From positions 1 to 64,000 of the forward strand of contig CADBNN010000040.1 in assembly GCA_902796075.1 (NCBI GenBank): a stretch of DNA of 64,000 nt, in the 5' to 3' direction. Under the pieces are notes generated by a model, which had not been told where the DNA came from, ran no database searches, and saw nothing but the letters and a program-made list of their open reading frames with translations. How positions within the stretch are numbered: the stretch's first letter is position 1; the number at the start of each line of letters is the position of its first letter. Of this stretch, positions 1 through 64,000 are shown in pieces. The position numbers and the translations under genes are program-made. This stretch comes from Oscillospiraceae bacterium (GTDB taxonomy: Bacteria > Bacillota > Clostridia > Oscillospirales > Acutalibacteraceae).

Positions 1-1
1 T

Positions 2-2662
2 ACCGAGCCTGTCACCATTAACGATGTGACCGACGCCGCCGAGATCGTGCAAAAACTGGGGGGCGACCCCCAAACCGGCCCGGTGGATACCTATGGCGTA
101 ACGCAGGATAACAAACTGGCTTACACGCCGCTTTCCAACGAAGCCAAACGGCTGGGCAAGTTGGCCAAATACGACCATGCCGCCGCCACCACCGGCACCA
201 TCAAACTGGGCGGCACCACGCTTACCTATTCCGTTCCCAAAAACGCCACCGCTTACGACGCGGTGCCCGTTACCTATTCCGTATATTCTACCGACAGTAC
301 CCGCCCCATCCATTTAGAAGCCACCGCGTTTGAAGACCCCGCCCGTTACCAACACACCGGCACGGATTATTACGATTGCAATTTGCCCGGCCAGGTTTCG
401 GTCAAAATGGAATATGAAGGATATGTGCGCGGCGTTGCTACCGGCGGTGCGCCCCGGCTTTCGCCCAACCCGGAAAACGATATTCAAGGCGCTTCCTATC
501 CCGCTTTCAACACGTCGGAATTGCAAAAAACCGGCACTTTGCAAAGCGGCGGGTATTGCACCTGGTTTAAATTCAAATTCACCAACACCGGCAACACCAT
601 TCTGGACGGGGAAGGCAACAGCACCTTCCGGTTTGCGGCTACGCTGTATCGCCGCGATGGCAGCAGTTATATCAACATGGGCGGCACGCCGAACGTGTAT
701 TACCCCTTGCTGGACTACGTATATCCCGGCGAAAGCGGTGAAATGTGGTGCATGTTCAACGCCGCGGGCGGCAGCCCCAACCAGTTTGCGCTCAAACCCG
801 GCGATTACCGCATTGTGATCAACGGCTTTATGCGCAATGAAAAAGACGGCTTCAATTTTGCCGCCATGCAAGTGGCGGGCAAATCCGTCACCTCTTCCAC
901 GTTTGATTTTACCGTGACCGAAACCGGCGCCCAAACCACGCCCAACGCCGTCACCAACAAGTCCACTTATGATTTTTCCCGCAATTTGTGGCTGGGCGAG
1001 TTTGAAGAGTTTATGTCTTCTTACACCACCATGCAAAAGAACATCGGCGAAACGCCGGACGAAGCCCGCAAGGGCGTGCTGTACGTGCAGCCCGCGCCCT
1101 GGACCAGCCAAATCGTGCTGAAGCTAATCATGGGCAACGAAGAAAAAATCCGCACCGTGCGGATCCCGCTGCAGGTGGAAACCGATTCCATTCAACTGAA
1201 CCTGAATACCGAAAACGAAAACTGGGTGGTTACCGAAGACGGCACCCGCACCCCCATGGTGTACACCCAAAACATGGCCGACATGCGCGGCAATATCGAC
1301 CGGGGCCCCTATTGCAACGTGACCATTCTCAATGAACTGCGCAATATGAAAGAGGCGGGCGTGAATACCATCACCACCACCCACGCGGCCATCGGCGATT
1401 TTTCCGGCATGTATGATATGACCATGTATATGCTGGACTGCGCGCGCGACATGGGCTTTACCTATGAAGGCCACTGCAAGTATTATTACCGCGATGCGGA
1501 AGCGCTCAATCGCGTGCGGGCGTCAGACAAAACGGTAGACCTGGGCACCGAACGGGATCTGTTCAACACCCGCCAGTTAGACGCCGCCAACGGCATTTTG
1601 GCCCGGTGGAACCTGATCCGCTACGGCGACTTCTATTTCTATAACCCGGTCACCAAAAAGATCCCCATCGCCATTGAAGAAAACTACGGCTGGATGACCT
1701 ATAACCTGAACAACCGCTACGGGATCGATAACACCTATGCCGACCGGTTGCTGTACAACTGGCTCAAGAGCGCCTATAACAACAACATTGCCGCGCTCAA
1801 CGCCAAATATCATTCTTCCTACGGCGCGTTCAACAACATTTCCATTTCGTCCGAACCGAACTACGGCATCACCGGCAACGTATATAAGGACTGGAACGCC
1901 GCCACCATGGAACTGGATCTGTTCCGCACCACCGAGCGGGTGCGCAACTATAAGGAAATGCTCAACAAACTCAACGTAAACGGCGCGCAGGTCTATTTGC
2001 GCAGCGAAAACGCCGTGTTCCTGGCGCCCGGCATTTCTCAAACCACCCGCAACGCCCATTACCGGCAAATGTATTATGAACAGCGGCGGGCGGCGCTGGT
2101 GCCCGAAGTGCTGGCGGCCTCCGGCATTATTTACGGCGACAGCAGCTATTGCTACATTCCTTTTACTCCTTCGGAAGTGTACGAACTCACCCGCCAGGCG
2201 GCCAAGGCCGGCTTCAACACCGCCAAAACCCCCTCGTTCAACCACATGACCGACGTGGTCATGAACGATTACGCCGGCAATTATGATTACGTTGAAAAAC
2301 TGTCTCTTGGCGAAAACGGCATGGCCAAAGGCTGCGCCATCGGCGTGGTGACCTCCCTGTTTACCTGGTGCAAAGCCATTTACGAAGCGGGCGGCGTGCC
2401 CGGCCTGATGTGGCAAGACTATAACTGCGATCTGTATTGCACCACCACCCAGTATAAAGAACTGCAATTCTTTAACCAAAAGGTGCAGGAAATGCTTTCT
2501 ACCGAAGAGGGCAGGGCATGGGCTACCCAAATCCCCGCCGAACAAACCACTTCGCCCATTGCCGACCTGGCCAAAGGCGCTTACAGTTATGATCCCGCCT
2601 ATATTGCCGACCAGATCGCCAATGTGAAACGCGAAAACATCATCATGGATTTTTGCCATTGA
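2..2662 (+). CDS. Large secreted glycosidase-like protein, 5'-truncated by the window
   Basis: The reading frame is already open at base 2 and runs to TGA at 2660-2662. The GTG at 26 is an internal Val, because residues before it (TEPVTIND) align with TDPVTIED inside the downstream paralogue, so the true start lies outside the window. About 887 residues are visible. The N-terminal half looks beta-rich. The C-terminal half (from about VVTEDGTRTPMVYTQN) looks like a TIM-barrel glycoside-hydrolase-type domain. Acidic residues conserved in both paralogues include IEENYGW and RSENAVF, which are candidate catalytic acids by inference only. The gene sits 66 bp upstream of its paralogue. Whether it also carries a dockerin cannot be seen. 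No CAZy family or substrate can be assigned by eye. Confidence 0.8.
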   Translation, partial: TEPVTINDVTDAAEIVQKLGGDPQTGPVDTYGVTQDNKLAYTPLSNEAKRLGKLAKYDHAAATTGTIKLGGTTLTYSVPKNATAYDAVPVTYSVYSTDSTRPIHLEATAFEDPARYQHTGTDYYDCNLPGQVSVKMEYEGYVRGVATGGAPRLSPNPENDIQGASYPAFNTSELQKTGTLQSGGYCTWFKFKFTNTGNTILDGEGNSTFRFAATLYRRDGSSYINMGGTPNVYYPLLDYVYPGESGEMWCMFNAAGGSPNQFALKPGDYRIVINGFMRNEKDGFNFAAMQVAGKSVTSSTFDFTVTETGAQTTPNAVTNKSTYDFSRNLWLGEFEEFMSSYTTMQKNIGETPDEARKGVLYVQPAPWTSQIVLKLIMGNEEKIRTVRIPLQVETDSIQLNLNTENENWVVTEDGTRTPMVYTQNMADMRGNIDRGPYCNVTILNELRNMKEAGVNTITTTHAAIGDFSGMYDMTMYMLDCARDMGFTYEGHCKYYYRDAEALNRVRASDKTVDLGTERDLFNTRQLDAANGILARWNLIRYGDFYFYNPVTKKIPIAIEENYGWMTYNLNNRYGIDNTYADRLLYNWLKSAYNNNIAALNAKYHSSYGAFNNISISSEPNYGITGNVYKDWNAATMELDLFRTTERVRNYKEMLNKLNVNGAQVYLRSENAVFLAPGISQTTRNAHYRQMYYEQRRAALVPEVLAASGIIYGDSSYCYIPFTPSEVYELTRQAAKAGFNTAKTPSFNHMTDVVMNDYAGNYDYVEKLSLGENGMAKGCAIGVVTSLFTWCKAIYEAGGVPGLMWQDYNCDLYCTTTQYKELQFFNQKVQEMLSTEEGRAWATQIPAEQTTSPIADLAKGAYSYDPAYIADQIANVKRENIIMDFCH

Positions 2663-2728
2663 CTCATTCACCGCCCGGCGGCAAACACCGTCGGACGGTG
2701 CTATTTGTGAAAAAACAGGTGATCCGTT

Positions 2729-5700
2729 ATGAAAAAACTGCTATGTTTGTTGTTGGCTTTGTGGCTGTGCTGCAGCGCGGCGGCTTGTGTGCCTGTTTCT
2801 GCGCTCATTATCGGCGACCCCACCAATGACGGAGACATCAACGCCAAGGACGCTTTGTTTGTGCTGCGGGCGGCCGTGAAAAAAGTGACGCCCACCGCCG
2901 AACAGATCACAGCCGGCGACGTGGACGCTTCCGGCGCGTTAGACGCCAAGGACGCGCTGATGATCTTGCAATACGCCGTGGGCAAGCGGGATTCGTTCCC
3001 CGCCCGGTTGCCGGAAGATCAGCCCACCCCGCCGTCTTTGCCGGACGATTATGATTCTCTCACGCCGGAACAGCAATACTACGCCCGCCGCGCCGTGGAC
3101 TATTGGGTGGACGGTTCCGATTTTACCGATCCCGTTACCATTGAAGACCCGGACGACGCCGCCGAGATCGTGCAAAAGCTGGGCGGCACGCCCCAAACCG
3201 GCGATGTGGACGTGTATGGCGACTATAACGGCAAACTGTGCTACACGCCGCTTTCCAACGAAGCCCGGCGCAAAGGACAGCTTAGTCGCTATGCCAATGT
3301 GCCGACTTTTTCCGGCACGCTGCAGTTAAACGGCGCCACCTTGCGCTACACTGTGCCCAAAAACGTAACGGCTTATGATATCGTCCCCGTTACCTATACC
3401 GTTTCCGGGTCGGGAGACGACGCCTATCATGTAGAAGCAACCGCCTTTGAAGACGCTTCCCGCTACCAAAAGCCAAGCGATTCGTATTTCGATTGCAATT
3501 TGCCCGGCGAAGTGGCGGTGGAAATGACCTACGAAGGATATGTGAACGGCACCAACGACGCCACCGGCCCACGCCTGTCGCCCGAAGCGGACAACGACGT
3601 GCCGGGCGCCCACTACCCGGCTTACACCACCACGCCCCTGCAAAAAACCGGCACCTTGCAGGCCGGCGCCGATTATACCTGGTTCAAGTTCCGCTACACC
3701 AACACCGGCAACACCATTTTGGACGGGGAAGGCAACAGCGCCTTCCGCTTTAAGCCCATGCTGTATAAACTGGATGAAGACGGCCAGTGGCAATATATCA
3801 GCGTCAATCCCAATGGCTATTATCCCTTGCTGGACTATGTGTATCCCGGCGAAGGGGGCGATTTGTGGGTGCTGTTCAACAATGCCGGCGGCAGCCGCAG
3901 TCAGTTCGGGTTTGATCCCGGGCAATACCGCATTGTGATCTACGGCTGTTTGCGCAACGAACGGGAACGGCTGGACCATTACACCAATCAGTTGGAAGGC
4001 TCCGCCGCCACTTCCGCCACCTTTGAATTCACCGTGGCCGAAACCGGCGCCGCCACCACGCCCAACCCGGTGGTAAACAAACAGTTGGGCCGCCCGGTGC
4101 GCAACGGCTGGCTGGCGGATTTTGAGGAATTCATGTCGTCTTATGCCACGGTGTTTCCCCAAAACGGGCGCGCCGCCCGCAGCGGCGTGCTGTATGTGCA
4201 GCCGGCGCCCTGGACCAACCGGATCGTGCTTAAATTCATGCGGGGCGACGATGGCCCCATGCAAGCGGCCCATTTGCCCGTGCAGGTGGAATCCGATTCG
4301 ATCTCCATCGAATTCAACCCCTATAACACCAATTACTACGTGCAGGCGGACGGCACCCGCACGCCGGTGGTCATGACCCAAAACATGCCCGATATGCGCG
4401 GCAATATCGACCGCGGCCCCTATGGCGGCGATCATGTGCTCAACGAATTGCGCAACATACGCGAAGCAGGCGTCAATTTCATCACCACTACCGACGCGTA
4501 TCTGGGCAATTTTTCGCTGTATGATATGACCTATTACATGTTGGACCTGGCCCGCAAAATGGATATGCGCCTGGAAGCTGCCGCGCTGTATCCTTATTCC
4601 ATCGCCACCGGCCGGGCTCGCCAATTTGTGCCCACCGAAGAAATCGGCGACCGGCTTGATCTGTTCGGCCGCCGGGGAACCGACGCAGCCAACGGGATTT
4701 TGGCCCGTTGGAATCTGATTCGTTACGGCGATTTTTGCTACTTCGATCCCATCTCCAAAATGCTGCCCATTTCGCTGGAAGAAAACTTCGGCTGGATGGC
4801 GCCCACGTTAAACGTGCGCTACGGGATAAACGACGTGTCCGACGCTTTCCTGCGGGAATGGCTCAAAAGCGCTTATCATGATTCCATCGACGAAGTGAAC
4901 GCCGCTTACAACGCGCAGTATGCCTCGTTCCAGGATATTTCTGTGCTGGCCGAAAGCATGAGCGACGGCACGGTGAACGGCGAAGTGTATTATGACTGGA
5001 CCGCCGCCACCCTGGAATACGACCTGTTCCGCACCACCCAGCGCAACGCCAATTACCGGGTGATGCTGCAAAAATTAGGCCTGCCCCAGGCTCGGGTGGC
5101 ACTGCGCAGTGAAAACGCCGTGTTCCTGGCGCCGGGCATTTCCCAAACCACCCGCAACGCCCATTACCGGCAAATGTATTACGAACAACGCCGGGCCGCG
5201 CTGGTGCCGGAAATATTGCAGGCGGCAGACGTGATCAAGGCCGACAGCAGTTATTGCTGGACGCCTTTGACCGATTCGGAAGTATATGAACTCACCCGCA
5301 AAGCGGCCGAAGCCGGTTTTAACACCGCCAAAACCCCTTCGTTCAACCACATGACCGATGTGGCTATCAACAAAGTTGTGGGCAATTTGGACGTGCAGGA
5401 ATTGCTGCAAACCGACAGCATGCTCCACCGGGCGCCCATCAACCGCAACGCGTCGCTTTTCACCTGGTGCAAAGCCATCTACGAAGCGGGCGGCGTGCCG
5501 GGCACCATGTGGATGGACTACGCCTGCGACCTGTACGTTACCTCCACCCAGTATAAAGAGCTGCAGTTCTTCCACCAAAAAATAGAAGAAATGCTGGCAA
5601 CCCCCGAAGGCAGCGCCTGGGCACACGGCGCCGACCCGAGCGAAAGTGAATCGCCGGCGGCCACCCTGGCCAAAACGGCTTACGCCTACCCCGAAGCCTA

Positions 5701-5773
5701 TTTGGATAAACAACTGAAAAACGTGCCGCGCTATAATCAGATCCTGGATTTTTGCCGCAAAAACGGGCAATAA
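2729..5773 (+). CDS. Dockerin-containing secreted glycosidase-like protein
   Basis: 1014 residues. An N-terminal signal sequence (about 1-25, hydrophobic LLCLLLALWL) is followed by a type I dockerin at about 28-86, with two calcium-loop/helix repeats (GDPTNDGDINAKDALFVL and GDVDASGALDAKDALMIL). A Pro-rich linker follows (about 87-105), then a long region paralogous to the upstream gene: beta-rich to about 450, then a probable TIM barrel with conserved LEENFGW and RSENAVF. Dockerins bind cohesins in cellulosome-like assemblies or on cell-surface scaffoldins; here the domain is N-terminal, whereas C-terminal is commoner. Cys20 in SAAAC might be a weak lipobox, but signal peptidase I cleavage near VSA is equally possible. 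The ribosome binding site is CAGGTGAT about 8 bases upstream. A strong terminator follows. Substrate unknown. Confidence 0.85.
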   Translation: MKKLLCLLLALWLCCSAAACVPVSALIIGDPTNDGDINAKDALFVLRAAVKKVTPTAEQITAGDVDASGALDAKDALMILQYAVGKRDSFPARLPEDQPTPPSLPDDYDSLTPEQQYYARRAVDYWVDGSDFTDPVTIEDPDDAAEIVQKLGGTPQTGDVDVYGDYNGKLCYTPLSNEARRKGQLSRYANVPTFSGTLQLNGATLRYTVPKNVTAYDIVPVTYTVSGSGDDAYHVEATAFEDASRYQKPSDSYFDCNLPGEVAVEMTYEGYVNGTNDATGPRLSPEADNDVPGAHYPAYTTTPLQKTGTLQAGADYTWFKFRYTNTGNTILDGEGNSAFRFKPMLYKLDEDGQWQYISVNPNGYYPLLDYVYPGEGGDLWVLFNNAGGSRSQFGFDPGQYRIVIYGCLRNERERLDHYTNQLEGSAATSATFEFTVAETGAATTPNPVVNKQLGRPVRNGWLADFEEFMSSYATVFPQNGRAARSGVLYVQPAPWTNRIVLKFMRGDDGPMQAAHLPVQVESDSISIEFNPYNTNYYVQADGTRTPVVMTQNMPDMRGNIDRGPYGGDHVLNELRNIREAGVNFITTTDAYLGNFSLYDMTYYMLDLARKMDMRLEAAALYPYSIATGRARQFVPTEEIGDRLDLFGRRGTDAANGILARWNLIRYGDFCYFDPISKMLPISLEENFGWMAPTLNVRYGINDVSDAFLREWLKSAYHDSIDEVNAAYNAQYASFQDISVLAESMSDGTVNGEVYYDWTAATLEYDLFRTTQRNANYRVMLQKLGLPQARVALRSENAVFLAPGISQTTRNAHYRQMYYEQRRAALVPEILQAADVIKADSSYCWTPLTDSEVYELTRKAAEAGFNTAKTPSFNHMTDVAINKVVGNLDVQELLQTDSMLHRAPINRNASLFTWCKAIYEAGGVPGTMWMDYACDLYVTSTQYKELQFFHQKIEEMLATPEGSAWAHGADPSESESPAATLAKTAYAYPEAYLDKQLKNVPRYNQILDFCRKNGQ

Positions 5774-5818
5774 TGCAGGTGGACCCGTTTGGGGTCTGCA
5801 CGGCGGCCAATACCATAT

Positions 5819-5866
5819 GCGGCGGCGCCCGAAATCCCTTTGTGGGCGCTGCCGCGTTTCTTTTTG
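5819..5866 (+). terminator. Rho-independent terminator after the dockerin gene
   Basis: A 12-bp stem (arms 5819-5830 and 5844-5855, one G-U pair) with a 13-base loop is followed by a T-rich run at 5856-5865. It separates the secreted-protein pair from the ylxM promoter. Confidence 0.85.
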
Positions 5867-5876
5867 CAAAAAAGAC

Positions 5877-5905
5877 TTGACAAAAGCCGTCGCTTCTGCT
5901 ATGAT
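5877..5905 (+). promoter_or_regulatory. Sigma-A promoter of ylxM-ffh-rpsP-khpA
   Basis: TTGACA (5877-5882), a 17-bp spacer, then TATGAT (5900-5905). The -35 is perfect and the -10 differs from consensus at one base. Confidence 0.85.
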
Positions 5906-5950
5906 ACATGGGTGTCAACTATTATTGGTTTACACCCGGAGGGAACAAGC

Positions 5951-6286
5951 ATGGCAAAAGAACTGGCGCTGGCCCTGCTGTTTGACCGTTACGGCAGCTT
6001 GCTCAGCACCCGCCAGCAGGAATTGTTTGACGGGTATTATAACGAAGATCTGTCCCTTTCCGAATTGGCCGAAACCTACGGCATCTCCCGGCAGGGGGCG
6101 CTGCACACCATTCAAACGGCCGAACGCAAATTGAAAGATACCGAACAAAAACTGGGCTTGTGCCGCGCATTCAGCGATATTCGCCACATGGCCCGCCAAA
6201 TAGAAGACCTGGTCCGGCCGCTGGAGGCCGACCGGCCGGAAGCCGCGCGCATTGCCGCGCTGGCCCGCCGCATAGCAGAGGAGTGA
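5951..6286 (+). CDS. ylxM: YlxM family DNA-binding protein (UPF0122)
   Basis: 111 residues from ATG 5951 with GGAGGG at about 5939. An open frame extends further upstream but runs through the promoter, so the later start is chosen. The protein contains a sigma-70 region-4-like helix-turn-helix: LSLSELAETYGISRQGALHTI at about residues 29-50, followed by a helical segment. YlxM is the usual neighbour of ffh in Firmicutes and is thought to act as an accessory or regulator of the signal recognition particle; its mechanism is not well defined. The gene is first in an operon and ends 7 bases before ffh. Length and context fit the family well. Confidence 0.9.
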   Translation: MAKELALALLFDRYGSLLSTRQQELFDGYYNEDLSLSELAETYGISRQGALHTIQTAERKLKDTEQKLGLCRAFSDIRHMARQIEDLVRPLEADRPEAARIAALARRIAEE

Positions 6287-6293
6287 TTCACCC

Positions 6294-7655
6294 ATGGCGT
6301 TTGAGGGTTTAACCGAAAAACTGGCTCGCGCATTCAAAAAAATGAAAAACCGGGGCCGGCTGACCGAAAACGACGTGAAAGAAGCCATGCGGGAGGTGCG
6401 TCTGGCTCTGCTGGACGCCGACGTAAACTATAAAGTCGCCAAGGATTTTACCAACGCCGTTACCGAAAAGGCCATCGGCCAGAATATCACCGAAAGCCTC
6501 ACCCCGGCCCAAATGGTCATTAAGATCGTAAACGATCAGCTCACCGAACTCATGGGCACCAGCGAAGCCCGCATCAACACCGCCTCCAAAGGCCCCACGG
6601 TCATTATGATGTGCGGCCTGCAGGGCTCGGGCAAAACCACCCACGCGGCCAAACTGGCCAAAATGCTCCGGTCTAAGGGCAGCCGCCCGCTGCTGGTGGG
6701 GTGCGACGTGTACCGTCCCGCCGCCATCGATCAGTTAAAAGTAGTGGGCGCCAAAGCCGACGTGCCGGTGTTTGAAAAAGGCACCCAGGACCCGGTGAAA
6801 ACCGCCGCCGAAGCGGTGCGCCACGCCAAAGATTACGGCAACGATTACGTGATTTTAGATACGGCCGGCCGCCTGCACGTGGACGAAGCGCTGATGGACG
6901 AACTGCGCCGCATGAAGGCCCAGGTGGAACCCAACGAGATCTTGCTGGTGGTGGATTCCATGACCGGGCAAGACGCGGTGAACGTGGCAAAATCGTTTGA
7001 CGAAACGCTGGGCATCGACGGGGTCATCCTCACCAAGTTAGACGGCGATACCCGCGGCGGCGCCGCCCTTTCGGTGCGGGCTGTCACGGGCAAGCCCATC
7101 AAATTTGCCGGCGTGGGCGAAAAACTGGACGATCTGGAGGTGTTCCACCCCGATCGTATGGCCTCCCGCATTTTGGGCATGGGCGACATTCTCACCCTGA
7201 TCGAACAGGCCGAAAGCAAGCTGGACGAGAAAAAGGCCGAAGAAATGGCCCGCCGCCTGCAAGAGAATAAATTCGATATGAACGATATGCTGGAACAGTT
7301 TCAGCAGATCCGCAAAATGGGTTCCATGAAAAAACTGCTGGGCATGATCCCCGGTATGGAACGGCAGTTGAAAAACGTGGAGGTGGACGATCGCCAGATC
7401 GACCGCATCGCCGCCATCATTTTATCTATGACGCCTGAAGAGCGCGCCAAACCCGAACGCATCAACCCCTCCCGCAAGCGGCGCATAGCCGCCGGCAGCG
7501 GCATGAAGGTGGAAGACGTGAACCGCCTGCTGAAACAGCACGAGCAAATGAAACAGCTGTTCAAGCAATCTAAAAAAGGCAAAAAAGGCCGGCGTAATCT
7601 GGGCGGCATGGGCCCGGGTATGGAAGGGCTGCTGCCCCCCGATTTTAAACTGTGA
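6294..7655 (+). CDS. ffh: Signal recognition particle GTPase Ffh
   Basis: 453 residues, typical length. The N domain (about 1-90) precedes a G domain with P-loop GLQGSGKTT (108-116), DTAGRLH, and TKLDGD for guanine recognition. The C-terminal M domain is Met-rich, with GMIPGM, a conserved [14 protein letters not shown]-binding stretch and a basic tail (KKGKKGRRN). Ffh binds 4.5S/SRP RNA and signal sequences of nascent membrane proteins and docks with FtsY. The SRP RNA gene and ftsY are not in the window. The start ATG follows the ylxM stop by 7 bases, and GAGGAG at the ylxM end supplies the ribosome binding site, so the two are probably translationally coupled. Confidence 0.97.
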
Positions 7656-7714
7656 CCCAACGGTTCAACCGTTTGGACATACACGATCATTCACAAGTGG
7701 AGGTGAAAATCAAC

Positions 7715-7957
7715 ATGGCAGTAAAAATGAGACTGCGCCGCATGGGCGCCAAGAAAGCACCTTTCTATCGCATCATCGTGGCGGATTCCCGTTCCCCGCG
7801 TGACGGCCGCTTTATTGAAGAAGTGGGCTATTACAATCCGGTGGAGAATCCTCCCGTGGTCAAAATCGACGCGGAAAAGGCGAAGCAATGGATCCAAAAC
7901 GGTGCGCAACCTACCGAAACCGTTAAAAGCTTGCTGAAAGCCAACGGCGTTATCTAA
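7715..7957 (+). CDS. rpsP: 30S ribosomal protein S16
   Basis: 80 residues starting [20 protein letters not shown], the classic S16 N-terminus, with [18 protein letters not shown] following. ATG 7715 is preceded by GTGGAGGTG at 7697-7705. An open frame from GTG 7652 overlaps the ffh end but lacks family similarity and is rejected as the start. S16 is an early-assembly protein of the 30S body. It is placed between ffh and khpA as in many Firmicutes and is probably cotranscribed with them from the promoter at 5877. Confidence 0.97.
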
Positions 7958-7982
7958 TTATCCAACAGGAGGATCATGTATC

Positions 7983-8216
7983 ATGCAAGAACTGCTTGTA
8001 ACCCTGGCCAAAGGCCTGGTGGAAGAGCCGGATCAAGTCACCGTAACGGTTGACGAGCCCGACGAAGAAGGCGTTATCGTGTATCATCTGCACGTGGCCG
8101 AAAACGATATGGGCCGCGTGATCGGCAAACAGGGCCGCATTGCCAAAGCCATTCGCGTGGTTATGCGTGCCGCCGCCGTGCGCAAAGACCAAAAGGTCGC
8201 TGTGGAGATCGACTGA
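7983..8216 (+). CDS. khpA: KH-domain RNA-binding protein KhpA (YlqC)
   Basis: 77 residues with a single type II KH domain: GRVIGKQGRIAKAIRVVMRA contains the GxxG loop (GKQG). KhpA forms a complex with KhpB/Jag in Gram-positive bacteria and affects cell elongation and RNA stability. AGGAGG lies at 7967-7972. An out-of-frame ATG at 7976 between the ribosome binding site and the real start is ignored because only the frame from 7983 encodes the KH fold. It is the last gene of the ylxM-ffh-rpsP-khpA operon, closed by the terminator at 8235. Confidence 0.95.
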   Translation: MQELLVTLAKGLVEEPDQVTVTVDEPDEEGVIVYHLHVAENDMGRVIGKQGRIAKAIRVVMRAAAVRKDQKVAVEID

Positions 8217-8234
8217 TCGCGATGCTTCACCTGA

Positions 8235-8267
8235 CCGCCGCGTTCATGGGAACGCGGCGGTTTTTCT
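8235..8267 (+). terminator. Terminator after khpA
   Basis: An 11-bp perfect stem (8235-8245 with 8250-8260), a 4-base loop, and TTTTT beginning at 8261. It separates khpA from the gpsA promoter. Confidence 0.92.
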
Positions 8268-8280
8268 TGTTTGTTGCCCC

Positions 8281-8309
8281 TTGCTTTTTGCAATGGATAC
8301 GGGTATAAT
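8281..8309 (+). promoter_or_regulatory. Sigma-A promoter of gpsA-rimM-trmD
   Basis: TTGCTT (8281-8286), a 17-bp spacer, then a consensus TATAAT (8304-8309), starting just after the khpA terminator. Confidence 0.75.
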
Positions 8310-8333
8310 GAAGAAAAACAGGGGGTGAGCGTT

Positions 8334-9317
8334 TTGGCGCGATTATTTGTTCTTGGCGCCGGCGGTTGGGGCCTGGGGCTGGCATTGGCCGCCCACCGGG
8401 CGGGACACACCGTGACCGTTTGGTCTTGCTTTGAACGGGAGATCCGGGAACTGACCGAAACGCGGGAAAATGTGAAATTGCTGCCCGGCGTCACCGTGCC
8501 CCAAGCTGTCGCCTTTACCACCGACCTGGCGGGGGCGGGCGACGCCGACGGGGTCATTCTGGCGGTGCCGTCTATCCATATTCGGGCCACGGCGCAAAAA
8601 CTGGCGCCTTATTTGGGCCTGCAAACCCTGGTGATCGACGCCAGCAAAGGCATTGAATCCACCACCGGCCTGCGGTTGAGTCAGGTTATTGAACAAGAGA
8701 TCCCCGGCCACACGGTGGTGGCTTTGTCCGGCCCCACCCATGCGGAAGAGGTGGCGCGGGCGCTGCCCACTTCCATCGTAAGCGCTTCGCGGGATCCTGC
8801 GGCCGCCGCCCGTGTGCAGGATTGGCTGATGCAACCCTCCCTGCGGGTGTACGTGAATCACGACGTGACCGGGGTGGAACTGGGCGGCGCGTTAAAAAAC
8901 GTGATCGCGCTGGCCGCCGGCATTTGCGACGGCATGCACGCCGGCGATAACGCCAAAGCCGCCCTTATGACCCGCGGCCTTTCGGAAATGGCTCGCCTGG
9001 GCGTGGCTATGGGCGCCCGGGAAGAAACGTTTCGCGGTCTTACGGGCATGGGGGACCTGATCGTGACCTGCGGCAGTATCTATTCCCGTAATCACCGGGC
9101 GGGGGAACTCATCGGCAAAGGCCTGCCGCCGGCCCAGGCGGTAGAGATCGTGGGCACGGTGGAAGGCTATCACGCGGTGATCCCCGCCTGCCTGCTGGCT
9201 GACCGTTACGGGGTGGAAATGCCCATTGCCCGCCAATGCTACGCCGTGTGTTATGAAAACAAAGACCCGCGCCAGGCGGTAGACGCTTTGATGGGGCGCG
9301 CAAAAAAGCAGGAGTGA
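8334..9317 (+). CDS. gpsA: NAD(P)-dependent glycerol-3-phosphate dehydrogenase
   Basis: 327 residues from a TTG start. AGGGGGTG at 8320-8327 is 6 bases from TTG 8334; GTG 8325 in frame lies inside that site, so TTG is preferred. The nucleotide-binding motif GAGGWGLGLA is at the N-terminus. DASKGIE, the substrate/catalytic region ELGGALKNVIALAAGICDG and GLTGMGDLIVTC follow. GpsA reduces dihydroxyacetone phosphate to sn-glycerol 3-phosphate for phospholipid synthesis in the cytoplasm. It is joined to rimM and trmD rather than to plsY or der, its common partners, which is a slightly unusual arrangement. Confidence 0.95.
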   Translation: MARLFVLGAGGWGLGLALAAHRAGHTVTVWSCFEREIRELTETRENVKLLPGVTVPQAVAFTTDLAGAGDADGVILAVPSIHIRATAQKLAPYLGLQTLVIDASKGIESTTGLRLSQVIEQEIPGHTVVALSGPTHAEEVARALPTSIVSASRDPAAAARVQDWLMQPSLRVYVNHDVTGVELGGALKNVIALAAGICDGMHAGDNAKAALMTRGLSEMARLGVAMGAREETFRGLTGMGDLIVTCGSIYSRNHRAGELIGKGLPPAQAVEIVGTVEGYHAVIPACLLADRYGVEMPIARQCYAVCYENKDPRQAVDALMGRAKKQE

Positions 9318-9320
9318 CCC

Positions 9321-9836
9321 ATGAAACGACCTTTTATCGAAACCGGCAAGATCACCGCGCCCCACGGGGTAAGGGGAGAAGTGCGGGTGCAGCCCTGGTG
9401 CGACGCGCCGGAGGATCTGACCCGCTACGCTGTGCTGTATACCGACCCGACGGGTGCCCACGGCCTGCGGGTGCAGTCTGCCCGGGTGCACAAAAGCATG
9501 GTGCTCATGCAGCTGCAGGGGGTGGATTCCGTTGAAGCCGCCGAAGCTTTGCGGGGCCGGACCTTGTATGTGAAGCGGGAAGACCTGGCCCTGCCGGATG
9601 ACCGGATCCTGGTGGCCGACCTGATCGGCTGCCGGGTGCTGGAAACCGCTACCGGCCGGCTGTTGGGGCAGGTGACCCAGGTATCCCAAACCGGCGCCAA
9701 CGACGTGTGGCACGTGACCCGTGAGGGCAAAGAATATCTGGTGCCCGCCATCGGCCCGGTGGTAGACCGGGTGGACCTGGACGACGACGCGGTGTATATT
9801 ACACCGCTGAAAGGGATATTTGAGGATGAGGATTGA
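9321..9836 (+). CDS. rimM: 16S rRNA processing/ribosome maturation factor RimM
   Basis: 171 residues. The N-terminal RimM domain ([20 protein letters not shown]) is followed by a PRC-barrel C-terminal domain ([19 protein letters not shown] ... [13 protein letters not shown]). RimM assists 30S head assembly and binds S19. The ATG is 3 bases after the gpsA stop, and AGGAGTG at the gpsA end is the ribosome binding site. The stop overlaps the trmD start by 11 bases, so translation is probably coupled. Confidence 0.95.
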
Positions 9837-10527
9837 TTTTTTGACCCTGTTTCCCGATCTGTGCATGAACGTGATGCGCGAAAGCGTGATCGGCCGGGCG
9901 GTGGAAAAAGGCTTGATAGACGTGGCTTGCCACAACATTCGGGATTACACCGAAAACCGCCAGAAGCAGGTGGACGACGCACCCTTCGGCGGCGGCATGG
10001 GCATGATCATGCAAGCCCAGCCCATTTATGACTGCTACCGGGCGGTGGAGGCCATGGACCCCCGCCCTTGCCATTTGATCTATTTAACGCCCCAGGGCAA
10101 GACCCTTACCCAGCAGCGGGCGGTGGAACTGTCCGCCATGCCCCGGCTGGCGCTGTTGTGCGGCCATTACGAAGGGGTGGACGAGCGGGTGCTGGAAGAG
10201 CTGGAGCCGGAAGAGATCTCCATCGGCGATTACGTGCTCACCGGCGGCGAACTGCCCGCCCTGGTGCTGGCCGACACGGTGTGCCGCCTGGTGCCCGGCG
10301 TGCTGGCCGACGACGTTTGCTTTACGGAAGAAAGCCACTTTTCCGGCCTGCTGGAATATCCCCAATATTCACGCCCCCGGGTGTGGCGGGGCAGGGAAGT
10401 GCCGGCGGTGCTGTTGTCCGGCCACCACAAAAACATAACGGCCTGGCGGCAGGAGCAGTCGCTGCTGCGCACCCGGCAAAAACGGCCCGATCTGCTGGCA
10501 AAAAAACCGGACGCCGATCCGGATTGA
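9826..10527 (+). CDS. trmD: tRNA (guanine-N1-)-methyltransferase TrmD
   Basis: 233 residues starting [16 protein letters not shown] 9826 is chosen over TTG 9820 because it matches the family N-terminus. The SPOUT trefoil-knot S-adenosylmethionine site is visible: [15 protein letters not shown] and [16 protein letters not shown]. TrmD makes m1G37 in tRNAs to prevent frameshifting. The gene overlaps rimM. No rplS follows, unlike the common rimM-trmD-rplS order. No strong terminator is seen after it; only a weak stem at 10552-10571 precedes the ptsH promoter. Confidence 0.96.
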
Positions 10528-10624
10528 TATGGCAATTCTGCACAAAGCCGCGGGGACAAAAATCCGTCCCTTTGTTGGGGGCGTAAAACTTTGCTTCAAC
10601 CGCCCCGCTTTGCAAAACTTTTCG

Positions 10625-10652
10625 TTGACGAAGCGGTTTTTTGTGCTATAAT
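10625..10652 (+). promoter_or_regulatory. Sigma-A promoter of the HPr gene
   Basis: TTGACG (10625-10630), a 16-bp spacer, then consensus TATAAT (10647-10652). Confidence 0.8.
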
Positions 10653-10698
10653 AAGCATGTAGAAATCTATCGCAATTCAAAGATACGAGGCGAATGAA

Positions 10699-10962
10699 AT
10701 GTTTGTGAAAGACGTTACGGTGCAAAACAAAGTTGGTTTGCATGCGCGGCCGGCCACCTTTTTTATTCAAAAGGCCAATGAATTCCGTTCTTCCATTTGG
10801 GTGGAACGGGAAGATCGCCGTGTAAACGCCAAAAGCTTGCTGGGTGTGCTCAGCCTGGGCATTGTGGGCGGCACCACCATCAGCATCGTGGCCGACGGGC
10901 CCGACGAAGAAGCCGCGGTAGAGGGCCTGGTCAAATTGGTCCAGTCCGGCTTTGCCGAATAA
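10699..10962 (+). CDS. ptsH: HPr phosphocarrier protein
   Basis: 87 residues. GLHARPA places the phosphorylatable His at residue 15, and AKSLLGVLSLG places the regulatory Ser at 46, the site of HPr kinase. Having both sites makes this HPr rather than Crh, which lacks His15. HPr passes phosphate from enzyme I to sugar-specific EIIA proteins and, as HPr-Ser46-P, acts with CcpA in catabolite repression in Firmicutes. It is monocistronic, with its own promoter and a near-perfect terminator. No ptsI or hprK is nearby. The start has CGAGGCG about 9 bases upstream. Confidence 0.93.
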   Translation: MFVKDVTVQNKVGLHARPATFFIQKANEFRSSIWVEREDRRVNAKSLLGVLSLGIVGGTTISIVADGPDEEAAVEGLVKLVQSGFAE

Positions 10963-10975
10963 ACGCAAACACAGC

Positions 10976-11014
10976 AAAAAGGTGTATTGTGAACGCGCAC
11001 AATACACCTTTTTT
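10976..11014 (+). terminator. Terminator after ptsH
   Basis: An 11-bp perfect stem (10981-10991 with 10998-11008), A-run before and six Ts at 11009-11014. Confidence 0.93.
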
Positions 11015-11040
11015 CTTCACGAAGGGAGACTTTTAACGTT

Positions 11041-11685
11041 ATGGCCTTGCAAGGCGTTTTGTTTGATTTAGACGGCACGGTGGCCAACACCCTGGGGGAT
11101 CTGGCCGCCGCCACCAACGCGACGCTGGCACACTTCGGCTTTGCCACCCGGCCGGAAGAAAACTTTTGCCGCTATGTGGGCAACGGCGCCCGCAAGCAGG
11201 TGGAACGGGCGCTGGGCCGGCCCGTGCCGCCCGAAACGTTTGAAGCGTTGTATGCCTGGTATTTGCAATATTATAACACCCACGCCTGCCTGCGCACCCG
11301 GCCTTACGACGGCCTGCCGGCGGTGCTCAACGCCCTGCGGCAACGGGGCCTGCGGCTGGGCATTGTAACCAACAAACCCCAACCCATGGCCGACCAGATC
11401 GCCCACGCTTTGTATGAGGGTGTGTTCGAAGTGGTGTACGGCGCCCGGGAAGACTATCCCCTCAAGCCCGACCCCGCTTCGGCCCGCCTGGCTATGGCGG
11501 CGCTGGATCTCACCCCGGCCAACACCCTGTTTGTGGGGGATTCCGCCGTGGACGTGCAAACCGCCCACAACGCCGGCCTGCCATGCGTGGGAGTGGCCTG
11601 GGGCTTTCGCGGCCGGGCGGAACTAACGGCGGCCGGCGCCGATCAGGTGATCGATTCCCCGGCGGAATTGCTTTCTATTACGTAA
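11041..11685 (+). CDS. HAD-family phosphatase (phosphoglycolate phosphatase-like)
   Basis: 214 residues. Motif I is VLFDLDGTVANT, with nucleophile and acid/base Asp residues. A helical C1 cap of about 65 residues follows, then motif II (GIVTNKP), Lys in PLKPDPAS, and motif IV (FVGDSAVDVQTAHNAG). It resembles Gph/PpaX hydrolases that act on phosphoglycolate or pyrophosphate, but the exact substrate cannot be read from sequence. AAGGGAG precedes the ATG. The last 43 bp overlap the 3' end of hflX on the opposite strand, and no terminator separates them. Confidence 0.88.
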   Translation: MALQGVLFDLDGTVANTLGDLAAATNATLAHFGFATRPEENFCRYVGNGARKQVERALGRPVPPETFEALYAWYLQYYNTHACLRTRPYDGLPAVLNALRQRGLRLGIVTNKPQPMADQIAHALYEGVFEVVYGAREDYPLKPDPASARLAMAALDLTPANTLFVGDSAVDVQTAHNAGLPCVGVAWGFRGRAELTAAGADQVIDSPAELLSIT

Positions 11686-12908
11686 TCTTTCCATTTATCC
11701 CAATCATACCCGTCAACGGTACAGTCCAGCCACAGGCCTTCGGGCCGGTATTCTTCGGCGTGGACGGTGCCGTTTTTGCGTATATAAGCGGCCAGCCCGC
11801 CTTGGGCAAAGGGCAGCAGCAGCCGCACTCGCCGGCGGGTGGGGGGCAGGGCCTGCGCCACCGCCGCCAGCAGGCGGTCCAAACCGGCGCCGTTCAGGGC
11901 CGAAATGCACAGCCCGTCCCGGGGCAGGGCGGCCGGGTCGGCCAGCCGGTCGCATTTATTGAACACGGCCAGCACCGGCGTTTCGCCGCAGCCCAGTTCC
12001 TCCAGCAGCGCCCGGGTTACCCGCAGGTGCTCGTCCGCTTCGGGGCTGGAAAGATCGCACACGTTCAAAATCACGTCGGCCCGCGCCGCTTCTTCCAGGG
12101 TGGAATGAAAGGCTTCCACCAAATGGTGGGGCAGTTTGCGTATCAGGCCTACCGTATCCACCAGCATCACCGTGCGCCCGTCGGGCAGTTTCAGCGCCCG
12201 GGCGGTGGGGTCCAGCGTGGCAAACAGCATGTCTTCCACCAGCACGCCCGCGTCGGTCAGCGCGTTCATCAGGGTAGACTTGCCCGCGTTGGTGTAACCC
12301 ACAATGGCCACGGTGGCCATGCCGTTTTTGCGGCGGCGTTCCCGCTGGCCTGCCCGGCGGGTTTCCAGTTCTTTTAATTGTTCTTTTAAGGCGTAAATGC
12401 GCCGGCGGATGTGGCGCTTGTCGGTTTCCAGTTTGCTTTCGCCCGCGCCCCGGCGCATGCCGATGCCGCCTTGACGTGAAAGCCCCTGCCCCTGGCCGGT
12501 GAGCCGGGGCAGCATATACCGGTAGCGGGCCAGGTCCACTTGAATGCGTCCTTCGCCGGTGCGGGCCCGTTGTGCAAAAATATCCAATATCAGCAGCGTG
12601 CGGTCAATGGTGCGCACGCCGGCGGCTTTTTCAATGTTGCGCTGTTGGGTGGGGGTCAGTTCGCTGTCAAAAATCAGCAGATCGATTTCGTTATTCTTGC
12701 AAAAATCGGTTATTTCGGCCAGTTTGCCGCTGCCAATGCAAGTGGCGTTGTCCGGCACGGGCAGGTTTTGCACCACGGTGGCCACCACCTGCGCGCCGGC
12801 GGTTTCGGCCAATTCGGCCAGTTCGTCCATCAGTGCGTCGGTATCCGGGTCGCCGGTGTTCAGTCCCACCAGCACCGCCCGCTCGGGCTGCTGTGATAAT
12901 TCTATCAT
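11643..12908 (-). CDS. hflX: Ribosome-associated GTPase HflX
   Basis: 421 residues from ATG at 12908 (MIELSQQPERAVLVG), with AGGAGG at 12917-12922. The frame is open 21 codons further upstream, but that part runs into the promoter. The N-terminal HflX ATP-binding-like domain (GLNTGDPDTDALMDELAEL, DLLIFDSELTPTQQRN) is followed by a helical linker (RRGAGESKLETDKRHIR) and a G domain: P-loop GYTNAGKST, DTVGLIRKLP, NKCD. HflX splits stalled or hibernating ribosomes. The 3' end overlaps the convergent HAD phosphatase gene. Confidence 0.95.
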   Translation of the reverse strand: MIELSQQPERAVLVGLNTGDPDTDALMDELAELAETAGAQVVATVVQNLPVPDNATCIGSGKLAEITDFCKNNEIDLLIFDSELTPTQQRNIEKAAGVRTIDRTLLILDIFAQRARTGEGRIQVDLARYRYMLPRLTGQGQGLSRQGGIGMRRGAGESKLETDKRHIRRRIYALKEQLKELETRRAGQRERRRKNGMATVAIVGYTNAGKSTLMNALTDAGVLVEDMLFATLDPTARALKLPDGRTVMLVDTVGLIRKLPHHLVEAFHSTLEEAARADVILNVCDLSSPEADEHLRVTRALLEELGCGETPVLAVFNKCDRLADPAALPRDGLCISALNGAGLDRLLAAVAQALPPTRRRVRLLLPFAQGGLAAYIRKNGTVHAEEYRPEGLWLDCTVDGYDWDKWKDYVIESNSAGESIT

Positions 12909-12942
12909 GCTATGCGCCTCCTGTTGTGTAGTCGCCGGCATC

Positions 12943-12971
12943 AGTGTACCACATTTTGGTCTCGGGCACAA
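12943..12971 (-). promoter_or_regulatory. Sigma-A promoter of hflX
   Basis: On the minus strand: TTGTGC (12971-12966), a 17-bp spacer, then TACACT (12948-12943), 34 bases before the ATG. Confidence 0.65.
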
Positions 12972-13117
12972 CTGTTTTTCGCAAAAACCGGGGGCGGGGA
13001 GCAGGAAGGACGCAAAACAAACAACGGCGCCGTGTGTTTCATAATTTCGTGCAAAACCCTACTGCCGCCGCGATTTTTGCCAAATCGCAGCTTTTTGAAT
13101 TTTTTCAAAACTTCCTC

Positions 13118-13146
13118 TTGACATTTGCATTCGGTTGTAATATAAT
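13118..13146 (+). promoter_or_regulatory. Near-consensus sigma-A promoter of rpoBC
   Basis: TTGACA (13118-13123), a 17-bp spacer, TATAAT (13141-13146): both hexamers are perfect. rpoBC therefore has its own strong promoter here instead of relying on an upstream rplJL transcript. Confidence 0.93.
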
Positions 13147-13275
13147 ACCAAAATGTATCAATATGGGTTCATTTGCTCCTATCGCACCGTTTGCCGGGGG
13201 CAAAACAGCCCGAAAACCGCCTTTTTCGACGGCTTTCAACGTGAATGTTCAACTTGAAATGGAGTGGTAAAACCG

Positions 13276-16200
13276 ATGGTAAATGTGAAGAAAGTACGCC
13301 TTGGCGTGGGTGAACGCATGAGCTTTTCTACCATCAACGAGATTTTGGAGATGCCCAACCTCATCGAGATCCAAAAATCCTCGTATCAATGGTTTATCGA
13401 AAAGGGTCTGCGGGAAGTGCTGTTTGAAATGCCGCCCATCTGCGACTACACCGGCAATTTGGAACTGACCTTTGTAGACTACCGTTTGGAGGATACGCCC
13501 AAATATACCATTATTGAATGCAAAGAGCGGGACGCTACCTATGCCGCCGCCCTGCGGGTAACGGCGCGTCTGCTCAACCGGGAAACGGGCGAAATCAAAG
13601 AAAGCGAAGTGTTTATGGGCGATTTCCCGCTCATGACGCCCTACGGCACCTTTGTGATCAACGGGGCCGAGCGCGCTATCGTTTCGCAGCTCATTCGTTC
13701 TCCCGGCGCGTATTTTGACCAGACCATCGATAAGTCCGGCCGGCATTTGTTCAATTCCACCATTATCCCCACCCGGGGCGCCTGGCTGGAATATGAAACC
13801 GACCAGAATGAGATTCTGTATGTGCGCATCGATAAAAACCGCAAGCTGCCCCTCACCACCTTCCTGCGGGCCATCGGCCTGGGCAGCGCCGAACAAATCA
13901 AAGAATACTTCGGCGAAAACGAACGCCTGCTGGTCACGCTGGAAAAAGACCTGGCCCAAAACACCGAAGAAGCCTTGCTGGAAGTGTACAAAAAACTGCG
14001 CCCCGGCGAGCCTTTCACGGTAGAAGGCGCCCAACAGCACCTGCACAACCTGTTCTTTGATCCCCTGCGGTATGACCTGGCCCACGTGGGGCGGTATAAA
14101 TACAATAAAAAACTGGCGCTGGCGCCCCGTCTGGCCGGCCGGACCCTCACCCGTCCGGTGGCCGACCCCCGCACCGGCGAAGTGCTGGCCGAAGCCGGCG
14201 TTACCGTTTCCCGCGCGCTGGCGGAAGAACTGGACCGCAAAGGCGTGCGCGAAGCGTTTGTGGCCGTGGAATATGAAGGGATGGAAAGCGAACACAAAAT
14301 CATTTGCAACGGCACCGTGCCGATGGAAGATTATGTTTCTTTCGATCCCGAAGAATGCGGCATTACCGAGCGCGTGTTCTTTAACGTGCTGTGCCGCCTG
14401 ATGGATGAAAACGGCGATGAAGAAAGCCTGAAGGCCGCCGTGATCGCCCATCGGGACGAGCTGGTGCCCTCCCACATCACCGTAGACGATATTTTCGCCA
14501 CCGTCAGCTACATTCTGGGCCTGCAATACGGCATCGGCAATGTGGACGACATCGACCACCTGGGCAACCGCCGCATCCGCTGCGTGGGCGAACTGCTGCA
14601 AAACCAGTTCCGCATCGGCATCACCCGTATGGAACGGGTCGTGCGGGAAAAAATGACCATCCAGGCCCAGGATCTGGACGCGGTCACGCCCCAATCGCTC
14701 ATCAACATCCGGCCTGTGGTGGCGGCTATTAAAGAGTTCTTCGGTTCTTCGCCGCTGTCTCAGTTTATGGACCAGAACAACCCGCTGGCCGAACTCACCC
14801 ACAAACGCCGTTTGTCCGCGCTGGGCCCCGGCGGTTTGTCCCGTGACCGGGCCGGGTTTGAAGTGCGCGACGTGCACTACAGCCACTATGGCCGCATGTG
14901 TCCTATTGAAACGCCTGAAGGCCCCAACATCGGCTTGATCTCGTATTTGGCCACCTATGCCCGCATCAACAAATACGGGTTTATTGAAGCACCCTTCCGC
15001 CGGGTAGACAAAAAAACCGGCGTGGTGCTAAACGAAGTGGTGTATATGACCGCCGACCAGGAAGATGAATTTATTGTGGTGCAGGCCAACGAACCGCTGG
15101 ACGAAAAGGGCCGCTTTGCCCGGGCCAAGGTTTCCGCCCGCTGCCGGGATGAATTTATTGAAGTGGAACGGGAACGGGCCGACTTTATGGACGTTTCGCC
15201 TAAAATGGTTATTTCGGTGGCCACTTCGCTTATTCCTTTCCTGGAAAACGACGACGCCAACCGCGCCCTGATGGGCGCCAACATGCAGCGCCAGGCTGTG
15301 CCGCTGCTTAAAACCGACGCGCCCATCGTGGGCACCGGTATGGAATACAAAGCCGCGGTAGACTCGGGCGTTTGCGTGCTGTGCAACCGGCCCGGCACGG
15401 TCACCCACGTGCAGGCCGACCGAATCGATATCCTCACCGACGAAGGGGAGACCGATTCTTACGAAGTCACCAAGTTCCTGCGTTCCAACCAGGGCACCTG
15501 CATCAACCAGCGCCCGGTGGTGAACGAAGGCGACCGGGTGGAAAAAGATCAGGTGATCGCCGACGGCCCCGCCACCGACCACGGTGAACTGGCCCTGGGC
15601 AAAAACGCCCTCATCGGCTTTATGACCTGGGAAGGCTATAACTACGAAGACGCCGTGCTCATCAACGAAAAAGTGGTGCGGGACGACGTGTTCACCTCCA
15701 TTCATATTGAAGAATACGAACTGGAATCCCGCGATACCAAGCTGGGACCCGAAGACATCACCCGCGATATTCCCAACGTGGGCGAAGACGCGCTGAAGGA
15801 TCTGGACGAGCGGGGCATTATCCGCATCGGCGCCGAAGTGCGTGCGGGCGATATTCTGGTGGGCAAGGTCACGCCTAAGGGCGAAACCGAAATGACCGCC
15901 GAAGAACGCTTGCTGCGGGCCATTTTCGGCGAAAAGGCGCGGGAAGTGCGCGATACCTCTTTGCGGGTGCCCCACGGCGAATACGGCACGGTGGTAGACG
16001 TGAAGATCTTTGACCGCCACAACTGTTCCGAACTCAACCCCGGCGTTAACATGGTGGTGCGCTGCTACATTGCCCAAAAACGCAAAATCTCCGTGGGCGA
16101 TAAAATGGCCGGCCGCCACGGCAACAAGGGCGTTGTGTCCCGCATTTTGCCGGTGGAGGATATGCCGTTCCTGCCGGACGGCACGCCGCTGGACATTGTG

Positions 16201-16983
16201 CTCAATCCCTTGGGCGTTCCGTCCCGTATGAACATCGGCCAGGTGCTGGAAGTCCACTTGGGCTACGCCGCCCGCGCGCTGGGCTGGAAGGTTTGCACCC
16301 CCGTGTTTGACGGCGCCCATGAAGACGATATTCGCCAACTGCTGCAGCAGGCCGGTTTGGCGGAAGACGGCAAAACCGATTTGTACGACGGCCGCACCGG
16401 CCGCAAGTTTGATAACCGCGTTACCGTGGGTATCATGTACTTCTTAAAACTGCACCATTTGGTGGACGATAAGATCCACGCCCGTTCCACCGGCCCCTAT
16501 TCGCTGGTTACGCAGCAGCCTTTGGGCGGCAAAGCCCAGTTTGGCGGCCAGCGCTTCGGCGAAATGGAAGTGTGGGCGCTGGAAGCTTACGGCGCCGCTT
16601 ACACCCTGCAAGAGATCCTCACCGTTAAGTCGGACGACGTGGTGGGCCGCGTAAAGACCTATGAAGCCATCGTTAAGGGTCAAAACGTGCCCAAGCCCGG
16701 CGTGCCGGAATCCTTCAAGGTGCTCATCAAAGAACTCCAGTCCCTGGGTCTGGACGTGAAAGTGCTGGACGCCGAAGGGGAAGAGATCGATCTGAAGCAG
16801 TCCTTTGACGATGACGACGATATCGTGGGCATCCCCGTGCAGTTGGAAGAAGACATGGTGGCCGACGACCTGACCGGCTACAGCATGGAAGACGAAGAGG
16901 GCAACCCCATTGCCGAAGAGGATGAGGATGCCGCTTATGACGACGCCGACGGTTACGCCGACGATATGGACGAAGCGTATTAA
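13276..16983 (+). CDS. rpoB: RNA polymerase beta subunit
   Basis: 1235 residues from ATG 13276 with GGAGTGG 8 bases upstream; the in-frame GTG 13264 overlaps that site. Fork-loop/rifampicin region: [19 protein letters not shown] then [19 protein letters not shown], and [19 protein letters not shown] follows. The positions equal to E. coli Q513, D516, H526 and S531 are wild-type; the E. coli Q510 position is Pro here (residue 493). [13 protein letters not shown] and the C-terminal clamp [18 protein letters not shown] are conserved. The last 60 or so residues are an acidic tail (DDDDDIVGI ... [14 protein letters not shown]) beyond the conserved core, as seen in clostridia. It is followed at 14 bp by rpoC. 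Confidence 0.98.
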
Positions 16984-16997
16984 GGAGGTAGGAATCG

Positions 16998-19900
16998 ATG
17001 CAGGCAGAAACCAAAAAAGAACTGGAATTTGAATCCATTAAAATCGGCCTTGCCTCGCCCGAACAGATCCGCAGCTGGTCTTACGGCGAAGTGACCAAGC
17101 CCGAAACCATCAACTATCGCTCCTTAAAACCCGAACGGGACGGTTTGTTTTGCGAAAAGATCTTTGGACCCACCAAGGACTGGGAATGCCATTGCGGCAA
17201 ATATAAACGCATTCGCTACAAGGGCCGCATTTGCGACCGCTGCGGCGTAGAGATCACCCGCGCCAAAGTGCGCCGGGAACGCATGGGCTCCATTGAACTG
17301 GCCGCCCCCGTTTCGCACATTTGGTATTTTAAGGGCATCCCGTCCCGCATGGGCCTCATTCTGGACATTTCGCCCCGTCTGCTGGAGCAGGTGCTGTATT
17401 TTTCCCAGTATATCGTAACCGATCCGGGCAACACCCCGCTGGTGAAAAAACAGCTGCTCAACGAAAAGCAGTACCGGGAAATGGAAGAAAAGTATGAGGA
17501 CGATTTTGAAGCCATGATGGGCGCCGAGGCCATCAAAAAACTGCTGGCCGAAATCGACCTGGACGCCCTGAGCGCCGAAATCCACGAAGAACTGGAAAAC
17601 GCCACCGGCCAAAAGCGGGTCAAAATCCTCAAACGGCTGGACGTGGTGGAATCCTTCCGCCTTTCGGGCAACCGCCCCGAATGGATGATTCTGGACGTGG
17701 TGCCGGTCATCCCGCCCGATCTGCGCCCCATGGTGCAGCTGGACGGCGGCCGTTTCGCCACCTCCGACCTGAACGACCTGTATCGCCGGGTCATCAACCG
17801 CAACAACCGGTTAAAACGCCTGCTGGAACTGGGCGCGCCGGACATCATTGTGCGCAACGAAAAACGTATGCTGCAAGAAGCGGTGGACGCCCTGATCGAA
17901 AACGGCCGCCGCGGCCGTCCGGTCACCGGCCCCAGCAACCGGCCGCTCAAGTCCTTGTCCGATATGCTCAAGGGCAAGCAGGGCCGTTTCCGGCAAAACC
18001 TGCTGGGCAAACGTGTGGACTATTCCGGCCGTTCGGTTATCGTGGTTGGGCCGGAACTGAAAATGTATCAGTGCGGCCTGCCCAAAGAAATGGCGCTGGA
18101 ACTGTTTAAACCCTTTGTGATGAAGCGCCTGGTGGAAACCGGCGCCACCGCCAACATCAAGCAAGCCCGCAAAATGATAGACAGGGTGAAGGACGAAGTT
18201 TGGGACGCGCTGGAAACGGTGATCAAAGACCATCCCGTGCTGCTTAACCGCGCCCCCACGCTGCACCGTTTGGGCATTCAGGCCTTTGAACCGGTGCTGG
18301 TGGAAGGCCGCGCCTTAAAACTGCACCCGCTGGTGTGTACCGCTTATAACGCCGACTTTGACGGCGACCAAATGGCCGTGCACGTGCCCCTTTCGGCCGA
18401 AGCCCAGGCTGAAGCCCGCCTGCTTATGCTGGCGGCCAACAACCTGCTTAAGCCCTCCGACGGCAAGCCGGTGGTGGTGCCCACCCAGGATATGGTGCTG
18501 GGTTCCTACTACCTCACGCTGGTGCGCCCGGACGAACCCGGCGCCGGCAAAGTGTTCCGCGACCGGGACGAAGCCCGCATGGCGTATGACGATAACGTCA
18601 TTGGCCTGCACGCGCCCATCAAAGTGCGCTACACCGGCAAAAACGCCGCCGGCGAACGCATCACCCGCCTGCTGGATACCACCATGGGCTACATCATCTT
18701 CAACGATTCCATTCCCCAGGACCTGGGTTTTGTGGACCGCACCCAGCCCAACCGGGAACTGGACCTGGAAATCAACTTCCACTTTGATGAAGACGGCAAC
18801 CCCGTGGCCAACAAGGTTGACAAAGGCAAGCTGGGCAAGATCATTGACCGCTGCATCAAGATCCACGGCACCACCATCACCAGCGAGGTGCTGGATAAGA
18901 TCAAAGCCACCGGTTACCATTATTCCACCCGCGGCGCCATTACCGTGGCGGTGTGCGATGCGGTGATCCCACCTGCCAAAAAGCAGATGATCGCCGACGC
19001 CGAAGCGGAGATCGACGTGATCCATCGCGAATTTAAGCGCGGCCTCATCAGCGACGATGAACGCCACCGTTTGGTGGTGGACGTGTGGGATAAAACCACC
19101 GGCGACGTTTCCAACGCCCTGAAGGATAACCTGGACGAATACAATCCCATCTATATGATGGCCGATTCCGGCGCCCGTGGTTCCATGAACCAGATCCGTC
19201 AGCTGGCCGGCATGCGCGGCCTGATCGCCAACACCTCCGGCCGTACCATTGAAACCCCCATCCGTTCCAACTACCGCGAAGGTTTGAATATTCTGGAATA
19301 CTTCATTTCCTCCCGCGGCGCCCGTAAAGGCTTGGCCGATACCGCGCTGCGTACCGCCGACTCGGGTTATTTGACCCGCCGCCTGGTGGACGTTTCGCAA
19401 GACGTGATCATCCGCGAAGACGATTGCGGCGCCCATATCGGTATTGAAGTGTATGATATCAAAGAAGGCAAAAACGTGATCGAGCCGTTGTCTGAACGGT
19501 TGCTGGGCCGGTATTTGATCGAAGACTTCTATCATCCCGAAACCGGCGAACTGGTAATGGATAACCAGCACATGATCACCGAAGCCGACGCCGCCCGCAT
19601 TGTGGCCACCGGCGTGGAACGCATCAAGATCCGTTCGGTGCTCAACTGCCGCGCCAAACACGGCGTGTGCAAAAAGTGCTACGGCGCCAACCTGGCCAAC
19701 GGCAAACTGGTTTCGCAAGGCGAGGCCGTGGGCATTGTGGCCGCTCAGTCCATCGGCGAACCCGGCACCCAGCTCACCATGCGTACCTTCCATACCGGCG
19801 GTATCGCGTCGGCGGAAGATATCACCCAAGGTCTGCCCCGTGTAGAAGAACTGTTTGAAGCCCGTCGGCCCAAAAAAGCGGCTATCATCGCCGGCATTCC

Positions 19901-20657
19901 GGGCGTGGTGCACATTCAGGAGGTCAAACGGAACTACGAAGTGACCGTGACCAACGACGAAACGGGCGATCAGCGCAGCTACACCGTGCCTTACGGCTAC
20001 CACATTATTGTGGAAGACGGCGCCGAAGTGAAAGCCGGCCAATCCATTACCGAAGGCTCTCTCTATCCCCAAGACGTGCTGGACGCCTGCGGTGTGGAAG
20101 CGGTGCAAGACTACATCATCGCGCAGGTGCAAAGCGTGTATCGCACCCAGGGTGTTGATATCAACGATAAGCACATCGAAGTGATCGTGCGCCAGATGAT
20201 GAAAAAGGTCAAAGTGCTGGAAGCGGGCGACACCGACCTGCTGGCCGGCGCCCTGGCCGAACGCAGCCGCTATTATGCCGAAAACGAAGCCATTCAGGCG
20301 CGTATTGACGCCGGCGAGACCCATGAAGACGGCACGCCCCTGCAGCTGGCTGTTTGCGAGCCCGTGCTGCTGGGTATCTGCAAGGCCGCCCTGGCTTCCG
20401 ATTCCTTCCTGTCGGCCGCTTCCTTCCAGGAAACCGCCAAAGTGTTGACCGACGCCGCCATCAAGGGCAAGGTAGACGCGTTGATCGGCCTGAAGGAAAA
20501 CGTCATCATCGGCAACCTGGTGCCTTCCGGCACCGGCATGAAGAACAATTACCTGGATTGGGAAGAAGGCGACGGCATGCATGCCACCGTGGGCGACGCT
20601 TTTGCGGCCGCTCTCAAACAAGCCGCCGAATCCGAACAGGCTTCTGCCGAAGAATAA
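16998..20657 (+). CDS. rpoC: RNA polymerase beta' subunit
   Basis: 1219 residues. The N-terminal zinc ribbon is [20 protein letters not shown]. The catalytic Mg site NADFDGDQM is at residues 451-459. The bridge helix/trigger-loop region has [18 protein letters not shown] and [10 protein letters not shown], with a second zinc site at [21 protein letters not shown] at 16982-16989 is the ribosome binding site. No large lineage-specific insertion is seen relative to the usual Firmicutes length of about 1200. It is cotranscribed with rpoB, and a strong terminator follows. Confidence 0.98.
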
Positions 20658-20667
20658 ACCAGCCCTG

Positions 20668-20702
20668 CCGGCCGGATCTTTTACGATCCGGCCGGTTTTT
20701 TT
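20668..20702 (+). terminator. Terminator of rpoBC
   Basis: An 11-bp perfect GC-rich stem (20668-20678 with 20685-20695), 6-base loop, then seven Ts. Confidence 0.95.
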
Positions 20703-20714
20703 GTCGGCTTTGGC

Positions 20715-20743
20715 TTTACCTTTCGGCCGGTTTGTGTTATACT
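20715..20743 (+). promoter_or_regulatory. Promoter of the peptidase cluster
   Basis: TTTACC (20715-20720), a 17-bp spacer, TATACT (20738-20743), between the rpoC terminator and pepD. Confidence 0.6.
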
Positions 20744-20790
20744 TTTGGCATAAGCGCTTCGGCGCCCTCCCAAAGCAAAGGAGCATGGGC

Positions 20791-22215
20791 ATGAATGTTT
20801 TGCAGGGCTTGCAGCCCGCGGCGGTTTTTACCGCTTTTGAAGAATTATCCCGCATTCCGCACGGTTCGGGCAACACGGCCGGCGCGGCGGACTACGTAGC
20901 CGCTTTTGCCGCCCGGCACGGCCTGCGGTCGGTGCAGGATGAATGGCATAATGTGATCGTTTATAAACCGGGCTCACCCGGGCGGGAAGCCGAACCGCCG
21001 GTGATTTTACAGGCCCATTTGGATATGGTGTGCGCCAAACAGCCGGACGTGACTTTCGATTTTACCCGCGACGCCCTGCGTTTGCAAACTGACGGAGAAT
21101 GGGTGTGGGCCCAAGGCACCACCCTGGGGGGCGACGACGGCGCCGGCGTGGCCATTATTTTGGCTGTGCTGGCCCGGCAGGATCTGTCTCATCCGCCGAT
21201 CGAAGCGGTGTTCACGTCTGATGAAGAAACGGGCATGTACGGCGCGGCCGGGCTGGATTTTTCGCTGCTGCGCGGCAAACGGATGATCAATTTGGATTCG
21301 GAAGAAGAAGGCATTTTCACCGTGGGCTGTGCGGGGGGCGTGCGCTGCACCGTTACGCTGCCCATGGCGGCCGAAGCCTGCACCGCGCCGGCCTACACCG
21401 TGGCTGTGCGGGACCTGCAGGGAGGCCATTCGGGGGCGGAGATCCACCGCAACCGGCAAAACGCCAACCGGCTGTTGGCCCAAACGGTGGCTGCGCTGGG
21501 TGAAGGTGTGCGGCTGGCTTCCTTCGCCGGCGGCAAACTGGATAACGCCATCCCCCGGGAGGCTTCCTGCGTGGTGTGTACCCATCTGCCGGCCGAAACG
21601 CTGGCCGCCGCCGCCCGGCAGGCACAGCAAACCGCCCGGGCAGGGGAAGATACCGCTGCCTGCGTTACCGTAACGCCCGCGCCCACGCCCGCCGCGGCCT
21701 GGACCGCCGCCGATACCGCCCGTTTGCTCACTTTTATCACCACCGCGCCCGCCGGGGTGCAGGCCATGTGCGCCGATCTGCCGAACGTGGTGGAAACGTC
21801 GCTTAACATGGGCGTTGTGGCTTGCGACGCCGCCGGTGTGCAGGTGCATTTTGCCCTGCGCAGCAGTGTGGAATCCGCCAAGGCTGCCCTGCTGGAGCGG
21901 GTGCTGCAAACCGCCCGGGCCTGCGGGGGACAGGGCACCACCGCCGGGGCCTATCCGGCCTGGGAATACCGGGCCCATTCCCCCTTGCGGGACACGCTGG
22001 TGAACGCCTACACCGCCCAATACGGCAAGGCGCCCCAGGTCATCGTGATACACGCCGGGCTGGAATGCGGGCTGTTTTGCCAAAAATGCCCCGGGCTGGA
22101 CGCCGTTTCCATCGGGCCGGCGCTGGAACATATCCACACCCCGGCCGAGCGCATGAACGTGGCGTCGGTCGGCCGCAGTTATGAATTTGTTTGCCGCTGC
22201 CTGGCGGCGCTTTAA
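20791..22215 (+). CDS. pepD: M20C dipeptidase (aminoacyl-histidine dipeptidase, PepD-like)
   Basis: 474 residues from ATG 20791; CAAAGGAG is 7 bases upstream, whereas ATG 20785 sits too close to it. A long upstream in-frame extension covers the promoter and rpoC end and is rejected. Metal-site motifs of M20 peptidases: QAHLDMV (His and Asp), GGDDGAG, DEETGMYGA (general base Glu), LDSEEEG, and the lid-domain GGHSGAEIH. The family hydrolyses Xaa-His and other dipeptides in the cytoplasm using two metal ions. It starts a run of three peptidase genes in the same direction, probably supplying amino acids from imported peptides. Confidence 0.9.
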   Translation: MNVLQGLQPAAVFTAFEELSRIPHGSGNTAGAADYVAAFAARHGLRSVQDEWHNVIVYKPGSPGREAEPPVILQAHLDMVCAKQPDVTFDFTRDALRLQTDGEWVWAQGTTLGGDDGAGVAIILAVLARQDLSHPPIEAVFTSDEETGMYGAAGLDFSLLRGKRMINLDSEEEGIFTVGCAGGVRCTVTLPMAAEACTAPAYTVAVRDLQGGHSGAEIHRNRQNANRLLAQTVAALGEGVRLASFAGGKLDNAIPREASCVVCTHLPAETLAAAARQAQQTARAGEDTAACVTVTPAPTPAAAWTAADTARLLTFITTAPAGVQAMCADLPNVVETSLNMGVVACDAAGVQVHFALRSSVESAKAALLERVLQTARACGGQGTTAGAYPAWEYRAHSPLRDTLVNAYTAQYGKAPQVIVIHAGLECGLFCQKCPGLDAVSIGPALEHIHTPAERMNVASVGRSYEFVCRCLAAL

Positions 22216-22234
22216 GAAAGGACGCGATTTTTGC

Positions 22235-23305
22235 ATGATTCAACAACGCGTACAGGCGCTGCAAGCCAAACTGCCCCCTCACACCGGCTTGCTCATCACC
22301 TCCGGCTCCAACCGCCAGTATGTTACCGACTTTGCTTCGTCAGCCGGCATGGTGCTCATCACCCCCGACGCGGCCACCTTATTTATCGATTTTCGCTATT
22401 GTGAAAAAGCCAAAGAAGTGGTGAAAAGCTGCGCCGTTGCCCTGTGGGATCGGGGCTTGGGCCAGGTGGCCGCCGAATGCCGCCGCCTGCAGGTGCAAAC
22501 CCTGCTGGTAGAAACCGAACAGGTCAGCGTGGCCCAAATGGGCCGCATCCGCGCGGCGATGGAAGGCATTACCGTGAGCGATGACGCCGCCGCCGACCGG
22601 TGGCTGACCGACGCCCGCAGCATGAAAACCGCGGGGGAAGTAGACCGCATTCGTGCCGCCCAGCAAATGACCGACGAAACCTTTGCCTATATTACCGGGC
22701 GCATTGCCGCCGGCCGCACCGAACGGGACGTGATGCTGGATATGGAATTTTATATGCGCCGGTTGGGCAGCCAGGGCATCGCCTTTGATTTTATCGTTGT
22801 TTCGGGCGCTAACGGGTCGGTGCCTCACGGGGTGCCGGGCGATAAGCCGCTGGAAAAAGGCGACTTTGTCACCATGGATTTCGGCGCCCGGGTAGACGGC
22901 TACCGGTCGGATATGACCCGCACGGTGGCGGTGGGCTGCGTAAGCGACGAACAGCGCCGGGTGTATGAAACCGTGCTGGCCGCCCAAACCCGGTCTATGG
23001 CGCAGGTGGCCCCCGGCCGTGTGTGCAAGGATATCGACGCCATTGCCCGTGATTTGATCGATAACGCCGGTTACGCCGGTGCTTTCGGCCACGGGCTGGG
23101 CCACAGCGTGGGGCTGGATATTCACGAAGCCCCCAACTTCAACCCCCGGTGTGATACGGTGCTGCAGCCCGGCATGATCATGACGGTGGAACCCGGCATT
23201 TATCTGGAAGGCCGCTTCGGCGTGCGCATAGAAGACATGGTGGTGGTGACCGAAACCGGGTATGAAGACCTGACCCACAGCCCCCATGAATTGATTATTT
23301 TGTAA
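22235..23305 (+). CDS. Xaa-Pro peptidase, M24B family
   Basis: 356 residues from ATG 22235 with GAAAGGACG upstream; an earlier in-frame ATG at 22181 lies within pepD. A creatinase-like N-terminal domain (about 1-120) precedes the pita-bread catalytic domain. The five metal ligands are visible: Asp in TMDFGARVDG, Asp in YRSDMTRTV, His in GHGLGHSVGL, Glu in MTVEPGIYL and Glu in VRIEDMVVV. HEAPNF is also conserved. Such enzymes cleave an N-terminal residue preceding proline, or Xaa-Pro dipeptides; aminopeptidase P versus prolidase cannot be decided by eye. It is cytoplasmic, 19 bp after pepD and 14 bp before the M29 gene. Confidence 0.9.
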   Translation: MIQQRVQALQAKLPPHTGLLITSGSNRQYVTDFASSAGMVLITPDAATLFIDFRYCEKAKEVVKSCAVALWDRGLGQVAAECRRLQVQTLLVETEQVSVAQMGRIRAAMEGITVSDDAAADRWLTDARSMKTAGEVDRIRAAQQMTDETFAYITGRIAAGRTERDVMLDMEFYMRRLGSQGIAFDFIVVSGANGSVPHGVPGDKPLEKGDFVTMDFGARVDGYRSDMTRTVAVGCVSDEQRRVYETVLAAQTRSMAQVAPGRVCKDIDAIARDLIDNAGYAGAFGHGLGHSVGLDIHEAPNFNPRCDTVLQPGMIMTVEPGIYLEGRFGVRIEDMVVVTETGYEDLTHSPHELIIL

Positions 23306-23319
23306 AGAGGTGTTTTATA

Positions 23320-24543
23320 ATGGAACAAAACAGATTGCAGCAATACGCCCGCTTGATCGCCAAAACCGGCGGCCGGGTACAACCGGGGCAAGAAGTCATT
23401 ATTATGGCCGAATTGGACCAGCCCCGCTTTATTGAAATGCTGGTGGAAGAATGCTACGCCTGCGGCGCCAAACGGGTGCGGGTGGAATGGACTCATCAGC
23501 CACTCACCCGATCCCACATTGCCCATTGCGACGTGGAAACCCTTTCCACCGTGGAAGAATGGGAAAAAGCCAAGCTGGCCCATCAGGTAGAGACCCTGCC
23601 GGTGCGCATTTATATTTTATCCGAAGATCCGGACGGCCTGAACGGCATCGACCAGGAAAAAATGTCCCGCGCCGGCGCCGCCCGTTCCAAGATCCTTAAG
23701 CCCTATCGGGACCAGATGGAAAACAAGTATCAATGGTGCATCGCCGCCGTGCCGGGGGAGGATTGGGCGAAAAAACTCTTCCCCGAAAAATCCTCTGCCG
23801 ACGCGATCGAAGCGCTGTGGGAAGCTATTTTGTCCGTCTCCCGTGTCACCGACGACCCCATTGCCGCCTGGGACGCCCACAACCGCGATCTGACCGACCG
23901 TTGCAACGCCCTTAACGCCATGGGCCTGGCCCAACTGCGCTATCACGCGGGCAACGGTACTGATCTCACCGTGGGGCTTATGCCCGAAGGCATGTTCCTG
24001 GGCGGGGGCGAAACCTCTCTGCAGGGCATTTATTACAACCCCAACATTCCGTCGGAAGAAGTGTTCACCACCCCCAAACGGGGCGAGGCCGAAGGCATTG
24101 TGTATTCCAGCCGGCCCTTGTCCTACCGGGGCGAACTCATTGAAGATTTTTCCGTGCGGTTTGAAAAAGGCAAAGCGGTGGAAGTCCACGCCCGCAAAGG
24201 GGAAGCGCTGCTCAAAGAACTCATCGGCATGGATGAAGGCGCCGCCTATCTGGGCGAATGCGCGCTGGTGCCCTACGATTCGCCCATTCGCCAAAGCGAA
24301 TTGCTGTTTTACAACACGCTGTTTGACGAAAACGCCGCTTGCCACCTGGCGCTGGGCATGGGCTTTACCAACTGTGTGCGGGGCTTTGAAGAAAAAACCC
24401 TGGAAGAGTGCCGCGCCCTGGGCGTGAACGATTCTATCATCCATGAAGATTTCATGATCGGCACCGCCGACCTGTCCATCGACGGCGTGACCGCCGACGG
24501 CCAGGTGATCCCCCTCTTCCGCAACGGCAACTGGGCGTTTTAA
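23320..24543 (+). CDS. M29 family aminopeptidase (AmpS/PepS-like)
   Basis: 407 residues, typical length. N-terminal LQQYARLIAKTGGRVQPGQEV matches the M29 signature start. The C-terminal metal region shows LGECALV, NAACHLALG and IIHEDFMIGT, containing the Glu and His ligands of the dinuclear site, and ends SIDGVTADGQVIPLFRNGNW. M29 enzymes are cytoplasmic broad-specificity aminopeptidases. AAGAGGTG is the ribosome binding site. It is the last gene of the three-peptidase cluster, closed by a long terminator stem. Confidence 0.92.
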   Translation: MEQNRLQQYARLIAKTGGRVQPGQEVIIMAELDQPRFIEMLVEECYACGAKRVRVEWTHQPLTRSHIAHCDVETLSTVEEWEKAKLAHQVETLPVRIYILSEDPDGLNGIDQEKMSRAGAARSKILKPYRDQMENKYQWCIAAVPGEDWAKKLFPEKSSADAIEALWEAILSVSRVTDDPIAAWDAHNRDLTDRCNALNAMGLAQLRYHAGNGTDLTVGLMPEGMFLGGGETSLQGIYYNPNIPSEEVFTTPKRGEAEGIVYSSRPLSYRGELIEDFSVRFEKGKAVEVHARKGEALLKELIGMDEGAAYLGECALVPYDSPIRQSELLFYNTLFDENAACHLALGMGFTNCVRGFEEKTLEECRALGVNDSIIHEDFMIGTADLSIDGVTADGQVIPLFRNGNWAF

Positions 24544-24563
24544 GCCAATTCGTCCCTTTATTA

Positions 24564-24609
24564 CAAACACCGAACGTACCTTGCGCGCGTTCGGTGTTTG
24601 TTGCTTTTT
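24564..24609 (+). terminator. Terminator after the M29 peptidase
   Basis: A 13-bp perfect stem (24564-24576 with 24588-24600) and a T-rich tract at 24601-24609. Confidence 0.92.
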
Positions 24610-24668
24610 GGCACTTTTGCACAAATCTGCGCCGCTATTTTCTACACATTTCTATAGCAGCGTGCTTA

Positions 24669-24696
24669 TAGACAGGCCGTTTTTGCATGCTATAAT
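24669..24696 (+). promoter_or_regulatory. Candidate promoter of the accessory block
   Basis: TAGACA (24669-24674), a 16-bp spacer, consensus TATAAT (24691-24696). The leader to the first ATG would be about 180 bases, which is long. Confidence 0.5.
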
Positions 24697-24883
24697 GAAC
24701 AAAACGGGCATTTTTGGCGGCTCATCTGGCGCTTTTTCGCATTTTTTCGGGCCGAAAACGGCTCAAATCAAAGGGAAAACCCGTCGTTTTATATCATATT
24801 ATTAATATACTAAGGTCTTAATTAAAAATGTGCTATACTACCTGCGGCTTTTCAAAAAAGCCGAATCAAGGAGGTAGTAAAAA

Positions 24884-25183
24884 ATGAAAGAAAAAGCGTC
24901 TTACATCGGCAAAGCGGCGGCAGTTGGCCTGGTGGCCGGCGGCGTTGCGTGGGGTCTTTCCGGTCTGTTTGTGTGCGGGTGCGGCATATTCGCCCTGGTG
25001 GTGCTCGTCGCCCTCAACGCCGTCATCGAATCGCCGCGCGACAAAAACAACGTGTCGTTCGCCCGCGCAATGGACAACGCCATGTTATACAACACCGATC
25101 TGGGCACCGGCGCCCAGATCGCGGCGACGGAACAACTGCTGCAGCAGCTGAACGAACAAAAAAACGGCGCAAGTCGGCAATAA
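24884..25183 (+). CDS. Small glycine-rich membrane protein, unknown
   Basis: 99 residues, preceded by AAGGAGGTAG about 8 bases upstream. A short basic N-terminus (MKEKASYIGKA) leads into a Gly/Ala/Val-rich hydrophobic stretch at about 10-48 (GLVAGGVAWGLSGLFVCGCG, then IFALVVLVALNAV), enough for one or two membrane passes. The C-terminal half is soluble and ends in a Gln-rich helix (ATEQLLQQLNEQK). No family is recognised. It is first in a loose same-strand run with the BC1881-like gene 16 bp downstream, so the two may be cotranscribed. Confidence 0.7.
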   Translation: MKEKASYIGKAAAVGLVAGGVAWGLSGLFVCGCGIFALVVLVALNAVIESPRDKNNVSFARAMDNAMLYNTDLGTGAQIAATEQLLQQLNEQKNGASRQ

Positions 25184-25199
25184 AGAAGGAGGGAGCGCT

Positions 25200-25364
25200 A
25201 TGGATCTTTCACAAATTCCCACCGCCGCGCTGGTGGCGGAATTGCAAAAGCGGGCGGGCGTCAATACCGTCGTCGTGCCGCCCTATGAGCCCTATGCCGT
25301 CACCACCGGCCAACACACCGTCACCGATACCGGCCCCGTGGTGATATTGCAGGTGTGGGACTAA
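25200..25364 (+). CDS. BC1881-like small phage-type protein
   Basis: 54 residues: starts MDLSQIPTAALVAELQKRAG, then VNTVVVPPYEPYAV and ends GPVVILQVWD. AAGGAGGG lies 6 bases upstream of the ATG. The pattern (IPT..LV.EL..R.GV, then V.PYE.Y.., then GP..IL.V.D) recalls the small BC1881 family found in Firmicutes prophages and conjugative elements; that match is from memory and not searched. Function unknown. It is the clearest hint that the 24.6-27.75 kb block has mobile-element ancestry. Confidence 0.7.
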   Translation: MDLSQIPTAALVAELQKRAGVNTVVVPPYEPYAVTTGQHTVTDTGPVVILQVWD

Positions 25365-25445
25365 ACCCGGCAAACGGATACCGTGCAAACATATCGCAGG
25401 CAGCCGTGCTTGCGGTCGAAATAATAAAATCAAAGGAGAATTGAA

Positions 25446-26249
25446 ATGGAAAAACTCAAAACAATGGTAAACGCTTTGGATGAAATGAATGAACGTGAAC
25501 AAATCGTAAAACAACTGCAGGAAATCGGAAAGGTCTTGCTGACGGAGTATGAGATAAAAGTTGGCGATGTTACAATTCAGCCATTATTACTTGAAGCGTA
25601 TTATTATAATTCCAAATCTTTTCCTGATTGCAATATGCATTTGGTAGAGGAACAACAAGAATTCAATGTTTTATATAGGCACTCCAGAACAGAAAATCTA
25701 TCAGAAAGTGGTAGAGTTGGAGGAGTAGATATTTGTCTCGCCTGCAACAAATCCATAAAGAGCCGTGAAAGCGATAAGTATTATCTTTCATTCCTGATTA
25801 AAAATGCATTAGTGAATCACGTCTTCTGCCGGCAAGTTAAAATCAATGCGATAATAAATGATAAAATTAATCCCAAAAAGAAAATCGAGAATATGCTTAC
25901 GAAGAAAGCAGATAATGACGCTAAAAATACCAAGTGCTTATTTCTTGAACGTTTAGGCTTAACGAATGATTGTTACAAAGCTGAAAGGTTGGCAGTGTTA
26001 TCCATATCTGATCTTGTGAACTATAATTACGATTATACGTTACAGCCGTATAATAAACTCAGTCGTTTAAAAACATGGCGTGATGCTATTATAGACCTTG
26101 CAAATGATGAAAACGCTTATGTTGACTGCGATTATTCTGATTTCGAAAAAGAATCGGATGGAAAATTGAAATCGATTAATTTCAACTACCACAAACTTGC
26201 AAGGATAGATTGGAATTACAGCAAAACAAAGTTTTTGAACAAAGAGTAA
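25446..26249 (+). CDS. AT-rich hypothetical protein, possibly methylpurine-glycosylase-like fold
   Basis: 267 residues, with AAAGGAG 7 bases upstream. Base composition and codon use (many AAA, AAT, ATA, TTA codons) differ strongly from the GC-rich neighbours, a sign of recent acquisition. Recognisable stretches: a Lys/Glu-rich start, LLEAYYY, FPDCNMH, an LYRHS motif, SGRVGGVDICLA and YYLSFLIKNALV. The order EAYYY ... FPD..H ... GGVDI ... FLIKNAL recalls bacterial proteins related to 3-methyladenine DNA glycosylase; this is a low-confidence recollection. There is no signal peptide or membrane segment. Function otherwise unknown. Confidence 0.75.
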   Translation: MEKLKTMVNALDEMNEREQIVKQLQEIGKVLLTEYEIKVGDVTIQPLLLEAYYYNSKSFPDCNMHLVEEQQEFNVLYRHSRTENLSESGRVGGVDICLACNKSIKSRESDKYYLSFLIKNALVNHVFCRQVKINAIINDKINPKKKIENMLTKKADNDAKNTKCLFLERLGLTNDCYKAERLAVLSISDLVNYNYDYTLQPYNKLSRLKTWRDAIIDLANDENAYVDCDYSDFEKESDGKLKSINFNYHKLARIDWNYSKTKFLNKE

Positions 26250-26280
26250 GATTATATTGTAATGTATGTTGCCTAACTCT

Positions 26281-26310
26281 TGGGCGGCGGATGATCTCAT
26301 CCGCCGCCCA
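26281..26310. repeat. 14-bp perfect inverted repeat
   Basis: Arms 26281-26294 and 26297-26310 are perfectly complementary with only 2 bases between them, and are GC-rich in an AT-rich setting. The T-rich sequence comes only about 20 bases later (26320-26336), so it is either a terminator of the AT-rich gene with a displaced T-run or a palindromic protein site. Confidence 0.8.
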
Positions 26311-26413
26311 GGAGAAATTAATTCTTATTCTTTTTGAAATAAAAACAATTAAAAGGCGGCTATACCGCAAGCCGAAACGGTTCCGAAAAAGCGTTTAGAG
26401 AGGATGAAATTCT

Positions 26414-27232
26414 ATGCTTTACTTTTCCTCCTATATCCCGCGCGAATACACCGGTGCGGCGGTGGTTATACGCACGCTGTACGCTGCTTTGGATCGGTGC
26501 GGGGAGTCTTATATGTTGTTCAATGGCGCGGCGGATATGTGGGCGCGTGACTACATGCCAGTAAAAACACGCAGCGGACGGTATGTTTCGTTTCGATACG
26601 ATCCCGTATATTTAAAAGACAAAGCATACGCGCCGCTGCGCACCGTGTATAAACGGGACCTGGCCCCGGCCATCGGCCTGCCCGTGACCTATTCCTGCCT
26701 TGTACTGGACGGGGGCAACGTGGTGTTTTCACCCTCCCGGCGGCGGGCCGTCGTGAGTGAGCGGGCGTTTGCGGAAAACCCCGGCCTTTCCCAGGCCGCC
26801 CTGACCGCCCGGCTGGAACGGTTGCTGGAAGCCCGGGTCATCTGGATCGAATCGCTGCCCAGTGACATGACCGGCCACGCCGACGGCATGGTGCGGTTTG
26901 TGGATGAACATACTGTGCTGAGCAATCGCACCGATTTTCAAAACGGGCTGGAACAGCGCAATCGCCGCCGCCTGGAACAGGCCGGCTTGCGGGTGATTGA
27001 CTTCCCCTATGAGCAGAGCAGAGGTATCAGCGCGGAAGGGTGCTATTTGAACTATTTGCAAACCCAACGGCACCTTTTTTTGCCGGTGTTCGGCCTGCCG
27101 CAAGACGCCGAAGCCGAATCAACGGCGCGGGCGCTGTTTCGGCAGCAGGTGGTGCCCGTTCCCGCCGCCGGCCTGGCCCGTCACGGCGGCGTGTTCCATT
27201 GCGTTAGTTGGGCTGATGAAGCCCATCTATGA
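26414..27232 (+). CDS. Short agmatine deiminase/peptidyl-arginine deiminase family protein
   Basis: 272 residues, about 70-100 shorter than usual agmatine deiminases, with the N-terminal part reduced. The guanidine-modifying active site appears complete: Asp in MWARDYMP (D46), DGGNVVFS (99-106), GHADGMVRFV (H155, D157) and the nucleophilic Cys in GGVFHCVSW (C263). The family converts agmatine to N-carbamoylputrescine plus ammonia, or deiminates arginine. Substrate cannot be fixed here, and no putrescine genes are adjacent. The ribosome binding site is GAGAGG. GC-rich composition in its 3' two thirds contrasts with the preceding AT-rich gene. It is followed 12 bp later by the FtsZ-C-like gene. 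Confidence 0.8.
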   Translation: MLYFSSYIPREYTGAAVVIRTLYAALDRCGESYMLFNGAADMWARDYMPVKTRSGRYVSFRYDPVYLKDKAYAPLRTVYKRDLAPAIGLPVTYSCLVLDGGNVVFSPSRRRAVVSERAFAENPGLSQAALTARLERLLEARVIWIESLPSDMTGHADGMVRFVDEHTVLSNRTDFQNGLEQRNRRRLEQAGLRVIDFPYEQSRGISAEGCYLNYLQTQRHLFLPVFGLPQDAEAESTARALFRQQVVPVPAAGLARHGGVFHCVSWADEAHL

Positions 27233-27244
27233 AAGGAGAAAAAA

Positions 27245-27667
27245 ATGAATCATCATTCAGTCTGGCATTTTTTAAAAACAACCGACCGTTTTGCACCGAA
27301 AGGCGCCACGGCCGTGCAAATTGACGTTGATCCGAAAGTCGAGTCGGCACTGAACGACGCACCGGTTTTGCGATCGGGGTGGGCCATTGTGCAAAACATA
27401 AATGATTTGGCGACAGCCATTGCAAAAGCGTCTGCCGGATTGGCGCAAGGCATGCAGCCGGATGGCGTTATCGTGCTGATCTCCATGCCGGACGTCGCCT
27501 ATGCCCACATTTCCGTGGCGAAGCTTATGACGGCTGTTCATCCGGCGTTCACTTTGCCGGGCGCACCGGCCAACTGCTGTTTCGGCGTGCAAACCGATAG
27601 CGGACCGCAAGAGGAGTTTCGGGCGGTCGTACTGGTTTACGGGCAACCATTACAGCCGTTGCAATGA
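27245..27667 (+). CDS. Small protein resembling an isolated FtsZ C-terminal domain
   Basis: 140 residues, with AAAGGAG upstream. No signal peptide or membrane segment. From about residue 55 on, the pattern follows the second (C-terminal) domain of FtsZ: a helix LATAIAKASAGL after SGWAIVQN (compare MGIGIA..ENRA..AA..AI), a strand GVIVLISMPDVAYAHISVAK (compare GVLMNITGG..LSLYEVQEA), and NCCFGVQTDSGPQEEFRAVV (compare MIFGSVINE..KDEIVVTV). The GTPase domain and tubulin signature GGGTGTG are absent, as is the FtsZ C-terminal tail. This is pattern similarity by eye. Possible roles (division modulator, unrelated ferredoxin-like fold) are open. A strong terminator follows. Confidence 0.65.
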   Translation: MNHHSVWHFLKTTDRFAPKGATAVQIDVDPKVESALNDAPVLRSGWAIVQNINDLATAIAKASAGLAQGMQPDGVIVLISMPDVAYAHISVAKLMTAVHPAFTLPGAPANCCFGVQTDSGPQEEFRAVVLVYGQPLQPLQ

Positions 27668-27695
27668 TACGTAAACCATTCAAAACCATACATGT

Positions 27696-27746
27696 CGGGC
27701 AACGCCGAGCGTCCATCAGAACATTCGGCGTTGCCCGGCGTTTTTT
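27696..27746 (+). terminator. Terminator closing the accessory block
   Basis: A 13-bp perfect stem (27696-27708 with 27725-27737), 16-base loop and six Ts at 27741-27746. Confidence 0.9.
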
Positions 27747-27815
27747 ATGATGATGTGCGACGGAAAACAGCCGTCGGTTTTTGTTGTTTATAAGCGGATT
27801 TTGCGTTTTTGCTAC

Positions 27816-27844
27816 TTGTAACGGCGGGGCAATCGTGCTATAAT
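27816..27844 (+). promoter_or_regulatory. Promoter of the secreted M14 carboxypeptidase
   Basis: TTGTAA (27816-27821), a 17-bp spacer, TATAAT (27839-27844), 35 bases before the ATG. Confidence 0.75.
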
Positions 27845-27879
27845 ATATTGATTTCATTCACAATGGGGGAGTAGAGCGC

Positions 27880-29238
27880 ATGAAAGCCGCCAAACGTTTG
27901 GTGATTTTATTGCTGGCTGTATGCTTGCTTTTGGACGTATGGGTCGCCATGCGGGACAATCCGCTGTTTCGCAACGCGCCCACCGGCGACGTAACGGTGC
28001 TGGAGGTGCTGCCGTCTTCTTCAGCCGCCGTGACCGAAACCGTTCCCGCTTCATCTCAAGCCGCTTCATCCGCGGCGGAAAGCGAGGCCGAGCCCGCTTC
28101 TTCTCAGCCCGCCTCTTCTCAGGCAGCTTCTTCCCAAGCGGCTTCTTCCCAAGCGACTTCCTCTCAGGCGGCTTCTTCCCAAGCGGCTTCTTCCCAAGCG
28201 GCTTCTTCCGCGGCTTCGCAGGCCACCGCTTCTTCCAAACCTGCGTCCTCTCAGGCAACGGCGTCGCACGCGCCGGCCAAGCCCTCCAAACCGGCTAAAG
28301 AAACCAATCAAACCAAAATCGTCAACTACGTCACGCGGCCCACCTACGCTTCGGTGCAAAGTGAGATCGCCGCGCTGGCCGAAGCCTATCCCGACCTGAT
28401 CCGTGTGTCGTCCATCGGCACGTCGGTGCAGGGGCGGGACCTGACCATGCTCACCCTGGGCAACGGCCGGGCCGAAGCCTGCATCATTGCCGGCATCCAC
28501 GCCCGTGAAAGCGTGTCGGTCAGTTTTTTAATGCGCTGTGTGGAAGAATACGCCGCCGCGTATGTGTCCAAATCCGGCAAAATGGGCGGCTATAATATGC
28601 AGAATCTGCTGGACGTTTACACCTTATACATTGTGCCCCTTTCCAATCCGGACGGGTTGGAGATCGTAGGCGGCCGGGCCGAACCGGCGGTGCGGGTGGC
28701 CTATGAAAAAGATCAGGACATCAGCGATTACAAAGGCAACGCCAACGGCGTGAATCTGAACAAGAATTTCCCCCTGCTGTGGGATAAGATCGATACCAAA
28801 TGCAACAAACCCCACGCGGAAAAATATAAAGGCCCCGCCGCCGCTTCCGAGCCGGAGACCCAGGCGCTGATGGCCTTGTGCGAGGCCCACGATTTTATGT
28901 GGATGACTTCCATCCACGTGCGGGGCGACTGCGTGTACTGGTCAGATAAAACCAACCCTTCGGTGGGGCAGTCGGCCGTTATGGCCCAAAAGCTCAAAGA
29001 GCGGCTGGATTTTTATAAATGCCCCACGTCCGAAAAGGTGGAAGGCTACGGCGGCGGATTTGAAAACTGGTTCCGCCAGCAATACGACCGGCCGGGCCTT
29101 TGCCTGGAATTGATGCCGCTGGACTATTTTGTAACGCCGCTGAGCGACGAGACCCACAGCATTTTCAGCACCGCCACCCGGTGGGATCTGACCAAAAAAG
29201 CCATTCCGCTGCTGATGTATTTCGGCTTTATCTATTAA
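27880..29238 (+). CDS. Secreted/anchored M14 zinc carboxypeptidase with Ser/Ala-rich linker
   Basis: 452 residues. The N-terminal hydrophobic segment (about 7-24) is an uncleaved anchor or signal peptide. Residues 50-135 are low-complexity Ser/Ala/Gln/Pro. The M14 domain spans about 148-452, with zinc ligands in HARES (H207, E210) and SIHVRGD (H346) and the catalytic Glu in CLELMP (E410). The substrate-carboxylate Arg of the usual NRNF motif is Lys here (LNKNFP, K295), a conservative change. The domain resembles gamma-D-glutamyl-meso-diaminopimelate peptidase-type enzymes that trim peptidoglycan peptides; that specificity is inferred. It acts outside the membrane and is monocistronic. Its stop overlaps the convergent small gene by 4 bp. 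Confidence 0.88.
   Translation: MKAAKRLVILLLAVCLLLDVWVAMRDNPLFRNAPTGDVTVLEVLPSSSAAVTETVPASSQAASSAAESEAEPASSQPASSQAASSQAASSQATSSQAASSQAASSQAASSAASQATASSKPASSQATASHAPAKPSKPAKETNQTKIVNYVTRPTYASVQSEIAALAEAYPDLIRVSSIGTSVQGRDLTMLTLGNGRAEACIIAGIHARESVSVSFLMRCVEEYAAAYVSKSGKMGGYNMQNLLDVYTLYIVPLSNPDGLEIVGGRAEPAVRVAYEKDQDISDYKGNANGVNLNKNFPLLWDKIDTKCNKPHAEKYKGPAAASEPETQALMALCEAHDFMWMTSIHVRGDCVYWSDKTNPSVGQSAVMAQKLKERLDFYKCPTSEKVEGYGGGFENWFRQQYDRPGLCLELMPLDYFVTPLSDETHSIFSTATRWDLTKKAIPLLMYFGFIY
28093..28215 (+). repeat. Tandem pentapeptide-coding repeat (ASSQ-type)
   Basis: About eight 15-bp units encoding variants of AASSQ (residues 72-112 of the carboxypeptidase). Several units are identical (GCTTCTTCCCAAGCG), so copy number may vary by slippage. 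It probably forms a flexible, possibly glycosylated cell-wall-spanning linker. Confidence 0.9.
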
Positions 29239-29516
29239 AACAGCCACCAGCCCGCGGCCAACCCGGCCAGGGCGCCCAGTCCCCACCAAAGCAGGGCCGC
29301 CGGCCAGCGTTTGCGTTTGCGTCGCCGGGGCAGGGGAAGCGCTCCCCGGGGCGGCTGACCCAAACCGCCTATCCACTGGCGGGCTTCCCGCTGCAGGTGC
29401 TGGGGGTCGGCCCGGTATAATTCCGGCCGCACAAACAACAGCGCCCGGTCAAAATACCGGCTGTTGGGGTCGGGCACTTCGATTATGGTGTGGTTAACGC
29501 CTTTTATCACGGCCAT
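29235..29516 (-). CDS. Small C-terminally anchored membrane protein, unknown
   Basis: 93 residues from ATG 29516 (MAVIKGVNHTIIEVPDPNSR), with AAAGGA 4 bases upstream; a GTG one codon earlier is less well spaced. An N-terminal soluble part of about 55 residues (YFDRALLFVRPELY) resembles a small clostridial family of the type VKG....VIVV....FE.AI..VR. A very basic stretch (PRRRKRKRW) follows, then a C-terminal hydrophobic helix (WWGLGALAGLAAGWWLF), so the protein is probably tail-anchored with its body in the cytoplasm. Function unknown. It is divergent from nadD and convergent with the carboxypeptidase gene. Confidence 0.7.
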   Translation of the reverse strand: MAVIKGVNHTIIEVPDPNSRYFDRALLFVRPELYRADPQHLQREARQWIGGLGQPPRGALPLPRRRKRKRWPAALLWWGLGALAGLAAGWWLF

Positions 29517-29579
29517 CACGTCCTTTGCTTATTAGTGTTGGACAGTTGCCGACGGTTTAATCAAGGGAGGGATCGCTTT

Positions 29580-30173
29580 TTGTCGGTCATTTTATTCGGC
29601 GGCAGTTTCGATCCGTTTCACAACGGCCATTTGGCCATGGCCCAAGCGGCCAAAACGGCTTTTCCCGCCGCCCGGCTGGTGATCGTGCCGGCAGCTCGTT
29701 CACCCTTTAAAGGCCATTTGGCACCGGCGGGCAACACCCATCGGCTGGCCATGTGCCGGTTGGGCGCGCAAGCTTTGCAGGCCGAGGTGTCCGATTGGGA
29801 AATGCAGGCGGGCGGCCCCAGTTACACCGTGCGCACGGTACGCCGCTTTTTGCAGGCACAGCCGGATGAATACTGGTTTTTGTGCGGGGCGGATTCCTTT
29901 GTGACCCTGCCCATGTGGCGGGAATATGAGGCCCTGCTCGCCCTCACCGGTTTTTTGGTGGCCTGCCGTAACGATACCCCCGCCCTCCGTTTGCAAGCGG
30001 CGGCCGAACAGGTGCGCCAACAGGGCGGCCGGGTGCAGCTGCTTGCCATGCCGCCGGTGCCGGTTTCGTCCACCGCGGTGCGGGCCGCGGCCCGGGCGGG
30101 AGAGGACGTTTCTGCTTTTGTGCCGTCCCCCGTGGCGCGGTATATTCAGGAAAACAAGTTGTATCAGGAGTGA
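29580..30173 (+). CDS. nadD: Nicotinate-nucleotide adenylyltransferase
   Basis: 197 residues from a TTG start; GGGAGG at 29565-29570 is 9 bases upstream. The longer open frame from 29490 antedates the ribosome binding site and overlaps the divergent gene. Nucleotidyltransferase motif GGSFDPFHNGHL at the N-terminus; C-terminal PVSSTAVRAAARAG is the ISSTxVR phosphate-binding signature. NadD adenylates nicotinate mononucleotide to deamido-NAD in the cytoplasm. It is first in nadD-yqeK-LCP-rsfS-leuS, a common Firmicutes order. pncB at 51 kb acts one step earlier in the salvage route. Confidence 0.95.
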   Translation: MSVILFGGSFDPFHNGHLAMAQAAKTAFPAARLVIVPAARSPFKGHLAPAGNTHRLAMCRLGAQALQAEVSDWEMQAGGPSYTVRTVRRFLQAQPDEYWFLCGADSFVTLPMWREYEALLALTGFLVACRNDTPALRLQAAAEQVRQQGGRVQLLAMPPVPVSSTAVRAAARAGEDVSAFVPSPVARYIQENKLYQE

Positions 30174-30180
30174 ACCAAAC

Positions 30181-30780
30181 GTGTATCGGGAAGAATATGC
30201 AGCGTATGTAACGCTCATACAGCAGCGGCTTTCGGCCAAGCGGTTTGCGCATTCCATGAATGTGGCGAAGGAAGCGGTGCTGCTGGCGCGGCGTTGCGGC
30301 GCCGATGAAAAAAAAGCCTATTTGGCCGGCGTGCTGCACGATGTGATGAAGGAAGAATCCCCCCAGGTGCAAATGGCCGTTATGCGCCGCGCACCTGAGC
30401 CGTGGGACCCGGTCACCCTTTCGGCCCGGCCGCTGTGGCACGCCAAAGCCGGCGCGGTGTTTTGCCAACAGGAACTGGGCATAACCGACCGGGACGTGCT
30501 TAACGCCATTGCCTATCACACCACCGCACGGGCGAATATGTCACCATTGGAAATCGCCTTGTATTTAGCCGATTACATCGGTGAAGACCGGCATTATGAC
30601 GATGTGGATATTATGCGGGACAAAACCCGCCGATCGATACATGAGGGCATGCGCTACGCCCTGATCTATACCATAACCGACCTGGCCCGCCGGGGTAAAG
30701 CCATTCATGCCGATACCCTGGGCGCCTATAATCAGGTTGTGCTGAGCGAAAGAAAGGATGATTCGTGTGAACAAAAATAA
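30181..30780 (+). CDS. yqeK: YqeK family HD-domain hydrolase
   Basis: 199 residues from GTG 30181, with AGGAG at the nadD end about 10 bases upstream. The HD metal site is visible: H in KRFAHSMNVA, HD in GVLHDVMKEE, His in NAIAYHTTA and Asp in YLADYIGEDR. YqeK-type enzymes hydrolyse diadenosine tetraphosphate (Ap4A) symmetrically. It sits 7 bp after nadD, its normal partner, and overlaps the LCP start by 14 bp. A longer frame starting inside nadD is rejected. Confidence 0.92.
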   Translation: MYREEYAAYVTLIQQRLSAKRFAHSMNVAKEAVLLARRCGADEKKAYLAGVLHDVMKEESPQVQMAVMRRAPEPWDPVTLSARPLWHAKAGAVFCQQELGITDRDVLNAIAYHTTARANMSPLEIALYLADYIGEDRHYDDVDIMRDKTRRSIHEGMRYALIYTITDLARRGKAIHADTLGAYNQVVLSERKDDSCEQK

Positions 30781-31909
30781 AGCGCGGTCCGCTGCTTATA
30801 ACGAGCCGACGGTCAACGCGCAAAAACCGGTAAAACGCTATCGCAAAGGCGTGGTGGCGCTGGTGAACACGCTTCTGGCGCTGGTGCTGGTGGTGTGTTT
30901 GCTGGGCACCGGCGCGTGCGCGGCTCTGCTGTATTGGGATTTCAGCGATTCGGGCAACTCGGAAGCCGACCTGAGCGATATTGTGAAAAGCGAAAGTGAA
31001 GACGTGGTCTACTTTTTGGTGGCCGGCATGGATGAGGGCGAGACCCTGACCGATATTATGATGGTGGTATGCTATGACATCAAAGCCGGCAAGGCCAGCA
31101 TTTTACAGATCCCGCGGGATACCTTTATCGGCGTGGACGTGCCCACCGGCAAGATGAACGCCGTTTACGGCCGGGCGCCCCGGGAAGAAGGCCAAACCAA
31201 CATCAACGCAATGCTGCGCCGCATCAACGATTCCTTCGGCCTGCCGGTGGACCATTACATCACCGTGACCCTTTCGGCCTTCCGCGATATCGTAGACGCC
31301 GTGGGCGGGGTGGACGTGTATGTGCCTTCTACCATTCGCAACGCCTGGGACCAACAGCGCAATCATTACACCTTCAGTGAAGGTATGAATCATATGAACG
31401 GCAGCATGGCCGAAGCTTTTGTGCGTCACCGCAAAAGCTACGCCATGGGCGATTTGGGCCGGGTAAAGGCGCAGCGCAGTTTTTACGCCGCTTTTATTCA
31501 AAAATGTTTGAATATGAACTATGGCCAAATGGCCGCCGCGGCCACGTCCATTTATGACAAAGTGTCTACCGACATGAAACTGGTCGACATTCTGGCCTAT
31601 GCCAAGCAGGCCCAAAAACTGGGCGCCAAAAACGTGGAATTTTACGCCTTGCCCGGCCAGGGTGGCATGTTCCGTTTGCAAAACTGGGGCACGCTGTCTA
31701 ACTATTCCATCCACAAGCAGGAATATGCCGACATGCTCAATCAGTATTTTATGCCCTATGCCAAAACTCCCGTTAGTGCCGAAAGTTTGCGCATAGACGA
31801 ATTGCACACCACGTATTTTGAAAACTATATTGAAGACGCCACCATTTCCGAATATTTACCGGGCACAGAAGATGATGACGCCACCGAAAGCACCGAAAGC
31901 GAGGAATAA
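30767..31909 (+). CDS. LytR-CpsA-Psr (LCP) family cell-wall glycopolymer transferase
   Basis: 380 residues from GTG 30767; AGAAAGG is 9 bases upstream, whereas ATG 30758 directly abuts it. A basic cytoplasmic start and one membrane helix (about 21-48, LVNTLLALVLVVCLLGTGAC) precede an extracellular LCP domain. Visible elements are FLVAGMDEG, TDIMMVVCYD, LQIPRDTFIGV, MNAVYGRAP, DHYITVTLSAFRDIVDAVGGV, and FVRHRKSYAMGDLGRVKAQ with catalytic Arg residues. LCP proteins transfer undecaprenyl-linked polymers (teichoic acids, capsule) to peptidoglycan. The C-terminal tail is Thr/Glu/Asp-rich. The gene lies in the nadD-leuS operon. Confidence 0.92.
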   Translation: MNKNKARSAAYNEPTVNAQKPVKRYRKGVVALVNTLLALVLVVCLLGTGACAALLYWDFSDSGNSEADLSDIVKSESEDVVYFLVAGMDEGETLTDIMMVVCYDIKAGKASILQIPRDTFIGVDVPTGKMNAVYGRAPREEGQTNINAMLRRINDSFGLPVDHYITVTLSAFRDIVDAVGGVDVYVPSTIRNAWDQQRNHYTFSEGMNHMNGSMAEAFVRHRKSYAMGDLGRVKAQRSFYAAFIQKCLNMNYGQMAAAATSIYDKVSTDMKLVDILAYAKQAQKLGAKNVEFYALPGQGGMFRLQNWGTLSNYSIHKQEYADMLNQYFMPYAKTPVSAESLRIDELHTTYFENYIEDATISEYLPGTEDDDATESTESEE

Positions 31910-31910
31910 T

Positions 31911-32267
31911 ATGGAACCGATCGCCATTGCCAAACAAGCCGTGCAGGCGCTGGACAGCAAAAAAGCCCGGGATATCCGGGTGTTTGAAATCACGCCGCTT
32001 TCCACCCTGGGAGATTATCTGGTTATTGCCACCGGCACTTCTTCCACGCAGATCCGCGCCCTGGCGGACGAAGTGGAATTTCAACTCAAGCAGGCCGGTG
32101 TGGAACCTCACCACATTGAAGGGCGTGCCACCAACTGGTATTTGTTGGATTATCATAGCGTTATGGTCCACGTGTTCGGCCGGGACGCCCGGGAGTTTTA
32201 TAACCTGGAACGCCTGTGGGCAGATGCAGCCGAGGTGGACATTGCCGACTGGATCACCGAAGAATAG
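31911..32267 (+). CDS. rsfS: Ribosomal silencing factor RsfS
   Basis: 118 residues from ATG 31911, one base after the LCP stop. Family motifs: [52 protein letters not shown] and [10 protein letters not shown]. RsfS binds ribosomal protein L14 and blocks 50S-30S joining during starvation. Its position after yqeK and before leuS fits the conserved cluster. Confidence 0.95.
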
Positions 32268-32284
32268 GAAAGGAAGTTATTACC

Positions 32285-34702
32285 TTGCAACCGTACGATA
32301 CCCAATCGATTGAGAAAAAATGGCAGCAGGCCTGGGAAGAGGCCGGCATTTTTCACGCCCAAAATGATTCAGACCGGGAGAAGTTCTACTGCCTGGTAGA
32401 ATTTCCCTATCCCTCCGGCCAGGGCCTGCACGTGGGGCATCCCCGTTCATACACCGCGCTGGACATTATCGCCCGCAAGCGGCGCATGCAGGGGTATAAT
32501 GTGCTGTATCCCATGGGATGGGACGCGTTTGGCCTGCCCACCGAAAACTATGCCATCAAAAACCATATCCATCCCGAAATCGTCACCCAAAACAACATTG
32601 CCCATTTTAAGGCGCAGCTGCAGGCGCTGGGTTTTTCCTTTGACTGGAGCCGTGAGATCAACACCACCGACCCCGACTATTACAAATGGACCCAGTGGAT
32701 CTTTTTGCAGTTGTTTAAAAAAGGCCTGGCCTATAAAAAGGAAATGTCGGTAAACTGGTGCACCTCCTGCAAATGCGTGCTGGCTAACGAAGAAGTGGTG
32801 GGCGGCGTGTGCGAACGGTGCGGCAGCGAAGTGGTACACAAGGTCAAAAGCCAGTGGATGCTGAAAATTACCGAATACGCCCAGCGGCTTATTGACGATT
32901 TGGACGAGGTAGACTACATCGAGCGGGTGAAAACCCAGCAAAAGAACTGGATCGGCCGTTCCACCGGCGCCCTCATCACCTTCCACACCAATGTGGATCA
33001 CGACGTAACGGTTTACACCACCCGGCCGGACACTTTGTTTGGCGCCACTTACATGGTGCTTTCGCCCGAATACGCGCCCATTGAAGACTGGAAACGGGAA
33101 GGCCTGATCCAAAACGTGCCGGCGGTGGAAGCTTATCAGCAGGAAGCCGCCCGCAAGTCAGACTTTGAACGCACCGAAATGGCCAAGGAAAAAACCGGCG
33201 TGCGGCTGGAAGGCGTTGCCGCTGTTAACCCCGTTACCGGCGAAAACATACCCGTTTTTATTTCCGATTACGTGTTGGTATCTTACGGTACCGGCGCCGT
33301 TATGGGCGTGCCCGCTCACGATTCCCGCGACTGGGAATTTGCCAAAAAGTTTGGGCTGCCCATTGTGGAAGTGGTGGCCGGCGGCAACGTGCAGGAAGCC
33401 GCGTTTACCGATGTGGAGACCGGCGTTATGGTCAATTCCGGCTTTATGACCGGCATGACGGTGGAACAGGCTAAAGAAGCCATTAAAGATTACATGACCG
33501 AAAAGGGTTTCGGCCAGCGCAAGGTCAATTACAAACTGCGCGACTGGGTGTTTTCCCGCCAGCGGTACTGGGGCGAGCCCATCCCCATCGTGCATTGTGA
33601 AAAATGCGGCTATGTGCCCGTGCCGGAAGATCAGCTGCCCTTAAAACTGCCCATGGTGGATTCTTACGAGCCCACCGATACCGGTGAATCCCCCTTGGCG
33701 GCTATCGACAGTTTTGTCAATACCACTTGCCCCCATTGCGGCGGCCCCGCCAAGCGTGAAACCGACACCATGCCCCAGTGGGCGGGTTCTTCTTGGTATT
33801 TCTTGCGGTATGCCGATCCCCATAACAACACGGCGCTGGCTTCCAAAGAAGCCCTGGCCTACTGGACGCCGGTAGACTGGTATAACGGCGGCATGGAACA
33901 CACCACCCTGCATTTGCTTTACAGCCGCTTTTGGCACAAGTTTTTGTATGATATCGGCGTGGTGCCCACCAAGGAACCCTATGCCCGGCGCACCAGCCAC
34001 GGCATGATTCTGGGCGAAAACGGCGAAAAAATGTCCAAATCCCGGGGCAACGTGGTCAATCCCGACGAAGTGGTGGCCCAATACGGCGCCGACACCATGC
34101 GTCTGTACGAAATGTTCATCGGCGATTTTGAAAAATCCGCACCCTGGTCCACCACCTCCATCAAAGGCTGCCGCCGGTTTGTAGACCGGGTATGGGCGCT
34201 GCAGGATCTGTTGAACGACGAAGCAGGGGAGACCCCCGCTTTGCAAAAGGCCCTGCACCGCACGGTGAAAAAGGTTACCGGCGATATTGAAGAAATGAAA
34301 TTCAACACCGCCATTGCCGCCATGATGGCCCTGCTCAACGAAATCGACAAAGTGGGCAGCCTGTCCAAAACCGATTATACCACCCTGCTGCGGCTGCTGT
34401 CGCCCTTTGCTCCCCACGTTACCGAAGAGCTGTGGGCGCTTATGGGCGGCGAAGGCTTCTGTTCGGTGGCCCCCTGGCCCACCTATAACGAAGCCCTGTG
34501 CGTGGATAACGAAATGGAGATCGCCGTGCAGGTGAACGGCAAAGTGCGGGCCCGCGTTACCCTGCCTGCCGACGCGGATCAGGCCGCCGCGCTGGCCGCC
34601 GCCAAGCAGGACGAAAAGATCGCCGCCGAACTGGCCGGCGCCACCGTGGTGAAAGAGATCTACGTAAAAGGCAAGCTGGTCAACCTGGTCGTTCGCAAGT
34701 AA
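32285..34702 (+). CDS. leuS: Leucyl-tRNA synthetase
   Basis: 805 residues from a TTG start with GGAAAGGAAG upstream; the open frame from 32216 overlaps rsfS and lacks similarity. The class I signature is HVGHPRSYT (HIGH-type), and the KMSKS loop is [15 protein letters not shown]. The large CP1 editing domain and the zinc module ([21 protein letters not shown]) are present. The C-terminal anticodon-binding and LeuRS-specific domains end in [17 protein letters not shown]. It charges tRNA-Leu in the cytoplasm. No T-box leader is present because the gene follows rsfS after 17 bases. Confidence 0.97.
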
Positions 34703-34738
34703 ATCTAAATTTTTCCGGCATATTTTTGCAAAAAACTA

Positions 34739-34768
34739 TTGACAAAGCGGCATGCCGTCTTGTATAAT
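34739..34768 (+). promoter_or_regulatory. Sigma-A promoter of rpsU
   Basis: Consensus TTGACA (34739-34744), an 18-bp spacer, consensus TATAAT (34763-34768). Confidence 0.88.
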
Positions 34769-34830
34769 GTGGTTTGCACATAACTGTGACTATACCCCTG
34801 CCATCGGGCGGAGGGAGGGACATATAAACC

Positions 34831-35007
34831 ATGAGCCAAGTAAAAATCAAGGAAAATGAATCCCTTGAAAATGCTCTGCGCCGTTTTAAACGCCAAACCC
34901 AGCGGGATGGCGTGATCCAAGAGGTCCGCAAACGGGAGCATTATGAAAAGCCTTCGGTCAAACGCAAGAAAAAATCCGAGGCCGCTCGCAAGCGCAAATT
35001 CAGATAA
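34831..35007 (+). CDS. rpsU: 30S ribosomal protein S21
   Basis: 58 residues: [20 protein letters not shown], then [20 protein letters not shown] and a Lys/Arg-rich tail ([15 protein letters not shown]). These are classic S21 features and length. GGAGGGAGG is about 11 bases upstream. S21 binds near the 3' end of 16S rRNA and helps mRNA initiation. It has its own strong promoter and a stem-loop terminator/attenuator before yqeG. Confidence 0.97.
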
Positions 35008-35017
35008 CCACCCATCC

Positions 35018-35054
35018 AGGCGGCGCCCGTTATGAGCGCCGCCTGTGTTCTTTT
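35018..35054 (+). terminator. Terminator or attenuator after rpsU
   Basis: A 9-bp perfect GC stem (35018-35026 with 35036-35044), 9-base loop and T-rich GTGTTCTTTT. It overlaps the run-up to the yqeG ribosome binding site, so partial readthrough into yqeG is likely. Confidence 0.75.
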
Positions 35055-35070
35055 GCAGGAGGCATACGGC

Positions 35071-35574
35071 ATGGCGCTTTTTCGCCCCACGGTCATGCGT
35101 GAACGTCTAACCGATCTTACACCCGCCGACGTTTCGGCCCTGGGTGTGGATACCCTGTTGCTGGACGTGGACAATACTCTGGCTTTGCATCACGCGCCGA
35201 CGCCCTTGCCGGGCATTGCGCCCTGGCTGGAGGCCATGCAGGCGCAGGGGATAAGGCTGTTTATCGTTTCCAATGCCCGCGGCAGCCGGGTGGCGCCCTT
35301 TGCCGAAAGCGTTGGCCTGCCGTATTTTAGTTTGTGCCAAAAACCGCTGCCCTTCGGCGTTAACCGGGCGGTGCGCCGGCTGGGCGTACCCAAACGCCGG
35401 GTGCTGTTGTGCGGCGACCAGTTGTTTACCGATATGCTGGCCGGCCGTTTGGCGGGCGTTAAAACCCTGTTGGTCAATCCCGCCCGGCCGGAAGAAAAGT
35501 GGCATTTTCGCCTGCGCCGCCGGCTGGAACAGCCGCTGCTGCGCCGCTATCGCAGAAAGGAAAAACATTCATGA
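35071..35574 (+). CDS. yqeG: YqeG family HAD phosphatase
   Basis: 167 residues from ATG 35071; CAGGAGG is 8 bases upstream. The N-terminus PTVMRERLTDLTPADVSALG matches YqeG, followed by motif I LLLDVDNTLALH, motif II FIVSNARGS, Lys in CQKPLPFG and motif IV LLCGDQLFTDMLAGRLAG. Family members include phosphatidylglycerophosphate phosphatase-like HADs; the exact substrate is unproven. The stop overlaps the next ATG (ATGA), so translation is coupled. Confidence 0.9.
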   Translation: MALFRPTVMRERLTDLTPADVSALGVDTLLLDVDNTLALHHAPTPLPGIAPWLEAMQAQGIRLFIVSNARGSRVAPFAESVGLPYFSLCQKPLPFGVNRAVRRLGVPKRRVLLCGDQLFTDMLAGRLAGVKTLLVNPARPEEKWHFRLRRRLEQPLLRRYRRKEKHS

Positions 35575-36434
35575 ATTTGTCGTATCCCCGTTTCGGCCCG
35601 GCCGGCGCCGCCGAAAGCTTTGCCGCCATGGGTTATAAATCTACCTTGGAAATGCCCGCCTATCTGGCCGGCTTCGGGTTGGATTGGTTTGAATATCAAT
35701 GCGGCCGGGGCGTGGCCGTCAGTGAAGAAAAAGCCCGCCAGTTGGGGGCGGCGTTTGCCCGGCAGGGGATCGGGGTATCCCTCCACGCGCCCTATTATAT
35801 TTCGCTGGCTTCCAAAGAGCCGGAAAAGCGAGACAATTCGGTGCAGTATATTCTGCAGTCGGCCCGGGCGGTAGACTGGCTGGGCGGCGACCGCATTGTG
35901 GTGCATCCCGGCGGGTTGGGGGGCCTTTCCCGGGCGGACGCAACGGCCCTGGCCTGCGCCACCCTGCAAAAAGCCCTGCAATGTTTGGATGAAAACGGCT
36001 TGTCCCACGTTCATATTTGCCCCGAAACCATGGGCAAGATCAACCAACTGGGGGATCTGGACGAGGTGCTGACCTTTTGCGGGCTGGATGAACGCATGCT
36101 GCCCTGCGTGGATTTTGGCCATTTGAACGCCCGCACCCACGGCGGGCTGGCTCAAAAGGCCGACTTTGCCGCCGTGCTAAACGCCATAGAAAACAAACTG
36201 GGCAGCGAACGGCTGCGGTCTTTCCATATCCATTTTTCTAAAATCGAGTATACCGACGGGGGCGAAAAGCGCCACCTGACCTTTGCCGATACCGTGTATG
36301 GGCCCGATTTTGAGCCTCTTGCCGATCTGCTGGCCGCCAAGGGCCTGGCGCCGGCGGTGGTGTGCGAATCGGCCGGCACCCAAACGGAAGACGCCCAAAC
36401 CATGCAGCAAACCTATCGGGCCGCGCTGGCATAA
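35571..36434 (+). CDS. TIM-barrel protein of the endonuclease IV/xylose isomerase-like superfamily
   Basis: 287 residues, starting within the yqeG stop. Endonuclease IV-type features: GIGVSLHAPYYISLAS with the metal-binding HAPY, RIVVHPGG (His), HICPETMGK (Glu), CVDFGHLNART (Asp and His), FHIHFSKIEY (His) and VCESAGTQ (Glu). The zinc-ligand set of AP endonucleases is therefore largely present. It could be a DNA-repair AP endonuclease homologue or a related sugar-processing barrel; length near 285 fits Nfo. It probably shares a transcript with yqeG. Confidence 0.8.
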   Translation: MNLSYPRFGPAGAAESFAAMGYKSTLEMPAYLAGFGLDWFEYQCGRGVAVSEEKARQLGAAFARQGIGVSLHAPYYISLASKEPEKRDNSVQYILQSARAVDWLGGDRIVVHPGGLGGLSRADATALACATLQKALQCLDENGLSHVHICPETMGKINQLGDLDEVLTFCGLDERMLPCVDFGHLNARTHGGLAQKADFAAVLNAIENKLGSERLRSFHIHFSKIEYTDGGEKRHLTFADTVYGPDFEPLADLLAAKGLAPAVVCESAGTQTEDAQTMQQTYRAALA

Positions 36435-36475
36435 CAACCCGCCGGCCGGCATATGCTGACTGGGGAGGGATGACC

Positions 36476-37618
36476 ATGGCCCGGTTCAGCGTGAAACGAG
36501 CAGGCGAACTGGCGTTGCCGGTGGCGCTGTTTGGCGCCGGCACGGTGCTGGTGGCGGCTTCGGCCCACGCCCGGGCCGGGGCTGTGCAAGCCTTAACGCT
36601 GTGCGGCAACACGGTGGTGCCCGCCCTGTTTCCCTTTTTTTGTTTGTGTGAATGGTGGGTGCGCACCGGCGCCGCCGAAACGCTCACCCGATGGCTGGCC
36701 CCGGTGTTTCGCCTGTTATTGGGCCCCTTGTGGCAAGGGGGCGCCGCGTTGTTGCTGGGGCTGTTGGGGGGTTACCCCATGGGGGCGGCCGCCGCCGGCC
36801 GTTTGCAGGCCCGGGGCGTTCTTTCCCAAAACCAGGCCCGCCGGCTGTGTTTGGCGGTGTTTGGTCCTTCGCCCGCCTTTGCCGTTACGGCGGTGGGCGC
36901 TGCGTGGCTGGGCAGTCGTTCGGCCGGGCTGCTGCTGTGGGGCGGCAACTGCATGGCCACCTTGGCCATGGTGGCAGCCCTGCGGGTGTTATTTAGCCGC
37001 CAACCGGCGCCGCAGCCATCGGTCGCTGTGCAGTCGCCCACCGGGGGCGCCAACGCTTTTGTGGAAGGAGTGGCCGCCGCCTGCCGCGTGTGTTTTACCG
37101 TTTGCGGTTTGGTGGTGCTGTTTGGCGCTGTTAACGGCGTGTTCACCGCCTGGCATTTGCCCGCTGCTTTTACCCGGCTGGCGGCCGGGGCGGGGGAAGT
37201 GACTTACGGCGCACAAACGGCTGTGCAAGCCGGCGCTTCACTGCCGCTTTTGGCGGCGGTGCTGGCTTTTGGCGGATTGTGCACCCATTGCCAGATCTAT
37301 GCTGTTGCGGGAAAAAACGCCCCTTCTTATTGGTTGTATTTACCGGTGCGCCTGGCCCAAAGCGGGCTGGCCTATGCCGCCACCCGGTGGCTGTGCCGGC
37401 TGTTTCCCGGGGCGGTACCCACGGCGGCGGTTTCTCCGGCGCCGGCGCTGCGCACTGTTTCCCCATTGCCGGCCGCGGCGGTGCTGGCGGCCTGCGGCGT
37501 GTTTTTGGTGTGGTTTCATTTTTCCAGCGGGAGGAATATCGATGAAAAATCAGGACTTTATTACGTCGGATTATCCCAGGGCTTGTGGAGTTTGCGAGAT
37601 CGGCAGCCCGAGTTTTGA
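36476..37618 (+). CDS. ylbJ: YlbJ-like sporulation integral membrane protein
   Basis: 380 residues from ATG 36476; GGGGAGG is 7 bases upstream, and ATG 36470 is too close to it. A polytopic membrane protein with multiple Ala/Leu/Gly-rich helices. Nucleoside-recognition (gate)-type motifs are NTVVPALFPFFCLCEW, GLLGGYPMGAAAAGRL and FGPSPAFAVTAVGA in the first half, with a repeat-like second half (FGGLCTHCQIYAVAG). YlbJ is needed for heat-resistant spores in Bacillus and is mother-cell expressed under sigma-E. The C-terminal end after the last helix overlaps the following small gene by 77 bp. Confidence 0.85.
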   Translation: MARFSVKRAGELALPVALFGAGTVLVAASAHARAGAVQALTLCGNTVVPALFPFFCLCEWWVRTGAAETLTRWLAPVFRLLLGPLWQGGAALLLGLLGGYPMGAAAAGRLQARGVLSQNQARRLCLAVFGPSPAFAVTAVGAAWLGSRSAGLLLWGGNCMATLAMVAALRVLFSRQPAPQPSVAVQSPTGGANAFVEGVAAACRVCFTVCGLVVLFGAVNGVFTAWHLPAAFTRLAAGAGEVTYGAQTAVQAGASLPLLAAVLAFGGLCTHCQIYAVAGKNAPSYWLYLPVRLAQSGLAYAATRWLCRLFPGAVPTAAVSPAPALRTVSPLPAAAVLAACGVFLVWFHFSSGRNIDEKSGLYYVGLSQGLWSLRDRQPEF

Positions 37619-37763
37619 CGGTTCGGCGATACTGTGCCCCCGCCGGGGCATTATGGCGCCGGACGATTGCTGCCGCCGGTTTGTGTACGATCCCTTAAAA
37701 CGCCGCCCGCAGCCGGCGCCCACGGTGGCGGACGACTTTTCACCCGACGATTTTTCCTTATAG
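37542..37763 (+). CDS. Small Cys-rich hypothetical protein
   Basis: 73 residues from ATG 37542 with GGGAGGAA 5 bases upstream, overlapping ylbJ in another frame. Five cysteines: CGVCEIG, LCPRRG, then DDCCRRFVYDPLKRRPQ. The arrangement CxxC..., LCxxRG..., DxxCRxFxYDPLKR is a recurring pattern of small clostridial proteins of unknown role, probably zinc-binding. The overlap with ylbJ and the shared strand suggest coexpression. The terminator follows directly. Confidence 0.8.
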   Translation: MKNQDFITSDYPRACGVCEIGSPSFDGSAILCPRRGIMAPDDCCRRFVYDPLKRRPQPAPTVADDFSPDDFSL

Positions 37764-37774
37764 CGATTCAAAAC

Positions 37775-37818
37775 AAAACCACCGTGCGGAGCCGTTACGC
37801 TTCCACGCGGTGGTTTTT
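37775..37818. terminator. Bidirectional terminator
   Basis: An imperfect long stem (about 37775-37790 with 37802-37818), flanked by A-rich sequence on the left and TTTTT on the right. It serves the plus-strand ylbJ group and the minus-strand foldase gene ending at 37830. Confidence 0.82.
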
Positions 37819-37829
37819 GTGTTGGGAAT

Positions 37830-38894
37830 TTATTCCCATTCGGCGGTTTGTTCTATCAGATCGGTGGCTTTTTCCAGCAAAAACTGTTCCCGCAGGGCTT
37901 CTTCGCCGCCGTAGGCTTCCGCCAGTTTTTCTTCGGTCATGGTCTCGTCATTATACGCTTCCAAGTATTGCTTAACGTATTGGGCATATTCCTCGTCGGT
38001 CAGGGTCAGGTTTTCCCGCTTGCAAATGGCTTTAAGGACCATTTGCTGTTTGAGCACCTGCTGGGCGTATTTTTCCCGGTAGGCTTCATACGCTTCGTCA
38101 TCGTTGATGTTGTAAACCATGGAAAGATAGGTTTTCACGTCGGTTTCATAATCCGCCGCGCCGGCTTTTATTTGGGCGTCCAGCTCTTCTTTCAGTTTCT
38201 GCAGAGGCTTTTGCGGATAGGTGCGCACGGTGGTTTGATCCACCACCTCCCGCCACAGATCGCTGCGTTGTGTGGCCCGGTTTTCGGCGGCCCGCTCCTG
38301 CCGGAACTGTTCGGCAAAGGCAGCGCGGAACTGGTCGGCCGTGTCAAAGTCAAAGGCCTGCTTGGCAAATTCGTCGGTCAGTTCGGGCACGTTGGTGCGC
38401 ACCACCTTGCGCACCGTAACGGTAAAGGCCACGGTTTTGCCCACGTATTGACTCATTAAATGGCCTTCCGGCACGGTCAGTTCGGCGGTCACCACGTCGT
38501 TGGGCTTGGCGCCTTCCAGATAGGGGTCCAGCCCCGGCACCAAAAACTTGTCTTCTCCCAGCGTCACCGTGGTGTCGTTGGAGGTAAAATCATAGCTTTC
38601 TTTTCCGTCGATCGCGCCGGTGTAGTCCACCGTTACCGCGTCGCCGGTTTTGGCGCCGTCGGTCACTTCCTCGGTGGTGGCCATGGAGGTGAGCATTTGG
38701 GTCAAACTGGCTTCTATTTCTTCATCGGTGGCGTCCTTGGTGGTGTTCACCAGCGAAATGTGCCGGTAGTCGGCCAGCGTGATATACTGTTCGGGGTCGT
38801 AGCCGCCCGCTTGCTGAATAAGCGACGCCACGGCCACCGCCGCCAGCAGCACGCACACGGCAAGCAGCAGCGGCAGAATGCGAACCGATTTCAT
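37830..38894 (-). CDS. Membrane-anchored/exported trigger-factor-like peptidyl-prolyl isomerase
   Basis: 354 residues, with AAGGAGG upstream. The N-terminal hydrophobic helix (about 6-27, ILPLLLAVCVLLAAVAVASL) is a signal or anchor. An FKBP-type PPIase domain follows at about 85-165 (AVTVDYTGAIDGK, LVPGLDPYLEGAKPNDVV, LTVPEGH). The C-terminal helical chaperone part (about 170-354) resembles that of trigger factor. The N-terminal ribosome-binding domain of Tig is absent and replaced by the export signal, so it should act outside the membrane on secreted proteins, similar in idea to PrsA. It is last in the yfbR-thyA-foldase transcript, 12 bp after thyA. Confidence 0.85.
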   Translation of the reverse strand: MKSVRILPLLLAVCVLLAAVAVASLIQQAGGYDPEQYITLADYRHISLVNTTKDATDEEIEASLTQMLTSMATTEEVTDGAKTGDAVTVDYTGAIDGKESYDFTSNDTTVTLGEDKFLVPGLDPYLEGAKPNDVVTAELTVPEGHLMSQYVGKTVAFTVTVRKVVRTNVPELTDEFAKQAFDFDTADQFRAAFAEQFRQERAAENRATQRSDLWREVVDQTTVRTYPQKPLQKLKEELDAQIKAGAADYETDVKTYLSMVYNINDDEAYEAYREKYAQQVLKQQMVLKAICKRENLTLTDEEYAQYVKQYLEAYNDETMTEEKLAEAYGGEEALREQFLLEKATDLIEQTAEWE

Positions 38895-38906
38895 TAGACG
38901 GCCTCC

Positions 38907-39737
38907 TTACACGGCAACGGGCACTTTGCGGCCCAGGGTGTGGTATTGGTAATTTTCCACCGTAAAGCTTTCGGGGGTAAAGGCGTAAAAATCGGTCACG
39001 GTGGGGTCCAGCGTAACTTTTGGGGCGGGGAAGGGCTCTTTTTGCAGCATTTCCTTCACCATGTCCACGTGCCGGTCATAAATATGACAGTCGGCTATCA
39101 CGTGCACAAACTCACCCGGCGTCAGGCCGCTCACCTGGGCCATCATCATGGTCAGAGCGGCATATTGGCACACGTTCCAGTTGTTGGCGGTCAGCATATC
39201 CTGAGAGCGCTGATTCAGAATTGCGTTCAGCCGGCCGTTGGCCACGTTAAAGGTCATGCTGTAAGCGCAGGGGTACAAATTCATTTCGTGCAGGTCGGCG
39301 TGCACATAGATGTTCGACAGGATGCGCCGGGAACCGGGATTGTGCTTTAAGTCGTATAAGATCCGGTCGGTCTGGTCAAAGTCTCCTTCGGCGTAGTGGT
39401 GCTTCACGCCCATCTGGTAGCCGTAGGCCTTGCCGATAGAGCCGTTTTCGTCCGCCCAGGCGTCCCAGATCTTGCTGTGCAGGTCCTTCACGTTGTTAGA
39501 TTTTTTCTGCCAGATCCACAAGATCTCGTCCAGCGCGGCGGTCACGTTGGTTTTGCGCAGGGTCATAAGCGGAAACTCCTGCTGCAGATCGTACCGGTCC
39601 ACCACGCAGAATTTCTTCACCGTGTGGGCGGGGGTCCCGTCTTCCCACCGGGGGCGCACTGGCATATCCGTGTCCCAGGTGCCGTTTTGCAGAATATCGG
39701 TGCAATCCTGAATAAATAATTGATCGGCATACGACAT
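38907..39737 (-). CDS. thyA: Thymidylate synthase ThyA
   Basis: 276 residues, with AAAGGAG upstream. Catalytic Cys157 is in LYPCAYS. The dUMP phosphate/base contacts are present: NQRSQD (R177, S178, D180), Asn188 in NNWNV, and CHIYDRH. The residue after the catalytic Cys-region Pro-Cys is Ala rather than the usual His, and the motif between the Arg-Ser and Asn is diverged. Both are tolerated in clostridial ThyA variants, so activity is still expected. It makes dTMP from dUMP with methylene-tetrahydrofolate. Cotranscription with the yfbR-like nucleotidase links it to deoxynucleotide balance. Confidence 0.94.
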   Translation of the reverse strand: MSYADQLFIQDCTDILQNGTWDTDMPVRPRWEDGTPAHTVKKFCVVDRYDLQQEFPLMTLRKTNVTAALDEILWIWQKKSNNVKDLHSKIWDAWADENGSIGKAYGYQMGVKHHYAEGDFDQTDRILYDLKHNPGSRRILSNIYVHADLHEMNLYPCAYSMTFNVANGRLNAILNQRSQDMLTANNWNVCQYAALTMMMAQVSGLTPGEFVHVIADCHIYDRHVDMVKEMLQKEPFPAPKVTLDPTVTDFYAFTPESFTVENYQYHTLGRKVPVAV

Positions 39738-39755
39738 AGTGATGGCTCCTTTCGG

Positions 39756-40337
39756 TTAATGCAGTTCGTCCAGCGTAAGGGTGAACGCGGGCAAAAATTC
39801 ATTCATAAACACCTGCGCTTCGGGCACCGGCATAGCTTCCAGCGCCTGACGGGTGGCCTGTTCGGCCCGGGCAAATTCGCTGTTGCCCATTTTGCCTTCT
39901 TCCACGCATTTTATCAAAGCGGCCAGCTTGTCCGCCGCTTTGCACAGCTGCCACAGTTCGGCGTCCTCCGGCCGGGGCCGCAGCAGGGGCGCGTAATCGG
40001 CCTGCAGGTCGGCCGGCAGCATGGCCAGCAACCGATTGCCGGCTTCGGTTTCCAATTGCTTATAAGCGGTTTTCAGTTCCGGCGTGTGATATTTCACCGG
40101 GGTGGGCAGGTCGCCGGTTATGATCTCGCCGCAGTCGTGAAACAACCCGATCAGCGCCGCCCGGTCGGCGTCCACTTGCCCGCCGAAGCGCCGGTTGCGC
40201 AGGGTGGCCAGGCAATGGGCGATGGCGGCGGTCTCCATGGCGTGCTCGCTTAAATTTTCGGGCGTGGTGTTGCGCATAAGCGCCCAGCGGTGAATGTATT
40301 TCATGCGAAACAGCATGGCAAAAAAAGCAGAGGGCAT
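39756..40337 (-). CDS. yfbR: HD-domain 5'-deoxynucleotidase (YfbR-like)
   Basis: 193 residues from ATG 40337, with GGAGG 8 bases upstream; the frame is open 10 codons earlier. Family features: MKYIHRWALMRNTTPENLSEH, where RW and EH are conserved; HD metal motif GLFHDCGEIITGDLPTPVKY; and KAADKLAALIKC. YfbR enzymes dephosphorylate deoxyribonucleoside 5'-monophosphates. Placed directly upstream of thyA, it probably tunes dUMP/dTMP pools. It starts the minus-strand transcript. Confidence 0.9.
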   Translation of the reverse strand: MPSAFFAMLFRMKYIHRWALMRNTTPENLSEHAMETAAIAHCLATLRNRRFGGQVDADRAALIGLFHDCGEIITGDLPTPVKYHTPELKTAYKQLETEAGNRLLAMLPADLQADYAPLLRPRPEDAELWQLCKAADKLAALIKCVEEGKMGNSEFARAEQATRQALEAMPVPEAQVFMNEFLPAFTLTLDELH

Positions 40338-40370
40338 AGAGAAACCTCCAAACGTGTGGTTGATCAATTC

Positions 40371-40399
40371 ATTATATCACATACAATCCGGCTGTGCAA
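40371..40399 (-). promoter_or_regulatory. Promoter of the yfbR-thyA-foldase operon
   Basis: On the minus strand: TTGCAC (40399-40394), a 17-bp spacer, consensus TATAAT (40376-40371). Confidence 0.8.
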
Positions 40400-40536
40400 C
40401 TTTTTCCTTTTGGCAAAAAGGGTGAGTATTGGGCGGTTTGTGCGTTTAATTAGAAAAGGCGGACCCGTGGTAAGGTCAATACGGTTTTGCAAAAGAAAAA
40501 TCTTGCCATGCTTTACCGCAATTTTTGCAAAACAGG

Positions 40537-40565
40537 TTGAAGCGCCGCCGTCTGTGTGTTATACT
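40537..40565 (+). promoter_or_regulatory. Promoter of the yfhO-glycosyltransferase operon
   Basis: TTGAAG (40537-40542), a 17-bp spacer, TATACT (40560-40565). Confidence 0.7.
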
Positions 40566-40609
40566 GAAGGTGTATAAATTACGAGAAATAAAGAAAAGAG
40601 GAGCCGCTT

Positions 40610-43351
40610 ATGTTCAACACAGCGCAACCCGAATCTCCCCTTTGTAAACCAAAAGAAAAATATCTGCTGGCCTTTGTGCTGGCGTTTTTGGCCGCCTGCG
40701 CATTGTTTGTGCCTTATATCATACAGGATCAGGGGTATTTTCTGTTTTACGGCGATTTTAACGTGCAGCAGGTGCCTTTTTACAAATTGGCCCACCGTGC
40801 CGTGCGGGAAGGCAATCTGTTTTGGAATTTCAAAACCGACCTGGGCGCCAATTTTATCGGATCATACAGTTTTTATTTGCTGGGCAGTCCTTTCTTTTGG
40901 CTCACCCTGCCGTTCAACACCGATTTTGTGCCCCACCTGATGGGCCCGCTGCTCATTCTCAAATTTTCCTTTGCCTCTCTCACGGCCTACGCTTATATCA
41001 CGCGGTTTGTAAGAAATAAGAATTACGCCCTCATCGGCGCGCTGTTATACGCCTTTTCGGGCTTTTCGGTCTATAACATCTTTTTCAACCATTTTCACGA
41101 AGCCATTGTGTATTTCCCTTTGCTGCTGCTTTCGCTGGAATGGCTGATGATGGAACGCCGCCGCTTGCCCTATATTCTGATGGTGGCGCTGTGCGCGGTA
41201 TCCAATTATTACTTTTTCTTCGGCATGGTGGTGTTCACCGTTATTTACGTGGTGCTGCGGGCCATGTCGGGGGAATGGGATCTGTTTGGCAGCAAAAGCC
41301 ATTTGGGCCGGGATTTCAGACGTCTGGGCAGTTTGGCGCTGTGTTCGGTGCTGGGGCTTATGCTCAGCGCGTTCATGCTGCTGCCGGCGGTGCTGGCCAT
41401 CACCTCCAACACCCGCATCGGCAGTTATCTCACCGGCTGGAGCGGTTTGGTATACAGTCGCAGTCAGATCTATTCCTACATTCTGCAATGCTTCTTTTTC
41501 CCGCCCGATCTGCCGGCCCGGCCGGTGTTTTTCCCCGACGCGGACGTAAAATGGTCGTCGGTGGCGGGATGGCTGCCGGTGTTCAGCATGGTGGGAGTGA
41601 TCGCCTACCTGACCTGCAAGCCCAAAACCTGGCAAAAGCGGCTGATCGTTGTGGCGGGCATTATGGCTTTTATCCCCGTACTCAACAGCATTTATTCCGC
41701 GTTTAACTACAGTTATTACGCCCGCTGGTTTTATATGCCCTTGCTCATTATGGCGCTCATGACCGCCCAGGGCATGGAGGACCCGGCCGTAGACTGGCGC
41801 CGTGGCTGGCGGTGGACCGCCGGCATTACCATGGCTTTTACCGTGGCCATCGCCCTGTATCCCCAGGGCCAGTACAGCGACGGCACCTTCAGCGGCTTCG
41901 GGCTGTATACCGACGGGTATTACGACCGTTTCCTGGTCACCTGCGGCATCGCGGTGGTGTGCCTGCTGTTAATGGCGCTGCTCATCGTGCTTAAAAGCCG
42001 CTGGCCGCGCGACTTTGCTCCGGTGGCGCTGGTGCTGGTGCTGGTGGTTTCGGTGGTGTATTCCTCCTACTTTGTGGGCATGGGCAAAACCAGCTCCTAC
42101 AATACCACCGATTACATCATTCCCCACCTGCTGGAGCCGACCGAAACCATCACCCTGCGGGATGAGGACGATACCGTAAAGCCCATTAACGAAATAGAGG
42201 ATTTTCGCGTAGACGTGTATGAAGGCATGGACAATGTGGCCATGTTTATGGACGTGGGCAGCATCAACGCGTTTCACAGCATCGTGCCCGGCTCGGTGAT
42301 GGAGTTTTATAAATACGTGGGGGTGGAACGCACCGTCGCCACCCGGCCCTCCACCGAATATTACGCTTTGCGCGGCCTGCTGTCGGTCAAATATCTGCTG
42401 GATTACGCCGACGACACCAATCATTTTGATGACGACGACGGCTTTACCCGCATGAACGGCTGGACCCTTTACACCGGCAGCGACGAACTGGTGGTGGATA
42501 AGGACGATCACCGCCAAAACGATTACTATATTTACGAAAACGACTTTTTCGTTCCCTATGGCTTCACTTATGATTACTATATGACCGAGGAGACCTGCGA
42601 CGCCTTTTCGGGCGCCGACCGGGTGGACATTATGATGAAGGCCATGCTGCTCAACGAAGAGCAGATCAAAAAATACGGCCACATGATGCAGGATCTGGCC
42701 GCCGACGGGGAAGATTACACCGGCAAGATCACCTATCCGTTCTATTATAACAACTGCCGCGACCGGGCGGCTTCCGCCTGCAGCAGTTTCACTACCGATA
42801 TTCACGGCTTTACGGCCGTAACCACCCTGCCGAAGGATAATTTGGTGTTCTTCAGTATTCCCTATGAAGAAGGCTGGTCCGCCACGGTGGACGGTCAATC
42901 GGTGCCCATTGAAAAGGTGAACGTGGGCTTTATGGCGGTGCCGGTGCCCGGCGGCAACGAGGCCCACACCATTCGCTTTACCTATCACACCCCCGGCCTG
43001 GCCACCGGCATAAAAGTCAGCCTGGCCGCGGCCGCTCTTACGCTGGTGTATGTGGCGCTGTGCGCCCTGTTGCGCCGCCGTTACGGGCCGGAAGCCGTGT
43101 GCTTGCCTCAGCCCCAACCGCCGGCGCCCGCCGCGGACGAAGCAGATGATCTGGTGATAGAAGACGGCTTTGTGCTGAACGACCTGCCGCCGGAGGAGGC
43201 GACCGGAGAGACGCAAGCGCCCGACGCTTTTGCGGCCCAAGAGCCGGACGAACCCGCGGCAGAAAACGCTGAACAGCCCGAAGTCCTTGCGGCGGAAGAA
43301 CCGGACCCCGATCCTGCGGCGCCGGACGCTGTGCCCGAACAGGAGGAATGA
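40610..43351 (+). CDS. yfhO: YfhO family polytopic membrane glycosyltransferase
   Basis: 913 residues, with GAGGAG upstream. GT-C-like topology: around a dozen helices in the first 450 residues. The first extracellular loop carries the family acidic motif (YGDFNVQQVPFY) and TDLGANFIGSYSFYLLGSPF. A large extracytoplasmic domain (about 480-800) and a final helix (about 803-825) follow. The last 85 or so residues are a Pro/Ala/Glu-rich cytoplasmic tail not typical of the family. In Bacillus subtilis YfhO works with CsbB and GtcA to add GlcNAc to lipoteichoic acid from an undecaprenyl-phosphate sugar. The adjacent GT2 gene supports the same arrangement here. Confidence 0.9.
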   Translation: MFNTAQPESPLCKPKEKYLLAFVLAFLAACALFVPYIIQDQGYFLFYGDFNVQQVPFYKLAHRAVREGNLFWNFKTDLGANFIGSYSFYLLGSPFFWLTLPFNTDFVPHLMGPLLILKFSFASLTAYAYITRFVRNKNYALIGALLYAFSGFSVYNIFFNHFHEAIVYFPLLLLSLEWLMMERRRLPYILMVALCAVSNYYFFFGMVVFTVIYVVLRAMSGEWDLFGSKSHLGRDFRRLGSLALCSVLGLMLSAFMLLPAVLAITSNTRIGSYLTGWSGLVYSRSQIYSYILQCFFFPPDLPARPVFFPDADVKWSSVAGWLPVFSMVGVIAYLTCKPKTWQKRLIVVAGIMAFIPVLNSIYSAFNYSYYARWFYMPLLIMALMTAQGMEDPAVDWRRGWRWTAGITMAFTVAIALYPQGQYSDGTFSGFGLYTDGYYDRFLVTCGIAVVCLLLMALLIVLKSRWPRDFAPVALVLVLVVSVVYSSYFVGMGKTSSYNTTDYIIPHLLEPTETITLRDEDDTVKPINEIEDFRVDVYEGMDNVAMFMDVGSINAFHSIVPGSVMEFYKYVGVERTVATRPSTEYYALRGLLSVKYLLDYADDTNHFDDDDGFTRMNGWTLYTGSDELVVDKDDHRQNDYYIYENDFFVPYGFTYDYYMTEETCDAFSGADRVDIMMKAMLLNEEQIKKYGHMMQDLAADGEDYTGKITYPFYYNNCRDRAASACSSFTTDIHGFTAVTTLPKDNLVFFSIPYEEGWSATVDGQSVPIEKVNVGFMAVPVPGGNEAHTIRFTYHTPGLATGIKVSLAAAALTLVYVALCALLRRRYGPEAVCLPQPQPPAPAADEADDLVIEDGFVLNDLPPEEATGETQAPDAFAAQEPDEPAAENAEQPEVLAAEEPDPDPAAPDAVPEQEE

Positions 43352-43353
43352 GC

Positions 43354-44313
43354 GTGAAAATACCCGTATTATACGTGGTGGTGCCTTGCTATAACGAACA
43401 AGAGGTGCTGCCCGAAACCACCCGGCGGCTCACCGCCAAATTGGCTGAACTGGTGGCTACCGGCCAATGCAGTCCCGCCAGCCGTGTGCTGTATGTAGAC
43501 GACGGCAGCAAAGACGATACCTGGCGCATGATCGAAGCGTATCATTCGCAAAACCCGGTGGTGTGCGGTATTAAACTGGCCCACAACCGGGGACACCAAA
43601 ACGCTTTGCTGGCCGGGTTGATGGCCGCCCGGGACCGGTGCGATTGCGCCGCTTCCATGGACGCCGATCTGCAGGACGATGTGAACGTGCTGGATGGCTT
43701 TTTGGAAAAATACCGGGCCGGCTGTCATGTGGTGTACGGCGTGCGCAGCAGCCGCGCCAGCGATACCGGCTTTAAGCGGGGCACCGCCCAGGGCTTTTAT
43801 CGCCTGCTGGCGCACATGGGCGTGGAAACGGTGTATAACCATGCCGACTGCCGGCTGTTATCCCGCCGGGCGCTGGAAGAACTGGCCCGCTATCCCGAAA
43901 CCAACCTGTTTTTGCGGGGCATGGTGCCCCACATGGGCTTTCAAAGCGACGTGGTGTATTTTGAACGGGCGCCCCGTTACGCCGGCGAAACCAAATATCC
44001 CCTGCGCAAAATGCTGGCCCTGGCCTGGAACGGCATCACTTCGTTCAGCGTGAAACCGTTGGCGGCCGTTACCGTGTTGGGGGCGGTGATCACTCTGCTC
44101 AGCCTGGCCGGCCTGCTGGCCGAAGCCGTGTGCGCCTTGTGCGGCGTGGCGGTGAGCGGTTTGCTGGCGGCGGTCACGTCGGTGTGGCTGTTGGGCGGCC
44201 TGGTGCTGTTGTGCCTGGGGCTGGTGGGCAGTTACGTGGGCAAGGTTTACGGCGAAGTGAAAGCCCGGCCCCGCTTTGCGGTGGAAAAAGCCCTGCTGGA
44301 TCAAAAAGAATAA
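43354..44313 (+). CDS. Polyprenyl-phosphate glycosyltransferase, GT2 (CsbB/GtrB-like)
   Basis: 319 residues from GTG 43354; AGGAGG is 7 bases upstream, and ATG 43348 is only 1 base from it. The GT2 fold has VVVPCYNEQEVLPET, LYVDDGSKDDTW, the metal-binding MDADLQDD and a conserved NHADCRLLSR region. Two C-terminal membrane helices follow (about 230-300, ending GLVGSYVGKVYGEVKARP), typical of GtrB/CsbB/DPM1-type enzymes that charge undecaprenyl phosphate with a sugar on the cytoplasmic face. It starts at the yfhO stop, so it is probably coupled, supplying the donor that YfhO uses outside. Confidence 0.93.
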   Translation: MKIPVLYVVVPCYNEQEVLPETTRRLTAKLAELVATGQCSPASRVLYVDDGSKDDTWRMIEAYHSQNPVVCGIKLAHNRGHQNALLAGLMAARDRCDCAASMDADLQDDVNVLDGFLEKYRAGCHVVYGVRSSRASDTGFKRGTAQGFYRLLAHMGVETVYNHADCRLLSRRALEELARYPETNLFLRGMVPHMGFQSDVVYFERAPRYAGETKYPLRKMLALAWNGITSFSVKPLAAVTVLGAVITLLSLAGLLAEAVCALCGVAVSGLLAAVTSVWLLGGLVLLCLGLVGSYVGKVYGEVKARPRFAVEKALLDQKE

Positions 44314-44327
44314 AACGCAACACGACC

Positions 44328-44367
44328 AAACGGACGCATTCGCTTTTGCGCATGCGTCCGTTTTTTT
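44328..44367 (+). terminator. Terminator after the glycosyltransferase
   Basis: A stem of at least 9 bp (44331-44339 with 44352-44360), flanking AAA and a run of seven Ts. It lies at the 3' end of the convergent spoVAD gene and may weakly serve it too. Confidence 0.9.
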
Positions 44368-44368
44368 A

Positions 44369-45385
44369 TTATGCGGGCCGGTATTCCAGCAGTACCCCAT
44401 GAGCAATGCCGGGAATGGCAAGCCCTTGCTGTACCGAAGTGGGGGAGTGCAGAGAGCCGGTGGCCACAAACAGCACCCGCTTGAGGGCGCCCCCAGCGAT
44501 TTGGGGCAAAATGTGGGCGCACAGCACCCCGGCGCTGCAGCCGCAGCCCGAACCGCCCGCATGCACGTCCTGCCGCCGGCGGTCATATAAACACAGCCCG
44601 CAGTCGGTATGGTTGGCCGTCAGGTCAAACCCTTCTTTGGCGGCCAGCCGGCACAGCAGTTCACTGCCCGTTTGGCCCAGGTCGCCGGTAAGGATCAGAT
44701 CCAGGTCGCCGGGGGCACGGCCGGTCTCCCGCAAAAAGGTTACAATGGTGTCGGCCGCGGCCGGCGCCATGGCCGCGCCCATGTTGTTGGCGTCGGTCAG
44801 TCCCATGTCCTGAATGCGGCCCACAATGCTTTGGGTCACCGCCACGTTGCCGCCGCCGGCGCCAACGATCACTGCGCCGGCCGCCGTGGCGGTCCATTGG
44901 CTGGTGGGCGGCCGTTGGCCGCCGTATTCCAGCGGAAAACGAAACTGCCGTTCGCTGGCGCAAAAGTGTGAAGACGTAACGGCCCCGGCGGTTTGGGCCA
45001 GGCCGCCGTCTACAAAAGCCGCCGCCAGCAGCAGCCCCAGCGCCATGGTGGAACAGGCGCCGTAAATGCCCACGTGGGGAATGCCGTAACCCGCCAGCCC
45101 CACCGTGCTGCCCACGCACTGGTTGAGCAGATCCCCCGCAAACAGCACCTGGATCTGGTGGGGCGCCAGCCCTCCTTTTTGCAGGGCGATGGCCAAAGCC
45201 TGCCGCTGCAGTTCACTTTCGGCCTGCTCCCAGGTGGGTTTGCCCAAATAGGCGTCTTCAAACGTGCGATCGAACGCCTTGCCCAGCGGGCCGGCGGCTT
45301 CCAGCGCGCCCGCCACCGCCGCGTTGGCCGCAATGCGGGGCGGGGCGTCAAATCCGATCGTATAGTGTCCTATGCGGTGTGCCAC
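44369..45385 (-). CDS. spoVAD: Stage V sporulation protein AD
   Basis: 338 residues from GTG 45385; AAAGGAGG at 45396-45403 is 10 bases upstream. An ATG at 45409 lies upstream of that site and inside the putative promoter, so it is rejected. 338 residues equals the length I recall for B. subtilis SpoVAD. Thiolase-like fold motifs: FDRTFEDAYLGKPTWEQAE, FAGDLLNQCVGSTVG, YGACSTMALG, TSSHFCASERQFRFPLEYGG, ILTGDLGQTGS, HTDCGLCLYD and GGSGCGCSAGV. SpoVAD is the soluble subunit of the SpoVA channel that loads dipicolinic acid into the forespore. spoVAC and spoVAE are not next to it here. Confidence 0.96.
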   Translation of the reverse strand: MAHRIGHYTIGFDAPPRIAANAAVAGALEAAGPLGKAFDRTFEDAYLGKPTWEQAESELQRQALAIALQKGGLAPHQIQVLFAGDLLNQCVGSTVGLAGYGIPHVGIYGACSTMALGLLLAAAFVDGGLAQTAGAVTSSHFCASERQFRFPLEYGGQRPPTSQWTATAAGAVIVGAGGGNVAVTQSIVGRIQDMGLTDANNMGAAMAPAAADTIVTFLRETGRAPGDLDLILTGDLGQTGSELLCRLAAKEGFDLTANHTDCGLCLYDRRRQDVHAGGSGCGCSAGVLCAHILPQIAGGALKRVLFVATGSLHSPTSVQQGLAIPGIAHGVLLEYRPA

Positions 45386-45408
45386 AAACAACCGCCTCCT
45401 TTGTGGCA

Positions 45409-45438
45409 TAGTGTGCCCGCGGGCGAGCGGTTTTATGC
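45409..45438 (-). promoter_or_regulatory. Candidate sigma-G promoter of spoVAD
   Basis: On the minus strand: GCATA (45438-45434), an 18-bp spacer, CACACTA (45415-45409). This fits the sigma-G pattern GHATR-18-CATxHTA with one mismatch. The transcription start would fall almost on the ribosome binding site, a tight but possible leader. Confidence 0.5.
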
Positions 45439-45443
45439 CAAGC

Positions 45444-45482
45444 AAAAAACGCCTTGACCGGCGGTGTGCCGGCCAAAGCGTT
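45444..45482 (-). terminator. Terminator of the DUF4838 gene
   Basis: A 15-bp stem with two imperfect pairs (45448-45462 with 45468-45482), followed on the minus strand by six Ts. Confidence 0.85.
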
Positions 45483-45496
45483 GAAGAAGAGCAAAG

Positions 45497-47380
45497 TCAA
45501 AAGGTCTTAAAATCTTTGGATTCTTCCCGGGATTTCAAGCTGCGGTAAAAGGTGTTCAAATCACCGCACAAATGGTCTTGAAAGGTGGTTTTGCCGTTAA
45601 TACCCACCAGTTCGGTGGGCAGGCGACTGCCCATTTTGGCAATGCGATCGTTTTCGGCGATCAGCGCGTCCATTTCGGCGTCAAACGCTTCGTCTGCCAT
45701 GCCTTCAAAGGCTTTGGCGTGGCGGGCTCGCATCAGCCGCATGGTCACCATGGCGGTGGCGCGGGTAATAGCAAGGCAGGCGGCTTCACTGTTAAGCAAA
45801 TACCGCACGGCCGCGTCGCCTTCCGCCGCCACGGCCCGGGCCAGCACTTCACCCATGCGATCATACAGCCCCATGGCTTCATCCAGCGCCGCCAAATGCT
45901 GTTTGCCGTAGGCTTCGTTTAAGGGGATGATGTTGCGAATATCATGCACGTCGTCATAGCCGCAAAAAGCCAGCAGCCGGTCGGTAGCCTGCTCCTGCAG
46001 GGCGTAGTATTCCTCCATGGCGGCGGCGCTTTGGCCGTAGCAGGCGCGGCACAGTTCCCGGCGCAGAGCCATATAGTCGGTGTTCAGCCGCCAGGCGGTG
46101 CGGGCAAAGGTGAGCATGCACAGTTTATAAGCAAACCAGGAATAGCGGTTAAACATGAGCAGGGTAACGGCGTTTACCCCCAGGGCTTTGTAATCCTGCA
46201 TGTCCTGCCACAGGGTGCGCTGCACGTTGGTGCCCATTTTGTTAAACAAAATCATATCGGTGTAATATTCAAAGGGATACACCGCCGCGAATTTACCGGC
46301 GGCGTCGGTCAGCTGCCGGTAATAAACCCGGTTGCGTTCACAGGCCGGGTCGGCAATGCGGTGGGCATAGCACCGCTCGCGAGGGGCGTAATAGGCCGAA
46401 ACGTTGGCTGGCAGATCGCCGGGCAGAGCCGAAGCGTCCGCCGTGTCGTGATACATAATAAAGTCCACCGCCAGGTCGGGGTAGGCGCGTGCCACGGCGC
46501 CGATCACGTTGAAGGCCTGCTGGGCGGAGGTGAGATGCCGGCACTTTTCGCATTGGCACCAGCTGCCGTCAAACACGTCTTCAAACCACAAATGAAAGCA
46601 CCCGATGTTGGGCACCTTCTGCATCAGCGCCCCCACGCCGTCTATCACCATTTGCACCGCTTCGGGATTGCTGCTGCAAAAATTGCCGTCCGGCCGGCGG
46701 CGGCCGTCCACTTCCCTAAACAGTTCCGGCTTTTGTTCAAACAGCTCCCGCCGCACAAACTGCCAGGTGCCGTGACCGCCCACTTCCAGCCGAAAGCCCC
46801 GCTTGGTCAGTTCCCGCATCATAAAGGGCTTCAAAAACGTGTCGCCCGTAAACAGGTCCACGCCCAAAAAATAGGTGTTAAAGCGGTTTTTGCCCGCCCA
46901 GTCGAATTTTTCCAGGGTTTCTTTCACAAAACTGTCGGTTATTTCCGCCATGTGGGTGTCGTCGGTAGAAGCCCTCACGGCAAAATCCGGGTTGTCTACC
47001 GTTTCAAAAGGCGCAAAGGCGTAATCAGCGGGGTGGGTGGGGATCACTTCGCCGGCCCGGCCGGGAAACAGCCACCGGCAGCCGGCGTTTTCCAGCAGCC
47101 GGTACACGCCGTACAGCACCCCCCGGGGCTCTAACGAGGTAACGGCAACGCGTTCCTGCGTGACCGAAAGCCAATAGCCGTCGTGCCGCAAAGCCTGCGC
47201 CGGGACGGCAATGCCCTGCTGTGCCAGCCAGGCGGGACTGCCCAGCCAAACAGGTGTTTCTGTCCCAAAGGGCGCTTCGTCCCGCCGCAGTATGGCGCCG
47301 GTCATGCGGGCGTAATACACCGCCAGTTCTTCCGCCGCAAAGTCATATACTTCGCCCGGTTGCCGAATGATTTGATACAT
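45497..47380 (-). CDS. DUF4838 / GH67-N-like carbohydrate-associated protein
   Basis: 627 residues, with AAGGGGGA upstream. The N-terminal part (about 1-110) looks like the alpha-glucuronidase N-terminal fold: VYDFAAEELAVYYARMTGA, VWLGSPA and VLYGVYRLLENAGCRWLFPG are the usual anchors before a TIM barrel. The DUF4838-type barrel follows (FNTYFLGVDLF, LFREVDGRRRPDGNFCSSNPE, FHLWFEDVFDGSWCQCEKC with the CxCxxC-like Cys group, AVDFIMYHD). No signal peptide is visible, so it should act in the cytoplasm on imported oligosaccharides, although substrate and activity are unknown. It is monocistronic and closed by its own terminator. Confidence 0.82.
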   Translation of the reverse strand: MYQIIRQPGEVYDFAAEELAVYYARMTGAILRRDEAPFGTETPVWLGSPAWLAQQGIAVPAQALRHDGYWLSVTQERVAVTSLEPRGVLYGVYRLLENAGCRWLFPGRAGEVIPTHPADYAFAPFETVDNPDFAVRASTDDTHMAEITDSFVKETLEKFDWAGKNRFNTYFLGVDLFTGDTFLKPFMMRELTKRGFRLEVGGHGTWQFVRRELFEQKPELFREVDGRRRPDGNFCSSNPEAVQMVIDGVGALMQKVPNIGCFHLWFEDVFDGSWCQCEKCRHLTSAQQAFNVIGAVARAYPDLAVDFIMYHDTADASALPGDLPANVSAYYAPRERCYAHRIADPACERNRVYYRQLTDAAGKFAAVYPFEYYTDMILFNKMGTNVQRTLWQDMQDYKALGVNAVTLLMFNRYSWFAYKLCMLTFARTAWRLNTDYMALRRELCRACYGQSAAAMEEYYALQEQATDRLLAFCGYDDVHDIRNIIPLNEAYGKQHLAALDEAMGLYDRMGEVLARAVAAEGDAAVRYLLNSEAACLAITRATAMVTMRLMRARHAKAFEGMADEAFDAEMDALIAENDRIAKMGSRLPTELVGINGKTTFQDHLCGDLNTFYRSLKSREESKDFKTF

Positions 47381-47404
47381 AATGCGTTCCCCCTTGCGCC
47401 GGTG

Positions 47405-47872
47405 TTACAGCGAAATAGTATTGCACATAATGCCGCCCGGCACTATGTCTATCACCCCGTAGGTCTGCCCGTTCCAACGCGCTATCGAGCCGGGATTGAT
47501 GATATACAGCCCGTCCTGATAGTCGGTCATGGGTGTGTGGGTGTGGCCAAAGGCTAAAACGTCGCACCCGTTGCGGCGGGCGGCGTCCACCGCGTCGCCA
47601 ATGCCGAAATCTACGGCAAACGTGTGGCCGTGGGTCATCATAATGCGCTTGTCGCCCACCTGCAAAACGCGCACGGCGGGCTCCATGCAGGCCAAATCAC
47701 AGTTGCCCCGCACCGCATACACCTTGTGTTTGGGAAACGTAGGGGCCTCCGATTCCATGTCACGCACGCCGTCGCCCAGGAATAAAATGGTATGGGCTCG
47801 CGGCTGGGCCTCAATGGCGCTGCGCAAAGAATCGCGGTCGCAGTGACTGTCTGAAATAACCAAAATACGCAT
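47405..47872 (-). CDS. YfcE/MJ0936-type metallophosphoesterase
   Basis: 155 residues. Dinuclear metal site: ISDSHCD (Asp, His), LGDGVRD (Asp), GNCD (Asn-x-x-Asp), THGH (His) and FGHTHTP (His pair). Small proteins of this class are phosphodiesterases acting on model substrates; the physiological substrate is unknown. GGGAGAAAG is the ribosome binding site. Its start is 41 bp from the divergent small-gene operon, and a candidate sigma-E promoter for that operon overlaps its first codons. Confidence 0.9.
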   Translation of the reverse strand: MRILVISDSHCDRDSLRSAIEAQPRAHTILFLGDGVRDMESEAPTFPKHKVYAVRGNCDLACMEPAVRVLQVGDKRIMMTHGHTFAVDFGIGDAVDAARRNGCDVLAFGHTHTPMTDYQDGLYIINPGSIARWNGQTYGVIDIVPGGIMCNTISL

Positions 47873-47897
47873 ATCTTTCTCCCGGAGTTCATAGAAT
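47869..47897 (+). promoter_or_regulatory. Candidate sigma-E promoter of the 47.9 kb small-gene operon
   Basis: GCATATC (47869-47875), a 14-bp spacer, CATAGAAT (47890-47897). It matches the sigma-E pattern KMATATT-14-CATACAHT at 6 of 7 and 7 of 8 positions. The start point would lie within or just before GAGGTGA at 47901-47907, giving a very short leader. Confidence 0.4.
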
Positions 47898-47913
47898 GTA
47901 GAGGTGATAACAC

Positions 47914-48144
47914 ATGCAAAAACCTGATTTTGTGCATTGGCCCAACGCCGCCGGCGCCCCCGCCCAAACCGACGCGGCCGCTGTGGAACGGGCCTTGCAG
48001 ACCGGTAACGTAAACGAACTGGCCGGCGCCCTGGGACGGGACGATCTGCAAAAAGTGCAGGCCGTGCTCAACGACCCCGAGCAGCTGCGCCGGGTGCTGA
48101 ATTCGCCGCTGGCCAAGCAAGTGGCCAAACGGTTCGGCCGCTGA
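47914..48144 (+). CDS. Small hypothetical protein, possible sporulation gene
   Basis: 76 residues, with GAGGTGA 6 bases upstream. The N-terminal 20 residues are Pro/Ala-rich, then a helical segment (AVERALQTGNVNELAGALGR, DLQKVQAVLNDPEQLRRVL, SPLAKQVAKRFG). The NDPE/SPLAK pattern recurs in small clostridial proteins of unknown role. It heads a three-gene group (47914, 48160, 48509) with short gaps. There is no signal peptide. A sporulation link is inferred only from the putative sigma-E promoter. Confidence 0.7.
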   Translation: MQKPDFVHWPNAAGAPAQTDAAAVERALQTGNVNELAGALGRDDLQKVQAVLNDPEQLRRVLNSPLAKQVAKRFGR

Positions 48145-48159
48145 AAAGGAAAACTGCTT

Positions 48160-48498
48160 ATGGAAGACGTATCCAACGCCATTGCCGGGCTGCTCAATTC
48201 GCCCGACGCGGTAGAAAAACTCAAAGCCATGGCCGGCAGTTTGCTGGCTTCTTCCGGCCAAACCGAAGGGGCGGCGCCGGCCCGGCCCGCCGGCGACGAT
48301 CTGTCTGCCGGGGATATTGCCGGCATGATGCGGGTGATGCATCTGTTAAAATCAGGTGAGGACGACAGCCGCGCCGCTTTGCTGCGCTCGCTGCGGCCTC
48401 ATTTGTCCGCCCGGCGGCAGCAGCGGGTGGACGAAGCCATTCGCCTGCTGCGGCTTATGAGTATCTTGCCCGCCGTGAAAGAGGCGGGCTTGTTGTAA
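48160..48498 (+). CDS. Small helical hypothetical protein
   Basis: 112 residues, with AAAGGAAA upstream, 15 bp after the previous gene. Helical segments: VSNAIAGLLNSPDAVEKLKA, an Ala/Pro-rich linker (about 36-46), then DIAGMMRVMHLL and a basic helix LLRSLRPHLSARRQQRVDEA followed by IRLLRLMSILP. The LLRSLRPHLSxxRQxRVDEAIRLL signature is shared by unannotated proteins of spore-forming clostridia. Function unknown; it is the middle gene of the trio. Confidence 0.72.
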   Translation: MEDVSNAIAGLLNSPDAVEKLKAMAGSLLASSGQTEGAAPARPAGDDLSAGDIAGMMRVMHLLKSGEDDSRAALLRSLRPHLSARRQQRVDEAIRLLRLMSILPAVKEAGLL

Positions 48499-48508
48499 GG
48501 TGAACGTT

Positions 48509-48808
48509 ATGCCCAGCCAATCCCAACCGGATTTTGCCCGCATGCAGCGGGAAGCCGAACAGCGGGTAATGGAAATGCAGCGCCGCGCCCGGCAAAGGGT
48601 GGAAGATCCGCCGCCTGCACCGCCGCCTGCGCCGCCGCCTGCACCGCCCGCGTCCCCGCCGCAAAAACACGGCTTTTTGGATATGCTCAATATCAAATCG
48701 CTGTTAGAGGGCAAGGATACTTCGCTGGTGCTGATGGTGATGGCCATGCTGGGGTCGGAAAACGCCGACCCGCTGCTGATGCTGGCCTTGCTTTATGTGA
48801 TGATGTGA
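48509..48808 (+). CDS. Small proline-rich hypothetical protein
   Basis: 99 residues from ATG 48509, with AAGGTG 7 bases upstream; GTG 48500 is less well spaced. The N-terminal charged helix (FARMQREAEQRVMEMQRRAR) is followed by a Pro-rich repeat (PPPAPPPAPPPAPPASPP, about 34-51) and a hydrophobic C-terminal region (LDMLNIKSLL, LVLMVMAMLG, PLLMLALLYVMM) that may be membrane-associated. It is the last gene of the trio and overlaps the convergent HAD gene by 16 bp. Function unknown. Confidence 0.7.
   Translation: MPSQSQPDFARMQREAEQRVMEMQRRARQRVEDPPPAPPPAPPPAPPASPPQKHGFLDMLNIKSLLEGKDTSLVLMVMAMLGSENADPLLMLALLYVMM
48607..48657 (+). repeat. Short proline-coding repeat
   Basis: CCGCCTGCACCGCCG-like units encoding PPAPP several times inside the small gene at 48509; likely slippage-prone. 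Confidence 0.75.
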
Positions 48809-49464
48809 TCGATCAGCGCCGGTACCTGGCAGGTTTTTTGGACGATCAGCGTGGCGCCCGCCTGTTCCAGCGCCTGCCGGGGGAAGGTAGACAAAATGCC
48901 GATGCTGTGCATGCCTGCGTTGCAGGCGGCCTGAATGCCGTTTACCGCGTCTTCCACCACCACACACCGGGCCGGCTCGACTCCCATGCGTTCTGCCGCC
49001 AGCAGAAAAGCCGCGGGGTCGGGCTTTTTGCGGGTCACGTCGTCGCCGGTCACCACTACGCTCAGCAGAGCGGGATCGATGCCGGCGGCGGTAATATTGG
49101 CGGTTACTTTAATGCGGTCGGCCGAGCTGGCCACCGCTAATTTCAGCCCCCGGTCGGCCAGGGCCGCAATGGTTTGGGGAATGGCTTCAAACCGGGTAAT
49201 GGCGTCATGGCAAATGGTAAGATAGATCGCATAGGTGCGCTGTTTCATGGCCGGGTCGTAGGCCACGCCGTACTGTTCGGCCACGCCGCCCACAAACCGG
49301 TCGTCACCCGCGCCGGTAAAGGGAATAAAATCTTGTTCCTGCGCCTGCACGCCCCATTCCCGCAGGGCCATAATGGAGGCCATGCGCATGGCGTGTTCCG
49401 AATCCAACAGCACGCCGTCCATATCAAAAATGACCGCCTGCAGGGCGCAATCGTGTTTGTTCAT
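48793..49464 (-). CDS. HAD-family hydrolase, beta-phosphoglucomutase-like
   Basis: 223 residues, with AAGGCGG upstream. Motif I is AVIFDMDGVLLDSE; a C1 cap follows; LAVASSADRIKVTANI is motif II; VTRKKPDPAAF carries the Lys; CVVVEDAVNGIQAACNAGM is motif IV. The DxDGVLxDSE and EDAxxGIxAA patterns are those of beta-phosphoglucomutase and sugar-phosphate phosphatases, so phosphoryl transfer on a hexose phosphate is plausible but unproven. It is divergent from the M14-like gene. Confidence 0.87.
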   Translation of the reverse strand: MNKHDCALQAVIFDMDGVLLDSEHAMRMASIMALREWGVQAQEQDFIPFTGAGDDRFVGGVAEQYGVAYDPAMKQRTYAIYLTICHDAITRFEAIPQTIAALADRGLKLAVASSADRIKVTANITAAGIDPALLSVVVTGDDVTRKKPDPAAFLLAAERMGVEPARCVVVEDAVNGIQAACNAGMHSIGILSTFPRQALEQAGATLIVQKTCQVPALIDHIIT

Positions 49465-49499
49465 AACTTGCCGCCTTTCCGAATACCATAAAACATAAC

Positions 49500-49531
49500 A
49501 AACGGTGCCGCGCAGCGTGTGCGCACCGTTT
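49500..49531. repeat. Inverted repeat upstream of the M14-like gene
   Basis: Arms 49500-49508 and 49523-49531 (9 bp, perfect) enclose a 14-base GC-rich loop and end 3 bases before the ribosome binding site at 49534. There is no T-run. It may be an operator or a structured leader. Confidence 0.6.
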
Positions 49532-49547
49532 CAAAGGAGTGGTGCCA

Positions 49548-50408
49548 ATGCAGTCCGGCACGGTAGACTATACATATTTGCAAAATACCACCTGGCGGTT
49601 AAAGACCGCCTATCCCGTGCTGCGGGTGCAAACGGTGGGCAAAAGCGTGGTGGGGCGCAGCTTATACGGGTTGGAACTGGGCCCGGCCGGCGCCCCCGCG
49701 CTGTTGTTTGCCGGCGGCTTTTTGGGCACCGACGCCCTTACCGGCCGCCTGCTGCTGCAGTGGCTGCACCGGCTGCTGCGGGCGGTGCATGAACGCCGCC
49801 CTTTGTGCGGGGTAGACCCGATGGCGCTGCTGCAGAACCGGCGTGTTTGTGTGGTGCCGTTTGTAAATCCCGACGGGCGGGAGATATGCGCCCGGGGGCC
49901 ACATTGCGCCGGGGTAGACGCCGGGCGGGTGCGCCGGTTGTGCGGCGGAGAGCCGGCCCGGTGGGACGCCAACGCCCGGGGGGTGGATCTGACGGGCAAT
50001 TTTGCCCACCGGTTTGCCGCCCGCGCCCAGTTGCGGCGGCAGGCGGGCATTTACGGTCCCGGTCCGACCGGTTACGGCGGTCCGGCAGCCGAAAGCGAAC
50101 CCGAAACGGCGGCGCTGGCCGCCTATTGCCGCACCAAAAGCCTGCTGCAGGCGGTGGCCTTGTATCCCGGCGCCGGCCGGGTGCTGTGGCGAGGCGACGC
50201 CGCCGGCCGCACAGCGGAACAGCGGGCCGCCGTGTTGGCGACCGCGGCGGGGTATGAAGTGGAAGCAGCGGTGGGCCGCCCTTCCTACACCGGTTTTCGC
50301 AACTGGTTTCAGGCCGATTTCGGCCGCCCGGCCATCGATCTGCTTATCCCGCCCGACCAGCCGGCCCGGCAGGCCATGGAATTGCTCACGCTGGCCTGCT
50401 TGCCGTAA
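49548..50408 (+). CDS. Degenerate M14 carboxypeptidase-like protein lacking zinc ligands
   Basis: 286 residues from ATG 49548, with AAGGAGT 7 bases upstream. The M14 scaffold is recognisable: YTYLQNTTWRLKTAYPVLRV, GRSLYGLELG, VVPFVNPDGREICARGP, NARGVDLTGNF, AAESEPETAALAAYCR, RNWFQADFGRPAIDLL. Yet every catalytic position is replaced. The usual HxxE region reads AGGFLGTDALTG; the NRNF Arg is Gly (DLTGNF); the third zinc His region reads ALYPGAGRVLW; the catalytic Glu region is AIDLLIPP. A signal peptide is absent. It is therefore probably a pseudoenzyme, with a binding or regulatory role inferred. The frame is intact, so this is not simple decay. Confidence 0.8.
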   Translation: MQSGTVDYTYLQNTTWRLKTAYPVLRVQTVGKSVVGRSLYGLELGPAGAPALLFAGGFLGTDALTGRLLLQWLHRLLRAVHERRPLCGVDPMALLQNRRVCVVPFVNPDGREICARGPHCAGVDAGRVRRLCGGEPARWDANARGVDLTGNFAHRFAARAQLRRQAGIYGPGPTGYGGPAAESEPETAALAAYCRTKSLLQAVALYPGAGRVLWRGDAAGRTAEQRAAVLATAAGYEVEAAVGRPSYTGFRNWFQADFGRPAIDLLIPPDQPARQAMELLTLACLP

Positions 50409-50411
50409 GTG

Positions 50412-51032
50412 TCAATAGATCCACAAACCGTCCTGATAGATCACCAGGGTGGTCAAGCGATTCTCTTTGTCAAAAAAGAAGGAAATGTGGTTGTTGCCGC
50501 AGGGGTAATCCACATAGGTGGCGTCGGTATCAAAATACAAAAACATGGCCGCAGCATCGTCACCGGCCGGCTTGGTCCGGGCGTCGCCCATCACGGCCGT
50601 CACGTCCTTCAGTCTGCTTTCGCCCGGTTCCAGCCCGTAAGCGGTGCCGTGATATACCACCGCGGCCAGGCCGTTGTCCCGGTCGTCGTTGGTGTAATAC
50701 AAAAAGGCGTTGCCGCAGGTGTAACGGATGTATCGCACGCCCACTTCCCGCAGGCAGTTGGCTTCGCCCAGCGCCGCCAGCATATCGGCCGACGCCATGC
50801 CCAGCGTAACGGTGGCGGGCTCGGCCGCGGTAACGGTTTGGTCGGCCAGCGCCATTTCGCCCTTGGTCACGGCGGCGCGAATATCGTCGCCCACCACGCG
50901 GGAGGTGGTTTCACCGTTAAAATAGGTCACTTCCGACGACGCCGCGTCGGTGGGGGTCACCGGAGCCGCGGAGCAGGCGCACAGCGCCGCGCACAGCAAG
51001 CAGATGAGGGTGATAAACAGCCGTTTACGCAT
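50412..51032 (-). CDS. Putative lipoprotein, unknown
   Basis: 206 residues. The signal peptide MRKRLFITLICLLCAALCAC ends in a lipobox-like LCAC with Cys20, so the mature protein is likely lipid-anchored outside the membrane. Mature part: Ser/Thr-rich start, MASADMLAALGEANCLREVG, YIRYTCGNAFLYYTND, and a C-terminal repeat-like YVDYPCGNNHISFFFDKENR. Two CGN(A/N)xxxxF-type segments suggest an internal duplication of a small beta fold. No known family is recognised. The start overlaps the pncB end by 8 bp, so it is cotranscribed downstream of pncB. Confidence 0.78.
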   Translation of the reverse strand: MRKRLFITLICLLCAALCACSAAPVTPTDAASSEVTYFNGETTSRVVGDDIRAAVTKGEMALADQTVTAAEPATVTLGMASADMLAALGEANCLREVGVRYIRYTCGNAFLYYTNDDRDNGLAAVVYHGTAYGLEPGESRLKDVTAVMGDARTKPAGDDAAAMFLYFDTDATYVDYPCGNNHISFFFDKENRLTTLVIYQDGLWIY

Positions 51033-52503
51033 GATCGTTGCCTCCTTCGGCAGAAACGGACTGCAGCATATCCTGCCGCAGGTCCCATAAGGATTGTGAA
51101 AGGTCTACATAGTAGTGGTGGGGTTTTTCAAAGCGGGTCACTTCTTCCCACAGGGTGTGGATCTGCTGTTCGCAGTAACGCCGAATTTCCGGCAGGGTAG
51201 GGGCGGCATACACACACCGCCCGCCCACAAACACCGGCTGCAGCAGCCGCCGGGCAATAAAGTGATCAATGGTTTTGCGCTTCCAGGTATAAATGGGGTC
51301 GAACAGCTCATAGGGGGCCGACTGATCGGGCTCCTCGGTGTGCAGGGTGATCAGGTCGGCGGTGGCTTTGCCCAGTTCCCGGTCAAACAGCCGCCACACG
51401 GTTTTCACGCCCGGCAGCGAGATCTTGCCCGTGTTGTCGGAAATCTTGATTTTGGGAATGATCTGCCCGTTCCGTTCTATGGCCGAAAGTTTATACACCC
51501 CGCTCAGCACCGGGTCGGAAGCGGCGGTGATCAGCCGTTCGCCCACGCCGAAACTGTCCGCCCGGGCGCCTTGTATCAGCATATCCCGAATAATATCTTC
51601 ATCCAGCGCGTTGCTCACCGTAATGGGGCAGTCGGCATAGCCGGCGTCGTCCAGCATACGGCGGGCTTTTTTGGTCAAATAGGTAATATCGCCCGAATCA
51701 ATGCGAATGCCTTTGGGCCGCACCCCCATGGGGGCCAGCACGTCGTTAAACACCCGTATGGCGTTGGGCAGGCCGGAATGCAGGGTGCTGTAGGTGTCCA
51801 CCAGCAGCACGCAGTCGTTGGGATATTGCCGGGCAAAGGCGGCAAACGCGTCATATTCCCGCTCAAAGGCCTGCACCCAACTGTGGGTCATGGTGAAATA
51901 AACGGGAATGCCCCATTGCCGGGCGGCCTGCACCTGGGTGGTGCCGCTGCAGCCGCCGATGTACGCCGCCCGGGCGCCGTACAGGGCGCTGTCGGCTCCG
52001 TGGGCGCGGCGGGTGCCGAATTCATACACCGGCCGCCCTTCCGCCGCCCGCACAATGCGGTTGGCTTTGGTGGCGATGAGCGACTGGTGGTTAAGGATCA
52101 TCAGCAGGATCGATTCCACAAACTGGGCCTGCACCAGCGGCCCCCGCACGGTGAGAATGGGCTCATAGGGAAACACCGGCGTGCCCTCTGGCACCGCCCA
52201 CACGTCGCAGGTGAAGGCAAAGTCGGCCAAATAGGCCAAAAACGGTTCATCAAACCGGCCGGTTTGGCGCAAATAGGCCAGATCCTCCGGCGAGAAGTGC
52301 AGATTTTGCAGCACGTCGATGGCCTGGGCCAGCCCGGCGGCGATAATAAAGCCGCCCTCGTCCGGCACGGCGCGAAAATATAAATCAAAATAGGCGATAT
52401 CGTCGGCCATTTGGTTGCCGAAAGCGCCCCCGGCTACCCCCAGCTGGCAAAATTCCGTCAGCAGGGTCAGGTTGCGGGTCACACCGTTTTGCGCGTTTTC
52501 CAT
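51025..52503 (-). CDS. pncB: Nicotinate phosphoribosyltransferase
   Basis: 492 residues from ATG 52503; AAAAGGA about 9 bases upstream. Motifs include LLTEFCQLG with N-terminal substrate contacts, FDLYFRAVPDEGGFIIAAGL, EFGTRRAHGADSALYGARAAYIGGCSGT (phosphoribosyl site) and GIRIDSGDITYLTKKARRML. PncB converts nicotinate, PRPP and ATP to nicotinate mononucleotide, the substrate of NadD encoded at 29.6 kb. It is the first gene of the pncB-lipoprotein pair. No clear separate promoter is seen in the 22 bp between the upstream terminator and the start; expression may come from incomplete termination. Confidence 0.95.
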   Translation of the reverse strand: MENAQNGVTRNLTLLTEFCQLGVAGGAFGNQMADDIAYFDLYFRAVPDEGGFIIAAGLAQAIDVLQNLHFSPEDLAYLRQTGRFDEPFLAYLADFAFTCDVWAVPEGTPVFPYEPILTVRGPLVQAQFVESILLMILNHQSLIATKANRIVRAAEGRPVYEFGTRRAHGADSALYGARAAYIGGCSGTTQVQAARQWGIPVYFTMTHSWVQAFEREYDAFAAFARQYPNDCVLLVDTYSTLHSGLPNAIRVFNDVLAPMGVRPKGIRIDSGDITYLTKKARRMLDDAGYADCPITVSNALDEDIIRDMLIQGARADSFGVGERLITAASDPVLSGVYKLSAIERNGQIIPKIKISDNTGKISLPGVKTVWRLFDRELGKATADLITLHTEEPDQSAPYELFDPIYTWKRKTIDHFIARRLLQPVFVGGRCVYAAPTLPEIRRYCEQQIHTLWEEVTRFEKPHHYYVDLSQSLWDLRQDMLQSVSAEGGNDHA

Positions 52504-52524
52504 GTAGCACCATCCTTTTTTCTT

Positions 52525-52557
52525 CAAAAAATGCCCGCCGATCCGGGCCGGCAGGCA
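52525..52557 (-). terminator. Terminator after the zinc-finger/DUF2628 gene
   Basis: On the minus strand, a 9-bp stem with one G-U pair (52557-52549 with 52540-52532), an 8-base loop and a run of six Ts, immediately before pncB. Confidence 0.8.
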
Positions 52558-52594
52558 CAGCGAATATGGCGGCCGGGCCTGCGGACAGACCGGG

Positions 52595-53575
52595 CTATAG
52601 TAAGCCGGACAAAAGGTTTTGCAGCAGCGCCACGCCGTAATACACCAGCACCGGGGCCAAAATATTCACGCCCCCAAGCCGGAATACCATCACGTTGGCT
52701 TCTTCCGCCGGCATGGCGTCTAACCGGGCCACCCGTTTCAAGCATTCTTTTTTATATATCAGATTGCCGAACAGACCGAACACGATCGCCCGGGCGATCA
52801 GCAGCAGCAAAGCGCCCTGGGCCAACAGCATAACGGCGGGCGAAAAGGCGTCTGTTTGCATAAAATGGTCCATCGCCTGGTAGTAACTCACCCGGTTGGC
52901 GGCCAAGTATTCCATCATGCGGCTGGTCATGGGGTAGGTGAGCAGCCCCGCCACCAAATCAAAGCAGGCGGCAAAGATCGCCCACAAATAGCATTTGCGA
53001 AAAGCCAGCCAGTAGGGGGCCAGCAGGCAGGCGGCCCAGTTCCAGCTCACCACATGGCGGCCTTGTTGTTTTAATTGCAAAAAACGGGGCAAATAGTATT
53101 GCCGGCGGTGCAGCACCACCTTGCCCACTTTGCCCACGGTAGAATCGTCCAGCGGTTCTTTTTCAAAAGCCTCCTGCTGGGCGGCCTGTTCTTGCGGGGT
53201 GGGCAGGGGCGCGCCGCAAGAACGGCAGGCGGGCTCGTCTGCCGGGGTCAAACTGCCGCACCGGGGGCAGCGGGTCATCACCACACCGCCAAAAAAGGGA
53301 TTCCCTTCTTGCCGGGGACGGTCGTATTCGTCAAATCCGTCGTTTTCGTCGGCCGGGTCTTCCTGCGCCGGCCGGGTATCGGGCTCGGGCTCGGGTTCGG
53401 GCGGCCGCCATTGCAGGTCGGTGCCGTGGGCGGCTTCATAATGGCAATGGCCTTCCTGCTGCCAGCAGGCCCGGTGATGAGGGGCGCCGCAATCGGGGCA
53501 AAACACCACGTCGTCTTCTTCGGTAAAATCACGGCCGCAAACCACACAGCGGCGGGCCCGTTGGGCGTAAGACAC
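52595..53575 (-). CDS. RING/PHD-like zinc-finger membrane protein with DUF2628
   Basis: 326 residues from GTG 53575, with AAGGTGA 5 bases upstream; GTG 53584 overlaps that site. An N-terminal RING/PHD-type zinc module (CVVCGRDFTEEDDVVFCPDC, then GAPHHRACW and CHYE) is followed by an acidic Pro/Glu-rich linker, a zinc ribbon (TRCPRCGSLTP ... CRSCGAP) and a C-terminal membrane region of about four helices of DUF2628 type (WNWAACLLAPYWLAFRKCYL). Proteins with this order occur in clostridia; their role is unknown. The zinc modules are on the cytoplasmic side by inference. Confidence 0.82.
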   Translation of the reverse strand: MSYAQRARRCVVCGRDFTEEDDVVFCPDCGAPHHRACWQQEGHCHYEAAHGTDLQWRPPEPEPEPDTRPAQEDPADENDGFDEYDRPRQEGNPFFGGVVMTRCPRCGSLTPADEPACRSCGAPLPTPQEQAAQQEAFEKEPLDDSTVGKVGKVVLHRRQYYLPRFLQLKQQGRHVVSWNWAACLLAPYWLAFRKCYLWAIFAACFDLVAGLLTYPMTSRMMEYLAANRVSYYQAMDHFMQTDAFSPAVMLLAQGALLLLIARAIVFGLFGNLIYKKECLKRVARLDAMPAEEANVMVFRLGGVNILAPVLVYYGVALLQNLLSGLL

Positions 53576-53608
53576 GGCGGTCACCTTCTTTCTTCTTTCA
53601 TACCTTAT

Positions 53609-53637
53609 ATCTTACAGGAAATTATGCCATAAATCAA
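53609..53637 (-). promoter_or_regulatory. Candidate promoter of the zinc-finger/DUF2628 gene
   Basis: On the minus strand: TTGATT (53637-53632), a 17-bp spacer, TAAGAT (53614-53609). Confidence 0.45.
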
Positions 53638-53695
53638 GTAAAAAATGCGAAATGTGACCGCCTGCGAAAAAGTTTTTGCCCCCGTAAGTTAAAAC

Positions 53696-53724
53696 TTTAC
53701 AAACAGGGAAATATAGTGTATAAT
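53696..53724 (+). promoter_or_regulatory. Promoter of prfB
   Basis: TTTACA (53696-53701), a 17-bp spacer, consensus TATAAT (53719-53724), 35 bases upstream of the ATG. Confidence 0.82.
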
Positions 53725-53759
53725 GAACAAGACTATGCGCACGAAAGGAACTTGAAACG

Positions 53760-54881
53760 ATGCTGCAATTTGAAGAACAAAAACTGCGTTTGACCGGCGC
53801 CGAAGCCGAATTGACCGACCTGGGCGAAGCGTTGGGCATCCGGCAGGCCAAAGAAGAGATCGCCGCCCTGGAAGCCCAGTCGGCGCAGGATGGCTTTTGG
53901 AACGATCTGGCGGCTTCGCAAAAGGTGCTGCAAAAAATCAGCCAACTCAAAAACAAAGTGCAGGCGTATGAAAAACTGCAAGCCGATTTTGGCGACAGCC
54001 TGGCCTTGATTGAAATGGCGGACGAAGAAGGAGACGAAAGCCTGCTGGGCGAAGTGACCGACGGGGTGAACGCCGTGCTGAAGACCATGGAGGAAATGCG
54101 GCTTTCCACCTTGCTTTCGGGAGAATATGACGATAACAACGCCATCCTCACCTTCCACGCCGGGGCCGGCGGCACCGAAGCCCAGGATTGGGCCCAAATG
54201 CTGTTTCGCATGTATGTGCATTGGGCGGACGCCCACGGCTTTAAGGCCAAAACGCTGGACTATCTGGACGGGGAAGAAGCGGGGCTGAAAAGCGCCGTTA
54301 TGCTTATAGAAGGCACCAACGCTTACGGCTATTTAAAGTCCGAAGCCGGCGTGCACCGGCTGGTGCGTGTTTCGCCTTTTGACAGCAGCGGCCGCCGCCA
54401 CACCTCCTTTGCTTCGCTGGAAGTCATGCCCGAAATCAGCGACCGGATCGAAGTGGAGATACGGGACGAAGACCTGAAGGTGGATACCTACCGTTCTTCC
54501 GGCGCGGGCGGCCAGCACATCAACAAAACCGAATCGGCCATTCGCATCACCCACATTCCCACCGGCATTGTGGTGGCCTGCCAGAACGAGCGCAGCCAGC
54601 ACCAAAATCGTGAAATGGCCATGCGCATGCTCAAATCCAAACTCATCGAGATCAAAGAGCGGGAGCATCTGGAAAAGATCGAAGACATCAAGGGCGTGCA
54701 GAAAGAGATCGGCTGGGGCAGTCAGATCCGCTCTTACGTGTTTATGCCCTACACCATGGTAAAGGACCATCGCACCGGCTATGAAACGGGCAACGTGAAC
54801 GCCGTGATGGACGGCGACCTGGACGGGTTTATCAACGCCTACTTAAAAGCGGCCAGCCTGGGCCAGCTTAAAACGGAATAG
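53760..54881 (+). CDS. prfB: Peptide chain release factor 2, uninterrupted frame
   Basis: 373 residues, with GAAAGGAAC upstream. The stop-codon recognition tripeptide SPF is at 205-207 and the catalytic GGQ at 250-252 (SGAGGQHINKTESAIRITH); both match the E. coli RF2 numbering I recall. RF2 releases peptides at UGA and UAA. Many bacteria interrupt prfB near codon 25 with an in-frame UGA read by +1 frameshifting (CTTTGA). Here the equivalent stretch reads LTDLGEALGIRQAKEEIAAL in one frame with no UGA, so that autoregulation is missing. The alpha/beta hydrolase follows at 11 bp. Confidence 0.95.
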   Translation: MLQFEEQKLRLTGAEAELTDLGEALGIRQAKEEIAALEAQSAQDGFWNDLAASQKVLQKISQLKNKVQAYEKLQADFGDSLALIEMADEEGDESLLGEVTDGVNAVLKTMEEMRLSTLLSGEYDDNNAILTFHAGAGGTEAQDWAQMLFRMYVHWADAHGFKAKTLDYLDGEEAGLKSAVMLIEGTNAYGYLKSEAGVHRLVRVSPFDSSGRRHTSFASLEVMPEISDRIEVEIRDEDLKVDTYRSSGAGGQHINKTESAIRITHIPTGIVVACQNERSQHQNREMAMRMLKSKLIEIKEREHLEKIEDIKGVQKEIGWGSQIRSYVFMPYTMVKDHRTGYETGNVNAVMDGDLDGFINAYLKAASLGQLKTE

Positions 54882-54892
54882 AAGGGACCGGC

Positions 54893-55657
54893 ATGAACGT
54901 TACCGTTGACAAATTAACCCTGCGGTATGAAACCGTGGGCGAGGGGCCGGATATTCTGCTGCTCCACGGCTGGGGCTCGTCGCTGGACGCTTTTGCCTGG
55001 TTGACCGGCCGGCTGGCCAAGTGTTACCGGGTCACGGCGCTGGACTTTCCCGGCTTTGGTCAAAGCCAAATGCCGCCCGAAGCCTGGGACGTGGAAGCCT
55101 ACGCCGCCCTCACCCTGCGTTTTATGCAGGCGGTGGGCTTGCAAGACCCCATTATGATCGGCCACTCCTTCGGGGGGCGGGTCATCATCAAATTGTGCGG
55201 CACCGGCCGGGTAAAACCGCAAAAGATCGTGCTGTTAGACGCCGCCGGCGTGCGGCACAAGCCTTCCTTTAAGGCGCGGCTGCGCACCCGGTGCTTCAAA
55301 ACCGCCAAATGGGCGCTCACCCGCAAGCCCTGGGCCAAAGCCTGCGCCCCCACATTGGAAAAGGTACGCACCCACTTCGGTTCGGCCGACTATAACAGCG
55401 CGCCGCCCGTTTTGCGGCAAACGCTGGTAAAGGTGGTAAACGAGGATTTAACGCATTTACTGCCTCACATCACGGCTTCTACGCTGCTCATCTACGGCGA
55501 GCGGGACACCGCCACCCCGGTGGCCGACGCCAAGCTGATGGAGCAAGCCATCCCCGACGCGGGCTTGTGCGTCATTCCCGGCGCCGGTCATTGGGCGTTT
55601 GTGGAACAGCCCGGGCGGGTAGCGGCGATTTTAGACAGCTTTTTGAACATTCAATAG
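54893..55657 (+). CDS. Alpha/beta-fold hydrolase
   Basis: 254 residues, with GAAGGGACC upstream. Oxyanion-type LLLHGWGSS, nucleophile elbow GHSFGG (Ser), acid Asp in YGERDTATPV and His in GAGHWAFVEQP form a full catalytic triad. A helical lid lies about residues 120-185 (KARLRTRCFKTAKWALTRKP). Cytoplasmic, with no signal. The substrate is unknown; the scaffold suits small ester, lactone or peptide substrates. It is embedded between prfB and the MurF-like gene, so it is probably cotranscribed with cell-wall ligases. Confidence 0.87.
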   Translation: MNVTVDKLTLRYETVGEGPDILLLHGWGSSLDAFAWLTGRLAKCYRVTALDFPGFGQSQMPPEAWDVEAYAALTLRFMQAVGLQDPIMIGHSFGGRVIIKLCGTGRVKPQKIVLLDAAGVRHKPSFKARLRTRCFKTAKWALTRKPWAKACAPTLEKVRTHFGSADYNSAPPVLRQTLVKVVNEDLTHLLPHITASTLLIYGERDTATPVADAKLMEQAIPDAGLCVIPGAGHWAFVEQPGRVAAILDSFLNIQ

Positions 55658-55677
55658 TGTAACACGAGGTGTTGGCG

Positions 55678-57252
55678 TTGGCAGAACTTTGGTTGCCTTT
55701 GGGCGTGGCGATATTGTGGATCGGTACCCTGGCGGGGCTGGTGCGCAGTTTTCACATGCTGCAGCAAAACTCCTACCGGGCCGGCCGGTATATGCGGTGG
55801 GCCAAAACCGCGCCCAAGGGGCGGCCGGCGGCTTGTTTGCTGGCGGCGGCCGTGTGGGCGGGCGCCTGGTTTGTGTGGCGGCCGCTGCTGCCTTTTTTGG
55901 CGGCTTGCTTTGCCGCCGTGCGTATCGCCCGGCAGGTGAGCGAACAGAAAAAAGCCATCAAGCCCCTGGTGTTCACCGCCCGGGTCAAGCGGCTGTGGGT
56001 AACCGCCTGTTTGCTGGCGGCGGCCGACGGCGCGCTGTGCTTTGTGCTGGCTCAGCCCGGCCGGCTGTGGGCGGCGCTGGCGGGCGTGTTGTGCTTTGCC
56101 TTTGCCCCGCTGGTGGCGCTGGCGGCTTTGTTTATCAACGCCCCCGGTGAAAAACTGGTGGCCCGCTGGTATATCGGCGACGCCAAACGCCGCCTGAAAC
56201 GCTCGCCCGGTCTGGTGGTGCTGGGCGTTACCGGCAGCTACGGCAAAACAGGGGTCAAGTTTATGATCACCCGTCTGCTGCAGGAAAAATACACCGTTAC
56301 CTGCACGCCCGAAAGCTTCAACACCCCCATGGGCGTGGTGCGCACCATCCGGGAAAAATGGAAGCCCGGCACCCAGATCTTTGTGGTGGAAATGGGCGCC
56401 AAGCAGGTGGGGGATATTGCCGAGATCTGCCGCATCGTCCACCCGGACCACGGCGTGATCACCGCCATCGGCCCCCAACATTTAGATACCTTTAAATCCA
56501 TGGATAATATTATTGCCACCAAGTTTGAACTGGCCGACGCGGTGGCCGCCCGGCAGGGCGTGATGTTTTTGAATTGCGACAGCGCGCCGGTGGCGGACCA
56601 TGCGCCGGTGCCCAAGGCAGTGCGTTACGGCACCGACCCGGCGCTGGACGTGTACGCCGCCGATTTGCGCTATGAGCCGGACGGCGCCTGTTTTACCGTG
56701 TGCGCGGGGAACGTGCGCCTGCCGGTGCGCACCCGCTTGCTGGGCCAGCACAACGTGGTGAACGTGACCGCCGCCGTGGCGGTGGCCCTGCATTTCGGGG
56801 TAGACCCGGCCGATATTCAGTTTGCCGTGAGCCGTTTGCAGCCGGCCGAACACCGCCTGCAGCCCAAGCGGTTTGACCGGGGCGCCACCTTGATAGACGA
56901 CGCATACAACGCCAACCCCGCCGGCAGTATAGAAGCCGTTAACGTGCTGGGCCGGTTTGAAAACAAACGCAAGATCATTGTGACCCCCGGCCTGGTGGAA
57001 CTGGGCGAACAGGAACAACAGCACAACTTTAACCTGGGCGTGCGCGCCGGGCAGGTGTGTGACGATATTTATCTGGTGGGCACCAACCGCAGCAAACCCA
57101 TTGCCGACGGGGTGCGTTCCACCGGCTTTAACGAAGAGCGGCTGCATATCGCGGCTTCTTTCCGCGAGGTGATGGACGCCCTGCGGCCCACGCTGGACGA
57201 TACCTGCGTGGTGCTGCTGGAAAACGATCTGCCGGATAATTACTTGTATTAG
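55678..57252 (+). CDS. Membrane-anchored MurF-like Mur ligase
   Basis: 524 residues from TTG 55678; GAGGTG at 55667-55671 is about 6 bases upstream, while GTG 55669 overlaps it. An N-terminal membrane region of about 160 residues with four hydrophobic helices precedes a Mur ligase core: P-loop GVTGSYGKTGVK, VVEMGAKQVGDIAEI, GPQHLDTFKSMDN, LLGQHNVVNVTAAVAVAL, DDAYNANPAGSIEAV and TPGLVELGEQEQ. This TM-Mur ligase type, common in clostridia, is inferred to add D-Ala-D-Ala to UDP-MurNAc-tripeptide. Thr after GKT is replaced by Gly in this protein. Ddl, which makes the dipeptide, follows at 12 bp, supporting the MurF role. Confidence 0.88.
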   Translation: MAELWLPLGVAILWIGTLAGLVRSFHMLQQNSYRAGRYMRWAKTAPKGRPAACLLAAAVWAGAWFVWRPLLPFLAACFAAVRIARQVSEQKKAIKPLVFTARVKRLWVTACLLAAADGALCFVLAQPGRLWAALAGVLCFAFAPLVALAALFINAPGEKLVARWYIGDAKRRLKRSPGLVVLGVTGSYGKTGVKFMITRLLQEKYTVTCTPESFNTPMGVVRTIREKWKPGTQIFVVEMGAKQVGDIAEICRIVHPDHGVITAIGPQHLDTFKSMDNIIATKFELADAVAARQGVMFLNCDSAPVADHAPVPKAVRYGTDPALDVYAADLRYEPDGACFTVCAGNVRLPVRTRLLGQHNVVNVTAAVAVALHFGVDPADIQFAVSRLQPAEHRLQPKRFDRGATLIDDAYNANPAGSIEAVNVLGRFENKRKIIVTPGLVELGEQEQQHNFNLGVRAGQVCDDIYLVGTNRSKPIADGVRSTGFNEERLHIAASFREVMDALRPTLDDTCVVLLENDLPDNYLY

Positions 57253-57264
57253 GAGGCTTTTTGC

Positions 57265-58443
57265 ATGAAGTGGAATTTGGGTGTGTTTTTCGGCGGCGCT
57301 TCGGTAGAACATGAAGTGTCGGTCATTTCGGCGGTGCAGGCCATGCGCTTTTTGACCGACGAAGCCTATACGGTCCATGCGGTGTATCAGGCCAAAAACG
57401 GCGGCTTTTACACCGGCGACGCCTTAAAAGACATTGAAAAATATAAAGATATCCCCGCCCTGCTCAAGCAGTGCCGGCAAGTGGCGCTGGTGCGGGAAAA
57501 CGACGTGGTGAAAATGATCGAGATCCGTCCCGGCCGCCTGCGCAAACCCTTTGAACAGCCTTTGGACCTGGCTTTGCCGGTGGTGCATGGCACCAACTGT
57601 GAAGATGGGTCTTTGCAGGGCTTTTTTGAAGTGCTGGGCCTGCCCTACGCCGGGTGCGACGTGGTGTCGTCCGCCCTGGGGATGGACAAAGCCCTGTTCA
57701 AACAGATCATGCAGCAAAACGGCCTGCCGGTGGTGCCGGGCGTTGCGTTTTACGCCCGGGATATGGTTGCCCGCCGGGAAGAACTGCTGGGCGAGATCGA
57801 AGTTCTGGGCTATCCTGTGATCGTCAAACCCGCCAATTTGGGCAGCAGCGTGGGCGTGGCCAAGGCGCACGACCGGGCTGAACTGCTGGAAGCCATAGAC
57901 CTGGCCTCCTCTTTCGCTTCCAAAATTCTGGCCGAACGGGCGGTCACGGCCCTGCGGGAGATCAACTGTTCGGTGGTGGGGGACGCCCACCAATGCACCG
58001 CTTCGGTGTGCGAAGAACCGGTGACCGACGGAGAGTTTTTGTCTTATGATGATAAGTATCGCCGGGGCGGCAAATCCAAATCCTCCGGCATGGCGTCGCT
58101 GGACCGCATCATTCCCGCCCCCATCAGCGAAGAAAAAACGCAGCAGATCCGCGACCTTTCCTGCCGGGTGTTCAAAGCGCTGGGCTGCAGCGGCGTGGTG
58201 CGCATCGACTATTTGATGGATACCGCCGATCACGACGCGGTGTATGTAAACGAGATCAACACCATTCCCGGATCCCTTTCCTTTTATTTGTGGGAGCCGG
58301 CCGGCGTGCCTTACGCCGACTTGCTCCGGCAGGTGATCGACCTGGCCATGAAGCGCAAGCGGGAACGGGACGGTTTGATGTTTACAAACGAGGTGAACCT
58401 GCTGGAAAACGGCAGTTTCGGCGCCAAGGGGACAAAAAAATGA
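57265..58443 (+). CDS. ddl: D-alanine--D-alanine ligase
   Basis: 392 residues, with AGGAGG upstream. The N-terminal FFGGASVEHEVSVISAVQAM is the Ddl signature. The ATP-grasp core has VIVKPANLGSSVGVAKAHDR; FLSYDDKYRRGGKS covers the omega-loop region; CSGVVRIDYLMD and YVNEINTIPGSLSFYLWEP supply the metal-binding Asp/Glu/Asn. It forms the D-Ala-D-Ala dipeptide used by the MurF-like enzyme encoded just upstream. A D-Ala-D-Ser type specificity (VanC/G-like) cannot be excluded by eye, but genomic context favours the housekeeping enzyme. The stop overlaps the kinase start (ATGA). Confidence 0.92.
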   Translation: MKWNLGVFFGGASVEHEVSVISAVQAMRFLTDEAYTVHAVYQAKNGGFYTGDALKDIEKYKDIPALLKQCRQVALVRENDVVKMIEIRPGRLRKPFEQPLDLALPVVHGTNCEDGSLQGFFEVLGLPYAGCDVVSSALGMDKALFKQIMQQNGLPVVPGVAFYARDMVARREELLGEIEVLGYPVIVKPANLGSSVGVAKAHDRAELLEAIDLASSFASKILAERAVTALREINCSVVGDAHQCTASVCEEPVTDGEFLSYDDKYRRGGKSKSSGMASLDRIIPAPISEEKTQQIRDLSCRVFKALGCSGVVRIDYLMDTADHDAVYVNEINTIPGSLSFYLWEPAGVPYADLLRQVIDLAMKRKRERDGLMFTNEVNLLENGSFGAKGTKK

Positions 58444-59702
58444 ACACGTTGCAATGGAAACAGTATGCCCAAACCTCCGCCGCCGCCCGGCAACTGGAAC
58501 AGCTGTACGGTTCGGCCGACCCTGCCAGGTGGTTGGAATTGCCGGCCTATTATGAAGATCAGTTCGGCCCCGCCGACGGGGTGCGACTGTTTTCGGCGCC
58601 CGGCCGGGCGGAACTGTGCGGCAACCATACCGACCACCAGCAAGGCTGTGTGGTGGCGCTGGCGGTGCATTTGGATACGCTGGCCGCCGTTACCCCCCGT
58701 GCCGACGGCGTGGTGCGACTCCATTCCCGGGGCAAGCGCCCCTGCTGTGTAGACCTGAACGGCCCCGCCCCACGCGCCGGTTCGGCCGACGCCCTCATTT
58801 ACGGGGTGGCGCTGTGGCTGCGCCGGCAAGGCTATGCCGTGGGCGGGTTTGACGCCGCCACCGTTTCTTCGGTGCCCACCGGGTCGGGCCTTTCTTCTTC
58901 GGCCGCCTTTGAAAATCTGGTGGCCACCGTGTTCGGATATTTATACAACCCCCGGCCGTTGCCGCCGCTTACCAAGGCGCTGGCCGGCCAGTGGGCCGAA
59001 AACAACTGCTTCGGCAAGCCCTGCGGGCTGATGGATCAACTGGCATCCTGCTCGGGCGGGGTATCGTTTATGGATTTTGCCGACCCCCAACAGCCGGTCA
59101 TCACGCCCCTTACCTGGTCGCCGGAAGCCGACGGCCGCATGCTGTGCGTGGTAAAAACCGGCGGCAGTCACGCCGATCTCACCGATCAATATGCCGCCAT
59201 CCCCGCCGAAATGCGGGCGGTGGCGCAGGCGCTGGGCGTGCCGGTGTTAAGTGCCGCGGACAAACGGCAGGTGGAACAAAATCTGCCCGCTTTGCGCGCC
59301 CAATGCGGTGACCGGGCAGTGCTGCGAGCGCTGAATTATTTTGATGAGATCGAACGCACCCGCGCCCTGGCCGACGCCCTGGCCCGGGGCGACAGCGAGG
59401 CGGTGCCCGCCATTCTCACCGCGTCGGGCAACGGGTCCCAATGCTGGCTGCAAAATGTGAGCAATTCCAAGGATCCTTCGTTTGACGGCGTGGGCCTGGC
59501 CTTGTATTTGAGCAAATCCGTGTGCCCCGGCGGCGCCTTTCGGGTGCACGGCGGCGGCTTTGGCGGCACGGTGTTGGCTTTGGTGCCCGCCGGCGATTAC
59601 GCCCCTTGGCGGCAGACGATGGAGCAGGCCTTCGGCCCGGGCTGCTGCACCCCCTTGCGGGTGCGTCGGCAGGGCGGGGTGGAGATTACGCCCAACGCCT
59701 AA
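58440..59702 (+). CDS. GHMP-family kinase, galactokinase-like
   Basis: 420 residues from ATG 58440, overlapping ddl by 4 bp. The sugar-binding signature of galactokinases (GRxNxIGEHTDYxxG) appears as APGRAELCGNHTDHQQG, where Asn-His-Thr-Asp replaces Glu-His-Thr-Asp. The GHMP ATP motif is VPTGSGLSSSAAFE, and a C-terminal HGGGFGGTVLALV completes the fold. GKPCGLMDQLASCSGG includes the catalytic Asp. Galactose or another monosaccharide (arabinose, galacturonate) is the likely acceptor. It is in a cell-wall operon rather than a Leloir pathway cluster. The 3' end overlaps the convergent DUF4363 gene by 4 bp. Confidence 0.85.
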   Translation: MNTLQWKQYAQTSAAARQLEQLYGSADPARWLELPAYYEDQFGPADGVRLFSAPGRAELCGNHTDHQQGCVVALAVHLDTLAAVTPRADGVVRLHSRGKRPCCVDLNGPAPRAGSADALIYGVALWLRRQGYAVGGFDAATVSSVPTGSGLSSSAAFENLVATVFGYLYNPRPLPPLTKALAGQWAENNCFGKPCGLMDQLASCSGGVSFMDFADPQQPVITPLTWSPEADGRMLCVVKTGGSHADLTDQYAAIPAEMRAVAQALGVPVLSAADKRQVEQNLPALRAQCGDRAVLRALNYFDEIERTRALADALARGDSEAVPAILTASGNGSQCWLQNVSNSKDPSFDGVGLALYLSKSVCPGGAFRVHGGGFGGTVLALVPAGDYAPWRQTMEQAFGPGCCTPLRVRRQGGVEITPNA

Positions 59703-60076
59703 AACCAGCTGGCAAAGCTCACACTTTCCTGTTGGGGCATTTCCCACACATACGCTTTGCACAGCACGGCGGCCGGCACCAAGTCGGCCGCTTTTTGCGT
59801 GGCCAGCGCCTGCACGTACAGCAGCTGATTTTCCGCCTGATCCAGCACCTGCCGGTCCACGCATATCATCAGCCCCCATTCGGCCTGCCGCCAGGCGCTC
59901 ACGGCTTCGTCGGCGGCTTGCCGGGCGGCGGCCGGGTCGCCGGCTTCCACCGCCGCCGTCACTCGGTCCAGCCGGCGGCACACCCGGTCGGCCACCCGGG
60001 GCACAAACACCGTGTCGAACACGCACACGGCCAAAATCACCGCCGCCAGCGCCAGCAGCGCGGCCGTTCGCTTCAC
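59699..60076 (-). CDS. DUF4363 family protein
   Basis: 125 residues from GTG 60076; AAGGAGG is 7 bases upstream. The open frame 42 codons longer runs through the DUF421 gene and is rejected. The N-terminal membrane helix/signal (RTAALLALAAVILAVCVFDT) is followed by a helical extracytoplasmic domain (RVCRRLDRVTAAVEAGDPAA, EWGLMICVDRQVLDQAENQL). DUF4363 proteins are typically encoded next to DUF421, as here, and occur in spore formers; function unknown. It overlaps the DUF421 gene by 4 bp. Confidence 0.85.
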   Translation of the reverse strand: MKRTAALLALAAVILAVCVFDTVFVPRVADRVCRRLDRVTAAVEAGDPAAARQAADEAVSAWRQAEWGLMICVDRQVLDQAENQLLYVQALATQKAADLVPAAVLCKAYVWEMPQQESVSFASWF

Positions 60077-60747
60077 GGGCGGCCCTCCTTTCGTATCAAG
60101 GTATAACGCCCGTCGGCGTATACCGTCAGCGCAAAAACGTCCCGCCGGGGCGTTTTTTCTTTTTGCAGCAAGGCCGTCAGGGCGGTCTCGTCCATGCCGC
60201 ACATCGCCATGGCGACCGGCTGTACCGTTCCGTCGGCCACCACCAGGCAGGGCATATCCGCCACGGGATGGGCCTGTACCATGCCGGCGGTGGCGGGCCG
60301 CTGGTCGGCCACCGGCAGCACACTCAGCTTGCCGTCGGTCTCGGCCATACAGCAGGCCACCTCTTCCAACGCAAAAACACCCGTTTGCCGCAGGGCGCTC
60401 ATCAAGTCTTCCAGCGAAAGCCGCAGCTGCTTCATGGCGGCCTGATCGGGCTTCCCGTCGCGTATCACCATCCGTGGCCGGCCGTCCACCGCGTGGCGCA
60501 GTCCCGGCCAGCGCAGGGCCAGGCGGGAAAGCAATATTTCCAGAATAACCAGGGTAAATATGGCAATAATACCGCTAAGCACCGGCCGATTCAGGTCCTG
60601 GATAGGGGCGGCGGCGCATTCGGATATCATAATGGTGATCACCAGTTCGCCCGGCTGCAGTTCGCCCACCTGCCGTTTGCCCATCAGCCGCACCGAAAGG
60701 ATCACCACGCCGTACAGCACGGCGGTGCGTATCAACGTTACGATCAC
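60073..60747 (-). CDS. DUF421 (YetF-like) membrane protein
   Basis: 224 residues from GTG 60747; the ribosome binding site is weak (AAGAGAC). Three N-terminal membrane helices precede a cytoplasmic DUF421 domain. The conserved VRLMGKRQVGELQPGELVITIMISECAA spans the first helices and PGELV motif; VDGRPRMVIRDGKPDQAAMKQLRLSLEDL is the soluble signature. In Bacillus YetF/YrbG-type proteins have roles in the envelope and in germination of some spores, but the mechanism is unclear. It forms an operon with DUF4363. Confidence 0.9.
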   Translation of the reverse strand: MIVTLIRTAVLYGVVILSVRLMGKRQVGELQPGELVITIMISECAAAPIQDLNRPVLSGIIAIFTLVILEILLSRLALRWPGLRHAVDGRPRMVIRDGKPDQAAMKQLRLSLEDLMSALRQTGVFALEEVACCMAETDGKLSVLPVADQRPATAGMVQAHPVADMPCLVVADGTVQPVAMAMCGMDETALTALLQKEKTPRRDVFALTVYADGRYTLIRKEGRP

Positions 60748-60861
60748 GTCTCTTATTCACACTCCCGTTACATTCTCGGCGCCTTGCGCCGTTTCGTAGG
60801 TATTGTGACGCGTTCGGGCCGATTTATGGTTTGCAGATTTTGCCAAAAGGAGGCGCATAGT

Positions 60862-62349
60862 ATGGCAGACTTACCCCGCGATCCGGCTTGCACGCCCACG
60901 CCGCTTCAGCCGGATCTGGACCGTACCCTGGCCGATCTGCGTGCCGCTTACGGCGACAGCGCCGATTTGACCGTGCGCCGGCTGCACACGGGCGGGCATG
61001 ATTTTGCCTGCGTTACGTTGGATAATATGGCCGATAAAGAATTGCTGGACCGGCTGCTGCTGGCGCCGCTGCAAAACGCCGGCCGTTTGCCGCGAGACCC
61101 GGTCGCCTGCATGGCGCATGTGGAACGCACACTCAGCCGGGCGCCGGAACAAAAGCGCCTGCACCGGCTGGATCAGGTGTTTTGTCAGTTGGGGGACGGG
61201 TTTGGAGTGCTACTGCTCAACGGCTGTTCTCACGCTTTGGCGGTGGGGGTGCAGGCCTTTCCCGCCCGGGGGGTGGAACCGCCCCAAAACGACGTGATGG
61301 AACGGGCGGCCCACGAAGCTTTTACCGAGGTGCTGGGCCGCAATGTGGCCCTGCTGCGCCGGCGGGTAAAAAGCCCCATGCTCACGGTGGAGACCCTCAC
61401 GGTCGGGGAGCGGTCGGCCACCAAGGTGGCGGTGTGCTATCTGCGGGATTCCGCCCGCCCCGAAACGGTGGACCGCATCAAACGCCGCCTGCAGGCGGTG
61501 CGCATGGATATGGTGCTGGAATCGGGTTATTTACAGCCTTTTTTGGAAAATAACGCCCCCTCGCTGTTTTCCACCGTTGGGGTTTCGGAACGGCCGGACA
61601 CGGTGTGCGCCAAATTAAGCGAAGGCCGCGTGGCGGTGCTCACCGACGGCTCTCCTTTTTGCCTGTTTACGCCCTTCTTATTTGTGGAACATTTTCAAAG
61701 CATGGACGATTACACCCTGCAGCCGGCCTACGCCACCCTGATCCGCCTGCTGAAAATGCTGGCGTTTTTTCTGGCGGTGCTGCTGCCGGGGCTGTACGTA
61801 GCCATTGGGGAACACAACCCGGAGGTGTTTCCCGGCGCCATCTTTTTTAAGGTGATAGACGCCGAAATGACCACCCCGTTTTCTCTGCTGTGGGAAGCGC
61901 TCATCATCCATACCATTTATGAGATCATGCGGGAAGCCGGCCTGCGCCTGCCCAAATCGGTAGGGCACGCGGTCAGCATCGTGGGGGCGCTGGTCATCGG
62001 TGAAGCGGCGGTGGACGCGGGCCTGATCGGCGCGCCCATGATCATTGTTGTGGCGGTCACGGCGCTGGCGTCTTATGTGATCCCGTCGCTGTATTACCCG
62101 GCGGCGATCTTGCGCTTCGGCCTTATTGTGGTCGGCGGCGTGGCCGGCCTGTTCGGGGTGCTGCTGGGCTTTGCCGGGGTGGTTACAGCCATTGCCGCCC
62201 AGCAGGCCTACGGGGTGCCGTTGCTGGCGCCGCTTTCGCCCTTCGATCCCGCCGCCATGCGCGATACTTTTTGGCGGGTGGGCTGGCGGCGGCTGGCCCG
62301 CCGCACCGTCCGGGTGCAAAATTTACAGGGAACGGATGAAGACGCATGA
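60862..62349 (+). CDS. Spore germination protein, GerA family (A subunit)
   Basis: 495 residues from ATG 60862; AAAAGGAGG is 8 bases upstream. A very long in-frame extension from 59560 lies opposite other genes and is rejected. The soluble N-terminal part (about 1-290) contains VKSPMLTVETLTVGERSATK and LESGYLQPFLENNAPSLFSTVGVSERPD. The C-terminal membrane part has about five to six helices (LKMLAFFLAVLLPGLYVAI, ALVIGEAAVDAGLIGAP, GLIVVGGVAGLFGVLLGF). GerAA/SpoVAF proteins form the ligand-gated core of germinant receptors in the spore inner membrane. The B and C partners follow, indicating a full gerA-type receptor rather than SpoVAF alone. Confidence 0.93.
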   Translation: MADLPRDPACTPTPLQPDLDRTLADLRAAYGDSADLTVRRLHTGGHDFACVTLDNMADKELLDRLLLAPLQNAGRLPRDPVACMAHVERTLSRAPEQKRLHRLDQVFCQLGDGFGVLLLNGCSHALAVGVQAFPARGVEPPQNDVMERAAHEAFTEVLGRNVALLRRRVKSPMLTVETLTVGERSATKVAVCYLRDSARPETVDRIKRRLQAVRMDMVLESGYLQPFLENNAPSLFSTVGVSERPDTVCAKLSEGRVAVLTDGSPFCLFTPFLFVEHFQSMDDYTLQPAYATLIRLLKMLAFFLAVLLPGLYVAIGEHNPEVFPGAIFFKVIDAEMTTPFSLLWEALIIHTIYEIMREAGLRLPKSVGHAVSIVGALVIGEAAVDAGLIGAPMIIVVAVTALASYVIPSLYYPAAILRFGLIVVGGVAGLFGVLLGFAGVVTAIAAQQAYGVPLLAPLSPFDPAAMRDTFWRVGWRRLARRTVRVQNLQGTDEDA

Positions 62350-63455
62350 ACAGCCAAAAAACCGTGGGCGCCGGCCAACTGCTGTTGTTTTTGACGTTTG
62401 CCCGTGTCACCGTGAGTTTGACGCACCATTTTAACACCGCCCGCCATGTGATCGGCCAGGCCGACTGGCTGGCGGCGCTGCTGCTGCCGGCGGTGTTGGC
62501 GGTGCTGGTGCTGCCCACAGCCTGGCTGTTGCGGGTGGGGGAGGGCCGAACCGTGTGCCGGGCCGCCCGCTTGCTGGGCAAGGGGTGGGGTGCCATATAC
62601 GCCGGCGCCTATGCGCTGCTGTTTTTTGTTATGGCTTTTGCCGCCGTGGGCCGTTTTTCATTCTTTGTTACGTCAACCATGCAGCCCGACCAAAGCCCCT
62701 GGTTTTTCCCGGCGCTGCTGTTGTTACCGGTGTGTTATGCCGCCCTTAAGGGCCTGCAGGCCATTATGCGCGCCGGCGCGGTGCTGGCGGTCATGGGGCT
62801 GGTGCTGGTGGTGTTTGTGCTGGCTACCCTGGTGCCGCGCATGGATCTGCTCAATGTGTATTCTCCTTTATATAACGGCTGGGGCGGGTTGGCCCGGTCG
62901 GTGGCGATGGTAACGGCCAATTCGGGCGTGGGCGCGGTGCTGTTGATGGTGGCGCCCCGGGTGCGGGGTCGGTGGCAGCGGGCCTACGCGGGCTATGCGT
63001 TGGCCGCCGGCGTGGCGGTGTTTGGGGTGGCGTTCACCACCCTGGCGGTGTTGGGCGGCTTCAGCAGGATCCAACTGTTTCCCTTTTTCACGGCGGCGGG
63101 CGTTGCCAATGTGGGGGAACTGAACAATCTTTCCGCCTTGTACGCCGCCGCCTGGATCTGGGGCGTGTTTGTGCAGGCGGCGCTGTATCTGGAACTGTGC
63201 TGGCAGTGCTTGTCCGCTTTTATTCCCGACCGGTTTCGCACGGCGGCACTTGTGGTTTTGGCGGCGTTGGCGGCGGTGTGCGCCGGCCTTATCACCGGCA
63301 GTTTGCCCGCCGCCCGGCAAAGCTTTCAGCCGGTGGGCTTATTGGTGATGCACGGCGTCTATATGGTGGTATTGCCGCTGGTGCTGGCGGCGGGGCTGCA
63401 ATTCAAAAAGCGAAAGGAGGCGGCCTATGCGCAACTGGATGCAAGCGGCGGTTAG
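62346..63455 (+). CDS. Spore germination permease, GerAB family
   Basis: 369 residues; the ATG overlaps the A-subunit stop by 4 bp. About ten hydrophobic helices in the APC-type transporter arrangement (LLLPAVLAVLVLPTAWLLRV, IYAGAYALLFFVMAFAAVGR, AGAVLAVMGLVLVVFVLATL, and others). The N-terminal SQKTVGAGQLLLFLTFARVT is typical of GerAB proteins. This subunit binds the germinant in the spore inner membrane. Germinant identity cannot be read. The 3' end overlaps the lipoprotein subunit gene by 29 bp. Confidence 0.92.
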   Translation: MNSQKTVGAGQLLLFLTFARVTVSLTHHFNTARHVIGQADWLAALLLPAVLAVLVLPTAWLLRVGEGRTVCRAARLLGKGWGAIYAGAYALLFFVMAFAAVGRFSFFVTSTMQPDQSPWFFPALLLLPVCYAALKGLQAIMRAGAVLAVMGLVLVVFVLATLVPRMDLLNVYSPLYNGWGGLARSVAMVTANSGVGAVLLMVAPRVRGRWQRAYAGYALAAGVAVFGVAFTTLAVLGGFSRIQLFPFFTAAGVANVGELNNLSALYAAAWIWGVFVQAALYLELCWQCLSAFIPDRFRTAALVVLAALAAVCAGLITGSLPAARQSFQPVGLLVMHGVYMVVLPLVLAAGLQFKKRKEAAYAQLDASGG

Positions 63456-64000
63456 TTTGCTGTTGGCGGCCGCCCTGTGCGGCTGCGGGGCGCCGGTGCC
63501 ATTAAAAGAAAAACTGATCGTGGAAGGCATTGCCGTAGACGCGGCCGAAGCCGGTTACAAGGCAACGGTGCAGGCTTATTCGCCTGCCGCCGAAGGGGGC
63601 AGCCGGTTGTTTCAGGCAACGGGCGGCACGGTGTTTGAAGCCTTGCGCAATATAGACGTGCAGGTGGGCAAGCAGGCCTATTATTCCGACGCCCGGGTGA
63701 TATTGCTTTCCGAAGCCTGCCTGCGGGCCGGCTTGTGGGCGGCGCTTGATTTTTTTATTCGCAGCAGCGCCCTGCCCGCCGGGGTGCCGGTGGCGGCTAC
63801 CGTTGGCCCGGCGGCCGACCTGTTCGCCATCGAAAGCGAAGCGGGCGATCAGCCGGCGGCGGTGGTGGCCAATTTGTTGCAGGTCAACCGTTCGGGAACG
63901 GTGTGCGGCGCGTTATACCGGGTGGGCGCCTGCCTGCAAACCGACGCGGCCGACCCGGCGCTGCCTTTGCTCGGCACGGTGCAAAAACAGGGCAAACGGT
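63427..64000 (+). CDS. Spore germination lipoprotein, GerAC family, 3'-truncated by the window
   Basis: 191 complete codons are visible from ATG 63427; AAAGGAGG is 6 bases upstream. The lipoprotein signal (MRNWMQAAVSLLLAAALCGC) has lipobox LCGC with Cys20. The mature part starts GAPVPLKEKLIVEGIAVDAA, matching the GerAC start 'E...IV.GIAID', then ALRNIDVQVGKQAYYSDARVILLSE, the conserved 'GK....H...ii.iSe' region. It is the third subunit of the germinant receptor, lipid-anchored to the spore inner membrane. The frame is still open at base 64000. Confidence 0.9.
   Translation, partial: MRNWMQAAVSLLLAAALCGCGAPVPLKEKLIVEGIAVDAAEAGYKATVQAYSPAAEGGSRLFQATGGTVFEALRNIDVQVGKQAYYSDARVILLSEACLRAGLWAALDFFIRSSALPAGVPVAATVGPAADLFAIESEAGDQPAAVVANLLQVNRSGTVCGALYRVGACLQTDAADPALPLLGTVQKQGKR

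Follow-up and report, generated by a model that had tools for sequence, protein, structure and literature searches.

The window analysed here (the whole stretch of 64,000 nucleotides) contains an open reading frame (ORF) whose product bears a faint likeness to the second half of FtsZ, the cell-division protein, as found in the same host. A sequence-only reading had proposed that this 140 amino acid product resembles a C-terminal domain of FtsZ without a GTPase domain. If the kinship is true, partial duplication would have placed a stand-alone FtsZ C-domain inside a variable accessory block, where it could be a naturally occurring decoy for, or dominant-negative of, the division machinery; if it is false, the ORF is one more orphan cargo gene. 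The evidence described here falls short of establishing the protein as a relative of FtsZ.

Accounts of lambda Kil (PMC3961180), T5 Hdi (PMC10714956) and the CbtA toxin (PMC5624674) describe small phage or accessory-region proteins whose target is FtsZ. The protein considered here may be likened to these as a small product of an accessory region, action on FtsZ being in its case a proposal of the sequence-only reading. To our knowledge, none of the three is itself a copy of an FtsZ domain.

The ORF and the variable block

The ORF was found exactly where it had been placed (27245-27667), and the segments of its product that had been quoted as FtsZ-like are all present: SGWAIVQN (residues 44-51), GVIVLIS (74-80), CCFGVQT (111-117) and EEFRAVVLVYG (123-133). 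It lies in a variable block of roughly 2.8 kb (24884-27667) made up of a 99 amino acid gene, a BC1881 family gene, a 267 amino acid gene, a deiminase gene and the ORF itself. The phage-type gene that had been reported nearby is real, and is the BC1881 family member. The features of the block and of the region immediately downstream are as follows.

24884..25183, forward strand: gene for a 99 amino acid protein with a hydrophobic stretch, first of the accessory block (ORF list, codon analysis)
25200..25364, forward strand: BC1881 family (phage-type) gene, 54 amino acids (NF033495, E 6e-11)
25446..26249, forward strand: 267 amino acid gene ahead of the deiminase, GC 34%, related to genes in loci L026, L096, L097, L099 and L100
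26414..27232, forward strand: short PAD_porph-type deiminase gene upstream of the ORF (H155, D157 and C263 invariant; 10 orthologs)
27230..27247, forward strand: deiminase stop codon, Shine-Dalgarno sequence AAAGGAG and ORF start codon, read from the sequence
27245..27667, forward strand: orphan ORF of 140 amino acids, read from the sequence, with no family match or relatives
27464..27649, forward strand: codons 74-135 of the ORF, aligning with own-genus FtsZ in the S8-H10-S9-S10 region (Smith-Waterman, genus HMM)
about 27696..27747, forward strand: probable intrinsic terminator with a 13-bp stem, a 16-nt loop and a T run, read from the sequence

The ORF begins 12 bp beyond the deiminase stop codon, with the AAAGGAG sequence 6-7 nt 5' of its ATG, and the terminator that follows has a GC-rich stem leading into TTTTTT. 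This hairpin is absent from the list produced by our terminator scan, which covered loops of 3-8 nt only. When the stretch was shuffled 1000 times with its dinucleotides preserved, an ATG-initiated ORF of at least 140 codons appeared on the same strand 15 times (1.5%). Codon usage in the ORF is weak: its log-odds is 0.017 per codon, where genes of the window average 0.352, and its own antisense frame scores no lower (0.025). The 267 amino acid gene ahead of the deiminase is equally low (0.013), so that foreign origin accounts for the weak codon usage of the ORF as well as a non-coding frame would.

Two chromosomal genes flank the block, one for an aminopeptidase (23320-24543) and one for an M14 carboxypeptidase (27880-29238). 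Both flanks are found together in another genome of the same genus, G002 (L114, 4836-6059 and 6657-7943; 75% and 65% identical, respectively), where only an unrelated 158 amino acid gene lies between them and the block is absent, which is why we regard the block as variable. As a separate observation, the M14 carboxypeptidase gene has a low-complexity Ser/Ala/Gln repeat in its N-terminal part (ASSQAASSQ; window 28090-28300).

Relatives of the 140 amino acid protein could not be detected. There was no match in Pfam at E values of up to 10, nor in NCBIfam, PADLOC or the PDB sequences, and PHROG returned a single match at E 0.11. Searches of 60 related genomes (at E 0.001) and of 391 genomes of the class (at E 0.01) gave no match, and the best match among 394 genomes of the order was not below E 0.004, these three genome sets being partly overlapping. 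A viral scan and a plasmid collection held no relatives, and the best match in a phage collection reached only E 5. The single match among genome contigs, in Taylorbacteria (L002), was rejected as spurious, being short, interrupted by a stop codon and overlapping an ABC-transporter gene. The sub-threshold matches from across the order were also set aside: they had been preselected from some 394 genomes, and the one that recurs resembles fumarylacetoacetate hydrolase (FAH).

Comparison with FtsZ

As had been claimed, the Rossmann GTPase domain and its GGGTGTG motif, which is present in the genome's own FtsZ, are missing from all 140 residues. Also absent are the T7 synergy loop (NxDxxD/E), which reads NLDFAD in the genome's own FtsZ, and the AT of the VTVIATG strand. 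What the protein appears to share with the FtsZ C-terminal domain (FtsZ_C, PF12327) is the predicted order of its structural elements and, across the last two strands, the pattern AN..FG..D....E.R..V...G; the protein as such has its best match in own-genus FtsZ.

A general FtsZ_C profile was built from 30 FtsZ proteins from across the phylum. In hhalign this profile aligns only residues 107-135, with a score of 20.0 and a probability of 3.6%, a result equalled by 2 of 300 shuffles and by none of 111 fragments of the window. The corresponding HMM gives the protein 2.9 bits. Of 2000 shuffles, 26 do as well, and so do 28 of 2162 fragments of real proteins, two or more of which are FtsZ-like. In a panel of 25 profile HMMs the FAH, FtsA-like and SpoVS families and a membrane-protein family score about as well. 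Real copies behave quite differently, three divergent FtsZ proteins used as positive controls scoring 49-108 bits with hhalign probabilities of 97-99.6%, and the genome's own FtsZ scoring 154 bits. Judged in this way, the proposal fails: the likeness to FtsZ_C in general does not clearly exceed chance. Extra, divergent FtsZ-like genes were noticed as weaker FtsZ_C matches in genomes of the same phylum (L208 in genome G455, L209 and L210 in G453), the open frame of L209 being only 248 amino acids long.

Comparison with the FtsZ of the host's own lineage gave a stronger signal. The Smith-Waterman score against the genome's own FtsZ is 60, where shuffled sequences average 31 and 1 in 1000 does as well; against the C-domain alone, none of 1000 shuffles does. 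Across 84 FtsZ C-domains, the mean Smith-Waterman z falls from 6.7-6.8 for the genome itself and its genus to 3.8 for the order and family and 2.9 for the phylum; the genus supplies four of the five highest scorers. With a profile of five genus sequences, residues 47-135 align in order and without a break in the alignment, for 10.3 bits and a nominal E of 2.6e-5, which 1 of 2000 shuffles matches. Only two of 2162 real forward fragments outscore the protein with this profile, and both look to be of FtsZ type and to have been missed by our filter; two of the 2162 reversed fragments score equally, these being neighbours in the list and probably overlapping. Of the roughly 950 proteins that entered the comparison without prior selection for similarity, own-genus FtsZ gives the best signal.

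The likeness to own-genus FtsZ exceeds chance, at a level of about 1/1000 to 1/2000 that is uncorrected for the other families that might have been considered. Part of the gradient with kinship would be expected even if a single member matched by chance, because the relatives of that member score alike, but a peak in the host's own genus is what chance would not predict. Even so, hhalign gives the genus profile a probability of about 6% at the highest, the FtsZ of one genus member (G003) aligns differently and more weakly, and no convincing trace of an ftsZ duplication was found at the DNA level. Both profiles leave the protein short of the PF12327 gathering cut-off of 27 bits, and the hhalign probabilities (3.6-6%) lie far under the 50% line that the sequence-only reading had drawn for a match to FtsZ_C, whilst other families equal the phylum-wide profile. 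Of the block-by-block match that had been made by eye, what stands is that the blocks occur in order and resemble the FtsZ of the host lineage most strongly; the homology drawn from it is not established.

Structure models and competing explanations

AlphaFold, run without relatives or an alignment, returned models too poor to decide the matter (pLDDT 41 for the whole protein, 55 for residues 40-140). The full-length model predicts a helix at 52-66, a strand at 74-81, a helix at 84-98 and strands at 110-118 and 124-132, elements that would fall on H9, S8, H10, S9 and S10 in the FtsZ alignment and whose order is compatible with the two-layer beta-alpha-beta-alpha-beta-beta fold of FtsZ_C. Other proteins, RidA and Alba/SpoVS among them, are known to have the same order of elements; the model of residues 40-140 displays only part of it. 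Foldseek found no match at E 0.001 for either model: near the top for the full-length model were SpoVS, Rpp25 and Alba (E 0.005-0.02), the best matches to residues 40-140 were Y-family polymerases and tubulin chains reached probabilities of at most 0.04. A viral structure library gave no match to the models, and no FtsZ or tubulin chain was among the matches listed by VIA-align. Two candidates were rejected. The little finger of Y-family polymerases, the top structural match to residues 40-140 (Z 6.2, rmsd 3.8, 84 residues aligned), lies in the range that the tool rates as a common arrangement; RidA/YjgF (PF01042), an idea formed by eye, gave an hhalign result equalled by 75 of 300 shuffles and an HMM score of -0.6 bits. 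A third, SpoVS/Alba/IF3-C, had been prompted by the pLDDT-41 model and appears improbable, since the SpoVS HMM (3.9 bits) does not align in register with the elements predicted for the protein.

The reading that we favour, at roughly even probability, is that the ORF product is small and non-catalytic, an accessory to a variable cassette, and would have a function tied to its operon. The ORF would then be a real, lineage-restricted accessory gene that closes a short operon 3' of the PAD-type deiminase gene, its product a small alpha/beta protein without proven ancestry. To judge by where its gene stands in the operon, this product would most likely serve the cassette as a non-catalytic partner or regulator, and might bind the deiminase or its target. 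The Shine-Dalgarno sequence, the 12-bp spacing and the terminator argue for this, as do the lack of any family match or of relatives in the order, the class and the collections, the absence of the block from G002, the alpha/beta elements predicted at low confidence and the finding that the phylum-wide FtsZ_C profile does no better than several unrelated families. Against it speak the own-genus signal, best among the proteins that had not been preselected, the absence of the ORF from the other deiminase loci and the weak codon usage. The own-genus signal is the core of a second and less probable account, which we nevertheless take seriously: the protein may descend from the C-terminal domain of the lineage's own FtsZ and have diverged, the GTPase domain and the T7 loop being lost. 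On joining the FtsZ pool it might in that case attach to filaments through the retained half of the C-domain, at the polymer interface, and so cap or weaken them, or it might be a decoy for FtsZ-binding factors. The shuffle results, the concentration of the best matches in the genus, the lack of any real forward non-FtsZ fragment scoring as high and the position of the predicted elements all point to such a descent. Against it stand the reversed fragments, the low hhalign probabilities, the bit scores of true divergent copies, the silence of the DNA comparison, the G003 alignment and fold searches that name no FtsZ; moreover, the test was picked after the resemblance had been seen, when thousands of families could have been thought of.

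Two other explanations seem improbable. The protein might derive from another small alpha/beta family (Alba, SpoVS or IF3-C) or be a remnant of FAH, as the Foldseek ranking and the HMM scores of SpoVS and FAH (3.4 bits for the latter) would suggest; we consider this unlikely, as little can be concluded from matches to a pLDDT-41 model, SpoVS aligns out of register, the FAH match spans just the first 37 or so residues and implies a different fold, and nothing exceeds a curated cut-off. With codon usage as weak as this, the ORF could be a decaying or spurious one, and the lack of relatives, the equal score of the antisense frame and the frequency of such frames in shuffled sequence are in keeping with this. 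We think it quite unlikely that the frame has no working product, given the strong Shine-Dalgarno sequence, the tight spacing behind the deiminase and the terminator directly 3' of the ORF.

The deiminase loci

The gene upstream of the ORF matches PF04371 at E 1e-25, and the likeness to PAD_porph and agmatine deiminases (PF04371, TIGR03380) at this locus belongs to this neighbour, not to the ORF. In comparison with AguA it is a short form that scores far under the AguA cut-off. The deiminase is also encoded in nine other genomes of the order, with identities of about 48-54%, and the His, Asp and Cys expected in the family (H155, D157 and C263) are invariant in all ten copies. Conservation of the ORF beside the deiminase gene had been put forward as a check: it is absent from all nine of the other loci (L026, L027 and L095-L101), which makes a fixed partnership between the two unlikely.

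The deiminase gene usually has directly 5' of it a gene that varies by locus. Methylpurine-DNA glycosylase genes precede it in L095 (E 2e-23) and L027 (E 3e-12), members of the 260-270 amino acid family seen in the window, which matches no known family, do so in L026, L096, L097 and L099 (in L100 the member lies further along), and other proteins take this place in L098 and L101, the one in L101 having a sub-threshold HNH match. A profile of the 267 amino acid family matched no solved structure. Two loci encode, close to the deiminase, reverse transcriptases whose best match is the PADLOC model for Ec107-like retrons (L027:5800-6867, minus strand, E 1e-122; L098:1974-3038, minus strand, E 2e-116), and in L027 the reverse transcriptase, methylpurine-DNA glycosylase and deiminase genes follow one another on one strand. 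BC1881 family genes lie upstream of the cassette in three loci (window 25200-25364, L099:2636-2809 and L101:3203-3367).

Apart from the reverse transcriptase, no PADLOC model fits the deiminase cassette, and a literature search for a retron with a deiminase and a glycosylase found nothing relevant. The deiminase loci are candidates for an uncharacterised defence-type cassette, and may be a better lead than the ORF itself. CapRel is reported to sense a complex of T7 Gp0.4 with FtsZ (PMC13423816). One could imagine, by analogy, that the C-domain of the host's FtsZ was domesticated as the ORF product, that a deiminase/DNA-glycosylase cassette of defence type carries it as cargo, and that it serves there to sense FtsZ-attacking phage proteins or to act as their decoy, but we rate this conjunction as very unlikely. 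Proteins with Sel1-like repeats, recognised by eye, were also seen near the BC1881/deiminase region in L027, L096, L098, L099 and L101.
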